Shown piece by piece: positions 1-64,000 of a DNA stretch of 64,000 nt (positions are counted from its first letter, which is position 1; every line of letters starts with the position of its first letter). Source of the DNA: Desulforegula conservatrix Mb1Pa (GTDB lineage Bacteria > Desulfobacterota > Desulfobacteria > Desulfobacterales > Desulforegulaceae); NCBI RefSeq assembly GCF_000426225.1, contig NZ_AUEY01000008.1:1-64000 (forward strand). Reading direction: 5' to 3'. The position numbers and the translations under genes are program-made. The notes under the pieces are model-generated. The model did no database searches and was not told where the DNA came from. It was given only the letters and a program-made list of their open reading frames with translations.

Positions 1-36
1 TAAAAATATCAGTTTTTTGCCTACTAACAAAACCAT

Positions 37-215
37 AAAGTTTTTGCGGAGCTTTTTACAAAAAGCGACCCGCTCGAGGCACTCGCCCTATCAACTTCAA
101 AACAGCCGAACGAATACGCTTCATCTGATTTTGGTCTATTGGGTTATAAAGCCTCGCCGGAGGCACTCGGCTTAACGTCGGATTACGGACAAAGGACGTC
201 CTAATCCGACCTACG
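37..215. repeat. Second-family dispersed repeat, copy B1
   Basis: Two blocks here recur at 13903-13999. The left block (37-69) carries the core GCGGAGCTTTTT followed by AAAAAGCGAC, which can fold on itself. The right block (about 146-215) contains the inverted arms GTCGGATTA and TAATCCGAC around an ACAAAGGACG spacer, followed by CTACG. This copy has about 75 bp between the blocks that copy B2 lacks. No gene is visible from 1 to 250. The nature (REP-like hairpin or remnant of a mobile element) is inferred; the similarity between copies is seen directly. Confidence 0.6.
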
Positions 216-250
216 CATCACCCTTTTTTGATCGCAAATTAACCATAAAA

Positions 251-940
251 CTATTCATATATCATGAATGTGTTGCCTCCCTTTGATTTTGATTCAAGCA
301 TCGCTTTTTCGGCAGCTATGACAAGCGATGCAAAATCAAGGGCCGAATCAGGGTACCTTGAAATGCCCAGATTGGATTTGACATTGTTTCTGAACGAGGA
401 AATATAGAAATAATTGTTTAGGCTGTTTATTATTTTTTCAGCTACAGATGTTAAATCCCATTTTTCGGTTGTCATTGGAAGGCACGCATAGATTCTTCCT
501 GATGAACTATTTGTGAGAAAATCACTTTCTCTTAATACTGTATTAAGTGAATATTCAATACCTTTAAGAGCATCTGTCTTTTTGTCTTTAAAAAAAAGTT
601 CCAGCCCGTCTATCCCAATGCACACTATGCTGAATTCATGTGAATATCTTTTTGCTTGTGATATCAAATGGTTCGCTCTTTGCTCGAAATGATTGAAATC
701 TATGAATATGCTTGGTTTAAAATCTCTGTCGGCTTTGTTGTTTTTGCTAAAAAACCCCTTTATTCCGGCAATTTTATATGCAGAAAAGCCTGAAAGGAGT
801 ATTAAAAGCATGATTCTTATGATTGAAGTGTTCAGGCCCCATACAAGGCTTGCTGTCTCAAAAAACAGGATCAGGAAGGATATACCGGTAATCAGCTGAA
901 GCAGTTTTACGGTTTCAATTTTGTTCCTGTATTCCGACAT
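251..940 (-). CDS. Membrane protein with degenerate GGDEF domain
   Basis: A 229-residue protein with two hydrophobic segments near residues 13-35 and 39-60, then a cytoplasmic domain of about 150 residues. The C-terminal part (NLGISRYPDS, later AEKAMLESKSKGGN) matches the end of diguanylate cyclase GGDEF domains. The place where GG[DE]EF should be reads SSGRIYA, so the active site is lost and diguanylate cyclase activity is not expected. It could be an inactive c-di-GMP-related sensor or scaffold. No operon partner: its upstream neighbour region is a repeat-bearing gap. Confidence 0.7.
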   Translation of the reverse strand: MSEYRNKIETVKLLQLITGISFLILFFETASLVWGLNTSIIRIMLLILLSGFSAYKIAGIKGFFSKNNKADRDFKPSIFIDFNHFEQRANHLISQAKRYSHEFSIVCIGIDGLELFFKDKKTDALKGIEYSLNTVLRESDFLTNSSSGRIYACLPMTTEKWDLTSVAEKIINSLNNYFYISSFRNNVKSNLGISRYPDSALDFASLVIAAEKAMLESKSKGGNTFMIYE

Positions 941-1070
941 GGATATGGTCCTTTTTTTTGTGGATTGTTCAGGATGGAATGGGCCATTAAAGGCAATTTA
1001 TATTGGTAAGCCGGCTCCTTATTCACAATCACAGGGCAACCTGAATTTGCTTGGTATCGTTATAATCTTG

Positions 1071-1193
1071 ATGAACTCGCCAAAAGTCGCTTTAGCGTCA
1101 TGCCGGACTTGACTGGTATCTTTGTATTATCAGATCCTTCTGGATTCCGGTCTGCACCGGAATGACGGTAATCTGACTTTTTGCGATCTTGTC
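1071..1193 (-). repeat. Family-A dispersed repeat, copy A1 (inverted orientation)
   Basis: Intergenic copy of the family-A repeat. It begins with a degenerate left end (ACTCGCCAAAAGTC), contains the remains of the two internal palindromes (TGCCGGACTTGA and ATTCCGGTCTGCACCGGAAT), and ends GACTTTTTGCGATCTTGTC. It accounts for about a third of the 941-1266 gap; nothing else with coding or clear regulatory character is visible there. Confidence 0.75.
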
Positions 1194-1266
1194 AAGCTTA
1201 AAAAGCCTACAAACTATGCACATTGGCGCAGCTCTCATAAGAAGTGCAACCAATACTCTTTATAAG

Positions 1267-1674
1267 CTATTTGAGCCCGTTTTTTATTTTCAGTTCCGAG
1301 TTAAGCTTGGCAAAAAGTTCCTGCTGCTTTTTTTTCTGCTTCTCCTGAAATTCCTCCACCTTTTTTGAAAGGTCGTCCTTTCTTGATTTGAATTTCTGGA
1401 TTTCCTCGTTCATTTTGTCCGAAGCTTCTTCTTTTGGAAGGTCTTCGAGCCTGAGATGATTGTCTATGAAGTATCGTGGGCCATCTGGGGTATCAACTGA
1501 TGACAGTGCCCCTGCATCAATCATTTTTTTGCATATGAATCCGGAATGTTCAGCAGAGAATCCTGTTAAAATGCATATTTCGTCAATCCCTGGCGGGGTT
1601 GAGTTTTTGTGATCGATTAGTCTGATGGCAGAGGCAATTATCTGCGCATTGTAATAAATACTCGAAGATTTCAT
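1267..1674 (-). CDS. Small winged-helix-like protein with charged coiled-coil tail
   Basis: A 135-residue protein. The start is placed at 1674 because GGAGGT lies 6 bases upstream; a longer open frame to 1770 would cross that site. The first 75 residues look like a helix-turn-helix unit (helices around IIASAIRLIDH and PPGIDEICILTGFS), and the last 50 residues are a Lys/Glu-rich coiled coil. The family is not recognised. It lies about 90 bp downstream of the J-domain gene on the same strand, so co-transcription is likely. A DNA-binding or chaperone-associated role is inference only. Confidence 0.6.
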   Translation of the reverse strand: MKSSSIYYNAQIIASAIRLIDHKNSTPPGIDEICILTGFSAEHSGFICKKMIDAGALSSVDTPDGPRYFIDNHLRLEDLPKEEASDKMNEEIQKFKSRKDDLSKKVEEFQEKQKKKQQELFAKLNSELKIKNGLK

Positions 1675-1766
1675 GAATCCACCTCCATTCTTTATGAATG
1701 TGTAGATTAAAAACCGGGAAAAATCAATTTGTAAAAAGTTGTAAAAGGCCGCTGGTACTTGAAGAA

Positions 1767-2357
1767 TCATTGAACCCTGTTGTTTTTAATGCCCTGGACA
1801 GCGGATACCGGGCTTATCGGTCCCTTTTCATTACTGCCGTCTTTCTGCCTGTTTCCATATAGGGCTCTTTTTTTCTGAAGTTCCCTGTACGTTTTTGAAT
1901 ATGAAGTGGCAGAAGGTTTTCTCTGCTGTGTTGTCTCCATTTTGTTTTTTAGTACTTCCCTGAATTGTGACCTTGGTTGTTTAGCTATTTTTGAATTATT
2001 TTCAGAGCTGTCAGGGGCGCTGCCGGAAACATTTTTTTTAGTCAGTTTAGAAATAAAATTATAAACGGAGCCAAAAAAATCAAAATTATTCAAAGCATCC
2101 CTGTGCCTTGCATCTGCTCCCTCTGTATCATCCTGTTTTGTTTTGGAGGGCGGCCTTTTCGCTATGATTTTTTTTAGTTCAGAATAGGCGTGATTGATTT
2201 CTTTAGTTTTCTCATTCGCCTTTTTTTGTTTTTCAGGGTCTCCTGCAAAAAGATCAGGGTGAAACAGTTTTATTTTGTTTCTGTAGCGTTCGTTGAGTTC
2301 CGCCATATCAGCGGATTCGCTCAATCCAAGAATTCTGTAATACTCTTTCATGGGCAT
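1767..2357 (-). CDS. J-domain (DnaJ-like) protein
   Basis: A 196-residue protein with an N-terminal J domain: EYYRILGL starts it, and the HPD tripeptide that stimulates Hsp70 ATPase is present at about residues 33-35 (KLFHPDLF). The rest is low-complexity, Lys/Ser/Gln-rich and lacks the zinc-finger and C-terminal substrate domains of true DnaJ, so it is a class III J protein. It probably recruits DnaK to a specific client or complex. A second Met two codons in (2351) is an alternative start; neither has a strong Shine-Dalgarno site. Confidence 0.8.
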   Translation of the reverse strand: MPMKEYYRILGLSESADMAELNERYRNKIKLFHPDLFAGDPEKQKKANEKTKEINHAYSELKKIIAKRPPSKTKQDDTEGADARHRDALNNFDFFGSVYNFISKLTKKNVSGSAPDSSENNSKIAKQPRSQFREVLKNKMETTQQRKPSATSYSKTYRELQKKRALYGNRQKDGSNEKGPISPVSAVQGIKNNRVQ

Positions 2358-2430
2358 AGAGGAAACCTTATTTCATATAGGTTCAACCGCAGCTTTGCAT
2401 GCTGCTATAAAATACTATCTAATATGATTG

Positions 2431-2563
2431 ATGGTCTCGCAAAAATTCAAAAAAAAGGCTTTGGCGTCATGCCGTACTTGATCCGGCATTCAGTATTTTC
2501 AATTACTTCTGGATTCCGGCCTGCACCGGAATGACGGAAATCGGACTTTTTGCGACCTTGTCA
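2431..2563 (-). repeat. Family-A dispersed repeat, copy A2 (inverted orientation)
   Basis: Near-complete copy: ATGGTCTCGCAAAAA at the left, the palindrome TGCCGTACTTGATCCGGCA, then ATTCCGGCCTGCACCGGAAT, and TTTTTGCGACCTTGTCA at the right. It lies in the gap between the divergently transcribed J-domain gene and the thioredoxin-fold gene; the remaining sequence of 2358-2667 is AT-rich and should hold both promoters, but no clear -35/-10 pair was recognised. Confidence 0.85.
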
Positions 2564-2667
2564 TGATAAAAAAAATGTTCTCTTTGAGAATCCTTTATTT
2601 TATCTCAAGAATAGAGTATCTAAACCGGATTTACCAAATATTTTTCTGAAAAAACGGAGTGTCTTAT

Positions 2668-3624
2668 ATGGAACTTGATATTGCCGTAATTAAAGACTGG
2701 AAATCCAGTCTTGATAAACATTTGATTATTGATCTGCACCATGGAAACGACGAACAAGGCAAGCTTCTTAAAAAATTCTGCGACTTGATTGAAAGACATG
2801 CCGGAATAGTCAATGTTCATACCCACAAGGTTATGGAAGGTGATTTTTCCCATATCAGGATAAATCAGCAGATAAAATATTATGCGGTTCCAGGCGAAAA
2901 GGAACTTCTTCCTTTTCTTGATCTGCTTTCAGGAAAGGCCGCCGCCCATGTTCCAAGGGAGATTTCTGACCAGGCAATTCTTGTGGATATCCCATGCGCC
3001 ATAGATATTTTCATCGGCCAACAGTGCCCTTTCTGCCCTGATGCAGTGAGAAAGATTGCTCCGCTTGCCATATTCAATCCCAAAATTACTGTTAGGGTTA
3101 TAGACGGACTACTCTACCCTGAACTTTCGGAAAAATATGATATCAGATCCGTGCCTACTGTTGTTTCCTGCGACGGTTTCAGATGGTCAGGATCCATACC
3201 TATCAATGATATTCTGGCTGCGATGGTAACTCGCGACCCAGCCTCTCTCGGCGCAGACTCCTTTGAGAATATGATTGCTGACGGCAAGGCTCTGGATATT
3301 GCCAGAATGATGATTGAAAAAAACCATGTATTTCCTTCTTTTATAGACGTTCTTCTGCACGAGAAATGGCCTGTAAGGCTCGGAGCTATGGTCGCTGCGG
3401 AGACTCTCTGTGAAAGCAGGCCTGATATTGCGGCTATGCTGATATCTCCGCTTGCGGAAAGATTTTTTGAGGTTGATGACAATGTCAAGGGAGACATAAT
3501 TCAGGTTCTTAGCGAGATAAGAAACAGAAATGCCAGTGAGTTTTTATCAAAAATAGTCAAATCAGACGTTTCAGAAGAAGTAAAAGATATGGCAAGGGAA
3601 GCAAGGAACGTTATTATTTCTTGA
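2668..3624 (+). CDS. Tandem thioredoxin-fold protein with helical repeat tail
   Basis: A 318-residue protein started at ATG 2668, 8 bases after ACGGAG. The first 190 residues resemble the N-terminal half of AhpF and the archaeal/bacterial glutaredoxin-like proteins: two thioredoxin folds, with the redox motif CPFC at about residue 120 in the second and a cis-Pro segment (RSVPTVV) about 50 residues later. The first fold has no CxxC. Residues about 200-318 look like all-helical HEAT-type repeats. A thiol-disulfide role (protein disulfide reductase, or electron donor to a peroxidase) is likely; no thioredoxin reductase gene is adjacent. Confidence 0.7.
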   Translation: MELDIAVIKDWKSSLDKHLIIDLHHGNDEQGKLLKKFCDLIERHAGIVNVHTHKVMEGDFSHIRINQQIKYYAVPGEKELLPFLDLLSGKAAAHVPREISDQAILVDIPCAIDIFIGQQCPFCPDAVRKIAPLAIFNPKITVRVIDGLLYPELSEKYDIRSVPTVVSCDGFRWSGSIPINDILAAMVTRDPASLGADSFENMIADGKALDIARMMIEKNHVFPSFIDVLLHEKWPVRLGAMVAAETLCESRPDIAAMLISPLAERFFEVDDNVKGDIIQVLSEIRNRNASEFLSKIVKSDVSEEVKDMAREARNVIIS

Positions 3625-3877
3625 TCTTTTTATATTTGTTTACTGATGCATAAGGGGTAATTATCTGCCTCACTTGTGTTTCTGTTTTTTTAGGACGGTT
3701 GCCCGATTTTTTGGAATAAATATCTGATTTTACTGTAAAAACATTCTGATACAACCAAAATTTTTTCTAAATGTAAAACCAGGCTCCGGATCTTAATTTT
3801 TTAAGGCTTAACGTCTGGGGACGCTGTGTTTTTTTGTACTTTATGATGAACACCATTTTTTAGTGTTTTTTATGTTT

Positions 3878-3965
3878 GGCAAGGTCGCAAAAAGTCCGAT
3901 TTGTGTCATTCCGGCGCAGGCTGGCATGACGCTGATGCCTTTTTTGACTTTTTGCGAGACCATTA
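3878..3965 (+). repeat. Family-A dispersed repeat, copy A3 (short form)
   Basis: An 88-bp internally deleted copy: GGCAAGGTCGCAAAAAGTCC at the left, GACTTTTTGCGAGACCAT at the right, and only half of each internal palindrome between (CATTCCGGCGCAGG joined to CTGGCATGACG). It lies immediately upstream of the chemoreceptor start at 4007. The rest of the 3625-4006 gap is AT-rich and holds no recognisable gene. Confidence 0.85.
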
Positions 3966-4006
3966 TGTTTAAGTTCTTAAGAAATAGGGAGGGAGAGGGA
4001 AGTTTC

Positions 4007-6145
4007 ATGTTGAGATTGTTGAGTAATATAAGCCTTTATAAAAAACTGGTCGGAGGAGGAATTCTTTCCGCATTTATTCCGCTTGTTGTCGGTGCTTTCT
4101 TTTTCTGGGGGCTTGCCTCACTGACATCAAGCATGAGGGAAATACTCGATGTGAGCCTTCCCAGTGTCGACTCTGTGAGGATAGTGTCAAAAGAATTTGA
4201 AAGCATAAGGACAGTTCAACGAAACCTTATAAACCCGCATATAACGAAAGAAGTTTATCTCAGACAGTTCGAAAATCTGGATAAAGCCAGGGCTGGCTAC
4301 AGAAACGCATGGAAAGTTTACGAAAATGTGCCGAAAGAAGGGGATGAAGCAAAAATATGGGCTGATTTTGTAAAACTCGTTGGTGAGTGGAAAATTGCAA
4401 ATGACGCTTTTTTTGATCTTGCCAGGCAGTATGGTAAAAAAATGGAGCCTTTTTTTAGCGATCCCATGTCAGAGAAAGCTTCTTATTATGAAGTCATACA
4501 GAAAGCTGATCTGATTGGAATGAGGGTTTTCGTCAGCTTCAAACTTCAGGTTCAGGAATGGAAAAATATTCTTCTCAGGGGCTATGACAAGGAGAACTTT
4601 GATAAATATCTAAAAGGTTTCGAAGCCAATGAGGCAGCGGTCAAAGACGGACTGATCAAGCTTAAAGAGCTTGCAACAGCTGCCGGTCTTGGTGCCGGAG
4701 ATGTCGACGCCATAATAGCCATGCATGCTGAGCTTGGCTCCAAATATAGAAATGCCCTGAAATCATATGATTCTTCAAACCCTGATTCATACCGAGTTGT
4801 GGACAAGATGCTGAAAGGTATCGACAGGCCTTTGGATGAGGCCTTGAATTCCATTGTCGCCAAGATAGATTCCGAAGTTAAGGACGCAGAAGAGCTTCGG
4901 ACCAAAATGGCAACACAGATCTATACGGTCTGCCGGCCAAAGGAAAAAGCTTCCATAGAATTCATAGAAAAAATCATAGCCCTGAATAGCCAAAAAGCGG
5001 ATAATGCCGGCAAAAAAGCAAGAAAAAATGCTGTCATCTCTAAAACAGTCTCGGGTTTAGGAGTTTTTGGCGGTTTTGTATTTTCACTTTTTTTTGGCCT
5101 TTCCCTCGCCCTTTCAATCACAAGACCTGTTAAAAAAACAATCGATATGGTCAAGCTCATGGAAAAAGGGGATATGACCAACAGGGTCACGATTACCAGC
5201 AACGACGAGATAGGAGATCTCGCAGGAGCAATGAATTCCATGGCTGATAATCTTGGTACCATAATCAGGGACCTTGATGAAAAAACATTAGCCCTGGAAA
5301 ATGCGTCGGGCGATCTTACTGAAATATCAGGCAGTATGGCTGCTGGCGCTAATGAGGCGGCAAAAATCGCCGAAACTGTCGCTGCTGCGGCAGAAGAGAT
5401 GAGCGTAAGCGCTTCTGGTGTCGCCTCTGGTATGGACAGCGCATCAGGCAGACTGGGCAGTGTCGCAAGCGCTACTGAGGAAATGAGCTCAACCATTCAT
5501 GAGATTGCAATGAGTGCTGAAAAGGCAAGGAAGATAACCGAGGACGCCAGAACCCAGGCTGTAAAAATCAGCGAGCATATGAATGCCCTCGGCGGCGCGG
5601 CCAAAGATATTGGGCAGGTCACGGAGGTGATTACAGATATTTCAGGACAGACAAATCTTCTTGCTCTTAATGCCACAATTGAAGCCTCAAGGGCCGGAGA
5701 GGCAGGCAGAGGGTTTGCCGTTGTGGCAAATGAGATTAAGGAACTTGCTCGGCAGACATCAACAGCAACAGATGAAATAAGGGAAAAGATCAATGGCGTT
5801 CAGTCTTCGACTGAAACCGTTGTTGCAAGCATCGCAAGCGTTGCTTCCATAATTTCTGAAACGAGTGACATTGTATCGACCATAGCCTCGGCAATAGAGG
5901 AGCAGAGCACGGCAACAAGGGAAATTGCTTCAAATATTAATAATGTCGCAAAAAATGTTTATGACGCTAACACAAGTGTAAGCCAGATGGCACTTGTCGC
6001 CGGAGAAATAGCGCAGGACATTTTTAAGGTGGATACTGCGTCAAAAAATATTTCAAATGGCATCAAAACCATAATTGCAAGTTCTGATCATCTTGCAGAA
6101 ATGTCCGGGGCTTTGAAAGAAATTGTTGAAAGCTTCAAGGTGTGA
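4007..6145 (+). CDS. Methyl-accepting chemotaxis protein
   Basis: A 712-residue transmembrane chemoreceptor. The start at 4007 follows the purine-rich AGGGAGGGAGAGGGA; an upstream in-frame extension would be encoded by the repeat. First membrane helix about residues 13-37, a large helical periplasmic sensor domain to about 345, second membrane helix about 347-368, a HAMP domain, then a long coiled-coil signalling domain. The conserved hairpin tip is visible ([20 protein letters not shown], near residues 541-565), which binds CheA and CheW. No che genes are nearby. The stop codon falls at the first bases of repeat A4. Confidence 0.93.
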
Positions 6146-6274
6146 CAACGTAGCAAAAAATCCAATTTTAGTCATGCCGGCGAAGGTCTTAATCTATAAG
6201 TATTTGATAATACTGGATGCCGGATCAAGCCCGGCATGACGCCGCCACCTTTTTTGACTTTTTGCGAGACCATC
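6143..6274 (+). repeat. Family-A dispersed repeat, copy A4
   Basis: Starts with GACAACGTAGCAAAAAATCC, which overlaps the TGA stop of the chemoreceptor gene, and ends GACTTTTTGCGAGACCATCA. The right internal palindrome is intact (TGCCGGATCAAGCCCGGCA). It is followed only 9 bp later by another copy in the same orientation. Confidence 0.85.
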
Positions 6275-6283
6275 AGATTTAGA

Positions 6284-6433
6284 GACTGGTCGCAAAAAGG
6301 CCGAATTTCGTCATTCCGGCGGGGTCTGTCCGGTTGGAAACCGGGAGCCTGAACCCCAGAAGTATCTGAAGATACTTGATGCCTTACCAGCTCGGCATGA
6401 CCCACGCGTTTTTTGCCTTTTTGCGACCTTGTC
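6284..6433 (+). repeat. Family-A dispersed repeat, copy A5
   Basis: Tandem neighbour of A4. It has the long form of the left palindrome (CATTCCGGCGGGGTCTGTCC, then AACCGGGAGCC) and ends TTTTTGCGACCTTGTC. Note that here the right end matches the usual left-end sequence in reverse, so the two ends are interchangeable. The rest of the gap up to 6655 is AT-rich and may hold the promoter of the envelope cluster. Confidence 0.85.
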
Positions 6434-6655
6434 TACCTCAATACTTTCTGTTTATTCATAAAAGCCAATGAATTTCCTTATTTTATATGGCTTAGCCTTG
6501 TCTTTATTTCTTCTGCGGTATTAAGAACTTCGATCATATCATGGTCATTGTCTCCTTAAATTTTAGCTATCGGTTTTAATTTTAATATGATAGATAAAAA
6601 ACTCTTTATGGGTTTGCAAAGGGTGTTGACAACTGTTTGGCTGAACGGAGCATAC

Positions 6656-7039
6656 ATGAACGAGATTCGCGCTGATATCAGGAAGAACAGGATTTACATA
6701 TGTCTTGAGCACGGCAACAGGGATGAAGTCCGGGGCATTGTCAATGATATAGAAAGGGAGTGCAAAAAGCTTCAGAGAGGCTTTTCATGCCTTACAGATA
6801 TCCGTAATTACACACCGATATCCGAAAATGATGAAGATCTTCTTATCCAGGCCCAGATAATACTTTGGCAGGCAGGTATGACAAAGGTTGTCAGGGTAAT
6901 AAACAGCACTTTTGAAAGGGGCCAGATGCAGCTTGAAAGAGCCAGCAGGCTTTCGGCCGGTTATTCAGCCGCAGCTGCCGATACCATAGAAGATGCCGAA
7001 GAGTTTCTGGATTCGGAGATGAATGATCCTGAGCGTTAA
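6656..7039 (+). CDS. Small STAS/SpoIIAA-like protein of unknown role
   Basis: A 127-residue protein. ATG 6656 is chosen because ACGGAG precedes it by 5 bases; an upstream in-frame ATG at 6587 has no ribosome site and would add 23 residues. The alternating strand/helix pattern, with a central CLTDIRNYTPISEND segment and a later VVRVINSTFERGQ, suggests a SpoIIAA-like (STAS-type) fold, but this is pattern-based. The Asp/Glu-rich C-terminus looks unstructured. It precedes lptF by 31 bp and may be the first gene of the LPS cluster. Confidence 0.55.
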   Translation: MNEIRADIRKNRIYICLEHGNRDEVRGIVNDIERECKKLQRGFSCLTDIRNYTPISENDEDLLIQAQIILWQAGMTKVVRVINSTFERGQMQLERASRLSAGYSAAAADTIEDAEEFLDSEMNDPER

Positions 7040-7070
7040 TTTGCCTTATGAGGTTTGACCCAGATTTTAA

Positions 7071-8255
7071 ATGCGAATATTAGACAAATATATTTTCAGG
7101 GAGCTTTTTTTTCCTTTTGCTCTGAATCTTCTTTTTTTTACCTTTGTGTTTCTCATGAGCCAGGTACTTGATATTGCCGAACTCATTGTCAATTACAGGA
7201 CAAGCCTGACTGACATATTCTATCTTCTTTTATACTCATCTCCTTTTTTTCTACAGTTCACAATACCATTATCAGTAATGGCCGCAGTGCTTCTTTCATT
7301 CATGAGGCTTTCCGGCGACAATGAGATAATAGCAATAAGATCTGGCGGTGTCAGCCCTTACAGGCTTATTCCTCCGGTTATAGCGTTCAGCCTTTTTGCT
7401 GCCGTTCTGACAGGGATAATGACTTTTTACGGGTTGCCCTGGGGCAAGCAGTCTTTCAGGAATATGAAAGAACAGCTCATTACAATGGCTGCCAATCTTG
7501 AGCTGAAGCCCAGGGTTTTTAACGACAGATTTGATAATATCATGCTTTATGTCAACGAGATCGACAAGGAAACCGGGCGCATGAAGGATGTTTTCATTGA
7601 AGACAGCAGGTCTCCTGATGCAGGCGTTATAGCCATAATAGCTCCGGAGGGCTATTTCATAAGTGATCCTGCAAAGGGTTTACACACATTGCGTCTTTAC
7701 AGAGGCAATATGCTCAGTTCGAATATGGTGAAAAAAACCGCCAATTCAGGAAGTTTTACCGTCTATGATATTCACCTCCGTAACGGTCAGAAGGATACGA
7801 AGCAAAAAGATAAGTGGAAAAGCGTTGAAGAAATGTATTTTACAGATATGCTCGGCGTTTTGAAAGACCATACGAAAAAAGACAAACTTTATTATAAGAT
7901 TGTCATGAAGATGAATGAAAAATTTACCATGCCGTTTGCCTCTGTCGTTCTTGCGCTTCTTGCCTTGCCATTAGGTCTTTCCGGGATGTCGAGGAAAAAA
8001 TCAAGGGGGATCACACAGGGGATCATTTTTTTTGCAATCTATTATGTTTTGCTTACTGCAGGATGGTCTTTTGGAGAGTCCGGCGCATACCATCCTGCCC
8101 TGGGTATGTGGGTGCCAAACATCGTCACCCTCTGCTGCGGCATATATTTCATGAGAAGGGTCGCAAAGGAAAAGCCCGTGGCACTCGAAGCTCCTTTCAT
8201 GGAAGCCTATGCTTTTTTAAAGTCTAAGTTTTCCAGACTTGGATCGGAGGCATAG
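7071..8255 (+). CDS. lptF: LPS export ABC transporter permease LptF
   Basis: A 394-residue inner-membrane protein of the YjgP/YjgQ family. It has membrane helices near residues 12-35, 55-80 and 100-125, a periplasmic beta-jellyroll domain (about 140-270) and three more helices at the C-terminus. With LptG and the LptB ATPase it extracts LPS from the inner membrane and passes it to LptC. The motif SGDNEIIAIRSGGVSPYRL after helix 2 is the typical coupling region contacting LptB. lptG follows 3 bp after the stop. lptB is not in the window. Confidence 0.93.
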   Translation: MRILDKYIFRELFFPFALNLLFFTFVFLMSQVLDIAELIVNYRTSLTDIFYLLLYSSPFFLQFTIPLSVMAAVLLSFMRLSGDNEIIAIRSGGVSPYRLIPPVIAFSLFAAVLTGIMTFYGLPWGKQSFRNMKEQLITMAANLELKPRVFNDRFDNIMLYVNEIDKETGRMKDVFIEDSRSPDAGVIAIIAPEGYFISDPAKGLHTLRLYRGNMLSSNMVKKTANSGSFTVYDIHLRNGQKDTKQKDKWKSVEEMYFTDMLGVLKDHTKKDKLYYKIVMKMNEKFTMPFASVVLALLALPLGLSGMSRKKSRGITQGIIFFAIYYVLLTAGWSFGESGAYHPALGMWVPNIVTLCCGIYFMRRVAKEKPVALEAPFMEAYAFLKSKFSRLGSEA

Positions 8256-8258
8256 GGA

Positions 8259-9341
8259 ATGCTGTCAATAATACACAGATATATCATCAGGCAGATTTTT
8301 TTCTTTTTTCTGATGATCAATATTCTTGTTCTTATTCTTTTTGCGGCAGTTGATTATCTGTCAAATATGGACGAGTTTTTTGCCGCTAAGATAAGCCTGG
8401 TAAGAGCATTCTATTATGTTCTTCTCAAACTCCCCATGATGACTGTCCAGCTTACCCCCGCAGCTTTCATGATAGCTGTAGTTGCTGTTTTTGGTCTGAT
8501 GAACAGGCATAATGAGATAGTTGCCCTTAAGAGTGGCGGAGTCAGTCCGACATATATGCTTGTGCCGACTTTTATACTTGCCGGAGCGGTTGCTTTTTTC
8601 ATGTTTTTTATATCAGAAGTGGTGTCGCCTGTTACAACGGCCAAGGCAAATAAGATTAGGGATTTTGAGATAAGAAAATCCTCGGCCATAACAACCGGCA
8701 AGAAGAATATATGGATCAGGGGAGACCGGCAGATTGTCCATGTAAGTTATTATGAGCCAGCCTCAAAGACGATTCATGGAATATCTCTATATCGGTTTGA
8801 TAAGGGATTTAAGCCATCTTTGAGGGTTGACGCTTCAAGCGGTGAATTTATAGAGGGAAAATGGAAGCTCAAGGATATTATGACCATTTCTTTAACCGAT
8901 GGACAGGAATCTGTGAGCGTTCTGTCTGATGAAACCCTTTCGATGGATCTTGGTTTTACACCCAAAGAAGCAAGGGCTGCCTCGGTCAAATCCGAAGAAA
9001 TGGGTATCGGCGATCTTTATAAATACATCAATAAAGTTGAAGCAGATGGATACGATGCCACTTTGTACAGGGTCGATTTCATGTCAAAGATATCTTTCCC
9101 TTTCTCTGTTTTCATAATGGCCATAGCTGCTGTTTCCATAGCTTCCATGAGGAAATTCAGGGAGAAAATCTCTATATCCGTCGGGCTTGGCATTTTCGTT
9201 TTATTTCTTTACTGGACGCTTAACGGTTTCTCAGTTTCCATGGGCTATGGAGGGATGCTTCCGGCAATAATAGCTGCTTGGGCCTCCAATTTTGTTTTTT
9301 TCATGGCTTCCGCTTATTTTTTCCTGTCCCCGGAAGGATGA
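8259..9341 (+). CDS. lptG: LPS export ABC transporter permease LptG
   Basis: A 360-residue homologue of the preceding gene with the same layout: N-terminal helix at about 10-33, the coupling segment NRHNEIVALKSGGVSPTYM, a periplasmic domain at about 130-260 and three C-terminal membrane helices. LptG is the partner permease in the LptB2FG complex. GGAGG lies 8 bases ahead of the ATG inside the end of lptF, so the two are translated as a pair. The order lptF then lptG identifies which is which; sequence alone cannot fully separate them here. Confidence 0.92.
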   Translation: MLSIIHRYIIRQIFFFFLMINILVLILFAAVDYLSNMDEFFAAKISLVRAFYYVLLKLPMMTVQLTPAAFMIAVVAVFGLMNRHNEIVALKSGGVSPTYMLVPTFILAGAVAFFMFFISEVVSPVTTAKANKIRDFEIRKSSAITTGKKNIWIRGDRQIVHVSYYEPASKTIHGISLYRFDKGFKPSLRVDASSGEFIEGKWKLKDIMTISLTDGQESVSVLSDETLSMDLGFTPKEARAASVKSEEMGIGDLYKYINKVEADGYDATLYRVDFMSKISFPFSVFIMAIAAVSIASMRKFREKISISVGLGIFVLFLYWTLNGFSVSMGYGGMLPAIIAAWASNFVFFMASAYFFLSPEG

Positions 9342-9350
9342 CCATCAAAA

Positions 9351-10664
9351 GTGTCTATCTGGATTTTTCTCTATAATTTTATTTTAGTATGCCTTTTGAC
9401 TGTTTCATTCCCTCTGTTGGGGCTTCTTGTTTTATACATGAAAAAATGGCGGACAATATTTCTTGAGCGGATATGGCTGAAGATTCCTGAAGGAATCAAC
9501 GAAAATGAAGGCTGCATATGGATTCATGGCCTTTCCGTGGGAGAGACCCTTTCTGCAAAGCCTCTGGTGGACAGCCTTTCAAAAGAATTATCAATCCCTC
9601 TTGTATTTTCAGTGTCAACTCTCACAGGCTACCAGACCGCAAAAAAAATGTTTCAGGACGTAAACATTCTTGTCTTTTATTTCCCCTTTGACATTTCCTT
9701 ATCAGTAAAAAAAGCCTTGAACGCCATTAGGCCGACCGCTGTAATAATCATTGAAAATGACATATGGCCGAATTTTGTATGGACCGTAAAAAAAAAGGGA
9801 ATACCCCTTATATGGGCCAATGCAAGGGTTTCGGACAGAAGCTTTAGCGGTTATTACACATTCAGGCATATAATCGGACCTTTCTTTGACTGCTTTGACC
9901 TTGTACTGGCCCAAACGAATGAAGACAAAGAAAGACTCTCTGGGATAGGAATATGTTCTGAAAAGATTAAACGAACCGGGAATTTGAAATTTGACAGGGA
10001 TTACAGGGCGGATATTTCTGAAAATCTTTCAAAAACCGAACTTTTTGGAATAGATGAATCAAAAATGATTTTTGTTGCAGGAAGCACCCATTCCGGGGAA
10101 GAGGAGATACTTCTTGATGTCTACGAAAGAGTATCTTCAAAAATGGCTGGCACAAAAACCGGAATATTATTCATAATTGCCCCCCGTGACCCATCAAGGT
10201 CCTCTGACATTTCAGAACTGTTTGAAAAAAATGGATACAGCACGGGTTTTCTTGGTGACAACATCAGGGATGGACGCAAAGATATAATAATCGTGGATAC
10301 GCTTGGACGCCTTCTTGAACTATACTCAGTATGTGATGTCGCATTTATCGGGGGAAGCCTCGTTGACCTTGGCGGCCATAATCCTCTGGAGCCGGCTTCT
10401 TTTGAAAAGCCTGTCATGTTCGGGCCATACATGAACGACTTCAGGGAAATTGCCTGCGCCATTGTTTCGGCAGGGGGGGGCTTTGAGGTCGTTTCTGCGG
10501 ATGACTTATCCCAAAGGCTGCTTGATCTTGTCTCTGATAATGAAAAACTTGCTGAAACCGGCAAAAGAGCTTTTGAAGCGTCCTGCGTTGAAAAAGGTGT
10601 GGCCAAAGCCTGTTCAAACGAGATCTTTTCGATTCTGAAGAAGGATTATGAAAAATATAATTGA
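9351..10664 (+). CDS. waaA: 3-deoxy-D-manno-octulosonic acid transferase
   Basis: A 437-residue GT30 enzyme that transfers Kdo from CMP-Kdo to lipid IVA on the cytoplasmic face of the inner membrane. It has an N-terminal membrane anchor (about residues 5-27), the conserved HGLSVGE segment with the catalytic Glu near residue 65, and the C-terminal CMP-Kdo-binding part (GGSLVDLGGHNPLEPA). The start is GTG. Its end overlaps lpxK by 17 bp. Whether it adds one or two Kdo residues cannot be told from sequence. Confidence 0.93.
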   Translation: MSIWIFLYNFILVCLLTVSFPLLGLLVLYMKKWRTIFLERIWLKIPEGINENEGCIWIHGLSVGETLSAKPLVDSLSKELSIPLVFSVSTLTGYQTAKKMFQDVNILVFYFPFDISLSVKKALNAIRPTAVIIIENDIWPNFVWTVKKKGIPLIWANARVSDRSFSGYYTFRHIIGPFFDCFDLVLAQTNEDKERLSGIGICSEKIKRTGNLKFDRDYRADISENLSKTELFGIDESKMIFVAGSTHSGEEEILLDVYERVSSKMAGTKTGILFIIAPRDPSRSSDISELFEKNGYSTGFLGDNIRDGRKDIIIVDTLGRLLELYSVCDVAFIGGSLVDLGGHNPLEPASFEKPVMFGPYMNDFREIACAIVSAGGGFEVVSADDLSQRLLDLVSDNEKLAETGKRAFEASCVEKGVAKACSNEIFSILKKDYEKYN

Positions 10665-11739
10665 AAATATTTTGAAGGCGGAAAAGCCTCGCTATAAAAG
10701 CCTCGCGTTTTTTCTTTACTCACTTTCCCTTGTTTATGGAATCGTACTTTTTTTTAGACGTACGGCTTACGTAAAAGGCGTGGTAAAATCTAAAAAACTT
10801 CCATGCGTGATTGTTTCTGTGGGAAATCTTACAGCTGGCGGCTCCGGTAAAACCCCTATGACTATTTATCTTGCCGGACTTTTAACAAGAAATGGCTATA
10901 GGGTTTCAATCATAAGCAGGGGATACAAAGGCGGTTTTGAAAAAAATGGCGGCATTGTTTCAGATGGCAAAACTATTTTTGCGAGCCCATCAGAAGCAGG
11001 TGACGAGCCTTATATGATGGCTAAAAGGACAGGGCTTCCTGTTATTTGCGGAAAAAACCGATACGCCTCAGGCCTTGAAGCCGTGAAGCTCGGAACAGAT
11101 ATTGTTATTATGGATGACGGGTTTCAGCATCTTGCCCTTCAAAGGGATATCAATATTGTCCTCATGGATTGGGAAAAACCTTTGGGTAATGGCTACATCA
11201 TTCCAAGAGGGCTGATGAGGGAAGGATTATCTGCCTTATCAGATGCTGACGCTGTTGTTATGACGCGCAGCCTTTACCCTGCTATTAAGAATGAAAAGCT
11301 GAAAAAAGAGCTGAATGGGAAGTCTGTTTTTTATTCGAGGCACAGACAGTATGTTTCTTTTTGTTCATCTGAATACGAGAAAATTAAAAATGTTTTTGTG
11401 GTTTCAGGCATTGCTGACAATTCAGGATTTATTCGGGGTATTGAGTCAGCTGGTTTGATTGTTTCTGGTTATCTTTCCTTTGATGATCATCACAATTATT
11501 CAGCATCTGATTATAAAAACATTGTGAATGGAGCAATTGCCTCAGGCGCTGACACGATTGTGACCACTGAAAAAGATCATGCCAAACTTGCCGCATTTTC
11601 AGAAGATATCCCAGGAAATGGAAAAGGCTGGCTTGTGCTTGGCGTGGATCATGATTTCGGCAGAAACAGAAAAGAATTCGAGGGCTGGATACTTGGCAAA
11701 GTTAAAAACTGTTTGCTTGAAAAAGGATTGAATGGCTGA
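10648..11739 (+). CDS. lpxK: Tetraacyldisaccharide 4'-kinase LpxK
   Basis: A 363-residue kinase that phosphorylates the 4'-position of the lipid A disaccharide precursor. The P-loop GGSGKT is at residues 64-69, and the DDGFQH motif at 156-161 supplies the catalytic Asp/His region. A hydrophobic stretch at about 20-37 anchors it to the membrane. AAGGA is 4 bases ahead of the ATG, inside waaA; the stop overlaps the next start (TGATG), so waaA, lpxK and the ELM1-like gene are translationally coupled. Confidence 0.94.
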   Translation: MKNIIENILKAEKPRYKSLAFFLYSLSLVYGIVLFFRRTAYVKGVVKSKKLPCVIVSVGNLTAGGSGKTPMTIYLAGLLTRNGYRVSIISRGYKGGFEKNGGIVSDGKTIFASPSEAGDEPYMMAKRTGLPVICGKNRYASGLEAVKLGTDIVIMDDGFQHLALQRDINIVLMDWEKPLGNGYIIPRGLMREGLSALSDADAVVMTRSLYPAIKNEKLKKELNGKSVFYSRHRQYVSFCSSEYEKIKNVFVVSGIADNSGFIRGIESAGLIVSGYLSFDDHHNYSASDYKNIVNGAIASGADTIVTTEKDHAKLAAFSEDIPGNGKGWLVLGVDHDFGRNRKEFEGWILGKVKNCLLEKGLNG

Positions 11740-12659
11740 TGAAAATAGCGGCATTTCTTGATGGCAGGCCTGGACATGAAAAACAGACAGCAGGGATTAT
11801 AAGGGCTCTTTCTCAGAGAACAGAAATAGAAGTATTTGAAATAAAAGTTAAAGATAGATTAGCCGGCAGTTATAAGGCAATCTCTGAGTATAAGAGGCAG
11901 TCTGAAAATCTTGAAAACAACGGCTCAGGATTTGATATTGTAATCGGCACAGGCAGCAAAACCCATATCTGCGTAATTACTGCAAAACTCCTTTCAAAAG
12001 CCAAAGCTGTCATTTGCATGAGTCCTGAGAAATTTTTTCTTCCTTTTTTTGATCTTTGCTTTGTCCCTGTCCACGACGATTTGTCTGAGAATAATAATGT
12101 TTTCAAGACTGCAGGGCCTCCTGGCATCAATATTGACAGAGGACATCATGACAAAACGGCAGGGCTTGTTCTGATAGGTGGAATAGATGAAAAAAGTCAT
12201 TACTGGGATCAGGACGTTATTCTTGAAAATGTCGAAAAAATACTGAAGTCAGGATCTGATATAAAATGGACTGTGTCAACATCACCAAGAACACCTGATT
12301 CAATGGATGTGGGACTTAAGCAGATTACAGATGCAACAGGTTCGGAATTCAGGCCATTTTCCTCTACTCCGAGGGGGTGGCTGGAGTCCATGTATGATGA
12401 ATGCAAGACCGTATGGGTAACAGCCGACAGTATTTCGATGGTTTACGAGGCCCTTTCTGCCGGATGCAGAGTCGGTGTTATTCCTGTTCTCTGGAAGAAA
12501 AAGACAGTAAAGTTCCAAAGAAGTTTCGACTTTTTGATTTCACGCGGACTCGTTGCATTTTATCCGGAAAGCCCGGATATAGAAAAAAATATGGAAACTT
12601 TTGACGAGGCAGGTCGCTGTGCAGAGGAGATCATCAGCAGATGGCTGAAAAAAGACTGA
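11739..12659 (+). CDS. ELM1/GtrOC1 family protein
   Basis: A 306-residue protein of the family named after plant mitochondrial fission factor ELM1. The opening DGRPGHEKQTAGIIRAL is typical, and the fold is predicted to resemble GT-B glycosyltransferases (TADSISMVYEALSAG near residue 228 is the typical C-terminal nucleotide-sugar segment). In Gram-negative bacteria the family commonly lies next to lipid A and core genes, as here, overlapping lpxK by one base and the next glycosyltransferase by 19 bp. A sugar transferase role on lipid A or core is inferred. Confidence 0.8.
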   Translation: MKIAAFLDGRPGHEKQTAGIIRALSQRTEIEVFEIKVKDRLAGSYKAISEYKRQSENLENNGSGFDIVIGTGSKTHICVITAKLLSKAKAVICMSPEKFFLPFFDLCFVPVHDDLSENNNVFKTAGPPGINIDRGHHDKTAGLVLIGGIDEKSHYWDQDVILENVEKILKSGSDIKWTVSTSPRTPDSMDVGLKQITDATGSEFRPFSSTPRGWLESMYDECKTVWVTADSISMVYEALSAGCRVGVIPVLWKKKTVKFQRSFDFLISRGLVAFYPESPDIEKNMETFDEAGRCAEEIISRWLKKD

Positions 12660-13789
12660 AAATTATACAGATGCTTCCTGAACTGAATTCCGGAGGTGTT
12701 GAGCGCGGTACGCTTGAGATTGGTAAGTATCTCGTAGGTAAGGGACACGATTCCATTGTTATTTCGGCCGGAGGCAGGCTCGTTAATGAGCTGGAAACAG
12801 AAGGCTCAAGACACATAAGGCTTCAGGTTGCCTCAAAATCTCCAATGACCATCAAAAGCAGCTTTTCCTTAAAAAAAATTATTGAGGATGAGCGTCCTGA
12901 TATCCTTCATTTAAGATCAAGGGTTCCTGCATGGGTGGCATATCTGGCCCTTAAAATGATTGAGCCGGAAAAAAGACCTTCTGTCGTGACAACCTTTCAC
13001 GGATTTCATTCTGTTAATCCTTACAGCGCTATCATGGCTTCGGGTGAGATTGTCATAGCTGTATCCAGGATAATCAGTGAGCATATTTCAGAATGCTACG
13101 GAACAAAAAGGAATATCCGCATAGTTCCAAGGGGCGTGGATGTTTCCTGCTTTTCCGCTGATGCAGTATCAGAAGAACGAAAAAATGCTGTAAGAAAACA
13201 GTGGCAGATTGATGATTCTCATAGTCCATTGATAATGCTGCCGGCAAGATTCACAAGGCTCAAGGGGCAGGAACTTTTCATTAAAGCTCTTTCAGAACTT
13301 AAAGATAAGCCATGGACGGCCGTTTTTGTCGGTGATCATCACGAAAATCCTCATTATGTGAGTGAACTGGTGTCTCTTGCCTCCTCTTATGGAATTAAAG
13401 ACAGGATGATATTCGGGGGATTTGTCTCTGACATGCCTGCTGCTCTGTCTATATGTGATGTTGCGGTTTCATCTTCTGTAAGGCCGGAAGCTTTCGGCAG
13501 AACTGCTGTAGAGGCCATGGCAATGGAGCGTCCAGTGGTGGTTCCAAGAATAGGCGGTTTTGAGGAAACCGTTCTTGATGGAATAACTGGCCTGCTTTAC
13601 AGACCAGGTGATTCTTCTTGTCTTTCAGAATGTCTTGGGCTTCTGCTTTCTTCTGCTGAAAAACGGAGTCAAATGGGAATTGCGGGGAGAAACAGGGTTA
13701 AAAGATATTTTACCCTTGACAGAATGTGCAGGAAAACAGAAGAAGCTTATTTTACGGCCATATCAAAAAAAATGAAGAAAAACGGGTGA
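12641..13789 (+). CDS. GT4-family glycosyltransferase
   Basis: A 382-residue GT-B glycosyltransferase. The N-terminal acceptor domain starts LPELNSGGVERGTLE, a typical GT4 opening with the Gly-rich loop. The C-terminal donor domain has LPARFTRLKGQE and the EAFGRTAVE (E-x7-E) motif. It likely adds a sugar to the LPS core at the cytoplasmic face. It overlaps the ELM1-like gene and is the last of the tightly coupled set that starts at lptF; the next gene is 243 bp away across a repeat. Confidence 0.88.
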   Translation: MAEKRLKIIQMLPELNSGGVERGTLEIGKYLVGKGHDSIVISAGGRLVNELETEGSRHIRLQVASKSPMTIKSSFSLKKIIEDERPDILHLRSRVPAWVAYLALKMIEPEKRPSVVTTFHGFHSVNPYSAIMASGEIVIAVSRIISEHISECYGTKRNIRIVPRGVDVSCFSADAVSEERKNAVRKQWQIDDSHSPLIMLPARFTRLKGQELFIKALSELKDKPWTAVFVGDHHENPHYVSELVSLASSYGIKDRMIFGGFVSDMPAALSICDVAVSSSVRPEAFGRTAVEAMAMERPVVVPRIGGFEETVLDGITGLLYRPGDSSCLSECLGLLLSSAEKRSQMGIAGRNRVKRYFTLDRMCRKTEEAYFTAISKKMKKNG

Positions 13790-13902
13790 TTTTCATATTT
13801 TTATGTCCCCTCGTCCATTTTTTAAGTTGTGATTGGGAGCGCATGATCTATTCACCCATAAAAAGCTCGAATTATTAATGAACTATTCAGCCGCCGTAAA
13901 CC

Positions 13903-13999
13903 AAAAGTTTTTGCGGAGCTTTTTTCAAAAAGCGACTCTCCGAAGGCGTTCGGATCAATGTATGATTACGAGCAAAGGACGCTCTAATCCGACCTACGA
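13903..13999. repeat. Second-family dispersed repeat, copy B2
   Basis: Shorter copy of the element at 37-215: AAGTTTTTGCGGAGCTTTTT then CAAAAAGCGAC, then TGATTACGAGCAAAGGACG, CTCTAATCCGACCTACG. The right inverted arms are less perfect than in B1. It lies between the GT4 gene and the sulfatase gene; a short open frame at 13833-14033 is made of this repeat and is not considered a gene. Confidence 0.65.
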
Positions 14000-14032
14000 C
14001 CTGGAAATTAGACATAGTCACGAAATTTTATA

Positions 14033-15670
14033 ATGAAAAACGTTTTTTCAAAAATACTTATTCATACAATCACCGCGCTTGTGGTCGCATTCTGTCTTAT
14101 GCTTCCAGGCCTGTTATTCAAATATTTTGCGGCAACCAACACGATATGGTTCAATGTAAAGTATTTCTGGATTTTTTTTGCATTTGGCCTTGTTCTTTCA
14201 GGATGCAGGAGCTTTGGCTTCATCGCATCAGTGCTCGCAGTGCTTGGTGTGCTTGAGATAACCCAGTATGGCTCCCTCGCATATTTCGGGGATTTTATAA
14301 ATCCGTTCTGGGTTCAGCAGATGTTCATTGAAGCCATTGACGTGGGGCAAGAGGTATTTGCCAGTGCCGGTCGTTTTTATTTTGTCCCTATTATTGTGCT
14401 GATTCCATATTTATGCGCCGGTTTTGTCCTTTATTTCACCAGATCTTTAAGATTCAGAATACCTTTCATGGCTCTGGTTGTTGTTCTCATTCTGGTGTTT
14501 CCAGGTATCAGGATGAAACTGCATAGCGATTCAAAGGATATTTTCAGTTTTTTTCCTATTCTTTCAGATCCTTCGCTTGTAAACAGTCTTAACACCTATT
14601 ACGCTTGGGTCAATTTTGTGCTCATACCACCGGCCGAAGCCTCAAAAGGACCAGCTTTTCAAGCATATAGAATAGAAAAGAAAAAAACTCCTGCCGAGAA
14701 AATCAATATAGTTGTTGTAATGGGGGAAAGCGCCAGTTCAAATCACATGTCCCTGTATGGATATGAAAGAAAGACGACCCCTAATCTTGACGCCATCGCC
14801 TCGGCTGATGACAATTTCATTTTCAAGAGCGGCATATCAGCTGCCAATGCAACAAGATCATCTCTCCCCCTTTTTTATAATGTTCAGTATCATCCGCTTG
14901 ACATGAACATGGTCAAGAATCAACCGGCCAATCTTTTTAAGCTCGCTAAATCCCAGGGGTTCAAGACTTTCTATATTTCTGCCCAGAACATAAACTGCCT
15001 CAATGGCGTGAATGCTTCATATATTGATTATGTAGCTGCATTTGATAACAATGAAGATCTTTTTAAACAGAAAAAAGATGATGGGATTCTCGAACTTGCC
15101 AAGGGGCTTGAGCTTTCTGACAGAAATTTTATTATACTTCATCAGAGAAATGCCCATGCCCCATATTCGTCGAATTACAGCCACAGGCCTGAATTCAATG
15201 TGTTCCTGATAGAGAATCAGCCAAGGGAAGTTTATCAGGTCAACTCCTATGATAACTCCATGCTTTACAGCGACTGGCTGTATTCCGAAATCATAAAATA
15301 TTTCAAATCTCTTTCGGATAAGTGGACATCATATGTTTTTATCACCTCTGACCATGGGGAGATGTTTGGTGAAAACGGCCTTTGGGGCCATAATCACCTG
15401 GACATGGAAAACTACAAGGTACCATTCATCTATTACGGTACAGGTAAAGATGAAGAATTCAAAGGGAAGATGAAGTCCCTCGGCGTTGTGACTCATTATG
15501 ATCTTGGCAATTACCTTGCCGAGTTGTTTGGTCTTGAGATCATAAATCCGGGACAGGAAAAAGGTCTATATTATTTGAACGGCGTTGCCGCATATGGCAG
15601 AAGCGGTTATATGAGTTTTAAAATAAATGCAGCCGGTGCGATAGACGACGTGAAGGTTCATAAACAATAA
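14033..15670 (+). CDS. Phosphoethanolamine transferase-like sulfatase-domain protein
   Basis: A 545-residue protein with four to five N-terminal membrane helices (to about residue 160) and a periplasmic alkaline-phosphatase-fold domain. MGESASSNHMSLYGYERKTT supplies the first metal-binding Glu, ANATRSSLP holds the probable nucleophile Thr, and SDHGEMFGE with GHNH supply the remaining metal ligands. This matches the EptA/CptA/OpgE group, which moves phosphoethanolamine from phosphatidylethanolamine to lipid A, core heptose or glucans. The LPS context favours lipid A or core as acceptor. Such changes commonly alter cationic peptide sensitivity. Confidence 0.85.
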   Translation: MKNVFSKILIHTITALVVAFCLMLPGLLFKYFAATNTIWFNVKYFWIFFAFGLVLSGCRSFGFIASVLAVLGVLEITQYGSLAYFGDFINPFWVQQMFIEAIDVGQEVFASAGRFYFVPIIVLIPYLCAGFVLYFTRSLRFRIPFMALVVVLILVFPGIRMKLHSDSKDIFSFFPILSDPSLVNSLNTYYAWVNFVLIPPAEASKGPAFQAYRIEKKKTPAEKINIVVVMGESASSNHMSLYGYERKTTPNLDAIASADDNFIFKSGISAANATRSSLPLFYNVQYHPLDMNMVKNQPANLFKLAKSQGFKTFYISAQNINCLNGVNASYIDYVAAFDNNEDLFKQKKDDGILELAKGLELSDRNFIILHQRNAHAPYSSNYSHRPEFNVFLIENQPREVYQVNSYDNSMLYSDWLYSEIIKYFKSLSDKWTSYVFITSDHGEMFGENGLWGHNHLDMENYKVPFIYYGTGKDEEFKGKMKSLGVVTHYDLGNYLAELFGLEIINPGQEKGLYYLNGVAAYGRSGYMSFKINAAGAIDDVKVHKQ

Positions 15671-15690
15671 ATATTTTCAGGGGAAACAAG

Positions 15691-16494
15691 TTGGCCATCT
15701 TCAAGGATAAAAAAACACTAAAATACACAATAAGAATCTCTCTTTTTTTAATAGCTGTAATATGCGAAAAGGTTTTTGTGGGCAGTTATTTTCTTGCATG
15801 CCTCGCCATTCTGGGATTCAATATTGCCATATTCATTAATATTAAAAACCAGCCCGTGTATTTTGAAAATCATTTCAAGCAGATTGAGTCACTTCTTTCC
15901 CTGTTTTTTACAATAAAACCTGACTATCCAATGCCAACCACAAGAGGGTTTGCTGCTTCTCCTGATCTTTTAAAAAAGATATCGGAAGTCGTTCTTAACA
16001 GAAAACCCGGGCTTGTTGTTGAGGCATCCAGCGGTGTTTCAACTTTAATGATAGCATATTGCCTCAGACGCATCGGAAGCGGGAAAGTGATAGCACTTGA
16101 GCATGACGGCAAGTACGCCGAAATCTCTCGGGAGCTTCTAAAAACCCATGGCCTGGATGATATTGCGACCGTGATCCACGCGCCGCTTTCAAACGTTAAA
16201 ATAGATGGCAAGGACTGGCTGTGGTATGACACAGCCTTGATCGATACAGGGGATATCCCCATAGATCTTCTGATTGTGGACGGGCCGCCCAACAATGTTC
16301 AGGAATATGCCAGGTTTCCCGCTCTTCCTGTCCTGTATGACAGGCTTTCGAATGACTGTCTCATAATATTGGACGATGTGAAACGAAAGGATGAGCAGCA
16401 GGCTGTGGAAATGTGGAAAAACAAGTTCAGATTCACCAGCCTTGAATACCTGAATTTTGAAAAGGGCGCGGCAATTATCCATATAGAGAAATGA
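15691..16494 (+). CDS. Membrane-anchored class I methyltransferase-like protein
   Basis: A 267-residue protein with a TTG start after AGGGGAAAC. Residues about 10-52 hold two hydrophobic helices. The remainder looks like a Rossmann-type SAM-dependent methyltransferase (Methyltransf_24-like): VVEASSGVSTLMIAYCL is motif I, IALEHDGKYAE motif II, and DLLIVDGPP motif IV. Within the LPS cluster it probably methylates a sugar or modifies the glycan near the membrane. The substrate cannot be told. Confidence 0.72.
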   Translation: MAIFKDKKTLKYTIRISLFLIAVICEKVFVGSYFLACLAILGFNIAIFINIKNQPVYFENHFKQIESLLSLFFTIKPDYPMPTTRGFAASPDLLKKISEVVLNRKPGLVVEASSGVSTLMIAYCLRRIGSGKVIALEHDGKYAEISRELLKTHGLDDIATVIHAPLSNVKIDGKDWLWYDTALIDTGDIPIDLLIVDGPPNNVQEYARFPALPVLYDRLSNDCLIILDDVKRKDEQQAVEMWKNKFRFTSLEYLNFEKGAAIIHIEK

Positions 16495-16542
16495 TTGTGC
16501 TTGATTGATTTTTGACCTTTCATTCGTTTTGCAGACTAATCT

Positions 16543-17673
16543 ATGCTTTTTTCAGAAATAATTAAAAAAAAACAGCCTGGTAAGCCGGATAAGAAGAATG
16601 TTCTCTGGTGGGGCAGACATGATTCGGGATACTCCAGAAACCGGATGGTGTGGTCTCTTTTTGAATCACTTGGCTGGACCAATTATGAATTCAAGCCCAT
16701 ATCAAGCGACTTCGGATATCTGGAGTCTTTTTTAAGAAATATACCTAAGCCTGATCTTGTCTGGGTTGCTAACTTCAGGCAAAGAGATGTGATCCACGCC
16801 AGCATGAAAGCAAGACAGTGGAATGTTCCTTTGATTTTTGATCCTCTTATTTCAGCCTATGAAAAGGATGTATTCGAGAAAAAAAAATGGCCTGAGTGGC
16901 ATAGAAAGTCGCTTGAATCAAGAAATAAAGAGAAACAGTTGTTTTCCCGCGCAAATATTGTGGTGGGTGATACCGAGGCCCATGCGGATTTTTTCCGCCA
17001 GTATCTCGGTGTTGATCCAAGGAAACTTAAGATTCTTTATGTGGGTGCAGAAGAGGCTGTTTTCAATCCTTGCCTGTATGGAAATGATTTATGCGAAAGG
17101 CCTTCCTTTGATGCCATGGAAATCTTGTTTTACGGCAGTTTTTTGGAACTTCACGGAGTGGATGTCATTGTGGAGGCTGCAAAGATGACATCAGATCTTA
17201 ACATAAGATGGGTACTTCTTGGAAATGGGCCATGCAGGGATGGTCTCGAAAGGACAGCAGCAAACGCGCCCTCTGTTTTTTTTGAAAAACCGGTTTCATA
17301 TAAAGATCTGCCATCAAGAATTGCACGGGCCGATATCCTTCTTGGCGTATTCGGAGGCACAAAAAAATCAGGCATGGTTATTCCCAACAAGTTTTTTCAG
17401 TCCATGTCCATGGCCAAGCCGATCATTACCCAAAAAGCTGTCTCATATCCTAATGGGCTTTTACAATCTGATGTCATAGGCTGGGTGGAGCCTGGCTCTG
17501 CTGCTTCACTTGCTGCTAAAATCAGGGAATGGATGAGAGCGCCGTCTATGCTTAAGGAAAGAGGCAGAAACACAAAAAGCCTTTATGAAATATTTTTCTC
17601 ACGGGCAATACTTCAAAAACAGCTGTCTGATATTGTATCTTCAGCCATTTTGAGCAAGAGAAAGGGCTTTTGA
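16543..17673 (+). CDS. Glycosyltransferase (GT-B, GT4-like)
   Basis: A 376-residue GT-B protein. The N-terminal half (LWWGRHDSGYSRNRMVWSLF) is typical of acceptor domains in polysaccharide clusters, and the C-terminal half has ILFYGSFLELHGVDVIVEAA and a phosphate-binding segment VIPNKFFQSMSMAKPII. No clear ribosome site is present before the ATG. The stop overlaps the start of the O-antigen ligase gene by one base (TGATG), so both are coupled. Likely an LPS core or O-unit transferase. Confidence 0.82.
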   Translation: MLFSEIIKKKQPGKPDKKNVLWWGRHDSGYSRNRMVWSLFESLGWTNYEFKPISSDFGYLESFLRNIPKPDLVWVANFRQRDVIHASMKARQWNVPLIFDPLISAYEKDVFEKKKWPEWHRKSLESRNKEKQLFSRANIVVGDTEAHADFFRQYLGVDPRKLKILYVGAEEAVFNPCLYGNDLCERPSFDAMEILFYGSFLELHGVDVIVEAAKMTSDLNIRWVLLGNGPCRDGLERTAANAPSVFFEKPVSYKDLPSRIARADILLGVFGGTKKSGMVIPNKFFQSMSMAKPIITQKAVSYPNGLLQSDVIGWVEPGSAASLAAKIREWMRAPSMLKERGRNTKSLYEIFFSRAILQKQLSDIVSSAILSKRKGF

Positions 17674-19001
17674 TGATTAAGGCTCTTGGAAAAGAATACA
17701 CTAAAGACCAGGTCAATGATCTGGTAAAGAAATATTTCGTATGGATTCTGGTTGCAATTTATCCGACAAGCGTCCTTTTTATAAAGCATTCTTTTACTTT
17801 GGCAATGCTTGTAATGATGATCTGCGGAAGTGTCATTCTTTTCAGGGACAGGAAGGAAGGAAAACTGTCTGACCACGCATGCGAGATTCTTTTTTTAAAG
17901 GTGGGCTTAACAGCGCTGGCAGTTTCAACATTGTCGCTTGTTGCTGGTGGAAGGCTCCTCGAAATTTCGACATCCGAGCTTGAATACTTTGACAAGCAGC
18001 TTCGTTTTCTTTTTTTCGTTCCTTTTCTGATTTTAATGAAGAGAACAGGGGTTCCTGAAAAGATCATCTGGTGGGGCGCTGTTGCTGCAGCACTTAGTTC
18101 CGGAATATACGCAATAGCCTTAAAGATGATCAGTCCTGAGGTATTCAGGGTCAGCGGCGGAGGTAATCCCATCAGTTTCGGTTGCTTTTCGATCATCTCG
18201 GCCTTTGTTTCGTTAAACGGCCTTATTTATTTTAAAAAAAAACGAAACAGTCTGGTTCTTTTGCCTGTAGCAGCTTTTTTTCTGGGTCTGACAGGATCTG
18301 TTCTTTCAGGATCAAGAGGCGCGTGGCTTGCGATTCCGGTGCTTTCCGTGATCACTCTGATTAATTGCAAGAAATTTATAAAGCCCGTCCATACTCTTAT
18401 TGCTCTTATCTCAGGGCTTGTTGCCGTATTCATCATTAGCAGATCTGTGGATGGTTCGATTATTCAAAACAGGCTATCAGAAACCGGTAGTGCAGTTAAA
18501 AAATATTTTTATGGATTGGATGACCTTAATACAAGTGCAGACGGCGGGTTCATAAGTATTGGCGGAAGGCTGGAAATGTACAGGGTCGCCCTGGATATGA
18601 TTGAACACCATCCACTTCTGGGCGTAGGCCCTGGACGATACCACGGTAAAATTCTGGAATACATCGAAACCGGCAAGGCAGACAAGGCAATAGGCATTTA
18701 TCAGTATCCTCACAATGACTACCTGACGGTCGCAACATGCAGCGGGATTCCGGGCCTTGTTATTTTTGTGATGACAGCTTATTTATTGCCCTTGTATATT
18801 CTTTACATTTATTCAGGTAAAGATCCTTCCAAACCTCTTTTCTGGGTTGGAGTAATTTTCATAGCAGGTTACATGGTTTTCTCGGTATCAAACTCAACCT
18901 TGTTCAAGAATATCAGGCTTCATTATTATTATCTTCTTCTCGCGGCTATTTCTGTGGCTCTGCGTTCAGGGAGATCCGAAAGAGGCGGGGAAGGAAATTG
19001 A
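17673..19001 (+). CDS. O-antigen ligase family protein (WaaL/Wzy_C)
   Basis: A 442-residue polytopic membrane protein with about ten to twelve hydrophobic segments. The large periplasmic loop carries the Wzy_C features: GSRGAWLAIPVL, HHPLLGVGPGRYH and YPHNDYLTVATCSGIPG, including the His and Arg residues used for catalysis in WaaL. The family joins O-antigen from the lipid carrier to the lipid A core, or polymerises O-units; WaaL and Wzy are hard to separate by sequence. ATG 17673 overlaps the preceding stop codon. Confidence 0.85.
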   Translation: MIKALGKEYTKDQVNDLVKKYFVWILVAIYPTSVLFIKHSFTLAMLVMMICGSVILFRDRKEGKLSDHACEILFLKVGLTALAVSTLSLVAGGRLLEISTSELEYFDKQLRFLFFVPFLILMKRTGVPEKIIWWGAVAAALSSGIYAIALKMISPEVFRVSGGGNPISFGCFSIISAFVSLNGLIYFKKKRNSLVLLPVAAFFLGLTGSVLSGSRGAWLAIPVLSVITLINCKKFIKPVHTLIALISGLVAVFIISRSVDGSIIQNRLSETGSAVKKYFYGLDDLNTSADGGFISIGGRLEMYRVALDMIEHHPLLGVGPGRYHGKILEYIETGKADKAIGIYQYPHNDYLTVATCSGIPGLVIFVMTAYLLPLYILYIYSGKDPSKPLFWVGVIFIAGYMVFSVSNSTLFKNIRLHYYYLLLAAISVALRSGRSERGGEGN

Positions 19002-20011
19002 AAAAAAAAATCTACTATTTTGACAATTTCAAGAATATAAAAGTTAATTCCAATGGGTATTGGCTCCGTGCATTCGAAGAATACGGTGACGTCCGCATAT
19101 TTGATATAAACAGGATGAAAAACAGGCTGACCGGTTTTTTTGAAAAAGCCAGGGTCAAAAAGGATATGCTGTCGTTTGCTCCTGATTGCATTCATTTTGG
19201 AGGTAGCGCCAAAACACCTCGCAAGATGCCCCCTGATTTTGTTAAATGGGCAAGGGAAACATTCCCTGAAGCGAGAATCACTTTTTTTTACGGCGACGGA
19301 TATAATATCGAAGAATATTACAACAGCATAGAAAACTACGTGGATGCTTTCTTCATGACCAATATGAGCTTTGTAAAGGATTCCCGGTATAATTTTCTTG
19401 TCTGTCCTGTTCCGGCCGAGCTTGAAAGGGAATGGAATCCTGTAAAGGAAAACAATCTGGTTTTCATAGGAAATAATTACAACAGGGACAGATTCTCAGC
19501 TGTAAGTTTCTTAAGAGAAAAATTTGGGATGAAGGTCTATGGAAATGACTGGCCGCCTGAGTTCGGCGCTTATCATGTCTATTACGATAAAGACTATGCA
19601 GATGTCTGCTCCAATAGCTGGATTGTAATGGCAGACCCTGCAGGCCCTCTTTGCAGAAATTCAGACGGCGACAAATGTGTAGCAGTTGAAAGGACAGGGA
19701 CCTACAGTAAGGGTGTGTGCAGAGATAAAAACTGTAACAGATATTCAGAGATGGCTGCTTATCTTTCAAACAGAACGGCAAATACCATGCTCGCCTGTGC
19801 TGTTCATCTGGTTCCATATGTCAAAGAAATAGAGAACCATTTTGAAAACTGGAAGGATATTGTCTGGTACAAGAGTGATCAGGAGAGAGATGAAATAATT
19901 GAGCACCTTCTTTCAAACCCGGAAAAATGCAGGGAAATAGCTGTTGGCGCCGCGCTTAAGGCAAGAAACTTTACATTTGAGAAGGCTGCGGCAAGGGTAA
20001 TAGGAATTTGA
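18998..20011 (+). CDS. CgeB-like glycosyltransferase with cysteine-rich insertion
   Basis: A 337-residue protein with a TTG start overlapping the ligase stop (TTGA) behind GGGGAAGGAAA. The overall pattern, with NLVFIGNNYNRDR, YGNDWPPEFG and YLSNRTANTMLACAVHLVPY, matches the CgeB/GT1-like GT-B proteins. Between the last two is an insertion with four cysteines in C-x7-C and C-x4-C spacing (about residues 214-248), which could bind zinc or an iron-sulfur cluster. Acceptor and donor are unknown; the cluster suggests LPS. Confidence 0.7.
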   Translation: MKKKIYYFDNFKNIKVNSNGYWLRAFEEYGDVRIFDINRMKNRLTGFFEKARVKKDMLSFAPDCIHFGGSAKTPRKMPPDFVKWARETFPEARITFFYGDGYNIEEYYNSIENYVDAFFMTNMSFVKDSRYNFLVCPVPAELEREWNPVKENNLVFIGNNYNRDRFSAVSFLREKFGMKVYGNDWPPEFGAYHVYYDKDYADVCSNSWIVMADPAGPLCRNSDGDKCVAVERTGTYSKGVCRDKNCNRYSEMAAYLSNRTANTMLACAVHLVPYVKEIENHFENWKDIVWYKSDQERDEIIEHLLSNPEKCREIAVGAALKARNFTFEKAAARVIGI

Positions 20012-20029
20012 TATTATACAGGTGAAGAA

Positions 20030-20923
20030 ATGGAAACAAAACCCGGCTGTTTTGAAAATATCCAGTTTTTTATTCTGAGAACAATTATAAATTTGATGTC
20101 CCTTATTCCTCCTGAGTCATATGGCTTTTTGTCGGGGATTATCGGCAGGCTCTGGCTTAGAATTGACAAGAGGCATGCAAAAATAGCCCTTGAAAATATG
20201 TGGAGCGCTTATGGGATGAGTCTTCCCGAAAAAGACATCCTTGATCTAAGAGAGCGGCATTTTATTCAGTTTGCAAGACTGTTATTTGATATACCCAGAA
20301 TATTCAGACTCAAAAAAAGCAATCTGGATGATTTTGTTTTATTTGAAGGCACATATAATCTGCAAAAGGCATTTGAAAGCAACAAAGGCGTAATGCTTAT
20401 TACGGCTCACATGGGAAATTGGGAACTGATGGCTGTTTCTGTGCCGATTAGGTTCGGAAAGTCTCTGAATGTTATTGCAAGGCCCCTTGATTACGAGCCG
20501 ATGGGGCGTATTGCAAATGAGCTGAGGGAAATAAGTGGAAACAGGGTTCTTAACAAGTACGATGCAGGGGGGATAATGCGCAGGCTTCTTGCAGGCAGGG
20601 AGAGTGTGGGTATACTCCTTGACCAGAAAGCCTCGGGGAGTCAGGCCGTCGATGTCCCTTTTCTCGGAAGACCGGCCCTTACCAACAAAGTAGCTGCCCT
20701 CCTGGCCCTTAGATATGACGCATGTGTGGTGCCTGCATTTAATTACAGAATGCCTGACGGCAGGTACAGGGTCATTTTTGACAAGCCAGTCAAACTGACA
20801 AAGTCGGGGGATACTTCGGCTGACATTATTGACAATACAAGACGATTTAACCAGATAATTGAAAAGCATGTCAGGGCAGCTCCGGAGAACTGGTTCTGGA
20901 CCCACAGACGGTGGCGGCACTGA
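20030..20923 (+). CDS. Lysophospholipid/lipid A late acyltransferase (LpxL/HtrB family)
   Basis: A 297-residue membrane-bound acyltransferase with AGGTGAAG ahead of the ATG. The conserved H-x4-E motif is visible in ITAHMGNWELMA (near residue 126), followed by the typical LLDQKASGSQAVDVPFLGRP segment and a C-terminal WFWTHRRW. Enzymes of this family add secondary acyl chains from acyl-ACP to Kdo-lipid IVA. It closes the LPS cluster. LpxL versus LpxM specificity cannot be assigned. Confidence 0.9.
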   Translation: METKPGCFENIQFFILRTIINLMSLIPPESYGFLSGIIGRLWLRIDKRHAKIALENMWSAYGMSLPEKDILDLRERHFIQFARLLFDIPRIFRLKKSNLDDFVLFEGTYNLQKAFESNKGVMLITAHMGNWELMAVSVPIRFGKSLNVIARPLDYEPMGRIANELREISGNRVLNKYDAGGIMRRLLAGRESVGILLDQKASGSQAVDVPFLGRPALTNKVAALLALRYDACVVPAFNYRMPDGRYRVIFDKPVKLTKSGDTSADIIDNTRRFNQIIEKHVRAAPENWFWTHRRWRH

Positions 20924-20984
20924 TCCTTATCTGAACTTATCAGGTATGACATGCCTGTTGAAATATTTATTACGGAGGAAGACA

Positions 20985-21158
20985 ATGGCCATAAAAAAGG
21001 AACTTCTTGAAATACTTGCCTGTCCTAAATGCAAGGGTGATGTAATTCTTAATGAAAAAGGCGACGGCCTAATATGCAATGCATGCAGACTTGTTTACGA
21101 GATCAGGAATGATATTCCTATTATGCTGATTGACGAGGCAAAACCCTTAAAAGACTGA
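20985..21158 (+). CDS. Trm112 family zinc-ribbon-like protein
   Basis: A 57-residue protein of the UPF0434/Trm112 (YcaR) family. ATG 20985 follows GGAGGA. The motif ILACPKCKGDV near the N-terminus and ICNACRLVYEIRNDIPIML further on are diagnostic, with two CxxC pairs likely to bind zinc. In eukaryotes Trm112 activates methyltransferases; bacterial members often sit next to lpxK, as a loose link to lipid A genes. Function in bacteria is not settled. Confidence 0.88.
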   Translation: MAIKKELLEILACPKCKGDVILNEKGDGLICNACRLVYEIRNDIPIMLIDEAKPLKD

Positions 21159-21172
21159 TTTCCGGGAGTTCG

Positions 21173-21727
21173 ATGAGCGTTCCAAAACCACCTGAAAAGG
21201 CAAAGCTTGTGATGGGAGCCTATATGCAGGACAGAACTCTTTTCGGAGAGCTTCTGGAAAAGCTTGGGACTCTTTTCGGTGGTTATGACATGATTTCTGC
21301 TTGGCTTCCGTTCGGAGACACAGATTATTATGAGGAAGAAATGGGACATCCCTTGTGGAGAAGGCTTGTTTCATTTGAAAAATTGATTGAGCAGCTTGAT
21401 CTGTCTGAAATCAAGAAAGCCACGAATAATCTTGAAAAAGAATACCTGATTTCAGGAAACAGGCGAATCAATATAGATCCCGGCTACATGCTTTCAGAGC
21501 GTTTTGTTCTCGCTACCGGCAAAAATTTCTCCCACAGGATTCATGTGGGAGAAGGGATTTATGCTGACCTGACCCTCATCTACAGAGGAAAGGGCTTTCA
21601 GTCTCTGCCGTGGACTTATCCTGATTATGTAAAAGAGGAGATGACAGGATATCTTGAAAGAATAAGGGCAAAATACAGGTTTGATCTTGAGAAATTCAAG
21701 ATGGAAAAGAGGCCTGATAAAATATGA
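21173..21727 (+). CDS. DUF4416 family protein
   Basis: A 184-residue cytoplasmic protein. The opening (PKPPEKAKLVMGAYM), central PFGDTDYYEEEMG and the late TYPDYVKEEM segment match the DUF4416 family, sometimes annotated as GTP-binding although no P-loop is visible here. It is found mainly in deltaproteobacteria and relatives. It sits 15 bp after the Trm112-like gene and 27 bp before yicC, so co-transcription is likely. Function unknown. Confidence 0.8.
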   Translation: MSVPKPPEKAKLVMGAYMQDRTLFGELLEKLGTLFGGYDMISAWLPFGDTDYYEEEMGHPLWRRLVSFEKLIEQLDLSEIKKATNNLEKEYLISGNRRINIDPGYMLSERFVLATGKNFSHRIHVGEGIYADLTLIYRGKGFQSLPWTYPDYVKEEMTGYLERIRAKYRFDLEKFKMEKRPDKI

Positions 21728-21754
21728 TTAGGATAAAATGGGATTAGGTAAAAT

Positions 21755-22636
21755 ATGATTAGAAGTATGACCGGATTTGCCCAGGCCGAAAAAATGGCGG
21801 AAGGCGCATCGGCCTCAGTTGTTATCAGGACTTACAACAGCAAGAGTCTTGATCTGTCGGTTAAGATATACGGAGGCCCGTCCGAGCTTGAGGAAAAAAT
21901 CAGGGCATATGTGTCTTCGAGAATTTCCCGTGGCAGGGTGGAGCTGAAAGTTAACATAAACGAGACTTCGGAAGACGTAAAAAATTATGAAGTCGATATA
22001 TTAAGGGCTAAAGCATATTACAAGGCCATGACAGGCATAAGAGACGAACTTGGAATAAAGCAGGAAGTCAGCCTTGAGAACGTAATCTCGGGCGGTGGCA
22101 TCATACGTTTTCAGGAAACATATCTCCCTGTTGAAAGATACTGGGTTCCGCTTGAGGACGCCCTTGCTTCAGCAATAAAAGAGCTCATGGAAATGAGAAA
22201 GAGGGAAGGTGAGAATCTTCAGGTAGATTTAAAGGCAAGAATTGATTTCATTGATGTTTCGATTGACAAAATTGAGAAGATTTCAGCCGAGCTTCCTCAA
22301 ATATACAGAGAAAAGCTTGTCGAGAGAATAAAAAACCTGACCAAGGGGATCATAGAACTCGATGCTGACCGGATCATTCAGGAAGCAGCATTTATGGCTG
22401 ACAAGACTGATATTTCAGAGGAAATAGTAAGGGCGAGGAGCCATGTGGCTCTTTTCCTTGAAACCATGTACGGAGCCGAGCCAGCAGGCAGGAAAATGAA
22501 TTTTCTTGTCCAGGAATTCGGACGGGAATTCAACACCATAGGCTCAAAGACATCGAGCACAGATGTTTCCCATCTCGTTGTCGAAGTTAAGTCTGAGCTT
22601 GAAAAACTCCGCGAGCAGATTCAGAATGTAGAATGA
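21755..22636 (+). CDS. yicC: YicC family endoribonuclease-like protein
   Basis: A 293-residue protein beginning RSMTGFAQAE, the family signature, and ending with the conserved LVQEFGREFNTIGSKTS region. YicC-type proteins are RNases that act with other degradation factors in sRNA turnover in enterobacteria. The neighbour order YicC, DUF370/RemA-like, Gmk is widely conserved and supports the call. Confidence 0.92.
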   Translation: MIRSMTGFAQAEKMAEGASASVVIRTYNSKSLDLSVKIYGGPSELEEKIRAYVSSRISRGRVELKVNINETSEDVKNYEVDILRAKAYYKAMTGIRDELGIKQEVSLENVISGGGIIRFQETYLPVERYWVPLEDALASAIKELMEMRKREGENLQVDLKARIDFIDVSIDKIEKISAELPQIYREKLVERIKNLTKGIIELDADRIIQEAAFMADKTDISEEIVRARSHVALFLETMYGAEPAGRKMNFLVQEFGREFNTIGSKTSSTDVSHLVVEVKSELEKLREQIQNVE

Positions 22637-22822
22637 TTTTAATGGTTTTTGCTTTTTTGAATGTATGTTTTTTGTTCTGTAACAACGATCAAAAATCAGA
22701 CTTCTAAAATCAAAAATACAAGGAGTCCCCTGCCGGTTTTTTAAGCTCGGCCCGCCGCAGGCAACTCTGATTTAACAAACATTATTTCAGCCAGTTAATT
22801 GTCTGGCAAAGCAGGAGCGTTC

Positions 22823-23110
22823 ATGGCCGGAAAGTCTGACCAGAAACTTCTTAATATAGGATTTGGAAGCAGCGTAGTGGCCGAAAGGGTGGTTGCAATA
22901 ATGTCTCCCAACTCTGCGCCCATGAAAAGACTCAAGGATGATGCCAAGGAAGAAAAAAGGCTTGTGGACGCTACCCACGGAAGAAAGACCAGGTCAATCC
23001 TTGTAATGGACAGCAACCATATAATTTTATCGGCAATACAGGCGGAAACCGTATCAGGAAGGTTCATGGCCTTAAAAGACCAGCCCCAGGAGAATGGAAA
23101 TGACGTCTAA
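22823..23110 (+). CDS. DUF370/RemA-like DNA-binding regulator
   Basis: A 95-residue protein; ATG 22823 is chosen because CAGGAG lies 6 bases upstream. The core [29 protein letters not shown] and [18 protein letters not shown] matches the DUF370 family, of which Bacillus RemA is the known DNA-binding activator of matrix genes. Its last 17 bases overlap gmk. A regulatory role in this organism is inference. Confidence 0.88.
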
Positions 23111-23684
23111 AAACAAAGGAGTGCTTTTTGTCATATCTGCTCCGTCAGGAGCGGGTAAATCAACTCTGATAAAAGTGCTTATGCAGAATGTCCCTGACCT
23201 TATTTTTTCAGTTTCTCATACCACAAGGGCTCCAAGAGCAGGTGAATCCCACGGCAGGGATTATTTTTTTGTGGATAAACACGAATTCGAGGATATGATT
23301 GAAACCGGCAGACTTGCCGAATGGGCCAAGGTTCATGACAATTATTACGGTACATCAAGGGCGTTTATTGAAGAGAATTTATCCTCAGGTGCCGGAATAA
23401 TTCTTGACATTGATGTCCAGGGCAAGGAGCTTATCGAAAAAGTCTTTCCTGAATGCGTAACCATATTTATAATGCCTCCTTCCATTGATGTTCTGAGGCA
23501 GAGGTTATCCGCACGGGGGACAGAAACGCCAGAGAGCATTGCAAAGAGAATGGGGAATGCTGAAATAGAGATCTCAAAAACGGATTCCTATAAGCATATT
23601 GTAATTAATGACGACCTTGATGTCGCCTCTGAAGAGATCATAAATATTGTGTCCGGTTATATGATCAGGAGTTCACTTGCATAA
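23094..23684 (+). CDS. gmk: Guanylate kinase
   Basis: A 196-residue enzyme converting GMP plus ATP to GDP plus ADP. The P-loop [10 protein letters not shown] is at about residues 15-24; [13 protein letters not shown] and GRDYFFVD form the GMP-binding part. Two ATGs are possible (23094 and 23100) behind CCAGGAGA. The gene overlaps the RemA-like gene by 17 bp and rlmB by 8 bp, giving a compact yicC-remA-gmk-rlmB unit. Confidence 0.95.
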
Positions 23685-24453
23685 CAGAAAAAAAAAGCCT
23701 GTTTCAGACTCAAGAAATGAAGAAATTCTATATGGATTCAATTCTGTATTTGAGGCTGTCAGGGCAAAGCGCCGTAAAATATTCGAGGTTTCAGTATCCA
23801 AAGACAAGGCCGATGAAAAATTTGCTCAGTTTATTTCCGGTCTTGGGTTGACTGGTATAAGGACTACAAAAATCTCATCAGATCAGATGGCCTTTTTGAC
23901 AAAGAGTGAGATGAATCAGGGGATCGCTGCCAGGGTAAGTCCTTACAAATCCTATGAATTTGAAGATCTTGAGGGTTTTAAGTCTGGTGATAAGGCTCCT
24001 TTGTATTTGATATTGGACAGCATCGAAGATCCCCATAATTTCGGTGCTCTTTGCAGAACAGCCCTTGCAGCAGGAGTTGATGCAGTGATCGTTCCAAAGG
24101 ACAGAGCCTCTGGTCCTACACCCACGGTTTCAAGGGTATCAGCCGGAGCTTTGGAGCATCTCAGGATTGTGGTGGTCACAAATCTTGTGAATGCCATCAA
24201 GGCACTCAAGGATTCTGGCGTTTGGGTTTCAGGTCTTGACGGAAGCGGAGATAAAACTGTTTTTGCTGCGGATTTCAGAGGGCCGACAGGAATCGTTGTC
24301 GGAGGAGAAGATTCAGGGCTCAGGGATCTTGTGAGAAAAAATTGTGATTTTCTTGTCTCTATTCCCCAGGTAGGTCCTGTTAATTCACTGAATGCGTCCG
24401 TGGCCGGAGCAATCGCTGTTTACGAGGCTGTCAGGCAGAGGCTTGGTGCGTGA
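23677..24453 (+). CDS. rlmB: 23S rRNA 2'-O-ribose methyltransferase RlmB-like (TrmH family)
   Basis: A 258-residue SPOUT methyltransferase with a TTG start overlapping the gmk end. The N-terminal RNA-binding domain starts LYGFNSVFEAVRA. The knotted catalytic domain shows DPHNFGALCRTA, GIVVGGEDSGL and IPQVGPVNSLNASVAGAIA, the three SPOUT motifs. The family methylates G2251 of 23S rRNA in E. coli; another TrmH-type target cannot be excluded. Confidence 0.88.
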   Translation: MHNRKKKPVSDSRNEEILYGFNSVFEAVRAKRRKIFEVSVSKDKADEKFAQFISGLGLTGIRTTKISSDQMAFLTKSEMNQGIAARVSPYKSYEFEDLEGFKSGDKAPLYLILDSIEDPHNFGALCRTALAAGVDAVIVPKDRASGPTPTVSRVSAGALEHLRIVVVTNLVNAIKALKDSGVWVSGLDGSGDKTVFAADFRGPTGIVVGGEDSGLRDLVRKNCDFLVSIPQVGPVNSLNASVAGAIAVYEAVRQRLGA

Positions 24454-24630
24454 AGTTCATTTTTTGAAGCTGAGTATCTGCCTTGTTTGATATACGCATC
24501 AATATGATATACGTTTTTGCGGAATCTTTTTTGATGCAATAAAGATCCGTTAAAAAAAAACTGAAAAGTTATAAATCAGATATATTTGAAATTATAATCC
24601 GAATAATTTTTTTTTGAAAGGGAAAGAAAA

Positions 24631-25854
24631 ATGGCTGAGAAAATTACAATAAGCAAGGATGGCTCAATAAATGTTCCGGATAACCCTATTATTCCTTTTA
24701 TAGAAGGCGACGGAACCGGTCCTGATATCTGGCGCGCCACCCAGCTCGTAATAGACGCAGCCGTTGAAAAATCATATGGTGGGAAGAAAAAAATAAGTTG
24801 GCTTGAGCTTCCGATAGGAGAAAAGGGATTTGAGAAAACCGGCCAGTATCTTTCTGATGAGTCCCTTAAAATGATTGAAGATCATGTTGTTGCAATCAAA
24901 GGGCCTCTGACTACTCCGGTTGGTAAAGGTATCAGAAGTCTGAACGTAACCATTAGACAGAAACTTGATCTTTATGCTTGTATTCGTCCTGTAAAATATA
25001 TTGACCCTGTTCCAAGTCCGGTTAAAAATCCTGAAAAAGTTAATATGGTAATTTTCCGTGAAAACACCGAAGATGTTTATGCAGGTATAGAGTTTGAGGC
25101 TGGCTCAGAAAAAGCGCTTAAATTAACCGAGTTTTTGAAAAAAGAATTGGGAGTAGGTGCAGAGCTTCCTGAAAACGCAGGAATTGGCATCAAACCCATG
25201 AGCGCCGTAAATTCCAAAAGACTCGTTGCCAGCGCAATTCGTCATGCTCTTGATAATGGTTTCAAAACCGTTACCCTGATGCATAAAGGCAATATCATGA
25301 AGTTTACTGAAGGCGCTTTCAGTAAATGGGGATATGAAGTTGCAAAAGAACTTTTTCCTGGAAAGGTTATTGCTGAGGGCGAACTTTGGGATAAATATAA
25401 CGGAAAGCAGCCTGACGGAGTTGTCGTAATAAATGATAGAATAGCCGACATGATTTTTCAGCAGGTTCTTTTAAGACCAGAGGATTTCGGCGTAATTGCC
25501 TGTCCAAATCTGAACGGAGATTATCTTTCAGATGCTCTCGCTGCCCAGGTAGGCGGACTTGGTATTGCCCCAGGAGCAAATATTGGTGATAAGGCTGCTG
25601 TTTTTGAAGCCACCCACGGGACAGCGCCCAAGTATGCAGGGCTTGACAAGGTCAATCCTGGCTCGCTCATTCTTTCAGGAGTAATGATGCTTGACTATAT
25701 GGGCTGGAAAGAAGCTGCAAAAATGGTTCGTGAGGCTCTTCAGAAGGCAATCAGGGCCGGAAGGGTGACCTACGATCTGGAGCGTCAGATGGAAGGCGCA
25801 GTTACTGTGAAATGCTCGGAATTTGGTCATGAGATTGTGAAGCATATGGCATAA
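24631..25854 (+). CDS. icd: Isocitrate dehydrogenase (NADP+)
   Basis: A 407-residue enzyme oxidising isocitrate to 2-oxoglutarate in the TCA cycle. The substrate loop [16 protein letters not shown] with its Ser, the metal-binding Asp region and the coenzyme segment [17 protein letters not shown] are present; Lys-Tyr in the last segment is the NADP+ signature of E. coli Icd. GAAAGGGAAAG precedes the ATG. It has its own 177-bp upstream gap, so an independent promoter is likely. Confidence 0.95.
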
Positions 25855-25860
25855 ATTATT

Positions 25861-26679
25861 ATGCAGATATCCTTTTTAAAAAGGATTTTAATCCGCATCG
25901 CACTGGCATTAAGAGACGCCTGTTTTCCTCTTAAATGCCAGGCATGCGGATTTTTTTTGGAACCAGGGAATTCAGGGCCTGAATATGCCCTGGGGAAAAA
26001 GACTTATCATGCCCGGAGCATTGATTATGTCCTATGCCCAAAATGCTCCGCCGACCTCAAACATCCATCAAGCCCGATGTGCTCAATCTGCGGCAGAACA
26101 CTTAAATCAGGGGTGTCTGACAGAAGATGCGGAAATTGCATAACAGATCCGCCTTATTATGATTCAGTGAGATCCGCTTTTTTTTATGAGGGGGCAGCCC
26201 GCAGAATTGTTCATTCAATGAAATACAGAGGCATAACAAGGCTTGCTTCTTTCATGGGGGAAGCCACTGCTATAAAATTTGAGGCGAATGATTCTTCCTG
26301 CCCATCAATTATTCTTCCTGTTCCACTCCATGATGAGAAATTGAGGCAAAGAGGATATAATCAGGCCGCACTCATCGCTGAATCGATCTGTCTTGCATCT
26401 AATGGACCAGCTCATGGACCATTGGAATTTTACTTAGATATTCTTGAAAGAACAGTTAATACAAGAACCCAGGCTGGTCTTCACAAAAAAGAGCGGATCG
26501 CCAATGTAAAAAATGCCTTCAGGGTGAAAGTACCTGAAAAGATCGTCGGCCGCCATGTCATTCTCGTGGATGATGTTTTTACAACAGGGGCAACAGTTTC
26601 TGCGTGCGCAAAGGCACTGAAACGGGCCGGAGCGTCCAGGGTATCAGTATATACGTTTGCCAGGGTAAAGGATTCATGA
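25861..26679 (+). CDS. comF: ComF family phosphoribosyltransferase-like protein
   Basis: A 272-residue protein. The first 110 residues carry cysteine pairs (CQAC, CPKC, CSIC, CGNC) of a double zinc ribbon; the rest is a PRTase fold with VPLHDEKLRQRGYNQA and the PRPP-binding loop VILVDDVFTTGATV. ComF/GntX proteins support DNA uptake or, in other bacteria, metabolism of gluconate or DNA repair. No other competence genes are in view. Six bases separate it from icd. Confidence 0.9.
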   Translation: MQISFLKRILIRIALALRDACFPLKCQACGFFLEPGNSGPEYALGKKTYHARSIDYVLCPKCSADLKHPSSPMCSICGRTLKSGVSDRRCGNCITDPPYYDSVRSAFFYEGAARRIVHSMKYRGITRLASFMGEATAIKFEANDSSCPSIILPVPLHDEKLRQRGYNQAALIAESICLASNGPAHGPLEFYLDILERTVNTRTQAGLHKKERIANVKNAFRVKVPEKIVGRHVILVDDVFTTGATVSACAKALKRAGASRVSVYTFARVKDS

Positions 26680-26763
26680 TTTATAGATTTTCGGTATTTA
26701 TTGAAGCCGCGAAGGCAGTGAACTTTGCCGGGCTTTTTCAAAAAGCGATCAGCCGGAGGTAAA

Positions 26764-27555
26764 ATGAAGAACGGCAAAATTATAAAAGCCGGGGTTGCCC
26801 AGTGGGATATCAGGCTGGGCGATCTGACCCATAATATTGAAAAGGCAGAGCAGTTTATTGAGTCTCTATGTTCAGATGGCGCTGATCTATGCGTATTGCC
26901 AGAGATGTGGTCTTCCGGGTTTGATTACAGGAATCTTGACAAGCATGCTGAAAAGACTCCTGTAATACTTGATGGATTGAAGGAAATGTCAGTATCTTTG
27001 GGCATCACGATTTGCGGAAGCCTCCCTGAAAAAAGGGATGGCAGGATATTCAACTCCATGTTTGTCGTTGATTCAGGCGAAGTAAAAACTTCTTACAGCA
27101 AAATACACCTGTTTACACCAACAGGAGAAGACAGGAGTTTTTCAGCTGGAGAAGGTGCGGTAATATGCCAGACCAAGCATGGGATTCTTGGACTTATAAT
27201 ATGCTATGATCTGAGGTTTCCTGAGCTTTGCAGGGCCTTAACACTCGCAGGAGCAGGGATAATAGTATGCAGTGCCCAGTGGCCAGGAGCAAGAATCCAT
27301 CACTGGAATACGCTGCTGGCGGCAAGGGCCATAGAAAATCAGGTTTTTATTGTAGCCTCAAACAGATGCGGTAAGGATTCTTCTATCATTTATGGAGGAT
27401 CTTCAAGAATAATAAGCCCTTACGGGAGAGTGATCGGAGAATGCCATGAAGGCGAGGAGTCTGTGGTCGCAGATATTGATCCTGAAGAGCTGGTAAGATT
27501 CAGAAAAATGATGCCATGTCTTGAGCATATAAAGCCAGGGGCATACAATATATGA
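26764..27555 (+). CDS. Carbon-nitrogen hydrolase (omega-amidase/nitrilase superfamily)
   Basis: A 263-residue enzyme. ATG 26764 follows GGAGGT, so the longer frame from 26725 is not used. The catalytic triad is visible: Glu in VLPEMWSSG (about residue 43), Lys in SKIHLF and Cys in ICYDLRFPEL. The closest characterised relatives are omega-amidase (Nit2) and YafV, which clear alpha-keto acid amides. A hairpin related to repeat family B (26722-26748) lies just upstream. pgeF overlaps its end by 4 bases. Confidence 0.88.
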   Translation: MKNGKIIKAGVAQWDIRLGDLTHNIEKAEQFIESLCSDGADLCVLPEMWSSGFDYRNLDKHAEKTPVILDGLKEMSVSLGITICGSLPEKRDGRIFNSMFVVDSGEVKTSYSKIHLFTPTGEDRSFSAGEGAVICQTKHGILGLIICYDLRFPELCRALTLAGAGIIVCSAQWPGARIHHWNTLLAARAIENQVFIVASNRCGKDSSIIYGGSSRIISPYGRVIGECHEGEESVVADIDPEELVRFRKMMPCLEHIKPGAYNI

Positions 27556-28331
27556 AAAATTCGAGCTTCATAAGAAAGGATATTTTTGGAGTTCCTGTAC
27601 TGAAATCTGAAATACTAGAATCTTTTAAAGACCTGTCCCATGGATTTTCAACACGCAGAGGAGGGGAGAGTCCAGCTCCTTATGACAGCCTTAATATTGG
27701 AATCGCTGTTGGTGATTTAGAGGAAAATGTCAAAAAAAATAGAAATCTGATATCAGGAATATCCTGTTCAGAAAGATCTGTGTATCTTACTCAGGTACAT
27801 GGTTCTGAAATTCTGGTAATTAAAAATGACAGCTCAATTCCAGACCCCGATACAGTTAAGGCGGACGGTGTGATCACTGACTGCAAAGATTTGGCTCTCG
27901 TAATCCAGACCGCTGACTGTCAGGCCGCTCTCCTTTATGACCCTGTGAAAAAGGTGGCTGGAGCGGTTCATTCTGGCTGGAGAGGCAATGTTTTTGATAT
28001 CCTTGGCAGAACAGTAAGGAAAATGGCCGAGGTTTTTGATTCTGATCCGTCGGATATAAGAGCCTCCATCGGGCCTTCTCTTGGCCCGTGCTGCGCTGAA
28101 TTCATTAATTTCAGAACCGAACTTCCGGAAGCGCTATGGGCATATGGAGATGAAAAGTGCTTTTTTGATTTTTGGGAAATAAGCAGGGCGCAGCTTCAGA
28201 AAGCAGGATTGCAGGCTGACCGGATTTCTGTATCAGGTCTTTGTACAAAATGTGATAAGGATTCATTCTTTTCTTACAGGGGATCAAAAATCACAGGAAG
28301 AATGGCTGGTTTTATATGTATTAACAATTAA
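27552..28331 (+). CDS. pgeF: Laccase-domain protein PgeF (YfiH family)
   Basis: A 259-residue protein with the family motifs HGFSTRRGGES, QVHGSEIL, QTADCQAALLYD, AVHSGWRGN and SIGPSLGPCC, which provide the Cys and His zinc/copper ligands. In E. coli, PgeF corrects L-Ser misincorporated into peptidoglycan precursors; other members act on purine nucleosides. The ATGA overlap with the amidase gene shows coupling. Confidence 0.9.
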   Translation: MKNSSFIRKDIFGVPVLKSEILESFKDLSHGFSTRRGGESPAPYDSLNIGIAVGDLEENVKKNRNLISGISCSERSVYLTQVHGSEILVIKNDSSIPDPDTVKADGVITDCKDLALVIQTADCQAALLYDPVKKVAGAVHSGWRGNVFDILGRTVRKMAEVFDSDPSDIRASIGPSLGPCCAEFINFRTELPEALWAYGDEKCFFDFWEISRAQLQKAGLQADRISVSGLCTKCDKDSFFSYRGSKITGRMAGFICINN

Positions 28332-28348
28332 ATTAGCGGGTTTTAATT

Positions 28349-28618
28349 ATGGGCAACCTGATGTTCAGAATAAAGTATGGACTAAGATACTGGAAACTTT
28401 TGACGCATCTTTTATTTGGAACCTATCATTTTGGCGTTAATAATTTCTGGTGGTCAAAATATCCGAGTGTCTTTGGAAGAAGCAATAAATGGAATATCAT
28501 GAGACTTTTTTTGAGCGCTAAAATGATGCGCGCAAGGTGTTTCATGGGATTTATTCCGCTTGATGATGCGGTGAGAATATTCCCTGGTTATGCTCGGAAT
28601 CACGGATTCATCGAGTAA
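28349..28618 (+). CDS. Small hypothetical protein
   Basis: An 89-residue basic, aromatic-rich protein (many Trp, Phe, Tyr, Arg in the first 50 residues). No family is recognised and there is no signal sequence. It starts 17 bp after pgeF on the same strand and could start instead at ATG 28361. Codon pattern looks like the neighbours, so it is probably a real gene, but this is not certain. Confidence 0.5.
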   Translation: MGNLMFRIKYGLRYWKLLTHLLFGTYHFGVNNFWWSKYPSVFGRSNKWNIMRLFLSAKMMRARCFMGFIPLDDAVRIFPGYARNHGFIE

Positions 28619-28689
28619 TCCAACTGTATTGATCTGTCTGGATACTTTTTGTTTTGCAGATTATTAAACTGAATAATGGAGAATTTCCC

Positions 28690-29742
28690 ATGACAAGGGA
28701 AGAAAAGGGGCTGCGCCTTACCCAATCGGTCAGTGCATCCGGCTGAGCGGCAAAAATAGATCCAAAGGTTTTGGATCAGATATTGAAAGGCATTCCAAAG
28801 AAAAAAGACCCAAGACTTGTTGTTGGTTTTGACTCGGCTGACGATGCCGGCGTTTTTCTGCTTTCTGATGAAATCGCGCTGGTTCAGACCCTGGATTTTT
28901 TAACACCGCTTGTGGACGACCCGTTTGCATTTGGCCAGATTGCGGCTGCAAATTCATTGAGCGACGTATACGCAATGGGCGGCAGGCCTCTCACTGCAAT
29001 GAACATAGTCTGCTTTCCTGTCAATCTGTTTTCTGTGGAAGTTCTCAGGGAAACCCTTGCCGGTGGGCTTTCAAAGATAGAAGAGGCCGGCGCTGTTCTT
29101 GCCGGTGGTCACAGCGTTGAGGATAACGAATTCAAATACGGGCTGTCTGTAACAGGATCTGTGAATCCCTTAAAAATACTCAGGAATTCAGGCGCCAGGG
29201 AAGGTGATCTTCTTATATTGACAAAAGCCATAGGAACCGGCGTGCTTTCCACCGCCATAAAAGCTGGTGTCGCATCCTCCGGGGATGCTAATAATCTTGT
29301 GCGTACTGCATCTGAATTGAACCGGGCCGCGTCGGAGATAATGCTTAAGCATGATGTCGGCGCATGTACGGATGTGACAGGCTTCGGTCTTGCCGGTCAT
29401 GCAAGGGAGATCGCTGCGGGATCAGGACTCGGGATGATGATTGCTTCTTCCTCTGTGCCCCTTTTGCCCGGAGTTCTTGAATATGCTGGCATGGGGCTTT
29501 TGCCCGGAGGTTGCCACAGAACCATGGATTTTTGCAGCAATTATCTGAGCATAGACAAGATGATTCCAAGAAATCTGTCTGATCTTATGTTTGATCCCCA
29601 GACATCAGGCGGACTGCTTTTTACGATCAGGGAAAAAGCAGCCTTGTTTTGTGTAGATGAAATGAAAAGCGAAGGTATCGAGGCTGCGATAATTGGCCAG
29701 ATGACCGGTTCCAATCAGGCAGGAATCATTTCTGTTTTTTGA
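28690..29742 (+). CDS. selD: Selenophosphate synthase, selenocysteine-containing
   Basis: A 350-residue enzyme making selenophosphate from selenide and ATP. The normal frame starts at ATG 28690, 7 bases after GGAGA, and reads SASG, then UGA (28744-28746), then AAKIDP; the UGA falls where E. coli SelD has its active-site Cys17, and the adjacent essential Lys is kept. Beyond the UGA the frame is open to the stop, with the family motifs DSADDAGV, TLDFLTPLVDDP, GGHSVED and TDVTGFGLAGHA. The UGA is followed by a perfect hairpin, so it is decoded as selenocysteine. An automated start at TTG 28771 would lose the active site. SelA, SelB and tRNA-Sec must be elsewhere. Confidence 0.95.
28744..28777 (+). 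promoter_or_regulatory. Bacterial SECIS element of selD
   Basis: The UGA at 28744-28746 is followed, 12 bases later, by GATCCAAA (28759-28766), loop GGT, and TTTGGATC (28770-28777): an 8-bp perfect stem with a GU-containing loop. Position and loop fit bacterial SECIS elements, which bind SelB just downstream of the Sec codon. Confidence 0.85.
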
Positions 29743-29883
29743 CAGGATCAACGCCTTGATAATGATCTATTTCAAGAAGAAACCCAATATATCCGGATTT
29801 TTGGAATTGACTTATGGTACTCCTTGTGTTAACTGCACAAAGTCCAAACAGCAACTTGGTTAAGCAATATCATAAGGGGTTGA

Positions 29884-30102
29884 ATGAAAAGAGAAACCCT
29901 TAGGCAGGTCAGGGAACTGGCTTATTATAGCAGTCTCGGTCTGTCTGTGTCTTTGTCGATTTTTATCGGCCTTTTTTTCGGAATCTGGCTTGATGGTAAG
30001 ATCGGTACTACGCCTTGGTTTACATTGATTTTTCTGGGGTTTGGTATCGCTGCCGGATTCAGAAATATTGCGCTGGCTATCAGGAAGAATAGGGAAAAGT
30101 AA
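29884..30102 (+). CDS. atpZ: AtpZ-like small membrane protein
   Basis: A 72-residue protein with two membrane helices (about 15-35 and 43-63) and basic ends, of the AtpZ/AtpI family encoded at the head of ATP synthase operons. The Gly-rich GLFFGIWLDGKIG turn between the helices is typical. AtpZ has been linked to c-ring assembly and divalent cation handling. It is 5 bp ahead of atpI. Confidence 0.85.
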   Translation: MKRETLRQVRELAYYSSLGLSVSLSIFIGLFFGIWLDGKIGTTPWFTLIFLGFGIAAGFRNIALAIRKNREK

Positions 30103-30107
30103 GAAAA

Positions 30108-30494
30108 ATGCAGCCACAGGAACGAATTGTCAGATTTGTCAGTCGGTCAAACTGGGTGCTCTTCGCTTTTTTTGTACTTGTCTCTTTTTTTTGTGCTTCA
30201 AAGGGTTTTGCTTTTGGGGTTTTGAGCGGGGGAGCCATCGTCACCGTGAATTTTCACATGCTGGCAAGAACCCTTCAAAAGGCCTTTCAGCCTCCCTTTA
30301 TTGCATCCTATCAGTCAGTGATTGCCAAGTATTATTTGAGATTTCTGGTTAGCGGAATAATTATTTTTATCCTGCTTGGCCTTAAACTCGTACATCCGCT
30401 GGGACTTATTATTGGATTATCAGTGGTGGCCGCAAGCTTCATGCTAGCTACCCTGCTTGAGATTAAGAAACTAATTTTCAAGGAGGCTGTTTAG
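30108..30494 (+). CDS. atpI: ATP synthase subunit I family protein
   Basis: A 128-residue protein with four hydrophobic helices. The basic N-terminus, the second-helix GVLSGGAIVTVNFHMLART and the overall size match the ATP synthase I family, thought to help assembly of the c ring. Immediately followed by atpB with no spacer, so they share a transcript. Confidence 0.85.
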   Translation: MQPQERIVRFVSRSNWVLFAFFVLVSFFCASKGFAFGVLSGGAIVTVNFHMLARTLQKAFQPPFIASYQSVIAKYYLRFLVSGIIIFILLGLKLVHPLGLIIGLSVVAASFMLATLLEIKKLIFKEAV

Positions 30495-31184
30495 GTGGAA
30501 CATCCATTTTTATTTTTCGTCAAGCTTTTTGAGGTAGTCGGATTAGGAGGCTTCGCCCATAAATATCCTCATGTGGTTTATTCATGGGTAGTTATGGCGT
30601 TTCTGATCATCATGGGATTTCTTGCAACAAGAAAGATCTCCATGGTGCCGGGAAAACTCCAGAATGTTTTTGAAATGTTAATTTCAGGCATCGAAGATTT
30701 CATGATCGATGTGGCAGGAGAAGAGGGGCGCTGGTTTTTCCCCATAGTTGGTACGATTTTCATTTATATATTCGTATCTAACTTGGTTGGTCTGATTCCA
30801 GGATTTTTCCCGCCGACTGCTGATCTTAACACCACGTTTTCATGCGCCATCGTGGTTTTTGTAGTTACTCATTACATAGGTATCAAGTACCATGGTGTTC
30901 ATTACGTTCATCATTTTACAGGTCCTGTGTGGTGGATGATTCCGATCATAATGCCGATAGAAATTATTGGCCATTGTGCTCGCGTTCTTTCACTCTCCTT
31001 CCGTCTTTTCGGAAACATGTGCGGTCATGAACTGGTTCTCGGGATACTCTTCATGCTTGCAGGGTTTTTTCTTGCGCCGCTGCCAATCATGGCTCTCGGG
31101 ATTTTTGTCGCCCTTGTTCAGGCATTCGTTTTCTTCCTGCTGTCAGTGATGTATTTCTCCGGATCAATGGAGCATGCACACTAA
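30495..31184 (+). CDS. atpB: ATP synthase subunit a
   Basis: A 229-residue membrane subunit of Fo that forms the ion half-channels. The GTG start directly follows the atpI stop. Five to six hydrophobic helices are visible; LSFRLFGNMCGHELV holds the essential Arg of helix 5 and the Asn/His/Glu of the channel. It opens with EHPFLFF, typical of deltaproteobacterial a subunits. Confidence 0.94.
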   Translation: MEHPFLFFVKLFEVVGLGGFAHKYPHVVYSWVVMAFLIIMGFLATRKISMVPGKLQNVFEMLISGIEDFMIDVAGEEGRWFFPIVGTIFIYIFVSNLVGLIPGFFPPTADLNTTFSCAIVVFVVTHYIGIKYHGVHYVHHFTGPVWWMIPIIMPIEIIGHCARVLSLSFRLFGNMCGHELVLGILFMLAGFFLAPLPIMALGIFVALVQAFVFFLLSVMYFSGSMEHAH

Positions 31185-31285
31185 TTAAAAAGTAATACCG
31201 CTTTAGGGCTGTATATAAATTTTGATTGGGAAATGGGAAAAGTTTTTTAAATTCAATTTTTTTTCTTCAAAGGAGGAGTTTTAAA

Positions 31286-31567
31286 ATGGAAGCAAATGCA
31301 CTTCAATTCTTCATCGCATGCGTTACAGCAGCTGGTTTTGGTCTTGCAATCGCAGCATCAATGTGTGGTATAGCTCAGGGTCTTGGCCTTAAGAGCGCAG
31401 TAGAAGGTATCGCAAGAAACCCAGAAGCATCTGGTAAGGTTACTGTTACACTTCTTATCGGTCTTGCGATGATCGAATCTCTTTGTATTTATGCTCTTGT
31501 TGTTGCTCTTATTCTTATTTATGCACATCCTCAGGCAGCAGCAATCGCTAAGCTTCTTGCTAAGTAA
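31286..31567 (+). CDS. atpE: ATP synthase subunit c
   Basis: A 93-residue hairpin of two membrane helices forming the rotor ring. ATG 31286 follows AGGAGGAG at 31271-31278, so the longer frame from 31226 is not used. The ion-binding Glu64 is in helix 2, and Gln31, Ser65 and Tyr69 occupy positions that bind Na+ in Ilyobacter, while Leu66 replaces its Thr. The F1 genes are not adjacent; a split atpIBE operon is known in deltaproteobacteria. A strong terminator follows. Confidence 0.95.
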
Positions 31568-31591
31568 TTAAGCGGAAGCCATCGTTTTTAT

Positions 31592-31626
31592 AAAGCAGGA
31601 GCCTTTTGGCTTCTGCTTTTTTTTTG
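31592..31626 (+). terminator. Rho-independent terminator of the atp operon
   Basis: GCAGGAGCC, loop TTTT, GGCTTCTGC (one G-U pair), followed by a run of nine T. Located 25 bp after the atpE stop. Confidence 0.9.
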
Positions 31627-32005
31627 TGGCCTGTCAAGTGTTTCCCCTATTTTATTGACACTGCGTCAAAAAGTATCAAAATAACGCTTTTTTTGTTTGA
31701 AAAGTTTTGTATTTGATTATAAATAGTTAATCATGAGTGTTCGCCTCTAAATCTTTCCTTGTTTTGAGCTTTTCCGTTATTGTTTATTTGTCTTAAGATA
31801 CTTTTCCATTAAGCGTCTGTTTTGGCTCCCCTTTTTCATTGCTTTGTGGGATTTCAGCTTCTGCGCGGTTGAGTAAGTTCAGGATAAGATTAAAGCGAAT
31901 ATCATAATCCCTTTCCCCGGGGTTTAATATCCAATAAACAGATCTTATATTAGTTATAACAGGCTGTATTTTTATTCCATTATGGCAAGCATGAAGGAGG
32001 CTAAG
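31627..32005. other. Gene-free stretch upstream of the recombinase-tail gene
   Basis: About 380 AT-rich bases with no open frame of coding character and none of the repeat families. It presumably holds the promoter of the 32006 gene. Nothing specific could be recognised apart from a CCCCGGGG-centred palindrome near 31915-31922. Confidence 0.5.
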
Positions 32006-32599
32006 ATGAACGAGTTCTTAAAGCATTTGCGGAGTTCAAGCAAGGATCGTCAGCATCCTCAGAGCCAGCAGAGAGGACAGCAGTACGACCCTAATTTCCA
32101 GGATAGAAGAACGGGAAACGAGAGAAGGCACTCTCCTCATCATCGTCCAAGGTATGATTCTGATGAAATGCCGGAAATATTTGACCGTATAAGTTATTTT
32201 CTTGAAAAATTGACCGAACAGCAGGTAAGAATAGCGGCTGCCAAGGAAAAACTGGCCGAGACCGAAGAACGAAGAAATCTTATTCTTGAGGCAATAGAAG
32301 CCCATCTTGGCGATTTCATGGGTTCAATTGCAGAAGGCGGGATACAGGTCGAAAGAGAGGAAGAATCGCCCGCGATTATTATTCCTGAAAATCTGGACAA
32401 GAAAATTGAAGAAAGAATAGCCGAACGTCAGGCCGGTCTCGTTGACCGGGGTATGATTGTCCAGATGGTAAAAAAAATGAGAAAGCAGGGGTCAACATAT
32501 GAGCAGATAGCCAAATTTCTTGATGATGAGGGTATTCCAACTTTCTCCAAGAAAGGCAAATGGCATGCTCAGACCATTCACCGGCTATGCAAGGCATAA
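32006..32599 (+). CDS. Coiled-coil protein with serine-recombinase-type C-terminal domain
   Basis: A 197-residue protein; AAGGAGG 5 bases before ATG 32006 fixes the start. The N-terminal 60 residues are Gln/Arg/His-rich and disordered, a coiled coil follows (about 65-105), and the last 50 residues (TYEQIAKFLDDEGIPT, KGKWHAQTIHRLCKA) match the Recombinase DNA-binding helix-turn-helix of large serine recombinases. No resolvase catalytic domain is present. A DNA-binding protein is inferred; it may be derived from a recombinase tail or be a regulator. Confidence 0.65.
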   Translation: MNEFLKHLRSSSKDRQHPQSQQRGQQYDPNFQDRRTGNERRHSPHHRPRYDSDEMPEIFDRISYFLEKLTEQQVRIAAAKEKLAETEERRNLILEAIEAHLGDFMGSIAEGGIQVEREEESPAIIIPENLDKKIEERIAERQAGLVDRGMIVQMVKKMRKQGSTYEQIAKFLDDEGIPTFSKKGKWHAQTIHRLCKA

Positions 32600-32658
32600 T
32601 CCCAGCTTAAACATGCATGGGATGCCTGTTACATTATTTGGCTTTTTTCGAAATGGAT

Positions 32659-32698
32659 GGGATCAAAAATTATAATGATTTTTGATCCCTTTATTTTT
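32659..32698. terminator. Bidirectional terminator between convergent genes
   Basis: GGGATCAAAAAT and ATTTTTGATCCC form a near-perfect hairpin with T-rich sequence on the plus side and A-rich sequence on the minus side. It sits between the 32006 gene and the convergent thiol peroxidase gene. Confidence 0.75.
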
Positions 32699-33198
32699 CA
32701 GCTCACCGCTTTTAGCGCGTCTTCATAGTTTGGTTCCGAAGTGGTTTCATTTACGAGTTCAGAGTAAATTACATTCCCTTTTTCATTCACTACAATAACT
32801 GATCTGGCGAGAAGTCCTGACAGAGGACTGTCAATAATGGTTACGCCGTATTTTTCTCCAAACTGTCCTGTCCTGAAATCAGATACTGAGTGTACCTTTT
32901 CTATACCCTCAGCTCCGCAGAATCTTGCATGAGCAAAAGGAAGGTCCTTTGAAACACATAGTATTACTGTGTTATCGAGCTTAGATGCTGCTTCGTTGAA
33001 TTTTCTTACTGAAGTAGCGCATACAGGAGTATCTATGCTTGGAAAAATGTTAAGGATAACCTTTTTACCTTTCAGATCTGAAAGTTTTATTTCTGTAAGA
33101 TCTGTCTTTACAAGGGTGAAATCAGGTGCGAAGGAGCCGTTACTCGGGATCTCTCCGCATGTATTGATAGTGTTGCCTTGAAGAGCTGTTTTTGCCAT
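32698..33198 (-). CDS. tpx: Thiol peroxidase Tpx
   Basis: A 166-residue atypical 2-Cys peroxiredoxin reducing alkyl hydroperoxides with electrons from thioredoxin. The peroxidatic Cys60 is in PSIDTPVCATS and the resolving Cys94 in HARFCGAEG, matching Cys61 and Cys95 of E. coli Tpx. The start at 33198 follows GGAGAAC; a 4-codon longer frame exists. It probably acts in the oxidative stress defence of an anaerobe. Confidence 0.95.
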   Translation of the reverse strand: MAKTALQGNTINTCGEIPSNGSFAPDFTLVKTDLTEIKLSDLKGKKVILNIFPSIDTPVCATSVRKFNEAASKLDNTVILCVSKDLPFAHARFCGAEGIEKVHSVSDFRTGQFGEKYGVTIIDSPLSGLLARSVIVVNEKGNVIYSELVNETTSEPNYEDALKAVS

Positions 33199-33231
33199 GA
33201 TGTTCTCCATTTTTTTAGTTTGATAATAGTT

Positions 33232-33386
33232 GACATGGTCGCAAAAAGCCTGATTCCCGTAATTCCGGCGGGGACTGTCCCTATGAAAACCGGGAGCCGG
33301 AATCCAGAAGTAGCTGAAAAAACAGGATACCGGATCAAGTCCGGTATGACGCCGATGCCTTTATCGACCTTTTTGCGAGTCCATCA
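33232..33386 (+). repeat. Family-A dispersed repeat, copy A6
   Basis: Full-length copy: GACATGGTCGCAAAAAGCC at the left, AATTCCGGCGGGGACTGTCC with AACCGGGAGCCGGAAT, then TACCGGATCAAGTCCGGTA, and CTTTTTGCGAGTCCATCA at the right. It lies upstream of tpx, and could separate its promoter from the region beyond. The 33199-33690 gap holds this and the degenerate copy A7. Confidence 0.9.
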
Positions 33387-33486
33387 AAGATGCCGAATAA
33401 AAAACAAGGATCTTATCAAGATATGTTCCCGTTTGTTTAACAATGGTATAAATATGATAAAATTCAAAAGCCTTATTCTCGTTTTT

Positions 33487-33588
33487 CCGTAGCATTTCTG
33501 GATCAGGACGTATCTGAGAATACTTTATGTCTGATCAGGCCCGGCATGATGCTTAAACAAGTTTCTGGCTTTTTGATAGACCATCAAG
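33487..33588 (+). repeat. Degenerate family-A repeat, copy A7
   Basis: Recognisable fragments only: TTTCTGGATCAGGACG, TATCTGAGAATACTT, CTGATCAGGCCCGGCATGATG and CTGGCTTTTTGATAGACCATCA. The left terminal repeat is missing or too diverged to see. An old, decayed copy. Confidence 0.55.
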
Positions 33589-33690
33589 ATACATTTAACA
33601 TAAAATATTCATAATGAACCCTTATTCAAGTTCAGGTTATAAATTATTTGTATGCGGCCTGGATTATTATATAAATGAGCGGGAGAAGTA

Positions 33691-34263
33691 ATGATTAAAT
33701 ATACTGGCATAAATCATCTGGCTTTGGCAACAGGCAATCTGGAAGAAACGATCACTTTCTGGAGAGACCTTCTTGGGTTTCGCATGGTTCTTGGATATGG
33801 CCATGATGGGTACAGGCAGTATTTTTTTGAAATTTCCCCAACCGACCTTATTGCTTTTTTTGAATGGAGGGAGGTTGAGCCGCTTCACTTTAAAGACCAC
33901 GGTGTCCCTGTCAAAGGGTCGTATGGATTCGATCACGTTTCAATAGGTGTCGCAACAGAGAAGGATCTCAGACATTTGAAGGACAAACTGGAAGCTGCGG
34001 GAATATGGGTTTCTGAAGTGGTTGATCATGGATTTATTCTGTCAATATATTCATTTGACCCGAATAATATTCCTGTGGAATTTAGCTCTTATGTCGAAGG
34101 CGTTGATATTCGAAAAAAACCAGTTTTCAAGGATTCAAATCCTTGTCCGGCCGCAGCTTCCGGATCTGAGCCAAATTCCGGGGTATGGTGTGAGGTCGGA
34201 TCATATACTCCGCGATCAGAATGGGTTTCATACCCTGGAGACGGTAAAAAGCTTTTTGACTGA
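33691..34263 (+). CDS. VOC-family (glyoxalase/dioxygenase fold) protein
   Basis: A 190-residue protein. NHLALATGNLEETITFWRDL is the typical first beta-alpha-beta module, and GFDHVSIGVATEKDL the second; the conserved His and Glu metal ligands (HLAL, HVSIG, VEFSSYVEG) are kept, so a metal-dependent lyase, isomerase or dioxygenase is likely. The substrate is unknown. GGGAGAAG precedes the ATG. The last 40 residues are Pro/Ser-rich. Confidence 0.82.
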   Translation: MIKYTGINHLALATGNLEETITFWRDLLGFRMVLGYGHDGYRQYFFEISPTDLIAFFEWREVEPLHFKDHGVPVKGSYGFDHVSIGVATEKDLRHLKDKLEAAGIWVSEVVDHGFILSIYSFDPNNIPVEFSSYVEGVDIRKKPVFKDSNPCPAAASGSEPNSGVWCEVGSYTPRSEWVSYPGDGKKLFD

Positions 34264-34301
34264 TAGCCCGGTGCTCTTATAGGTTCTTTTCTTCGAAAAT
34301 A

Positions 34302-34691
34302 TTATTTCGAAAGCACATGTTTTTCAGGGGTAAAACAGGTCATTATAGCTTCAAAAATGATTTCACCATCAACCGATACTTTTGTTTTGACTATAAGCTT
34401 TTTACCTGATTTTGATTCGATTGATGCCATGGCAACAGCCTTTTTGCCGGTAACCGCAGGTTTTAAGAATTTTGAATCTGCCGAGCCAAGAACTACATTC
34501 GGATGATTGACAGCAAGCATGGCTGCGTAATCTGCAAGGCCAAATATAAAGCCTCCATGGACAAGTCCTGAGTCATCAGCCGACATATCTCCGGTCAGTT
34601 CCATTTCAACTGTTGACTTTCCGTCTTCAAGGGCGGTTGGTACTCCGCATAATTTTTTTGAAATAGACTTGTGTGTATTAATATTCAACAT
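34302..34691 (-). CDS. Hotdog-fold thioesterase (PaaI-like)
   Basis: A 129-residue single hotdog-fold protein. GLVHGGFIFGLADYAAMLAVN is the active-site helix segment (the His-Gly-Gly with a later Asp). Acyl-CoA thioesterases of this type clear stalled acyl-CoA thioesters. It lies between converging and diverging genes with no operon partner. Confidence 0.82.
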   Translation of the reverse strand: MLNINTHKSISKKLCGVPTALEDGKSTVEMELTGDMSADDSGLVHGGFIFGLADYAAMLAVNHPNVVLGSADSKFLKPAVTGKKAVAMASIESKSGKKLIVKTKVSVDGEIIFEAIMTCFTPEKHVLSK

Positions 34692-34719
34692 TTCATCTGT
34701 CCTTATAAAAGCTTACGGC

Positions 34720-35958
34720 TCAATCACCTATTGTTTTCAGCTGAAAGGAAAAAATACTACCATTTTTACCGTCGCTTTCAACCCAAATTTTGCCTGAATG
34801 CGAGATTACAGCTAATCTGCAGAAAGTCAGGCCAAGACCGGTTGAGTAATTTGATCCGCGGCTTTTCTGGGTAATCTGGAAATATTTGTCAAAAATAAGC
34901 TCGTGGAATGCTGGTTCAATTCCCGGGCCTTTGTCTTTTACAAAAAATACTATTTTGCCCTTCTGGGGTTTTGTAAAACCTACTTCAATATATTCGTTTG
35001 CCGTAGAATAGTTTATGGCATTCATAAGAAGGTTTTGCATAACCCTTGTGAGGAGATCCCTGTCTCCCATGAAATAGGATGTTTTGTCTGATTCAGAAGG
35101 AAATTTCTCAATTATTTTTACTCCCCTGTTCCTTGCAAGGCTTATTATGCGGGATACTGACTCTTTTAAAAAATCCTCTGGTTCAAGCTTTTCCATGATC
35201 AGGGGCATTATTTTTTCCTCAAGTCTTGATATATCGAGAAGATTGAGGATCATTCTGTAAAGAGTATCACAGCCTGACTGAGCTGCTGCAACGTGCTCCT
35301 TGTTTTCGCTGGATGAGGTATAGTTTAGTATGTCCAGGTTTGCGGTTACTTCAGAAATAGGGCCTTTTAGATCGTGTATGAGCATTTTGAAAAGATCTGA
35401 TTTAAGCGATTCAAGCTTTTTTAGCTGTCTGTTCTTCAGAGTCAGGGTTTTCTGGCTTTGTTTGAGCGTTTCTGCCAGTCTGAAATTCTCAAGTGCGCTT
35501 ATTACATTTCCTGATACAGACAAAATAAGCTCCTGTTCAGGTTTGCTGAAACAGTCCTGGCCTTTTTTTTCAGTAAGGTTGATTACCCCGATAACCTTGT
35601 TGCCACTGAATACAGGTGCAAGAAAATATGACTTTTTTTGGTACCTTCCCATTTTTGTGGGTAAAGCCTCTGATGATTTTTCGGAGTTTATCAAGAGGGC
35701 CTTTTTGTTTTTGACAACCCAAACAGATGGAGCCTCTTCGCTAAGAGGTTGTTTTATGCCAATAAGATCAGGGTTTGTTGACGCCACGACCTCTATATTC
35801 TTGGCTTTGACAAGCATTATCGAACCTTTTTCTGCTCCGACAGCCTCGACTATTTTATGGATAATTTCTTTTACCTTCTTATGAAAATCCATGGATGAAT
35901 TATTGGAAATTCTGGTTATCTCAATAAGCATTTCAAGAATCTTTTCTTTGTTATTCAT
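34720..35958 (-). CDS. GAF-domain sensor histidine kinase
   Basis: A 412-residue soluble kinase. A GAF domain spans about residues 15-160, a short coiled coil follows, the phosphoacceptor His195 is in LIHDLKGPISE, and the ATPase domain has the N box NLLMNAINYS, the G1 box DKGPGIEP and the G2 box TGLGLTFC. There are no membrane helices, so it senses an internal signal. The start at 35958 is preceded by GGTGATG; a start 4 codons earlier is possible. It probably pairs with the REC-TPR gene upstream on the same strand. Confidence 0.88.
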   Translation of the reverse strand: MNNKEKILEMLIEITRISNNSSMDFHKKVKEIIHKIVEAVGAEKGSIMLVKAKNIEVVASTNPDLIGIKQPLSEEAPSVWVVKNKKALLINSEKSSEALPTKMGRYQKKSYFLAPVFSGNKVIGVINLTEKKGQDCFSKPEQELILSVSGNVISALENFRLAETLKQSQKTLTLKNRQLKKLESLKSDLFKMLIHDLKGPISEVTANLDILNYTSSSENKEHVAAAQSGCDTLYRMILNLLDISRLEEKIMPLIMEKLEPEDFLKESVSRIISLARNRGVKIIEKFPSESDKTSYFMGDRDLLTRVMQNLLMNAINYSTANEYIEVGFTKPQKGKIVFFVKDKGPGIEPAFHELIFDKYFQITQKSRGSNYSTGLGLTFCRLAVISHSGKIWVESDGKNGSIFSFQLKTIGD

Positions 35959-36121
35959 CAACATCACCATATTTATCTGATTAGCTCAAAGTCATGGAAT
36001 ATAATTGTCGAAGTCCATGAAGCTGTTTTTTTTGAGAGGGTGCAAACATTTATTTAAATCATCACAGGTAGAAATAACATATATGTATCCATGACAAGAA
36101 GGCATAGCTGTCTTAGCTAAA

Positions 36122-37273
36122 TTAAACATTATTACGCATCAGGTCCTTTGCTTCCTGGTTATCAGGATCAATATCAAGAACTGTCTTAAGGATGCCATCA
36201 GCCCTTAAGGATCTGCCGTCCGCTATGTATATTTTGGCCAGAGAAAGTTTCAGGTCAACATTGTCAGGCATCTTGGGTTCGATCTTTATCAGGAGATTCA
36301 TGGCTCTGTTGGTGTCTTCATTAAGAAGATGGATTTTTGCCAGTTTGTACATAAGATCGTATCTGTCCTGGTAGGATGCAATAAGTTCTTCGATAAGTGA
36401 TTGGGCATAATCAAAGGCTTCATTTTCAAAGCAGAATAATGCTATTTCCTCTTTGAGTGTATCTGAAGATCCTGAGAGTGCAAATGCCTTATCAAGGACA
36501 GTTTTTCCTTTTGAGATATTTTTTTTCTGTATCAGGAGCTTTGCAAAATTAATTGATCTGTCGAGTTGTCTCGGGCTTATTTCCATTGCTTTTTCATAGA
36601 ATTTTACAGCCATATCGACATTGTTGCGTTTCATGTTTATCTCACCGAGGTAATGGAAGGCATAAACATCCAGCCTGTTCATCTTGGCTGCTTTTATGAA
36701 CCATTTTTCGGCTTCATCTAAATCATTTTTAAGATAGTGCAGATGTGCAATTGTTCTTATGGGCCTTGAAGACAAAGGATCTGAATTCATGGCTTCAGTA
36801 GCCCAGATGATTGCTTCGTCAATATTGCCTTTTTCCTCAAGATCCCTTGACGCTTTCAGGTATTTTGTCATGTGGCTGGGATTCTGGCACTGTTCCATTA
36901 CTTTTTCAATTTTATCACCAAGTGATTTCACTGTAAGGGGCTTAAGTATATATGCATCAATATCTGATTCTGCTGCCTGGGCAACTATGTCCCTTGAGTT
37001 TTCGGCGGTGATCATGATTATGGGCATGTCCCTGAGTACCCGGTCTTCCCTTATTTTGTCGAGAAGTTCTATCCCTGTCATTACTGGCATGTTCCAGTCA
37101 ATTATGGCAAGATCACTGGGCTCTTTTCTAAGGATGTTAAGGCCTTCCCGGCCATTAAAGGCTATCCTGACCCTGTTGCCAATATTAAGGATTTTCAGCA
37201 TGGCCCTTATGGACTTGCACATGCTCTCCATGTCGTCAACTATTAGAATATTTATGTTATTTAGGTCTATCAT
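36122..37273 (-). CDS. Response regulator with tetratricopeptide repeats
   Basis: A 383-residue protein with an N-terminal receiver domain (acidic pair DD 13-14, phosphoacceptor Asp59 in AIIDWNMPV, Lys in ILKPL) and no DNA-binding domain; instead about six TPR-like units fill residues 150-383. Output is therefore likely through protein-protein contact. It is about 160 bp upstream of the GAF kinase gene and on the same strand, a plausible pair. Confidence 0.88.
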   Translation of the reverse strand: MIDLNNINILIVDDMESMCKSIRAMLKILNIGNRVRIAFNGREGLNILRKEPSDLAIIDWNMPVMTGIELLDKIREDRVLRDMPIIMITAENSRDIVAQAAESDIDAYILKPLTVKSLGDKIEKVMEQCQNPSHMTKYLKASRDLEEKGNIDEAIIWATEAMNSDPLSSRPIRTIAHLHYLKNDLDEAEKWFIKAAKMNRLDVYAFHYLGEINMKRNNVDMAVKFYEKAMEISPRQLDRSINFAKLLIQKKNISKGKTVLDKAFALSGSSDTLKEEIALFCFENEAFDYAQSLIEELIASYQDRYDLMYKLAKIHLLNEDTNRAMNLLIKIEPKMPDNVDLKLSLAKIYIADGRSLRADGILKTVLDIDPDNQEAKDLMRNNV

Positions 37274-37462
37274 GGCTGATCCTTAGAATGAATCCGGTGG
37301 GGAATAACACGATGCGAACAGCTGTGGGGAGATGATTGTCAGTACATCATGTTTTGTAAAAATGTAGCAAAAAAAAATCTTTAAATCAAATTTTAAGATT
37401 TTTATTCAAGAATAAGACCGGTAAGGAGTTTGAAGAAGGCTTGTGACTATCTGGAAGTTAAG

Positions 37463-37500
37463 ATAAAAAAAGCGATGGGATTAAACCCATCGCTTTGATT
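37463..37500 (-). terminator. Terminator downstream of tRNA-Gln
   Basis: AAAGCGATGGG, loop ATTAAA, CCCATCGCTTT (11 bp perfect), flanked by A7 on the left and T-rich sequence on the right, so it works on either strand. It ends the gltX-tRNA unit and also lies upstream of the REC-TPR gene. Confidence 0.88.
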
Positions 37501-37506
37501 TTTTTG

Positions 37507-37580
37507 TGGCTGGGGAACAGGGACTTGAACCCCGATTAGCGGAGTCAGAATCCGCCGTCCTGCCATTGAACGATTCCCCA
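37507..37580 (-). tRNA. tRNA-Gln (anticodon CUG)
   Basis: Reading the minus strand: acceptor TGGGGAA pairs with TTCCCCA, discriminator G, encoded CCA. The anticodon stem GCGGA/TCCGC holds the loop TTCTGAC, giving anticodon CTG. The T arm CGGGG TTCAAGT CCCTG is intact. It lies 60 bp downstream of gltX. Confidence 0.95.
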
Positions 37581-37640
37581 AAGAACTTTGGCTATATACC
37601 TGTATTTCATTTTAGCTTCAAGCAAAAAATGAAAGAAGTC

Positions 37641-39068
37641 CTAATTTTTTGCCTGCCCCATGTTTTCAATATAGGCAGCTGCTTTCTTAAGCCGTGAAAG
37701 TGTTTTTTCCTTACCAATCACAGCGATGATTTCAAAAATGCCGGGGCTTGCGGTTTTCCCGGTCAGTGCTATTCTCACAGGAGGGCCTGCTTTGCCGAAT
37801 TTAAGTCCGGTTTCTTCAAGCATTTCATGGAAAACTTTATCAATATTTGCTTCTGAAAAGTCCTCCAATCCATCAATCTTGGCAATAAGTGCATTTACAG
37901 GAGCAATGGATTCCGGCTTCATGTGTTTTTTTACAGCTTCTTCGTCGTACACTATTTCATCTTCAAAATAGAATCTCGATGCTTCGGCCATTTCCTCAAG
38001 CGTGCGGCATCTTGGGATCAGCGTTTCAACTGCTTTTTCAACATCAATGCCTTCAGGCGGAATTATTCCTGCTTTATCCAGGAATGGTTTAACCAGGTCT
38101 TTGAGTTTTGCAGCTCCGGCAGCCTTCATGTGATCAGCATTAAGTGCAAGAAGCTTGTCCATATCAAATACACTTGGCGACTTGCCAATACTGGTCAGAT
38201 TGAATTTTTCCAAAAGATCTTCGATCGTGAAGAATTCCTGGTCACCATAAGACCATCCGAGTCTGACAAGGTAGTTGACCATTGCTTCAGGCAGGATTCC
38301 CATGTCTCTGTACGCAGTAACGGATGTTGCACCGTGGCGCTTGGAAAGTCTTGTCTTGTCTCCGCCCAGAACCATTGGCACATGGCCGAAAAGCGGAAGT
38401 TTATATCCTAGGGCGTTGAACAGCATAATCTGCTTTGGAGTGTTGCTGATGTGGTCATCTCCGCGGATGATGGTGTTTATTCCCATTGTTATGTCATCAA
38501 CCACAACCGCAAGATTGTAAGTAGGGCTTCCGTCACTCCTTAATATAATGAAGTCGTCGAGCTCTTCGTTCTGGATTGCAATATGGCCCTTGATTATATC
38601 CTCAATCACTGTAGCTCCGTGGAGAGGCGCCTTGAATCTTACGACAGCATTGTCTGTCTTGGGCAAATTCTTTTCCCTGCATGTTCCGTCATACTTTGGC
38701 TTTCTTCCTTCGCTCATGGCCTTTTCACGCATCTCGTCCAGTTTTTCCGGAGAGCATGTGCAATAATAAGCATTACCGGAATCAAGCAGCTTCTGTATAT
38801 ATTCGAGGTAAAGGTCTGTTCTCTGGCTCTGGTAGTAAGGCCCGTCATCCCAGGTTATCCCGAGCCATTTAAGGCCGTCGAATATTGCGTCCACTGAATC
38901 CTGGGTGGATCTTTGGGCATCCGTGTCTTCAATTCTGAGGACAAAGTTTCCGCCTTTGTTTCTGGCGTAGAGCCAGTTGAAGATGGCTGTTCTTGCCCCG
39001 CCCACATGGAGGTATCCAGAAGGACTTGGGGGAAATCTGGTGATGATTTTATCAATTTTCTGATTCAT
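37641..39068 (-). CDS. gltX: Glutamyl-tRNA synthetase
   Basis: A 475-residue class I synthetase. The start is placed at 39068 because the frame begins the conserved ITRFPPSPSGYLHVGGARTA there; a 29-residue longer frame has no support. HIGH is present as YLHVGG, and KMSKS as RLSKRHG. Sequence alone does not show whether it also charges tRNA-Gln with Glu; a tRNA-Gln gene immediately downstream makes that plausible in an organism relying on GatCAB. It is divergent from rpmF. Confidence 0.94.
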   Translation of the reverse strand: MNQKIDKIITRFPPSPSGYLHVGGARTAIFNWLYARNKGGNFVLRIEDTDAQRSTQDSVDAIFDGLKWLGITWDDGPYYQSQRTDLYLEYIQKLLDSGNAYYCTCSPEKLDEMREKAMSEGRKPKYDGTCREKNLPKTDNAVVRFKAPLHGATVIEDIIKGHIAIQNEELDDFIILRSDGSPTYNLAVVVDDITMGINTIIRGDDHISNTPKQIMLFNALGYKLPLFGHVPMVLGGDKTRLSKRHGATSVTAYRDMGILPEAMVNYLVRLGWSYGDQEFFTIEDLLEKFNLTSIGKSPSVFDMDKLLALNADHMKAAGAAKLKDLVKPFLDKAGIIPPEGIDVEKAVETLIPRCRTLEEMAEASRFYFEDEIVYDEEAVKKHMKPESIAPVNALIAKIDGLEDFSEANIDKVFHEMLEETGLKFGKAGPPVRIALTGKTASPGIFEIIAVIGKEKTLSRLKKAAAYIENMGQAKN

Positions 39069-39330
39069 TTTTATATCCGGTCCATTAAATTTGGTTTTTT
39101 TACTTGAAATTTCTGGCCATTGTGCAAGAGTGCCGGAAACTCTTTCACCTACCATAAATGATTTTTTGCTGCAAGCAGAGTATTTTTAATATTCCCTGAA
39201 ATGCCTTGACATTCGTTTTTAATTCAATTAGTAAAACCGCTACTGTCTATGCTTGCGTTTTTGTTGAGCATTTTGATCAATTAAGGTTTTGATTCTAAAT
39301 AGTTAATGAAATTTTCGGGAGGATTTAGAT

Positions 39331-39513
39331 ATGGCGGTTCCAAAGCGGAAGACCTCCAAATCCAGGAGAGACAAGAGACGTACGCATCAGAAAACATCTG
39401 CACCAGCAGTTTCAGCGTGCGCAAACTGCGGAGAAGCAAAGAGACCCCATACTGTATGCCCAAGCTGCGGCACCTACAGAGGTCGTGAACTCGCTCCTCT
39501 ATCTGTAGAATAG
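39331..39513 (+). CDS. rpmF: 50S ribosomal protein L32
   Basis: A 60-residue zinc-ribbon ribosomal protein. The opening [17 protein letters not shown] and the two CxxC pairs ([16 protein letters not shown]) are diagnostic. CGGGAGGA precedes the ATG. Most bacteria place plsX, fabH and fabD between this gene and fabG; here fabG follows within 50 bp. Confidence 0.97.
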
Positions 39514-39562
39514 CAAGTGCCCTTTAGAAGGGCGATAACATTCCGGGCATGGAGATTTTGAA

Positions 39563-40300
39563 ATGACGCCGCGTGTTGTTGTTGTGACTGGTGGATCCAG
39601 AGGGATCGGAAGATCCATCTGTCTTGCATTTGCGGACGAGAATACCCATATATTCCTGAATTATTCGGCATCTGTAGAAAATGCTGCGGAAACTGTCAGA
39701 ATGATTGAGGAAAAAGGCGGAAAAGCTACTGCAATAAAGGCTGATGTCTCATCTGATGATGAGGTTGAGGCCTTTTTTGGTCAGGCTCTTGAGCTGTGCG
39801 GGAGAATAGATGTTCTCGTGAATAATGCAGGGGTGACCAAAGATGGCCTGATAGCCAGAATGAAGACCACTGATTGGGATTCAGTTATTGATACCAATCT
39901 CAAGGGCGCTTTTCTCTGTATTCGTGCAGTTGTAAGACCCATGATGAAACAACGGGACGGCCGGATCATTAATATAACCTCCATTGCAGGAGTTGCAGGT
40001 AATCCTGGGCAGGCGAATTATGCGGCATCCAAGGGAGGGCTCATTGCACTCACCAAGTCGGCTGCCAGGGAGCTTGCTTCCCGCAATATCACAGTAAATG
40101 CCGTGGCTCCGGGATACATTGAAACAGATATGACAGCAGGCCTGAATGATCAGGTTAAGTCAGGGATGCTCGCCCAGATTCCTCTGGGGCGTTGTGGCAG
40201 ACCGGAAGATGTCGCTGCCGCAGTCCATTTTCTTGCCTCTGGTCCTGCTTCTTACATCACTGGTCAGGTAATTCATGTGAACGGTGGAATGTACATTTAA
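39563..40300 (+). CDS. fabG: 3-oxoacyl-[ACP] reductase
   Basis: A 245-residue SDR enzyme reducing 3-oxoacyl-ACP with NADPH in fatty-acid elongation. The coenzyme motif [10 protein letters not shown] is at residues 9-18, and the catalytic Ser140, Tyr153 and Lys157 are present ([14 protein letters not shown]). The [10 protein letters not shown] segment supports FabG over other SDRs. It is 16 bp before acpP. Confidence 0.94.
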
Positions 40301-40316
40301 AACGGAGATAATACTC

Positions 40317-40547
40317 ATGTCTATTGAAGATAAGGTTCGTAAGGTTATTTCAGAAAAACTTGGTGTGGATATATCAGAAGTTGTTCCTGAAGCATCACTC
40401 ATAGACGATCTGGGCGCTGATTCCCTTGATATAGTTGAACTTATCATGAGCATGGAAGAAACATTCGATCTTGATATTCCTGATGAAGAAGCTGAAAAGC
40501 TTGTTAAGGTTAAGGACGTTATCAAGTATCTGGAGGATAAGCTCTAA
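40317..40547 (+). CDS. acpP: Acyl carrier protein
   Basis: A 76-residue acidic protein. Ser36 in [13 protein letters not shown] is the 4'-phosphopantetheine attachment site. ATG 40317 follows ACGGAG by 9 bases; the frame open upstream overlaps fabG and is not used. It carries acyl chains in fatty-acid and lipid A synthesis. Confidence 0.97.
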
Positions 40548-40584
40548 TCCGTACAACCCGTTTTAACTGGGGGGGAGGGAATAT

Positions 40585-41850
40585 ATGGAGCGGCGTGTAG
40601 TTATAACAGGCATCGGTCTGGTTACCCCTCTGGGTATCGGGAAAGATGAAAACTGGGCTTCTTTGTGTGCCGGGAAATCAGGTATTGCGGCAATAACCAG
40701 GTTTGATGCCTGCAGGTATTCAACCAGGATAGCCGGAGAAGTCAGGGGCTTTGATGCATCTGTTTATGTTCCTGCAAAAGAAGCCAGACGCATGGAGCTT
40801 TTTGGCGCTTATGCTGTTGCTGCGGCAAAAATGGCCCTTGCTGATTCAGGCATATCAATCACTGACGCCAATTCATGCAGAACTGGAATCGTAACAGGTT
40901 GCGGACTCGGGGGACTCGAGTCTGTTGAGAAGGTAGTCCGTATTATTGACGGACAGGGGCCGGGCCGAGTAGGCCCTTTTTTTATTCCCATGCTCATAGG
41001 CAGTATGGCAGCAGGGCTTGTAGCCATTCATACAGGAGCAAAGGGGCCTCAATGGACGACTTCCAGCGCGTGTGCAGCTAGCGGTCATGCCATAGCCGAT
41101 GCATTCAGGGAGATTAAGTCAGGCAGGGCGGATATAATGATAGCCGGAGGAAGCGAGGCTCTGATAACGGGTTCCTGCATAGCCGGATTCGGGGCAATGC
41201 GAGCCTTGTCTACCAGGAATGATGAGCCTCAAAAAGCTTCCCGTCCTTTTGATGCCGGACGCGACGGATTTGTTCCTTCTGAAGGAGCTGGCGTAGTAAT
41301 TCTTGAACCCCTTGAAGACGCATTAAAAAGGGGCGCTACAATCTATGCGGAAGTAGCAGGTGCCGGAGCAAGTGGTGACGCTTACCATATAACAGCCCCG
41401 TCTCCGGGGGGGGATGGGTATGTCAGGTGTATGCGTGCCGCGCTTGAAGATGCAGGCCTGTCCTTAAAAGACATAGATTATATCAATGCCCACGGTACTT
41501 CGACTCCTCTCAATGATGCCATGGAAACCCTGGCTGTTAAGACTGTTTTCGGAGATCACGCTCAAAAGCTTGCAGTAAGCTCAACAAAGTCCATGACTGG
41601 CCATCTTCTTGGTGCTGCGGGCGGGGTTGAGGCAGCTTTTACAGCTCTTGTAATTTATAATGATTTGATGCCACCAACCATAAATCTTGACAATCCTGAT
41701 CCTGAATGTGATCTCGATTATGTTGCAAATGTGGCAAGATCTTCGGAAATCAGGGCTGCCATGAGCAACTCCTTTGGTTTTGGCGGCACCAACATATCTC
41801 TTGTATTTAAAAAGCCTGATTTTTCAGGCTCGGACATAAATCGGACATAA
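40585..41850 (+). CDS. fabF: 3-oxoacyl-[ACP] synthase II
   Basis: A 421-residue condensing enzyme extending acyl-ACP with malonyl-ACP. The Cys163 nucleophile is in SSACAASGHAI, and the two catalytic His in NAHGTSTPLND and KSMTGHLLGAAGG. GGGGGAGGG precedes the ATG. About eight residues longer than E. coli FabF, mostly at the C-terminus. It is 22 bp before rpiB. Confidence 0.95.
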   Translation: MERRVVITGIGLVTPLGIGKDENWASLCAGKSGIAAITRFDACRYSTRIAGEVRGFDASVYVPAKEARRMELFGAYAVAAAKMALADSGISITDANSCRTGIVTGCGLGGLESVEKVVRIIDGQGPGRVGPFFIPMLIGSMAAGLVAIHTGAKGPQWTTSSACAASGHAIADAFREIKSGRADIMIAGGSEALITGSCIAGFGAMRALSTRNDEPQKASRPFDAGRDGFVPSEGAGVVILEPLEDALKRGATIYAEVAGAGASGDAYHITAPSPGGDGYVRCMRAALEDAGLSLKDIDYINAHGTSTPLNDAMETLAVKTVFGDHAQKLAVSSTKSMTGHLLGAAGGVEAAFTALVIYNDLMPPTINLDNPDPECDLDYVANVARSSEIRAAMSNSFGFGGTNISLVFKKPDFSGSDINRT

Positions 41851-41872
41851 AATAGATCGTGGAGTTAAGGTC

Positions 41873-42307
41873 ATGAAAATTATAATAGGCTGCGATCATG
41901 CCGCTTATCAGCTCAAGGATATTCTTAAGACTTATCTTGCTGACAAGGGTGTTGAGATTACGGACATAGGAACAAATGGAATTCAGTCCGTAAACTATCC
42001 CGATTATGCCAAAAAAGTGGCCTTTGCTGTATCCAAAGGCGAGTTTGACAGAGGGATTCTTCTTTGCGGTACAGGCCTTGGAATGTCAATCACTGCAAAC
42101 CGGTTCAAAGGCATACGCGCCGCCCTTTGCAATGATGTATTTCTGGCAAAGCTGAGCAGACAGCACAATGATTCCAATATTCTTGTCCTTGGAGCGAGGG
42201 TCATAGGGGATATTCTTGCCCTTGAGATTTTAAGGACCTGGCTCGAGACTCCGTTTGAGGGGGGGCGCCATCAGGACAGAATAAATATGATGGATGACCT
42301 TGTTTAA
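41873..42307 (+). CDS. rpiB: Ribose 5-phosphate isomerase B
   Basis: A 144-residue RpiB/LacAB-type isomerase converting ribose 5-phosphate to ribulose 5-phosphate. The opening GCDHAAYQLK and LLCGTGLGMSITANRFKGIRAA, with its catalytic Cys, are diagnostic. It follows fabF by 22 bp and precedes glyA by 96 bp. Confidence 0.94.
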   Translation: MKIIIGCDHAAYQLKDILKTYLADKGVEITDIGTNGIQSVNYPDYAKKVAFAVSKGEFDRGILLCGTGLGMSITANRFKGIRAALCNDVFLAKLSRQHNDSNILVLGARVIGDILALEILRTWLETPFEGGRHQDRINMMDDLV

Positions 42308-42403
42308 TCAATTTGATTAACAGAATCTGGATTAATAAAATCGTAATAAAGCTGGAACATCAGTTTCCGGTTGCATGAAAAAATCAAATAGGGGGTTGGT
42401 GTT

Positions 42404-43645
42404 TTGGATATAAATATCATTGCAAAGACAGATCCTGAAATTGCCCGCGTTGTTGAACTTGAGACAACCCGTCAAATTAACAATCTTGAACTTATAGCTT
42501 CCGAGAATATCGTCAGTCCTGCTGTAATGGCTGCCCAGGGAACTCTTCTTACAAATAAGTATGCAGAAGGCTATCCCGGCAAGAGATATTACGGCGGATG
42601 CGAATACGTTGATATGGCAGAAAGTCTTGCCATCTCAAGGGTGAAGGAACTGTTCGGCGCAGAATATGCCAATGTCCAGCCGCATTCGGGCTCCCAGGCT
42701 AATATGGCTGTTTATTTTGCCAAGCTTGAACCCGGTGATACAGTTCTTGGTATGGACCTTTCCCACGGAGGGCATCTTACCCACGGAAGCCCTGTCAATT
42801 TTTCAGGAAAGTTTTTCAATTTTATCTCATACGGTGTTTCCAAGGAAACCGGAAAAATTGATTATGATCTCCTGAAAAAAATGGCCCAGGAAACAAAGCC
42901 CAAGCTCATAGTTGCGGGCGCAAGCGCTTATCCGAGGGTATTTGATTTTGAGGCATTTGCTGATATCGCAAAATCAGTTGGCGCACAGCTAATGGTCGAT
43001 ATGGCCCATATTGCAGGTCTTGTGGCTGGCGGCGTTCATCCTACCCCAGTGCCTTACGCAGATGTAGTCACTTCAACCACCCATAAGACTCTCAGAGGCC
43101 CAAGGGGTGGTCTTATCATTTCAAAGTCCGAGGACGCCGGATTCAACAAGCAGATTTTTCCAGGAATCCAGGGCGGGCCGCTTATGCATGTAATAGCTGC
43201 CAAGGCGGTTGCGTTCAAGGAAGCTCTCAGTCCTTCATTCAAGATTTACCAGGAAAACATTGTCAAAAACGCCAAGGCTCTTTCAGAGGCACTCCTTTCA
43301 GAAGGGTTTGACCTTGTTTCAGGCGGAACAGACAATCACCTTATGCTGATTGACCTTACAAGAATGGGAATTACAGGAAAAGACGCAGAAGCTGCGCTTG
43401 GCAAGGCAAATATAACTGTAAACAAGAATACAATTCCTTTTGAAACAAAAAGTCCGTTTGTCACAAGCGGAGTAAGAATCGGCACTCCTGCAGTAACAAC
43501 CCGAGGAATGGGCGCTTCTGAGATGAAACTCATCGCATCCAGCATTGCTGAGGTTCTAAAGAACATCACCAACGAATCTGTTCTTCAGAAAGTTAACAAA
43601 CAGGTTGCTGATTTATGTTCGGGTTTTCCTCTTTTTAAGGAATAG
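42404..43645 (+). CDS. glyA: Serine hydroxymethyltransferase
   Basis: A 413-residue PLP enzyme interconverting serine and glycine with transfer of a C1 unit to tetrahydrofolate. [22 protein letters not shown] and the PLP Lys in [14 protein letters not shown] are present. The start appears to be TTG behind a G-rich stretch (AGGGGG). It likely shares the transcript with the downstream nucleotide genes. Confidence 0.95.
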
Positions 43646-43656
43646 GAGCAATTAAC

Positions 43657-44121
43657 ATGGAAGTTCTTGAATCTGCTCGTCCTTCATGGAATGCGTATTT
43701 CATGTCGATTGCAGAGATGGTCGCAAAAAGGTCCACATGCCTGAGAAGGTCAGTCGGCGCCGTGATTGTGAAGGACAAAAGGATTCTTGCAACAGGTTAT
43801 AATGGTGCTCCCAGAAATCTCAAGCACTGTGCCCAGACAGGATGTCTGAGGGAACAGCTTGGGGTGAAATCAGGCGAGCGCCATGAGCTTTGTAGGGGAA
43901 TCCATGCAGAGCAGAATGCCATTGTCCAGGCTGCTTATTACGGAGTTCCTATCCATGGGGCAGTTATTTACTGCACAAATCTTCCATGCTCGATATGTAC
44001 AAAAATGCTTATAAATGCCGGTGTTACCGGTATTTATTATAAAGACGGATACCCTGATGCTATGTCGTCAGAAATGTTCGAAGAAGCTGGCATATTTCTT
44101 TCAAAAACCGATGAAACATAG
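43657..44121 (+). CDS. Deoxycytidylate deaminase (ComEB-like)
   Basis: A 154-residue zinc deaminase converting dCMP to dUMP for dTTP synthesis. The zinc site is formed by HAEQNA (His, catalytic Glu) and PCSICTKM (two Cys). [13 protein letters not shown]-type residues near 30-40 are typical of the family. Located directly upstream of nrdR, in line with a deoxynucleotide theme. Regulation by dCTP/dTTP is known for the family; a competence link (ComEB) is only by name. Confidence 0.9.
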
Positions 44122-44130
44122 GAACCTTTC

Positions 44131-44598
44131 ATGAAATGTCCTTTTTGTGGTGAGATAGACAATAAGGTAATTGACTCCAGGCTGAGCAAAGACGCAACTG
44201 CGATCAGAAGAAGGCGTGAATGTCTTGGATGCGCGAGACGTTTCACCACCTATGAGCAGATTGAAGACATGCCTATCATGATTATCAAGAAGGATGGCCG
44301 CAGGGAGACTTTTAGCAGGGAAAAAGTCAGATCCGGCATGCAGAGGGCCTGTGAAAAGCGTAGCGTCAGTGTTAACGCAATCGAGGATTTTATTGACGAG
44401 CTTGAAAGAGATCTCCGGGATACTGGAGAAAAGGAAATTCCTTCAACTATGCTCGGTGAGAAGATAATGGAAAAGCTTCAGGCTTTAGATGAGGTCGCGT
44501 ATGTCAGGTTTGCCTCTGTTTACAGGGAATTCAAGGATGTGAGCGATTTTGTTTCAGAGCTCAAGCTACTATTAGGCAATCAGAACACCGGAAGATAA
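44131..44598 (+). CDS. nrdR: Transcriptional repressor NrdR
   Basis: A 155-residue regulator of ribonucleotide reductase genes. An N-terminal zinc ribbon ([15 protein letters not shown] and [12 protein letters not shown]) binds NrdR boxes, and an ATP-cone domain (about residues 49-139) senses ATP/dATP. It is 9 bp after the dCMP deaminase gene and heads the rib run, an order seen in many bacteria. Confidence 0.96.
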
Positions 44599-44614
44599 TG
44601 GATCAGGGTATATT

Positions 44615-45724
44615 TTGACTCCTCAAATATCAAAATCGGATATTTTTTATATGGAAATGGCCCTTCTTCTTGCAGAAAGAGGCAGAGGGTTTACGTCTCC
44701 AAATCCCATGGTTGGTGCGGTTGTTGTTAAGGATGGCAAGGTTGTTGGGAAGGGCTGGCATCAGAAATACGGAGAAGCCCATGCCGAGGTAAATGCAATA
44801 AATGATGCCGGTGATAAGGCCAGGGGCGCGGATATATATGTCACCCTCGAACCTTGCAACCATACAGGTAAAACTCCCCCATGCACAGAGAAGATCCTGT
44901 CTTCCGGAATCAAAAGGGTTTTTGCTGCCCTTGATGATCCAAATCCCACTGTAAAGGGCGGCGGCAACGATTATCTGAGGTCAAAGGGTATAGAGGTAAT
45001 AACGGGCCTGTGTGAAAAAGCTGCCAGAAAACAGAACGAAGCCTTCATTAAGTTTATCACCACAGGAACTCCTTTTGTCCTTGTGAAATGCGCTTCCACG
45101 CTTGATGGAAGGACAGCCACAAGAACGGGTGATTCAAAGTGGATTACAAATGAAGAATCGAGACGCCATGTGCATGAACTTCGCCATGCCTATGATGCCA
45201 TAATGGTGGGCATGGGCACGGTAAAGGCTGACAACCCGAGTCTGACCGCAAGGCTTGACGGCCATATTACAAAGAATCCTGTGAGAGTTATTCTGGATCC
45301 TTTTCTCGAGACTGATCCCTCTGCAAATGTCCTTGCTCCCAATCCTGACTCAGGAACAATTATTTTTTGCTCGGAATCAGCTCCTGAAGCAAAGGCTGAT
45401 CTACTGGCTTCAGGGAGTACTATGGTCATTCGAGTGGCCGATAAAAACGGAATGCTTGATCTTGCAGATGTAATGAAAAAACTTGGTGATATGCGCGTGA
45501 CCAGCGTTCTTGTGGAAGGCGGAAGCAGTGTCATAGCATCTTCATTTTCAGCCGGCATAGTCGATAAGGTCAGCTTTTTTTATGCGCCGGTCATACTTGG
45601 CGGGGACGACGGATTCCCCATATGCAGGGGCAGGGGCCCAGAGTTCATGAGGGATGGCATCAGGCTGAAGAATGTTTCTGTGAATCACTTTGGGGATGAC
45701 GTGATGATTGAGGGCTATATATAA
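44615..45724 (+). CDS. ribD: Bifunctional deaminase/reductase RibD
   Basis: A 369-residue riboflavin enzyme. The N-terminal deaminase domain has SPNPMVGAVVVKDG, HAEVNA and PCNHTGKTPPC (zinc site); the C-terminal reductase domain has TRTGDSKWITNEESR. It carries out steps two and three after GTP cyclohydrolase II. The start is TTG behind CAGGG, because no ATG fits ahead of the conserved helix; ATG 44651 would trim it. Its last bases overlap ribE. Confidence 0.92.
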   Translation: MTPQISKSDIFYMEMALLLAERGRGFTSPNPMVGAVVVKDGKVVGKGWHQKYGEAHAEVNAINDAGDKARGADIYVTLEPCNHTGKTPPCTEKILSSGIKRVFAALDDPNPTVKGGGNDYLRSKGIEVITGLCEKAARKQNEAFIKFITTGTPFVLVKCASTLDGRTATRTGDSKWITNEESRRHVHELRHAYDAIMVGMGTVKADNPSLTARLDGHITKNPVRVILDPFLETDPSANVLAPNPDSGTIIFCSESAPEAKADLLASGSTMVIRVADKNGMLDLADVMKKLGDMRVTSVLVEGGSSVIASSFSAGIVDKVSFFYAPVILGGDDGFPICRGRGPEFMRDGIRLKNVSVNHFGDDVMIEGYI

Positions 45725-46389
45725 TGTTCACCGGAATAATTGAAGGATTCGGAACAATAAGGGAAGTTCACGCAAGCGGGGCAGCAAAACGTATGTCTAT
45801 CGAGGCTGATTTTGATCTTGATGGCGTGCGCATAGGCGACAGCATAAGTGTGAGCGGAACTTGTCTGACTGCTGTGACCCTTGAGGGAAGAAGGTTCACC
45901 GCAGATGTTGCTCCCGAGACTCTTTCCAGATCCACCCATAATGAGGCAAGGGCAGGGGCAAGGGTGAATCTTGAAAGAGCGCTCAGGTTAGGCGCAAGGC
46001 TGGACGGCCATATAGTCAGCGGTCATGTCGACGGAACAGGTATAATCAGCTCAAAATTACGCCATGCAAACGCCTGGATAATCACCATTGAAATTGATCC
46101 TTCAATATCGAGATATATGATAGAAAAAGGTTCGGTTGCGGTTGACGGAATAAGTCTTACTATAAACAGATGCTCTGACCGGGACTTTGAACTGAGCATT
46201 ATCCCCCACACTGCGATGCTGACAACCATAGGATTTAAAGGTGTTGGCGACAAGGTAAACATAGAAGTTGACATTATTGGAAAATACATAGAGAAACTTA
46301 TGTTTAAGCCTTCTTCAGGAGGCGAGGGGGACAAGGGGAAACCATCAGGGATAGATGTTGATTTTCTTGCAAAAAACGGTTTTCTCTGA
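45724..46389 (+). CDS. ribE: Riboflavin synthase, alpha chain
   Basis: A 221-residue protein of two lumazine-binding repeats: MFTGIIEGFGTI at the start, and SGHVDGTG plus VDGISLTINRC in the second half. It dismutates two 6,7-dimethyl-8-ribityllumazine molecules to riboflavin. The C-terminal 25 residues are Gly/Lys-rich and probably loose. The ATG overlaps the ribD stop by one base. Confidence 0.94.
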   Translation: MFTGIIEGFGTIREVHASGAAKRMSIEADFDLDGVRIGDSISVSGTCLTAVTLEGRRFTADVAPETLSRSTHNEARAGARVNLERALRLGARLDGHIVSGHVDGTGIISSKLRHANAWIITIEIDPSISRYMIEKGSVAVDGISLTINRCSDRDFELSIIPHTAMLTTIGFKGVGDKVNIEVDIIGKYIEKLMFKPSSGGEGDKGKPSGIDVDFLAKNGFL

Positions 46390-46455
46390 TTTATTTTTAT
46401 GGTTTTTTGTCATGCCTCCCAAGGCGTGAATATATATTTTTAAGGAGTGCAAAAT

Positions 46456-47658
46456 ATGCCAAAAGTCACCATCGAACAAGCTATCGAGGACATACGCCAG
46501 GGGAAGATGGTTATCCTGGTCGATGATGAAGACCGTGAAAATGAAGGCGATCTATGTATGGCAGCCGATGCCATCACACCTGAAGCTGTCAATTTCATGG
46601 CAAAATATGGCAGAGGACTGATCTGCCTGTCTTTAACAGCAGAAAGATGCGATCTTCTTGAGCTTCCCATGATGGTGAGAAACAATACCTCACCTTTTGG
46701 AACCGGCTTCACAATATCCATTGAAGCAAGGGAAGGCGTTTCCACAGGTATTTCAGCTGCTGACCGTGCAAGAACAATCCAGGCTGCAATCGCAGACGAC
46801 GTAAAACCTGCGGATCTTGTAAAACCAGGACATATTTTCCCTTTAAGAGCAAGGGACGGAGGCGTTATCGTCCGTACGGGCCAGACCGAAGGCTCTGTGG
46901 ATCTTTCCAGGCTCGCAGGCAGACGTCCTTTTGGTGTTATCTGTGAAATAATGAACGATGACGGAACAATGTCAAGAATGCCTCAGCTTGAGGAATTCAG
47001 CACTCTTCACGGAATCAATATATGCACTGTGGCGGATCTTGTTGAATACAGGATGAGAAAAGAATCCTTTGTTCACAGAAGAGCAGAAGCAGTTATTCCA
47101 ACAGACTTTGCCGGTGATTTCAATGCTGTTGTTTATGAAAACGATGTGGATGATTACCAGCATATTGCAATGGTCAAGGGAACGCTTGATATAACCCAGC
47201 CTGTTCTTGTCAGGGTTCATTCAGAATGTATGACAGGCGATATTTTTGGTTCCATGCGCTGTGACTGCGGAGATCAGCTCAGAGAAGCCATGAGGATGAT
47301 GGACAGGGAAGGCAGCGGTGTTCTTCTTTATATCAGACAGGAAGGCAGAGGGATCGGTCTTGTAAACAAGCTCAAGGCTTACAATCTCCAGGACGACGGA
47401 CTTGATACCGTAGAAGCTAATATCAAGCTTGGATTCAAGCCTGATATGCGTGACTACGGAATTGGTGCACAGATCCTTGCAGACCTTGGTGTGAAAAAGA
47501 TGAAGCTCATTACTAATAATCCCAAGAAACTTATTGGTCTTGAAGGTTATGGCCTTAGTATAGTTGATCAGGTTCCAATTCAGATAGCTCCTAATGAACA
47601 TAATGAAAAGTATCTGGCTTGTAAAAAACTGAAGCTTGGACATATGCTTAATCTCTAA
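46456..47658 (+). CDS. ribBA: Bifunctional DHBP synthase/GTP cyclohydrolase II
   Basis: A 400-residue fusion. RibB half: [15 protein letters not shown] and [18 protein letters not shown]. RibA half: [18 protein letters not shown] (zinc Cys) and RQEGRGIGL. It makes both precursors of riboflavin from ribulose 5-phosphate and GTP. ATG 46456 follows AAGGAG by 8 bases; a GTG three codons earlier overlaps that site. The 66-bp spacer to ribE is too short for an FMN riboswitch and none is seen. Confidence 0.95.
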
Positions 47659-47685
47659 TAAAATGTAAGAAAGGGGGCTGAAACC

Positions 47686-48153
47686 ATGCCTAAGATAATA
47701 GAAGCCGGTTTAAAGGCTGACGGAAAGAATTTTGCAATCATTGCCGGTCGTTTCAATGATTTCATTACATCAAGACTTGTGGACGGTTCGGTTGACGCAC
47801 TCAAGAGATGCGGTGCAAAAGAAGAGGATATCGAGATTTATAAGGTGCCTGGAGCCTTTGAGATTCCGCTTGTGGCCAAGAAAGTTGCGGCCCTTGGTAA
47901 ATATCACGCTGTAATATGTCTTGGTGCCGTCATACGAGGTGCCACTCCCCATTTTGACTATGTCAGCAATGAAGCGACCAAAGGTATAGCAATGGCCGGT
48001 ATGGAAACAGGCGTGCCTGTTATTTTTGGCATACTCACAACCGACACCATTGAACAGGCAATTGAGCGAGCTGGCACAAAAGCCGGAAACAAAGGCTGGG
48101 ATGCAGCTATGACTGCCATTGAAATGGCCAACCTCATGGTTGAAATAAGGTAA
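47686..48153 (+). CDS. ribH: 6,7-dimethyl-8-ribityllumazine synthase
   Basis: A 155-residue lumazine synthase. The typical [28 protein letters not shown] and [16 protein letters not shown] segments are present, with the catalytic His in the last. AAGGGGG precedes the ATG. It sits between ribBA and nusB, a common order. Confidence 0.96.
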
Positions 48154-48163
48154 ATTTTCAGAC

Positions 48164-48610
48164 ATGAGTTTTCGTCGAAAATCTAGGGAGCTTGCAATGC
48201 AGGCTCTTTTTTATATGGATATGGAAAAAAGCTATTCCCTTGAAATGTTTGAAAAATTCATGGAAAGCTTTGTCGAATCGCAGGATGCTGACCAGGATAG
48301 CGTAGCTCCATTTTCAGAGCGTCTTGTATCCGGTGTTATCGAAAAAAGGGAAGAAATTGACACTCTTTTGGTCGAATTTTCGAGTAACTGGAAATTGAGC
48401 CGGATGTCAGGGGTGGACAGAAACGCGATGCGCATTGCCATTTACGAGATGCTCTTCTGCAATGATATCCCTATCAAGGTTTCAATAAATGAGGCGATCG
48501 ACATAGGTAAAAAATACGGAGCCAGAGATTCTGGCGGGTTCATAAACGGTATTCTTGATACAATAAGGGACCATCTTGAGAAAAAGGGGTCATCAAAAAA
48601 AGGGGTCTGA
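48164..48610 (+). CDS. nusB: Transcription antitermination factor NusB
   Basis: A 148-residue all-helical RNA-binding protein acting in rRNA antitermination with NusE (S10). SRELAMQALFYMDMEK at the start and SINEAIDIGKKYGARDSGGFINGILD near the end are typical. It follows ribH by 10 bp. Confidence 0.95.
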   Translation: MSFRRKSRELAMQALFYMDMEKSYSLEMFEKFMESFVESQDADQDSVAPFSERLVSGVIEKREEIDTLLVEFSSNWKLSRMSGVDRNAMRIAIYEMLFCNDIPIKVSINEAIDIGKKYGARDSGGFINGILDTIRDHLEKKGSSKKGV

Positions 48611-48637
48611 TATGATCCCGGTTCCAAGGAGCAGTAA

Positions 48638-50017
48638 ATGGATTTAAAGAAAATTCTTCTCTCAGAAGCAGACATGCCGACACAGTGGTATAATATCCTT
48701 GCCGACATAAAAATGAACCCTCCGCTTGGCCCGGACGGCAATCCTGTCAGCCCGGACGCCCTTGCCAAGGTTTTTCCGATGAATATTATCGAACAGGAAA
48801 TGAGTTCTGAAAGATGGATCAAAATTCCTGACGAGGTTCTTGGCGTATATAAAATCTGGAGACCAAGCCCGCTTGTTAGAGCCACAAATCTTGAAAAAGC
48901 TCTCGGCACTCCTGCAAAAATTTATTTCAAGAATGAAAGTGTCAGCCCGGCTGGAAGCCACAAGCCAAACTCTTCTGTTCCCCAGGCTTACTATAATAAA
49001 GAATTCGGTATAAAGAAGATTACCACCGAGACCGGCGCAGGTCAGTGGGGAAGCGCACTTTCCTTTGCCTGTTCCCAGTTCGGTCTTGAATGCCTTGTTT
49101 ATATGGTAAAGGTCAGCTTTGAGCAGAAACCATACAGAAAATCCATGATGCAGACTTGGGGCGGAAGATGCATTTCAAGCCCAAGCAACACCACAAAGGT
49201 TGGCCGTGAAATTCTTGAAAAATATCCTGATATACCAGGAAGCCTTGGAATAGCCATCAGCGAAGCCATAGAAGCAGCGCTCAGTGATGAGACAGGCAAA
49301 ACCAGATACTCCCTTGGCAGCGTTCTTAATCATGTTTGTCTTCATCAGACAATAATTGGTCTTGAAGCCAAGAAACAGCTGGAACTTGTTAACGACTATC
49401 CTGACATTGTAATAGGTTGCGCTGGCGGCGGATCGAATTTTGCCGGCATAGCTTTCCCTTTTGTACAGGATAAGATCAACGGCAAGAATGTCGAAATTTA
49501 TCCTGTAGAGCCTGCTGCTTGTCCTACAATGACCAAGGCTCCTTTTGTCTATGACTTTGGTGATTCGGCAGGTTTTACTCCTCTACTGCCAATGCACAGC
49601 CTCGGCCATGATTTCATGCCTCCGCCGCTTCATGCTGGTGGTCTGAGATATCATGGCATGGCGCCAACTGTAAGTCAGCTTATCATTGACGGGCTTATAA
49701 CTCCAAAATCAGTTCTTCAGGTGGACTGTTATGATGCTGGCGTTCTTCTTGCCAGAACAGAAGGCATAATCCCTGCCCCTGAAACCACCCATGCCATTGC
49801 AGCCGTCATTGAAGAAGCAAATAAAGCAAAAGAAGAAGGAAAGGAAAAGACCATCCTCTTCTGCTGGAGCGGACACGGACTTCTTGATCTTGCTGCTTAT
49901 GACAAGTATTTTGCTGGCCTTGTGGATAATTTTGAACTTTCCGAAGAGGACCGCAGAAAGTCAGAGTCAGTATTTGAAAAGTATCCAAAGCCAGGAATAA
50001 TTAAAAGTTTTGGATAA
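48638..50017 (+). CDS. TrpB2-type tryptophan synthase beta-like PLP enzyme
   Basis: A 459-residue PLP enzyme. Lys109 in [14 protein letters not shown] is the cofactor-binding residue, and [11 protein letters not shown] the phosphate-binding loop. The long N-terminal stretch and [16 protein letters not shown] are hallmarks of TrpB2 (COG1350), which condenses indole or phosphoserine with serine. No trpA or other trp gene is adjacent, so it may work alone as an indole salvage enzyme. Confidence 0.9.
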
Positions 50018-50042
50018 AGTGTTTTTTAATCATTATTGAATA

Positions 50043-50081
50043 AAAAAAGGCGCCTTTAAAAAGGTCGCCTTTTTTATTTTT
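50043..50081 (+). terminator. Rho-independent terminator after trpB2
   Basis: AAAAAAGGCG and CGCCTTTTTT form the stem, with an inner CCTTT/AAAGG pairing, and TTTTTATTTTT follows. Confidence 0.88.
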
Positions 50082-50233
50082 GCAGTGAGCTTAAAAATAT
50101 TCTATGGATGTATTCCAATCAAAAAATTGATGAAGCTGAATCATGAAAATAGTCTGCCTGGCCTTATTTTGATGGATCAAATGCTGTCGCACCCAGGGTT
50201 TATTCTTTGAAGAATTTTTCCGGAGCGAGCTAA

Positions 50234-51001
50234 ATGAATATAAAAATGGCAATAGTCACATTCTGTCTCATGCTCTTTATTGCGGGCAGGGGAGAGTGTC
50301 AGGACATAAAAGACAAGAAATTCAAGGAAGTAACCAGGATAAACAACAAGGAGGGTGATGTGATTATAAAGGGTATGCCTGTGGGGCCTATTATGGCCAA
50401 TTGTTTTATTATAGGATGCGAGGAAACTAAACTCGCAGCAGTAATTGATCCTGGTGATGAGGCTTCCGTGATACTTAAGGCGCTTGCAGATGACAAGCTT
50501 TCTCTTCAGTATATAATTAATACGCATGGTCATTTCGATCATGTCGGAGCAAACAAAAAGCTGAAAGAGGTGACAGGAGCTGAGATTCTTATTCACTCAA
50601 AAGATGCTGCCATGCTTTCAAAACTATCCATAACCGCCGCAGCTTTTGGCTTAAGGGCAGAAAACTCACCTCCGCCGGACAGGGAACTCAATGACGGCGA
50701 TGTGATTTCCTTTGGAAAAGTTACCTTAAAGGTTATTCATACTCCAGGCCATACACCCGGAGGTATTTCCATTCTCACAGGAAGTCATCTGTTTTCCGGC
50801 GATACACTCTTTGCCGGATCAATAGGCCGAACCGACCTGCCTGGAGGAGATTACGAAACCCTGATCTCAACGATCAGAAAAAAAATATTTAGCCTTGATG
50901 AAAAGGTTGTTGTTCATCCTGGTCACGGCCCGGATACAAGAGTTGGTGACGAAAAAATCCATAACCCGTTTGTGGGCGAAGGCAGAAAATCAATGTGGTA
51001 G
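50234..51001 (+). CDS. MBL-fold hydrolase (glyoxalase II-like), probably exported
   Basis: A 255-residue metallo-beta-lactamase-fold protein. The zinc motif THGHFDHVG (His98, His100, Asp102, His103), HTPGHTPGG, SGDTLF and HPGHGPDT are complete. Uncommonly for this group, the first 22 residues look like a signal sequence (Lys, then MAIVTFCLMLFIAG, then a polar run), suggesting export. Start at a later Met (about residue 48) would give a cytoplasmic form of normal length. Substrate unknown. Confidence 0.8.
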   Translation: MNIKMAIVTFCLMLFIAGRGECQDIKDKKFKEVTRINNKEGDVIIKGMPVGPIMANCFIIGCEETKLAAVIDPGDEASVILKALADDKLSLQYIINTHGHFDHVGANKKLKEVTGAEILIHSKDAAMLSKLSITAAAFGLRAENSPPPDRELNDGDVISFGKVTLKVIHTPGHTPGGISILTGSHLFSGDTLFAGSIGRTDLPGGDYETLISTIRKKIFSLDEKVVVHPGHGPDTRVGDEKIHNPFVGEGRKSMW

Positions 51002-51243
51002 GGAATGCTGGTGAGTTTCAATTATTCCTTAGTTCAAGGCATAATTTAATTTGCAGAAGAATCCAATTCAATTAATTGACCATGATTTGGGGAGCTTTTT
51101 GTAAGAAAGTTCCCCAAATCACTCAAAAACTTGAAGCTTTTATTGTATTAACGCATATGCTCCTGTTTATATGCCTGTTCTATGGCATAAAATCAAAAGA
51201 TATGTATTTGGTTTAATGGTCACAAAAAAACCTTTTGTGTGGC

Positions 51244-52173
51244 TTATGGGCAATGGATCATGATTTTTGTGGCTATTTTGGCGGCAGTAAATTCAGAAAC
51301 CTGGGATCCTGATATTTTGGACAGTTCTGTTATGTCGGCTGCTATCACTTTTCTTTTTTTGCCGAGCTCTGATATCAGTTTTGTCAGCTGTCTGTATGTG
51401 AGTCCTCCTGGTTCGGGAGTACCTGTCCCTGGCATTATGGACGGATCAAGTCCGTCAACATCGATTGTAAGATAGACAAATTCGGGAAGCTCTTCTATTG
51501 CCTCTTCAATCCAGTCGAGTCTTCCGTCAATTTCATATGCAAAAAAAGGCTTAAGGCCTTGCTCCTTCATGAAAACAACTTCTTCAGGGGAAAATGATCG
51601 TATTCCCACCTGCACGGTTTTGAGTTTCATGTCAGAAACAACCCTTCTCATTATACATGCGTGATTATTTTTGCTTCCGTTCCAGCTGTCCCTCAAGTCT
51701 GAGTGGGCATCAATCTGGATTACCCCGATATCAGGGTATTTTTCAGCAGCTGCTTTGATCAGGCCAATTGATACGGAGTGATCTCCACCAAATGAAAGAA
51801 GAAATTTTCCGGCTTCTATGGATTCAAAAGCTGCGGCTTTAATTTCATCTACTGATTTGTTAGGATCATTTGAAGGGAAAAAGGGCTGGCGTGTATGAAA
51901 TTTAAGTTCTCCCCAGTTTGTCATTGTTTCATCATCCATCTGCTCGAGCTGTTCTGAAGCCTCAAGAAGATAAAGAGGCGCTATTTTAGTCCCTGTTCCA
52001 TAAGAGACCTTATGTTCATAGCATACAGGAAGTATATGTATTGGCGCTTCAGTTGGGGGTGACTGAAAATCATGCCCCCCAAAAGGGAGAAAATCAGGTG
52101 TTGTACTATTTTGATCTTTCAACTTAATCTCCGAATTTAAAAAAAAATTGCTTTTTGTGTATTTTGCTTTCAA
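51244..52173 (-). CDS. speB: Agmatinase-like ureohydrolase
   Basis: A 309-residue arginase-fold enzyme. The two-Mn sites are visible: GGDHSVSIGL, DAHSDLRD and DVDGLDPSIMPGTGTPEPGG. Agmatinase hydrolyses agmatine to putrescine and urea; related guanidinobutyrase and formiminoglutamase activities are possible. The frame begins with TTG with no clear ribosome site, so the first 20-30 residues are uncertain. Confidence 0.88.
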   Translation of the reverse strand: MKAKYTKSNFFLNSEIKLKDQNSTTPDFLPFGGHDFQSPPTEAPIHILPVCYEHKVSYGTGTKIAPLYLLEASEQLEQMDDETMTNWGELKFHTRQPFFPSNDPNKSVDEIKAAAFESIEAGKFLLSFGGDHSVSIGLIKAAAEKYPDIGVIQIDAHSDLRDSWNGSKNNHACIMRRVVSDMKLKTVQVGIRSFSPEEVVFMKEQGLKPFFAYEIDGRLDWIEEAIEELPEFVYLTIDVDGLDPSIMPGTGTPEPGGLTYRQLTKLISELGKKRKVIAADITELSKISGSQVSEFTAAKIATKIMIHCP

Positions 52174-52237
52174 TATCAGTTTGATTTTTGATTAAACTTT
52201 TTTAATCACCGGTTCAAATATTTTTTTAAGAGGAAAA

Positions 52238-52519
52238 ATGGAAATCCCCTTAGATCTTTCAAAACACTGCATACATACAGAGATAAAAAAGCTTTACTCA
52301 AAATCCATAGGGAAATGCTTCAGGGAAAATATTGAGATTGATGAGATGGAAGATAGAATAGAAATGCTTAGGGAAGCCCTTGAAACCCTAGACTTCGGCG
52401 GATTAAGGTCAGAATATACAGAACTTGGCGGAGGCGATTCAATCAGCCGGGTTTCCCTTTACAAGAACCCGGCCGGTATGATCAGTATAAAATTGAACGG
52501 AAGCGATATAGTATTCTGA
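52238..52519 (+). CDS. Small hypothetical protein
   Basis: A 93-residue acidic protein with AAGAGGAAAA just before the ATG. It has an amphipathic helix (about residues 33-52) and then beta-rich sequence. No family recognised. It is divergent from speB and convergent with the CBS gene, whose stop is 8 bp away. Confidence 0.55.
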   Translation: MEIPLDLSKHCIHTEIKKLYSKSIGKCFRENIEIDEMEDRIEMLREALETLDFGGLRSEYTELGGGDSISRVSLYKNPAGMISIKLNGSDIVF

Positions 52520-52526
52520 CGATCAG

Positions 52527-53357
52527 CTATAGCAAGGTTCTGAGAACCTTTTCAGCTTCTTCGCTGCTGTCGAATATGTTCGGGACAACATTCGCCTTTT
52601 TCAGGGCGCTTTCAAGTTGGGAGTGTATTGACTGGCTTGTGGTGTATCTTGTAACATCCTGATAAAAATGTTCCATCAGCCTGTTTACCATGCACGTGTA
52701 ATCTTCCACAATTTCACTGTTAATATAAAAATTCTCATAGTTCACAAGCGCATGCACTTTTTTGCCAACGCCTGACAGCTCGGACGCAACCATAAATTCA
52801 ATTTTACCCACATCGCTTTTTGAGTTTACTGTAAAATCCTTGAAATTTACATAAAAGAGGTTTTTTTCTGGTTCATATTTGAATCTTTGTTCCAGTGTGA
52901 GTGACGAATCAGCCCCATTATTGATGCCAAACGATGGTTGCATTTCCTGTATGCCTTGCTGCTTATAGCCTTTGTCTTTAAGCTCGTGGGTTATTACGTC
53001 CCCAATAGATATGAGCCCTATATAGTCTTCACCTTTTTTTACAAGAAGATGACGGATTTTATTTGTTATCATCTTGTCCATTATTTCGTAAAGAGTGGCA
53101 TCCGGTTCGACCCACATAAGATTTTGTCGCATTGCTTTTGAAATTTTTGTGGCTTTCAAATCAGCTTCGTCTTTAACTATATTTCTGATCAAATCCCTTT
53201 CAGACCAGATCCCGGATATTTTATTTCCATTTTTTACCAGAATGACACCTATTTTTTTTTCGAGCATGATTTTCAGGGCTTCAAAAATCGGAGTGTCTTC
53301 CTGGACGCTAATAATGTCATGGGATTTTTTTGTGATGATGTCGTTTGCCGTTTTCAT
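52527..53357 (-). CDS. CBS-pair protein with C-terminal CoA-transferase-tail-like domain
   Basis: A 276-residue protein. Two CBS domains (about residues 1-130: GVILVKNGNKISGIWSERDL and HLLVKKGEDYIGLISIGDVI) form a nucleotide-sensing pair. The C-terminal 130 residues (VNYENFYINSE, DVTRYTTS) resemble the extra tail found on YdiF-type acyl-CoA transferases, an association noted here from memory of that family. It could therefore be a small-molecule sensing subunit. GGAGG is just upstream of the start. Confidence 0.72.
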   Translation of the reverse strand: MKTANDIITKKSHDIISVQEDTPIFEALKIMLEKKIGVILVKNGNKISGIWSERDLIRNIVKDEADLKATKISKAMRQNLMWVEPDATLYEIMDKMITNKIRHLLVKKGEDYIGLISIGDVITHELKDKGYKQQGIQEMQPSFGINNGADSSLTLEQRFKYEPEKNLFYVNFKDFTVNSKSDVGKIEFMVASELSGVGKKVHALVNYENFYINSEIVEDYTCMVNRLMEHFYQDVTRYTTSQSIHSQLESALKKANVVPNIFDSSEEAEKVLRTLL

Positions 53358-53525
53358 TAAGCCTCCTAAGCCGGATCGTGTGGTGAGTAGTGATGGGTAT
53401 AATCTGATTAGAATTATTGATCTGTATTTGTGATGTATTCGTTTAGTTTACTTGGGCTTCGAGGGCGTTGCAACAAAAAAATGGTTTCTGTTTTTTATGA
53501 TTAAATGATACAGTAATATAAATTT

Positions 53526-53676
53526 GACAAGGTTCAAAAAGTCAGATTCCCGTAATTCCGGCTGGGCCTGTGTATGTGAAAACAGGGAGCCGGAATCAAG
53601 AATTGATTGAAGATAATGTATGCCGGATAAAGTACGGCATGACTCCGATGCCTTTTTTGGTTTTTGCGGGACCATC
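53526..53676 (+). repeat. Family-A dispersed repeat, copy A8
   Basis: Near-complete copy: GACAAGGTTCAAAAAGTC, AATTCCGGCTGGGCCTG with AGGGAGCCGGAAT, then TGCCGGATAAAGTACGGCA, and GGTTTTTGCGGGACCATCA. The rest of the 53358-53889 gap is AT-rich; CCACCTTCAGTGGCGGTTG near 53840-53858 is a small imperfect hairpin before the patatin gene. Confidence 0.88.
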
Positions 53677-53889
53677 AAATTTAAATTACGAGTTTTACCC
53701 GCATCACAAAAATACCGAAAATACTAATTCTCCAGCTGGTAACCTTTCGGCCTGAGTTTGCTCTGTTAGCCCAATCCATATATCGTAAATTAAGTCGAAA
53801 TTGCTCTATGAAGGTTTTACATCGCTTTTTTCAGACCCAACCACCTTCAGTGGCGGTTGTTATAAGATGAAATTCATAAGGAGAACGTA

Positions 53890-54900
53890 ATGAAAAAGAA
53901 GGCATTACTGTTAGGCGCGGGAGGCCCGCTCGGGGGGCTTGAAGCCGGAGCTCTCATAGCACTTGACGAAATGGGCGTGGAATTTGACATCATATCAGGA
54001 GCCTGTATCGGTTCTGTCATTGCCCTGACATACACCAGTCCAGCTAAAGGGATGACAGGGAGGGAGGCCCTTGAAATGTGGTGCAATGCATCAGGGCTTT
54101 CGGATTATATCTACAATTCCATTTGTCCATACAATTATAAGGTTTTCCAGAAAAACGGCCTGTTCATGAACCCGGTAAGCAACGCCTGGCTGGAAGCCAT
54201 GACGACCTTCAACCCATTTTTTTCGATTAATCCCAGGAACGAGTATCAGAGATTCTTTAGCGACATGTATCTGTATATGCTTACAGCCATGACGCCCGGT
54301 TCTCTTGCTCCTTATCAGACCTCAATCAGCCGGATAGCTCCTTTTCTTGAAAATTTCATAGACTTCGACAATATCAAGAATGTGGAGAAGGACGTTTATA
54401 TCAACGCCCTGAACGTGACTGACAAACGGATAGAGATATTCGACAAGACAGAGATTACCATGCAGCACCTGATTGCAGGTTCCTCACTGTTTTACATCTG
54501 TCCACAGCAGAACATCGACGGGAAGTGGTATGGTGAAGGTTCGTATCTTGACAGCCTGAATTACAAGGGCCTCATGGAGTCGAGAAAGGAAGACGATATC
54601 GAAACCCTTGTCGTCATGAATATCCTGAATAAAAAGTCCCTGATAAGAACTCCCGAGAGTCTTTATGATGCTTATAATCTTTCCATAATGTTGCCCTTTA
54701 TTACCATAGCTGAAGATGATACAAAGCTTTATGAAGCCAAGCACAAGGGGGAAAAGAATCTTTTGAAGCTGGGGTTTACCATTCCTGAAGAACATGCTCC
54801 ATATGTCATGGACTGGAGCGCATCCAACTTTAAAAAGCTTCGTGATATCGGATACAAAGCAGGTATGGATTTCTACAAAAAGCATAAAGAATCGCTTTAG
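53890..54900 (+). CDS. Patatin-like protein with Cys at the nucleophile position
   Basis: A 336-residue patatin-fold protein. The oxyanion loop GAGGPLGGLEAGA is intact (about residues 9-21), but the nucleophile elbow reads G-A-Cys39-I-G instead of G-x-Ser-x-G. In place of the usual Asp-Gly dyad, WYGEGSYLD offers Glu216 (or Asp221). The rest matches the bacterial patatin family that has an SRIAPFLENFIDF segment. Either a Cys-dependent acyl hydrolase or an inactive lipid-binding protein. GGAGAAC precedes the ATG; the next gene is 20 bp downstream. Confidence 0.78.
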   Translation: MKKKALLLGAGGPLGGLEAGALIALDEMGVEFDIISGACIGSVIALTYTSPAKGMTGREALEMWCNASGLSDYIYNSICPYNYKVFQKNGLFMNPVSNAWLEAMTTFNPFFSINPRNEYQRFFSDMYLYMLTAMTPGSLAPYQTSISRIAPFLENFIDFDNIKNVEKDVYINALNVTDKRIEIFDKTEITMQHLIAGSSLFYICPQQNIDGKWYGEGSYLDSLNYKGLMESRKEDDIETLVVMNILNKKSLIRTPESLYDAYNLSIMLPFITIAEDDTKLYEAKHKGEKNLLKLGFTIPEEHAPYVMDWSASNFKKLRDIGYKAGMDFYKKHKESL

Positions 54901-54920
54901 GGGAAAAAAGAGGGGGAAAC

Positions 54921-55646
54921 ATGGCGGTGAGAAACGCTTTAATTGTCATTTCATTGGTGCTGATGGTGGCGGGTTACGGGAACGCCGTCTTTGCTGAAAC
55001 ATTAAAGCTGGGATATATCGAGTTTCCTCCTTATACATATACCAAAGAAAACGGTGAGCCTGCCGGAATTCTCATCGACCTTGCAAAAAAAGTCTATCCC
55101 GAGGCAGGCTTCGATTTCACAGCTACTTCATATCCGGTAAGACGCCTTGCCAACTACATCGGTTCCGGAGACCTGGATATCTGGATGGGTCTTAAAACCC
55201 TGCCAGAATTCGAAGGAAAAACCTATACAGGAAAAGCTGTAATAACAGAACTTGTACTTTTGTCCTATACCCGTGGTTCCAAACCGCCTATCCTTAAAAA
55301 AGAAGATCTCCCCGGCAAATCAGTCATCATCATGAGGGGATACAGCTATGGCGGCTGGATCAGTTTCATTGAGGATCCGGCAAACAAAGTGAATTATATC
55401 AATGCCAATAAGCACGACGCTGCCTTCAAGATGCTTCTTGCAGGAAGGGCTGACTATCTCCTCGACTATAAGGATCCGTCCGAAAAAGCTCTGGAGACAG
55501 TCAAAGTTCCTGATCTTTCATCTAATCTTATCTCGAGCTTTCCTTGCTACTTTGTGGTTTCAAAAAAGCTTAAGGATGGGCAGAAGATCATCGACAGATT
55601 AGATAAGACCTACGAAAAGCTCAAGAAAAGTGGGGCTGTACCTTGA
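54921..55646 (+). CDS. Periplasmic solute-binding protein, family 3
   Basis: A 241-residue protein with a signal peptide (NALIVISLVLMVAGYGNAVFA, cleavage about residue 25) and a SBP_bac_3 domain: LKLGYIEFPPYTYTKENGEPA, then IWMGLKTLPEFEGKTY. Such proteins bind amino acids or small organic acids. No transporter genes accompany it; the next gene is a sensor kinase, so it may feed a signalling protein. GGGGGAAAC precedes the ATG. Confidence 0.85.
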   Translation: MAVRNALIVISLVLMVAGYGNAVFAETLKLGYIEFPPYTYTKENGEPAGILIDLAKKVYPEAGFDFTATSYPVRRLANYIGSGDLDIWMGLKTLPEFEGKTYTGKAVITELVLLSYTRGSKPPILKKEDLPGKSVIIMRGYSYGGWISFIEDPANKVNYINANKHDAAFKMLLAGRADYLLDYKDPSEKALETVKVPDLSSNLISSFPCYFVVSKKLKDGQKIIDRLDKTYEKLKKSGAVP

Positions 55647-55767
55647 TAGTGATACTCAGATAAATAATAGGGCAATTTTCAGCATGCATGTTTATTCCTG
55701 GAAAACCTTTTTTGTAAAAACTGTTTTCCAGACATTTGCCCAAAAAAATTTCAGTTTTTTTAAAAAA

Positions 55768-55922
55768 GACGGACTCGCAAAAAGTCCAAAAATGGCATCG
55801 GCGTTATGCCTGACTTGATCCGGCATTTTTGTATTTTCAGTCACTTCTGGATTCCGGCTCCCGGTTTTCACCGGGACGGGCCCCGCCGGAATGAAGGTAA
55901 ACGTACTTTTGCGACGTTGTCA
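55768..55922 (-). repeat. Family-A dispersed repeat, copy A9 (inverted orientation)
   Basis: Full-length copy in reverse: GACGGACTCGCAAAAAGTCC, TGCCTGACTTGATCCGGCA, ATTCCGGCTCCCGGTTTTC, ACGGGCCCCGCCGGAAT and TTTTGCGACGTTGTCA. It lies between the solute-binding protein and the hybrid kinase. Confidence 0.88.
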
Positions 55923-56188
55923 AACAATGTACATTGTAGTAATCTCCCGCGACCTCAGGCGTTATTTGAGTACAAAAAGGATCATCCATCAAATCCGGAA
56001 GTTTTTTGCCAAGCTTTTTTTCAAAAAAGAGTACTTTAAAAGGTCTTTGGGTTAATAGATACAAGGCTTTTTAGATTTATGCAGAGCGAGTAGATTGAGA
56101 AAGCCCCGGGACGGGGTGATTCCCAGTGGCGTCTGGAAGCTTAAAACCATTTATGGGTTAGATACCCTCATACAGGGACTTTTTCCAT
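55923..56188. other. Non-coding leader of the hybrid kinase
   Basis: Holds a T-rich segment similar to family B (55999-56030: AAGTTTTTTGCC, AGCTTTTTTTCAAAAAA) and, at 56101-56131, GCCCC, GGGAC, GGGGT followed by GATTCCCAGTGGC, which could fold as a small GC hairpin. No known riboswitch family is recognised. Confidence 0.4.
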
Positions 56189-58819
56189 ATGCTCTATGAA
56201 CAAAAAAAGGAAACGACCGGTAAAATGATGTTTAAAAGGAAAGGGCGTTCCATATCCCTGCTTCTTACCACAAGCATTATTTTTACGGTGGCATTCGTTT
56301 CGGTTATTTCTATATCAATCGGATACATCGAGGCTTCTAGAAAGGCCAAGGCTGATCTGGAGAGAAACCTTGAAAGAAACATCTCGTCCATTTCTGAGAT
56401 ACTGCAGGTGCCTTTATGGAGTTATGATCAGGAAACTATTGAAAATACAGGTAATCTTTACGCTGCAAGCGAAGATGTCGTCTTCCTGACCATCACTGAT
56501 TCTCTGGGACAGGAAATGTTTCAGATGGAAAAGAAAAGGGACATCTCCGTTTTGGATAGCCGTTACATCATGTTCGGAAGCCAGGTTGCCGGAACTGTAA
56601 AAATGGGGCTTTCATCCAACAAATACAAAGAGGCCATACGCCAGCTTCTCTGGTCAGGAATAATTACCATGGTGATTAACCTGTCCGTTCTTATAGCCAT
56701 CACCGGGTTTCTGCTTAGAATGTTCCTGAAGAATCCCCTTGATATCCTGAGCAACATCGTTGGCTCCTATGCTTCCGGCAAATATGAAAGCAGAGACGAG
56801 CATCTCCCCTATATCGAATTTCAGCCAGTGGTGGACGTGTTAAGAGTCATGGGGAGCAAGATTCTTCTTCAGATAGGCGAGTTGCGTGAGGCTGAACAGA
56901 AATACAGGAGCATTTTTGAAAACGCTGTAGAAGGAATTTTTCAGATATCTCCTGAAGGCCGTTTTCTGAGCGTCAATCCATCCATGGCCAGAACCCTGGG
57001 GTATGAATCGCCGGAGGGCCTGCTCCAAAGTGATTCAAAGATTGAGCGGCATTTTGTCTCGCCGGACGAATTTAAGAAGATAGACAATATACTCAATGAG
57101 TCAGGTGTTATTTCCAGATATGACGTACAGGGACTGAAAACAAATGGTGAGATTCTCTGGTTTTCTTTAAGCGCCCGAGCGGTGAGGGATAGTGATGGCA
57201 GGGTTCTTTATTACGAGGGGTCCATTTTTGATATTTCTGACCGAATGGAGAGGGAAGAAGCTGAAAGAAAGCAGAAAGCTGCGGATGCGGCAAACCAGGC
57301 TAAAACCCTTTTCATAGCCAGAATGAGCCATGAACTCAGAACACCTCTGAACTCAGTCCTTGGCATGACGGAAATGTTATCTGAAACCAACCCCACCGAA
57401 GACCAGCTGGAATACATAAAGCTTCTACAGAGCTCCGGAGTTTTTCTGGAATCCATTATAAACGATATCCTTGATTTTTCAAAAATTGAGGCCCAACAGC
57501 TTATTCTTGACGACTCTCCTTTTGATCTTCAACAGTTGATTGAAGAAGTTGCCGGCCTTATCAAAGTCAGGGCCATGGAAAAAAATCTGCCTGTGACTTA
57601 TTCCATAGATCCTGGTATTCACCGTTTTCTTGCAGGAGATCCTGTCCGTTTGAAGCAGATCCTCATCAACCTCGGAGGGAATGCGGTCAAATTCACCAAT
57701 GAGGGCAGAGTGACCATAGAGGTGGCCAAAAGCCCTGATCCAGTCAATCCCGAAACCTATGAAAGCATTGTGTTCAGGGTCAGGGATACAGGCATTGGAA
57801 TTCCTGAATCCAAGCAGGGCATTATTTTCGACAGTTTTTCCCAGGCCGACAACTTTATCAAGAGGCAGTACGGAGGAACAGGCCTTGGCCTTGCCATCTG
57901 CAAAAGGCTTGTGGAACTCATGGACGGAACTCTGTCGGTCAGCAGTGTTGAAGGCGAAGGTTCGACCTTTTTATTCAGCCTCAGTCTTAAAAAAGTGGAT
58001 GATGGATCGATTATTGAAAAGGCGATTCCCAATGCGACTATTGAAAGTCTGCCTCCAATGACCGTACTTCTGGCAGACGATATTGTGCCTAATAGAAAAG
58101 TTGTACACAAATATCTTCAGAAATCACCGATCACCATAGTGGCTGTCGGAAATGGTCTTGAAGCCCTTGAAGCTTACAAGAAAGGCAGTTTTGATCTTGT
58201 ACTTATGGATGTTGAAATGCCTGTTATGAACGGTCTTGAATCCACTCGCCGGATAAGGGAATGGGAACGGACTAACAACCTTTCTCCCTGCCCGCTCATC
58301 ATCATTTCAGCCCATGCCTTCGGAGAGCAGAGAAATCAGTGTTACGAGGCAGGGTGTGACAGGCTGCTGATCAAGCCTGTTCGTAAAAATGACCTGATCC
58401 AGGCTATATTCCAGGTTACTCAAAAGGGAACACTGTCTCAGCCAGAAGAGACAGGTCTGCTGCCTGATGACTCTATGAAGTATGTTCAGGACGAATTAAA
58501 GGGCAGGGAAATTTTGATGGGAAAAGTGTATATAGATGTGATGTTTGAAGATCTCATCAAAGATTTCTTTGAATATTTCATAGAGTCACTTGCCTCAATG
58601 GAGACAGCTGTAGCTGAAAAAGATTTTGACACCATGTATCGACTCGGGCATGGTTTGAAAGGTTCTGCCAGAAATTACGAGTTTTTTGATCTCGGAAATG
58701 TCTTTTTGGAGATAGAGAAGGCAGCGGCTGAACGAAACTCGGAAAATGCCCTTCATCATATTAAAAGGGCCAGAAAATACCTTGAAACTGTCGATGTGGT
58801 ATTTATTGAGAAGGAATGA
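56189..58819 (+). CDS. Hybrid sensor histidine kinase with HPt domain
   Basis: An 876-residue membrane kinase. Helix 1 about 22-46, a periplasmic domain to about 152, helix 2 about 153-178, HAMP-like linker, PAS about 238-355, phosphoacceptor His381 in RMSHELRTPLNS, ATPase domain with N498, DTGIG 533-537 and GTGLG 563-567, a receiver with Asp674 in VLMDVEMPVM, and an HPt domain with His821. The start could instead be Met13 or Met14. It is 4 bp ahead of the REC-kinase gene, so the two form an operon and a likely phosphorelay. Confidence 0.92.
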   Translation: MLYEQKKETTGKMMFKRKGRSISLLLTTSIIFTVAFVSVISISIGYIEASRKAKADLERNLERNISSISEILQVPLWSYDQETIENTGNLYAASEDVVFLTITDSLGQEMFQMEKKRDISVLDSRYIMFGSQVAGTVKMGLSSNKYKEAIRQLLWSGIITMVINLSVLIAITGFLLRMFLKNPLDILSNIVGSYASGKYESRDEHLPYIEFQPVVDVLRVMGSKILLQIGELREAEQKYRSIFENAVEGIFQISPEGRFLSVNPSMARTLGYESPEGLLQSDSKIERHFVSPDEFKKIDNILNESGVISRYDVQGLKTNGEILWFSLSARAVRDSDGRVLYYEGSIFDISDRMEREEAERKQKAADAANQAKTLFIARMSHELRTPLNSVLGMTEMLSETNPTEDQLEYIKLLQSSGVFLESIINDILDFSKIEAQQLILDDSPFDLQQLIEEVAGLIKVRAMEKNLPVTYSIDPGIHRFLAGDPVRLKQILINLGGNAVKFTNEGRVTIEVAKSPDPVNPETYESIVFRVRDTGIGIPESKQGIIFDSFSQADNFIKRQYGGTGLGLAICKRLVELMDGTLSVSSVEGEGSTFLFSLSLKKVDDGSIIEKAIPNATIESLPPMTVLLADDIVPNRKVVHKYLQKSPITIVAVGNGLEALEAYKKGSFDLVLMDVEMPVMNGLESTRRIREWERTNNLSPCPLIIISAHAFGEQRNQCYEAGCDRLLIKPVRKNDLIQAIFQVTQKGTLSQPEETGLLPDDSMKYVQDELKGREILMGKVYIDVMFEDLIKDFFEYFIESLASMETAVAEKDFDTMYRLGHGLKGSARNYEFFDLGNVFLEIEKAAAERNSENALHHIKRARKYLETVDVVFIEKE

Positions 58820-58823
58820 CGCC

Positions 58824-60329
58824 ATGATGCAACCCACCAATATTCAAACAGACTACGCCACAGAGAAAAAAAAGCGCGTGCTGGTTGTCGATGACATCAG
58901 AACTGACCTGCATTACGTGGGCAAACTGGTTATAGGGTTTGACCATGAAGTCATCCTGGCGGAATCGGGGCTTTCAGCTCTGGAGGTTGCGGATGGCAGT
59001 ATTGATCTCATAATAGTCGATGCGGTCATGCCTGACATGGACGGGTTCGAGTTTGTCCGATCAGTGCGGGCAAATCAGCAGCTTTCCCATATACCCGTAA
59101 TCATGGTCACATCTTTATCCGGAAAAAAGGACAGGATCAAAGCCGTTGAAGTGGGCATCAACGATTTTATCAGCAAGCCTGTGGACAGAATTGAGCTAAA
59201 GGTCCGTATGGATTCAATGCTCAGGATGAAAGAGGCCCAGGACAGGGTCAGGGAATATCAGAAAGAACTTGAGCATCTCGTTGAACAGAAAACTTTTGCG
59301 CTGAACAGGACTCTGCAGAAACTCCAGGCTGTCCTGGACGGAATGAACGATTGTATGGTCACAGTGGACCGCGATTTGAAAATTACTGAGATGAATCAGG
59401 CTTTTCTCAGAATCATCGGCAAAAGCAAGGGCGCTTTGCAAGGCCTCCCGTTAAAAGATCTTCTTGTTGGTGACATCCAGACTGACGGATTTGCATCCCT
59501 TTTTGAACATGCTGGCACCTCTGCCGAGCTTGACATTGAATTCCCTCAGTGGGGGCGGAAAACTTTTTCCGTGCTGACAACCCCCATGGAAGACCAGGGC
59601 CATCTTATAATGATGAGGGACATAACAGAAAAGAAGCAGGCTGATGAAAAACGGGCCAGATTTCTCTGTATTCTGTCGCATGAGCTTATAACCCCTCTTA
59701 ACGGCATCAAGGGCCTTTCCGATTTAATGCTCATGGATTCTGCGGCACTTTCTGAAGATTCCAGAAGATATATTGGCATGATCAATATATGTGGAAACAA
59801 ACTGGAAAAAATAGTGAAGGAGCTACTGCGTTTCGTTGAATTTTACAGTGATATGAGCTCTCCTGAAGATAACAATGTCCGACTTGATTTACTTGCTGAA
59901 AACGTTATCAAGTCGTTTTCAGAAAAAAAAGACAGGAAACATATCAGTATTTTATTTTCCGTAGAAGACCCTCCGTCTGTGGTTTACGGCAAAAGCGATC
60001 ATTTCGTTGAAATACTCTTTCAGATCGTAGACAATGCGCTGAAGTTCAGCAAGGAGCACGGCACTGTGGAAATTGTTTTGAAGAATTCTCCAGGTGAGGT
60101 TCAGTTCATCTGCAGAGACCAAGGAGAAGGAATCGAGGAAAAAGATCTCGAGCATGTTTTTGATTCGTTTTATCAGGCAGAGAATTACATTACCAGAGTC
60201 CAGGATGGTCTTGGTCTTGGCCTTACCATAGCAAAAAAAGTCGTCGAGCTTTACAAGGGAAATATTTATATAAACAGCAACCCCGGAAAAGGCACAGAGG
60301 TGATCGTTGCTATCCCGAAACCTGGGTAA
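58824..60329 (+). CDS. REC-PAS-histidine kinase
   Basis: A 501-residue soluble protein. A receiver domain (phosphoacceptor Asp66 in LIIVDAVMPD, Lys118) is followed by a coiled coil, a PAS domain about 165-270, and a kinase core with His286 in LSHELITPLNG and G boxes DQGEGIEEK and GLGLGLT. AAGGA is 8 bases before ATG 58824, within the end of the previous gene. The receiver is the probable phosphate acceptor from the hybrid kinase HPt domain. Confidence 0.9.
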   Translation: MMQPTNIQTDYATEKKKRVLVVDDIRTDLHYVGKLVIGFDHEVILAESGLSALEVADGSIDLIIVDAVMPDMDGFEFVRSVRANQQLSHIPVIMVTSLSGKKDRIKAVEVGINDFISKPVDRIELKVRMDSMLRMKEAQDRVREYQKELEHLVEQKTFALNRTLQKLQAVLDGMNDCMVTVDRDLKITEMNQAFLRIIGKSKGALQGLPLKDLLVGDIQTDGFASLFEHAGTSAELDIEFPQWGRKTFSVLTTPMEDQGHLIMMRDITEKKQADEKRARFLCILSHELITPLNGIKGLSDLMLMDSAALSEDSRRYIGMINICGNKLEKIVKELLRFVEFYSDMSSPEDNNVRLDLLAENVIKSFSEKKDRKHISILFSVEDPPSVVYGKSDHFVEILFQIVDNALKFSKEHGTVEIVLKNSPGEVQFICRDQGEGIEEKDLEHVFDSFYQAENYITRVQDGLGLGLTIAKKVVELYKGNIYINSNPGKGTEVIVAIPKPG

Positions 60330-60374
60330 ATGGTTTTTTGGGGATCAAATGGTGCGGGCATTAATAATGATTAA

Positions 60375-60512
60375 TACCATTTTCAAATCAAAGATGAAAT
60401 CAAGGCGGCAAGGAGAAATCGACGCAAACGTACGTTGTTTGTATGCTCTTAGGCTGAAGACGATGCCAACCCGGTTCATGCAATGAGATAGCTCTTTGAT
60501 TTGGAATTGGTA
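60375..60512. repeat. Possible MITE-like element with 19-bp terminal inverted repeats
   Basis: TACCATTTTCAAATCAAAG at the left and CTTTGATTTGGAATTGGTA at the right pair as inverted repeats in 17 of 19 positions, enclosing about 100 bp with no open frame. It has no copy elsewhere in the window. Immediately after is the perfect hairpin AACGGGGGC/GCCCCCGTT (60514-60536), which lacks a T tract. Confidence 0.55.
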
Positions 60513-60513
60513 T

Positions 60514-60536
60514 AACGGGGGCCGTAAGCCCCCGTT
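60514..60536. terminator. Hairpin after the REC-kinase gene
   Basis: AACGGGGGC, loop CGTAA, GCCCCCGTT, 9 bp perfect. It sits about 185 bp after the kinase stop. No T run follows, so its role as a terminator is uncertain. Confidence 0.4.
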
Positions 60537-60596
60537 AATTAATGATCAGAAACATAACCGGGATAGATAGCAAATGACGTATTCTGCGTCATAATT

Positions 60597-60751
60597 GACA
60601 AGATACAAAAAGTCAGATTCCAGTCATTCCGGCGGGGCCTGTCCCGGTTAAAACCAGAAGCCGGAATCCGGACATATCTGAAAATACAAAGATGCCGGAT
60701 CAAGTCCGGCATTACGCCGATGTCTTTTTCTGACTTTTTGCCAGACCATCA
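60597..60751 (+). repeat. Family-A dispersed repeat, copy A10
   Basis: Full-length copy: GACAAGATACAAAAAGTC, CATTCCGGCGGGGCCTGTCC with CCAGAAGCCGGAAT, TGCCGGATCAAGTCCGGCA and GACTTTTTGCCAGACCATCA. It lies at the end of the convergent gap between the REC-kinase and the transglycosylase genes. Confidence 0.9.
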
Positions 60752-60780
60752 TAATTAAACCACCTCAAGCAGGTTAGGGT

Positions 60781-62268
60781 CTAAACCTTTTCAGCAGGTG
60801 ATGGCCCGTAAAAACACACAGGAGGAGGTTTTATTTCCCTGTATTTAAGTATTTCAAAATATGCCATGATTTTGTTTACATATTCCACGGCCCTATTTCC
60901 TCTTAAATTGAACCCCGAATTTTTTCTGGCAGCCCTTCCTTTTTTGCATGTTTTCATAACCTCTGCCACATCTTTCCATTTAAGGTTGTTCAGCCCCTTG
61001 GACGAAGCTGCGCTCTTTGCGGCTATGATATGATTTGGCCCGATGTTGTAAGCGGCCAGGGCAAAACTTAGCCTGTCATTTTCAGTTTCGCCCGGCAGAA
61101 TGTCAAACAGGTCTTTGAGATAGCCAACCCCGGCCTTGATGTTTGATGACGGATTCATTAGATTTGTCGCTCCGAGATCAGCCGCTGTTGACGGTAATAG
61201 CTGCATCAGGCCGGCTGCTCCTGCACCACCCTCAGCCCTGTGGTTAAACGACGACTCCTGGTAAATCAGGGCTGCTATCAGCCTCCAGTCAAAACCCTTA
61301 TCCTTTGCTTCGCTCTTGATTATGCTTTTATAGGCCGGAAGAAAGGCTTTTGTCTTATCAAGGAAGGCTATGCTGTCTATTGCGTCAAGACCGGCAATCT
61401 CAGACAGATATTTTTCGTTAAGTTCCTCGAAATCCCCGTTCTTTTCACATTCGGTTAAAAAAGAGTTGACGCTGTGGAGTAGTCTTCTTGATTTGGGATT
61501 AACTGCCCATGAAATACCCAGAGCCGGGCCGGTACTGTCTCCAACGACTGTTTCAGGAAAATTTCTCTGAACATTTTTGGCAATGTGCTCGTTGGTCACA
61601 GTCTGGATAATCTGTTTGCTTGCTACCTGACGGATCTGTCTTGAAGTATCTCCGAAGGATTTTTCAGCATAAAAGTGCAGGCCGTTGGAATGCCAGTCAG
61701 AATCGTCTCCTGGGTATAGAGTCCGGACAGCGACATCTGGCATGGTTGAACCCTGTCCGTTATCACGGTGAGTTACTACAGTCGGACGCGTGTTCATATA
61801 TGGCCTTGAATAGCTCAAGGCATCATATCTTTCCTGGAAAACAGGCGCTGATGGGGCAGCAATGTCGACCTCCCCTTTTTTCAGGGCATTCTCCATGCTG
61901 GACCATTGAGCATAGGTCACAATTTTCAGTTTTACACCAAGGGAATCCGCAAATGACTTTGAAAGTTCATATTCGTATCCCATTGGTTTTCCCTCATACA
62001 TGAAGAGGGCCGGGGCATTATCGGGCAGACCCATTACTATCTCACCCGACTGCTTAATTTCGTCTAAATCCCGGTGTTCAGGTCTGAATTCCTGAGTCCT
62101 GGCCGCAGAAGCATAAAGTACCGTACACAGCACGGCAATTTTTACGGCTTCGACGGCTTTTGTCGATCTAGGCTTAAAAAATGTCAAAACGAACTCCTGG
62201 TTGAAGTTAATACCATCTCGTGTCCTCGCATTTCCGTAAGCCTTACGGTTTTTTAATGCTGTAGCCAC
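60781..62268 (-). CDS. MltF-like lytic transglycosylase with solute-binding domain
   Basis: A 495-residue exported protein with a GTG start behind CCGGA. A hydrophobic signal region lies near residues 40-58, unusually far in. Residues about 70-310 are a SBP_bac_3-type domain (MGLPDNAPALFMYEGKPMGY), and about 325-450 an SLT lysozyme-like domain with the catalytic Glu in IYQESSFNHRAEGG followed by AAGLMQLLPSTA. This is the layout of MltF, which cleaves peptidoglycan and responds to muropeptides. No operon partner. Confidence 0.88.
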   Translation of the reverse strand: MATALKNRKAYGNARTRDGINFNQEFVLTFFKPRSTKAVEAVKIAVLCTVLYASAARTQEFRPEHRDLDEIKQSGEIVMGLPDNAPALFMYEGKPMGYEYELSKSFADSLGVKLKIVTYAQWSSMENALKKGEVDIAAPSAPVFQERYDALSYSRPYMNTRPTVVTHRDNGQGSTMPDVAVRTLYPGDDSDWHSNGLHFYAEKSFGDTSRQIRQVASKQIIQTVTNEHIAKNVQRNFPETVVGDSTGPALGISWAVNPKSRRLLHSVNSFLTECEKNGDFEELNEKYLSEIAGLDAIDSIAFLDKTKAFLPAYKSIIKSEAKDKGFDWRLIAALIYQESSFNHRAEGGAGAAGLMQLLPSTAADLGATNLMNPSSNIKAGVGYLKDLFDILPGETENDRLSFALAAYNIGPNHIIAAKSAASSKGLNNLKWKDVAEVMKTCKKGRAARKNSGFNLRGNRAVEYVNKIMAYFEILKYREIKPPPVCFYGPSPAEKV

Positions 62269-62491
62269 TCCGGTATAAAAGTCTTTATTTTCAAGTAGTT
62301 AATAAAGACCGCCTCCTTTTCCCCATGAGAAAATCAGCACACTATATTATGAATCCGGATTTGTCAAACATGTTTTGCTGTGATTCGTAATGAAATATCT
62401 GGCTGTAATCATTGTTTTTTATTAAAAAACATTAAGGAGTGTGAGCTGTGGTTGTTTGTTGATAGGTGTTTTCGGAATTATGGATTTTGGA

Positions 62492-62911
62492 TCACGGGCA
62501 AATAATCTGATCTAAAATCAGCCCGAAAAAAAAGTGGTCTTTGGACTCGAAAAGCCATCCATTATGGTTAAGACACAGTTTGCAAACCGATACCATCCAT
62601 GTATGTCCCTTAAACCATGAAAATTCGTCCGAAGGCCTGCTTGCCGCACTGCATCCGGGTGCCTTGCTGAAACAGGCAATTTCGAAAACCATGCCGTATG
62701 GATTTACAAAAGCATGGGTATGATTTCCGTTTACAGATATTTTAAAATTTATCGAGGTTAATGGAGATCCGCAATTTCTGCAAAGTATGAAATTTTCGTC
62801 TTCATGCTTTGCATATGCCTCATCAAAGGATGAAACTGTTTCAGACGGCAGATCATCAGGGTCGCTTTTGAGGCAGAATATATTGGCTTTATGGTTTAGT
62901 TCTGCCTTCAT
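62492..62911 (-). CDS. Cereblon-like CULT-domain protein
   Basis: A 139-residue protein. Two cysteine pairs, CRNC (44, 47) and CKLC (110, 113), form the zinc site, and Trp99 (SWFKGH), Trp105 (HTWMV) and Trp119 (NGWLF) have the same spacing (6 and 14) as the three cage tryptophans of human cereblon. NPYGMVFEIACF and FFGLILDQI also fit the CULT domain, the thalidomide/cyclimide-binding fold. It starts inside the end of a hybrid kinase gene (23-bp overlap), so both are coupled. The natural ligand in bacteria is unknown. Confidence 0.85.
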   Translation of the reverse strand: MKAELNHKANIFCLKSDPDDLPSETVSSFDEAYAKHEDENFILCRNCGSPLTSINFKISVNGNHTHAFVNPYGMVFEIACFSKAPGCSAASRPSDEFSWFKGHTWMVSVCKLCLNHNGWLFESKDHFFFGLILDQIICP

Positions 62912-64000
62912 CCTTTGCCTTGAGAATTCTTCTAATGCTTGATGACAGGATGTCTATGGTCAGCGGTTTCATGAGGAAGTCTTTAATGCCAATGATTCTG
63001 GCTTTTTCAGGAGATATCAGTTCGCTGAACCCGGTTGTGAGTATGATAGGTATGTCTTCTCTGATGGTCAAGATTTTTTTTGATAGGTTTTCCCCTGTAA
63101 GTTTGGGCATAGTCATGTCTGTAAGCACAAGGTCAAATTCATATGGTTCCTGTTCGAATATTCTTAAAGCCTCTTCAGGAAACTCGGTGCTTACGACATC
63201 ATAGCCGAGCTTTTTCAATATTTCATCATTGGCCTGTAGAATCATGGGTTCGTCATCTACAAGAAGGATTCTTTCCTTTCCTGTTTCAGGCACAATGTCT
63301 TTATGATCCTTTTTGATTTCTGTAGCTTCATTTTGAATAAGAGGAAGGAATACCAAAAAAGATGTTCCCTTTCCAAAGTTGCTTTCAACCTGAATAAAAC
63401 CGTCGAGACTCGTAACAATACCATGAACAACAGACAGCCCGAGTCCTGTTCCCTGGCTTTTCTCCTTGGTTGTGAAATAAGGATCGAAAATTTTATCTAT
63501 GATATCATTATTTATTCCATAGCCTGAGTCAGAAATTTCTATTCTTATCCATTTGTTGTTTTTGGGTCTTTTGATGTCATATGGGCATGATACAAGAATT
63601 TGTTCCTGTACAGATATTTTAAGAATCCCGCCTGTCTCCATCATGGCATGGTGGGCATTTGTGCAGAGATTCATTACTATCTGGTGAATATGGGTCGGAT
63701 CAGCCATCACTGTCAGATTTTTGTTTGAAAGCTCCTGTTTGATTTCAATGGTTTTTGGCAGTGATGCTTCAAGAAGTTTTATGGTTTCTTTGATAATATT
63801 GGTGATTCTTAGAGGCCCAAGCTCCTGTTCGCTTTGCCTGCTAAAGGCAAGTATCTGCATTATCAGATCCCTGGCTCTCTGGCTTGCCTTCAGAATATTT
63901 ATTGTCTTGGCCTGAAGCGGGTCTTCTTCCGGGATAAGCATCCTCAGCAGTTCTGTATTTCCGATTATGGCACTTAGTATGTTGTTGAAGTCATGGGCTA
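62889..64000 (-). CDS. Hybrid histidine kinase, 5' end beyond the window
   Basis: Partial gene. Reading from the right edge: H box AHDFNNILSAIIGNTELL (outside any Met-start frame), ATPase domain with N box NLCTNAHHAM, SDSGYGIN and GTGLGLS, then a receiver with Asp in LVLTDMTMPKL and a Lys in FLMKPL. The sensor part lies outside the window. Its stop is 23 bp inside the CULT gene, so its last codons overlap it. Confidence 0.9.
   Translation of the reverse strand, partial: AHDFNNILSAIIGNTELLRMLIPEEDPLQAKTINILKASQRARDLIMQILAFSRQSEQELGPLRITNIIKETIKLLEASLPKTIEIKQELSNKNLTVMADPTHIHQIVMNLCTNAHHAMMETGGILKISVQEQILVSCPYDIKRPKNNKWIRIEISDSGYGINNDIIDKIFDPYFTTKEKSQGTGLGLSVVHGIVTSLDGFIQVESNFGKGTSFLVFLPLIQNEATEIKKDHKDIVPETGKERILLVDDEPMILQANDEILKKLGYDVVSTEFPEEALRIFEQEPYEFDLVLTDMTMPKLTGENLSKKILTIREDIPIILTTGFSELISPEKARIIGIKDFLMKPLTIDILSSSIRRILKAKDEGRTKP

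Follow-up and report, generated by a model that had tools for sequence, protein, structure and literature searches.

At the edge of the 64,000-nucleotide stretch analysed here (the window), from Desulforegula conservatrix, a relative of the sulfate reducers, a short gene starts inside the last codons of a gene for a hybrid histidine kinase. The first-pass annotation took its product for a cereblon-like CULT domain protein and, given the overlap, proposed that protein and kinase form a two-component or ligand-sensing pair. Is the small protein what it appears to be, and does the kinase tell us what it does? The features concerned are the following.

62492..62911, minus strand: CULT (cereblon thalidomide-binding-domain-like) protein gene, 139 aa, ATG start at 62911, one copy in the genome
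62492..62791, minus strand: CULT domain proper, about residues 41-139, from the alignment with MsCI4 and superposition of the model (model residues 40-139)
62843..62881, minus strand: residues 11-23 (IFCLKSDPDDLPS), the region of the N-terminal motif; the variable tail after it is modelled with low confidence
62615-62617, 62597-62599 and 62555-62557, minus strand: codons of W99, W105 and W119, counted from the ATG at 62911
Within the CULT domain: zinc cysteines C44, C47, C110 and C113, in two CxxC pairs
62889..64000, minus strand: 3' part of the hybrid histidine kinase gene, with HisKA-HATPase-REC inside the window; stop at 62889
62889..62911, minus strand: overlap of the kinase 3' end and the CULT 5' end, 23 bp, with the CULT start within the last kinase codons

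The signature residues that had suggested the CULT assignment are all in place. The three cage tryptophans, W99, W105 and W119, have the spacing of the family: they equal W79, W85 and W99 of MsCI4 with a constant offset of 20. Both zinc pairs, C44/C47 and C110/C113, are found, and in an alignment of 61 CULT loci the four cysteines and the three tryptophans are invariant. The FxGL segment is also present, as F128-F129-G130-L131 of the 139-residue protein. MsCI4, which is cereblon isoform 4 from Magnetospirillum gryphiswaldense (MGR_0879; PDB 4V2Y, 4V32 and others), is likewise a free-standing CULT domain, and it is the closest match when the protein is compared with PDB sequences by phmmer (E = 1.5e-24 to 5e-22), followed by cereblon chains (E = 2.4e-15 to 6e-13; human cereblon about 1e-13). 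Neither Pfam nor NCBIfam profiles give a significant match, so that annotation by those profile libraries would overlook the protein.

The predicted structure points in the same direction. An AlphaFold2 model built from 68 sequences has a mean pLDDT of 89-98 for each ten-residue block from residue 41 onward. In a Foldseek search with this model, chains of the bacterial cereblon MsCI4 rank first and human cereblon next. VIA-align superposes the model on thalidomide-bound MsCI4 with Z of about 19 and an rmsd of 1.0-1.1 Å over 100 residues (for 6r0q_B, Z 19.2 and 1.0 Å over 100 residues), which indicates the beta-tent fold. Model residues 40-139 lie on MsCI4 residues 20-121, and the cage region is offset by 20 in the sequence alignment as well; W99, W105 and W119 are therefore predicted to fall on the MsCI4 cage tryptophans, for which the residue numbers W79, W85 and W99 have been published (PMC8900816). 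Identity with MsCI4 is 39-40%. N70, P71, E96 and F97 correspond to N50, P51, E76 and F77 of MsCI4, while F121 stands where MsCI4 has Tyr101, a position at the base of the cage that is Phe in human cereblon too. The thalidomide-binding domain of human cereblon shares fold and cage (Z about 17.6, 1.4-1.5 Å, 34% identity), and cereblon bound to the cyclic-imide peptide GLUL-cN (entry 9nr3) superposes with Z 17.6 and 1.5 Å. Human cereblon also has a LON domain and a DDB1-binding region, both of which are absent from the stand-alone protein of the window, whose 139 residues match only the CULT domain and contain no Pfam domain. Sequence comparison and predicted fold agree that the reading frame at 62492-62911 encodes a true CULT-domain protein of the bacterial group, its tri-Trp cage intact; among CULT proteins it is an ordinary one.

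A paper of 2015 had already described CULT proteins of bacteria, most of them delta-proteobacterial (PMC4287342). When 84,980 species genomes were scanned, 348 relatives of the protein were confirmed. Among the best-matching named records, most belong to Desulfobacterales or related MAGs; scattered others carry the labels Nitrospirae, Thermodesulfovibrio, Acidobacteria, Aminicenantes, Myxococcota and Rhodospirillaceae. Within the order, 247 of 389 genomes have a CULT gene, nearly always in single copy, as do 63 of 96 sampled relatives, mostly with one copy. CULT proteins are thus widespread within one order and mostly single-copy. Carriage by mobile elements was considered as well and rejected, since plasmid, phage and viral contig collections contain no match; the CULT gene of the window is chromosomal and single-copy.

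The kinase requires a closer look. Its gene is cut by the window edge and continues to contig position 65369 (ATG start, 826 aa) or 65471 (first TTG, 860 aa). The protein is soluble, with the domain order REC-PAS-PAS-HisKA-HATPase-REC, and is an ordinary member of the hybrid kinases of this architecture, which have no conserved link with CULT. The overlap itself is real: with the kinase stop at 62889 and the CULT ATG at 62911, it measures 23 bp, as first described, and the CULT gene is probably on the kinase transcript in this genome. One could imagine that the CULT protein modulates the kinase upon binding of a cyclic imide or a uracil-like compound, the overlap enforcing balanced translation of the two. 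The same-strand overlap favours such a functional pair, and so does the presence in the kinase of two PAS domains with an unassigned input signal.

What happens at other CULT loci makes this proposal very improbable. CULT loci were gathered with their flanks and reduced to a non-redundant set of 136 that differ in their CULT domains. In only 2 of 81 CULT loci is the next gene upstream, on the CULT strand, a kinase gene, and one of these is the window's own. The other, in a genome of another family, encodes a 583-aa kinase that begins with a sensor region and shows no evident receiver domain in its sequence, a non-hybrid protein of unrelated architecture. Kinases are not enriched beside CULT: they account for 7 of 263 adjacent genes (2.7%) and 23 of 966 non-adjacent ones (2.4%). 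Seen from the kinase side, the nine next-best homologues have no CULT gene in their flanks (about 1.5 kb on each side, and 13 kb for the best). In one genome (G190), a kinase homologue and a CULT gene share a contig at a distance of about 6 kb, and hence are not adjacent. In other genomes, CULT adjoins unrelated genes. The gene order proves to be essentially unique to the window genome, an outcome that the first-pass annotation had itself named as speaking against the pairing. The background rate and the differing architectures rule out pairing as a trait of the family, and the survey excludes a family-wide link between kinase and CULT. The upstream kinase is, as far as gene order can tell, most likely an incidental neighbour, and a tempting link is removed as unsupported.

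The reach of this survey is set by how quickly CULT neighbourhoods change. An upstream gene family is common to 57% of CULT pairs at 80-90% identity (4 of 7) and to 2.8% at 55-60% identity, and the nearest CULT proteins to that of the window are 56% identical. Because of this fast decay, the survey speaks to a family-wide link and not to a pairing confined to one lineage. A functional pairing private to the lineage of the window is conceivable, since even its nearest relatives are too distant for CULT neighbourhoods to be conserved and the relatives searched (96 sampled, 389 of the order) include no second genome of its family.

The other neighbours of CULT genes form an eclectic collection: CysZ/EI24, a TP_methylase-HemD fusion, a CLC channel, NAD synthase, an MCP, an FHA-VWA protein and glucuronate isomerase. 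Two upstream families recur, CysZ/EI24 at 11 loci and the TP_methylase-HemD fusion at 11 loci, several of these in organisms of the Desulfobulbaceae type. As candidates for a conserved non-kinase neighbour, both were rejected, because they look like clade-level associations without recurrence across the family. A literature search found nothing on the genes that surround CULT in bacteria. In view of this wholesale turnover of neighbours, the CULT protein most likely acts in trans; gene context gives no partner, and the function is to be sought elsewhere in the genome.

A different kind of clue comes from the N-terminus. The protein of the window has about 20 residues more ahead of the domain than MsCI4. 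These include a short motif that MsCI4, with its short N-terminus, presumably lacks. Residues 1-40 are variable, and yet most CULT relatives carry the motif, which as a rule lies 25-35 residues ahead of the first zinc cysteine. Its consensus, from the N-terminal tails of 122 relatives, is hydrophobic-[LFC]-[RK]-x-P-[PSA]-[ED]-[KRN], and the linker behind it is often acidic; in the window it is FCLKSDPDD. A Gibbs search of the tails scores 796, compared with 526-535 for shuffled tails, and the core hydrophobic-[LFC]-[RK]-x-P-x-[DE] occurs in 87 of the 122 tails versus 21 +/- 4 in shuffles, about 30% of tails lying outside this strict pattern. Such shuffles do not separate selection from shared ancestry, to which the conservation is partly due; the linker in between has diverged, though. 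The per-column figures, for sequences picked by motif position, serve as illustration rather than as a test.

Docking of the motif on its own domain was considered and set aside. Two AlphaFold2 models show a low-confidence tail in which the motif is only slightly better, and no intramolecular site: in the protein of the window, mean pLDDT is 64-66 for residues 1-20 and 48 for residues 21-30, and in one relative (L173) residues 11-14 rise above 50 within a low-confidence tail. A slightly better island in such a tail is compatible with docking to another molecule, and from its conservation and the models the motif looks like a docking peptide for another partner. It is apparently new to the literature as far as searched, since the 2015 family paper has the bacterial members consisting entirely of the CULT domain (PMC4287342). 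The motif could be used as bait in a search for the partner.

Taken together, these elements suggest a chromosomal, single-copy CULT protein with an imide-binding cage, a tail that would dock to a partner encoded elsewhere, and a kinase that is an incidental neighbour, a reading to which we give a probability of about 0.6. By its structural match, the tri-Trp cage on the zinc-stapled beta-tent would bind cyclic imides. The most plausible ligands would be the cyclised C-terminal Asn or Gln ends (aspartimide or glutarimide) of damaged proteins, with a small imide or uracil-like compound as an alternative, and the N-terminal peptide may dock the loaded protein onto its partner. Human cereblon recognises C-terminal cyclic imides, and PIMT (PCMT1) can generate them (PMC12117711, PMC13001092). 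The PIMT (PCMT) family, the type of enzyme behind such ends in human cells, has a match in 96 of 96 genomes, which makes a source of the ligand plausible; with PIMT in every genome, its co-occurrence with CULT does not discriminate and was discarded as evidence.

It is possible, if rather unlikely, that the protein acts alone as a small-molecule sensor or buffer for uracil, uridine or hydantoin-type imides, in which case its ligands would not be proteins and the tail would be an element for solubility or dimerisation. The titles of PDB entries have MsCI4 crystallised with deoxyuridine and with valerolactam, and the paper that PMC4287342 cites as ref. 18 has uridine binding in its title. The recurrent tail motif, however, suggests a partner, and in the scanned neighbourhoods families of nucleotide metabolism do not recur next to CULT.

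The reading that we favour, an imide-end binder tethered by its motif, has a more specific form in which CULT hands proteins with cyclic-imide ends to an AAA+ protease through the N-terminal peptide. SspB and ClpS serve ClpX and ClpA as adaptors, and the CULT tail likewise consists of a variable linker and a short motif. CULT is moreover missing from 10 of 12 genomes without ClpS, compared with 23 of the 84 that have it (crude p = 0.0003). This association mostly dissolves when genome size and completeness are taken into account (p = 0.043, 96 genomes); it was also chosen after the fact and is uncorrected for phylogeny. Furthermore, the CULT neighbours that were scanned include no recurrent protease family. 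The co-absence of ClpS and CULT is a lead only, and we regard delivery to a protease as an unlikely, tentative proposal. Less probable still, as a statement on the proteins in general, is that they are modular adaptors in which the cage captures C-terminally cyclised (aspartimide or glutarimide) proteins, which the hydrophobic-[LFC]-[RK]-x-P-x-[DE] peptide keeps attached to a repair enzyme or a protease. If true, prokaryotes would have a ubiquitin-free counterpart of the degron recognition by cereblon, in a family of which one bacterial member already serves as a crystallographic stand-in for cereblon.

Some further genes surround the locus. On the same strand, 223 bp downstream of CULT, 60781-62268 encodes a protein resembling MltF, in which an SBP_bac_3 solute-binding protein is joined to an SLT domain of the lytic transglycosylase type. 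On the opposite strand (plus), 56189-58819 and 58746-60329 are overlapping kinase genes, with the architectures PAS-HisKA-HATPase-REC-Hpt and REC-PAS-HisKA-HATPase, respectively. Divergent from the CULT-adjacent kinase, at about 65806-68847 of the contig (L009:9807-12848, plus strand), lies a gene for a 1014-aa protein in which radical SAM, methyltransferase and DUF5714 domains are fused; we take it to be of a kind associated with arsenic or arsenosugar biochemistry.
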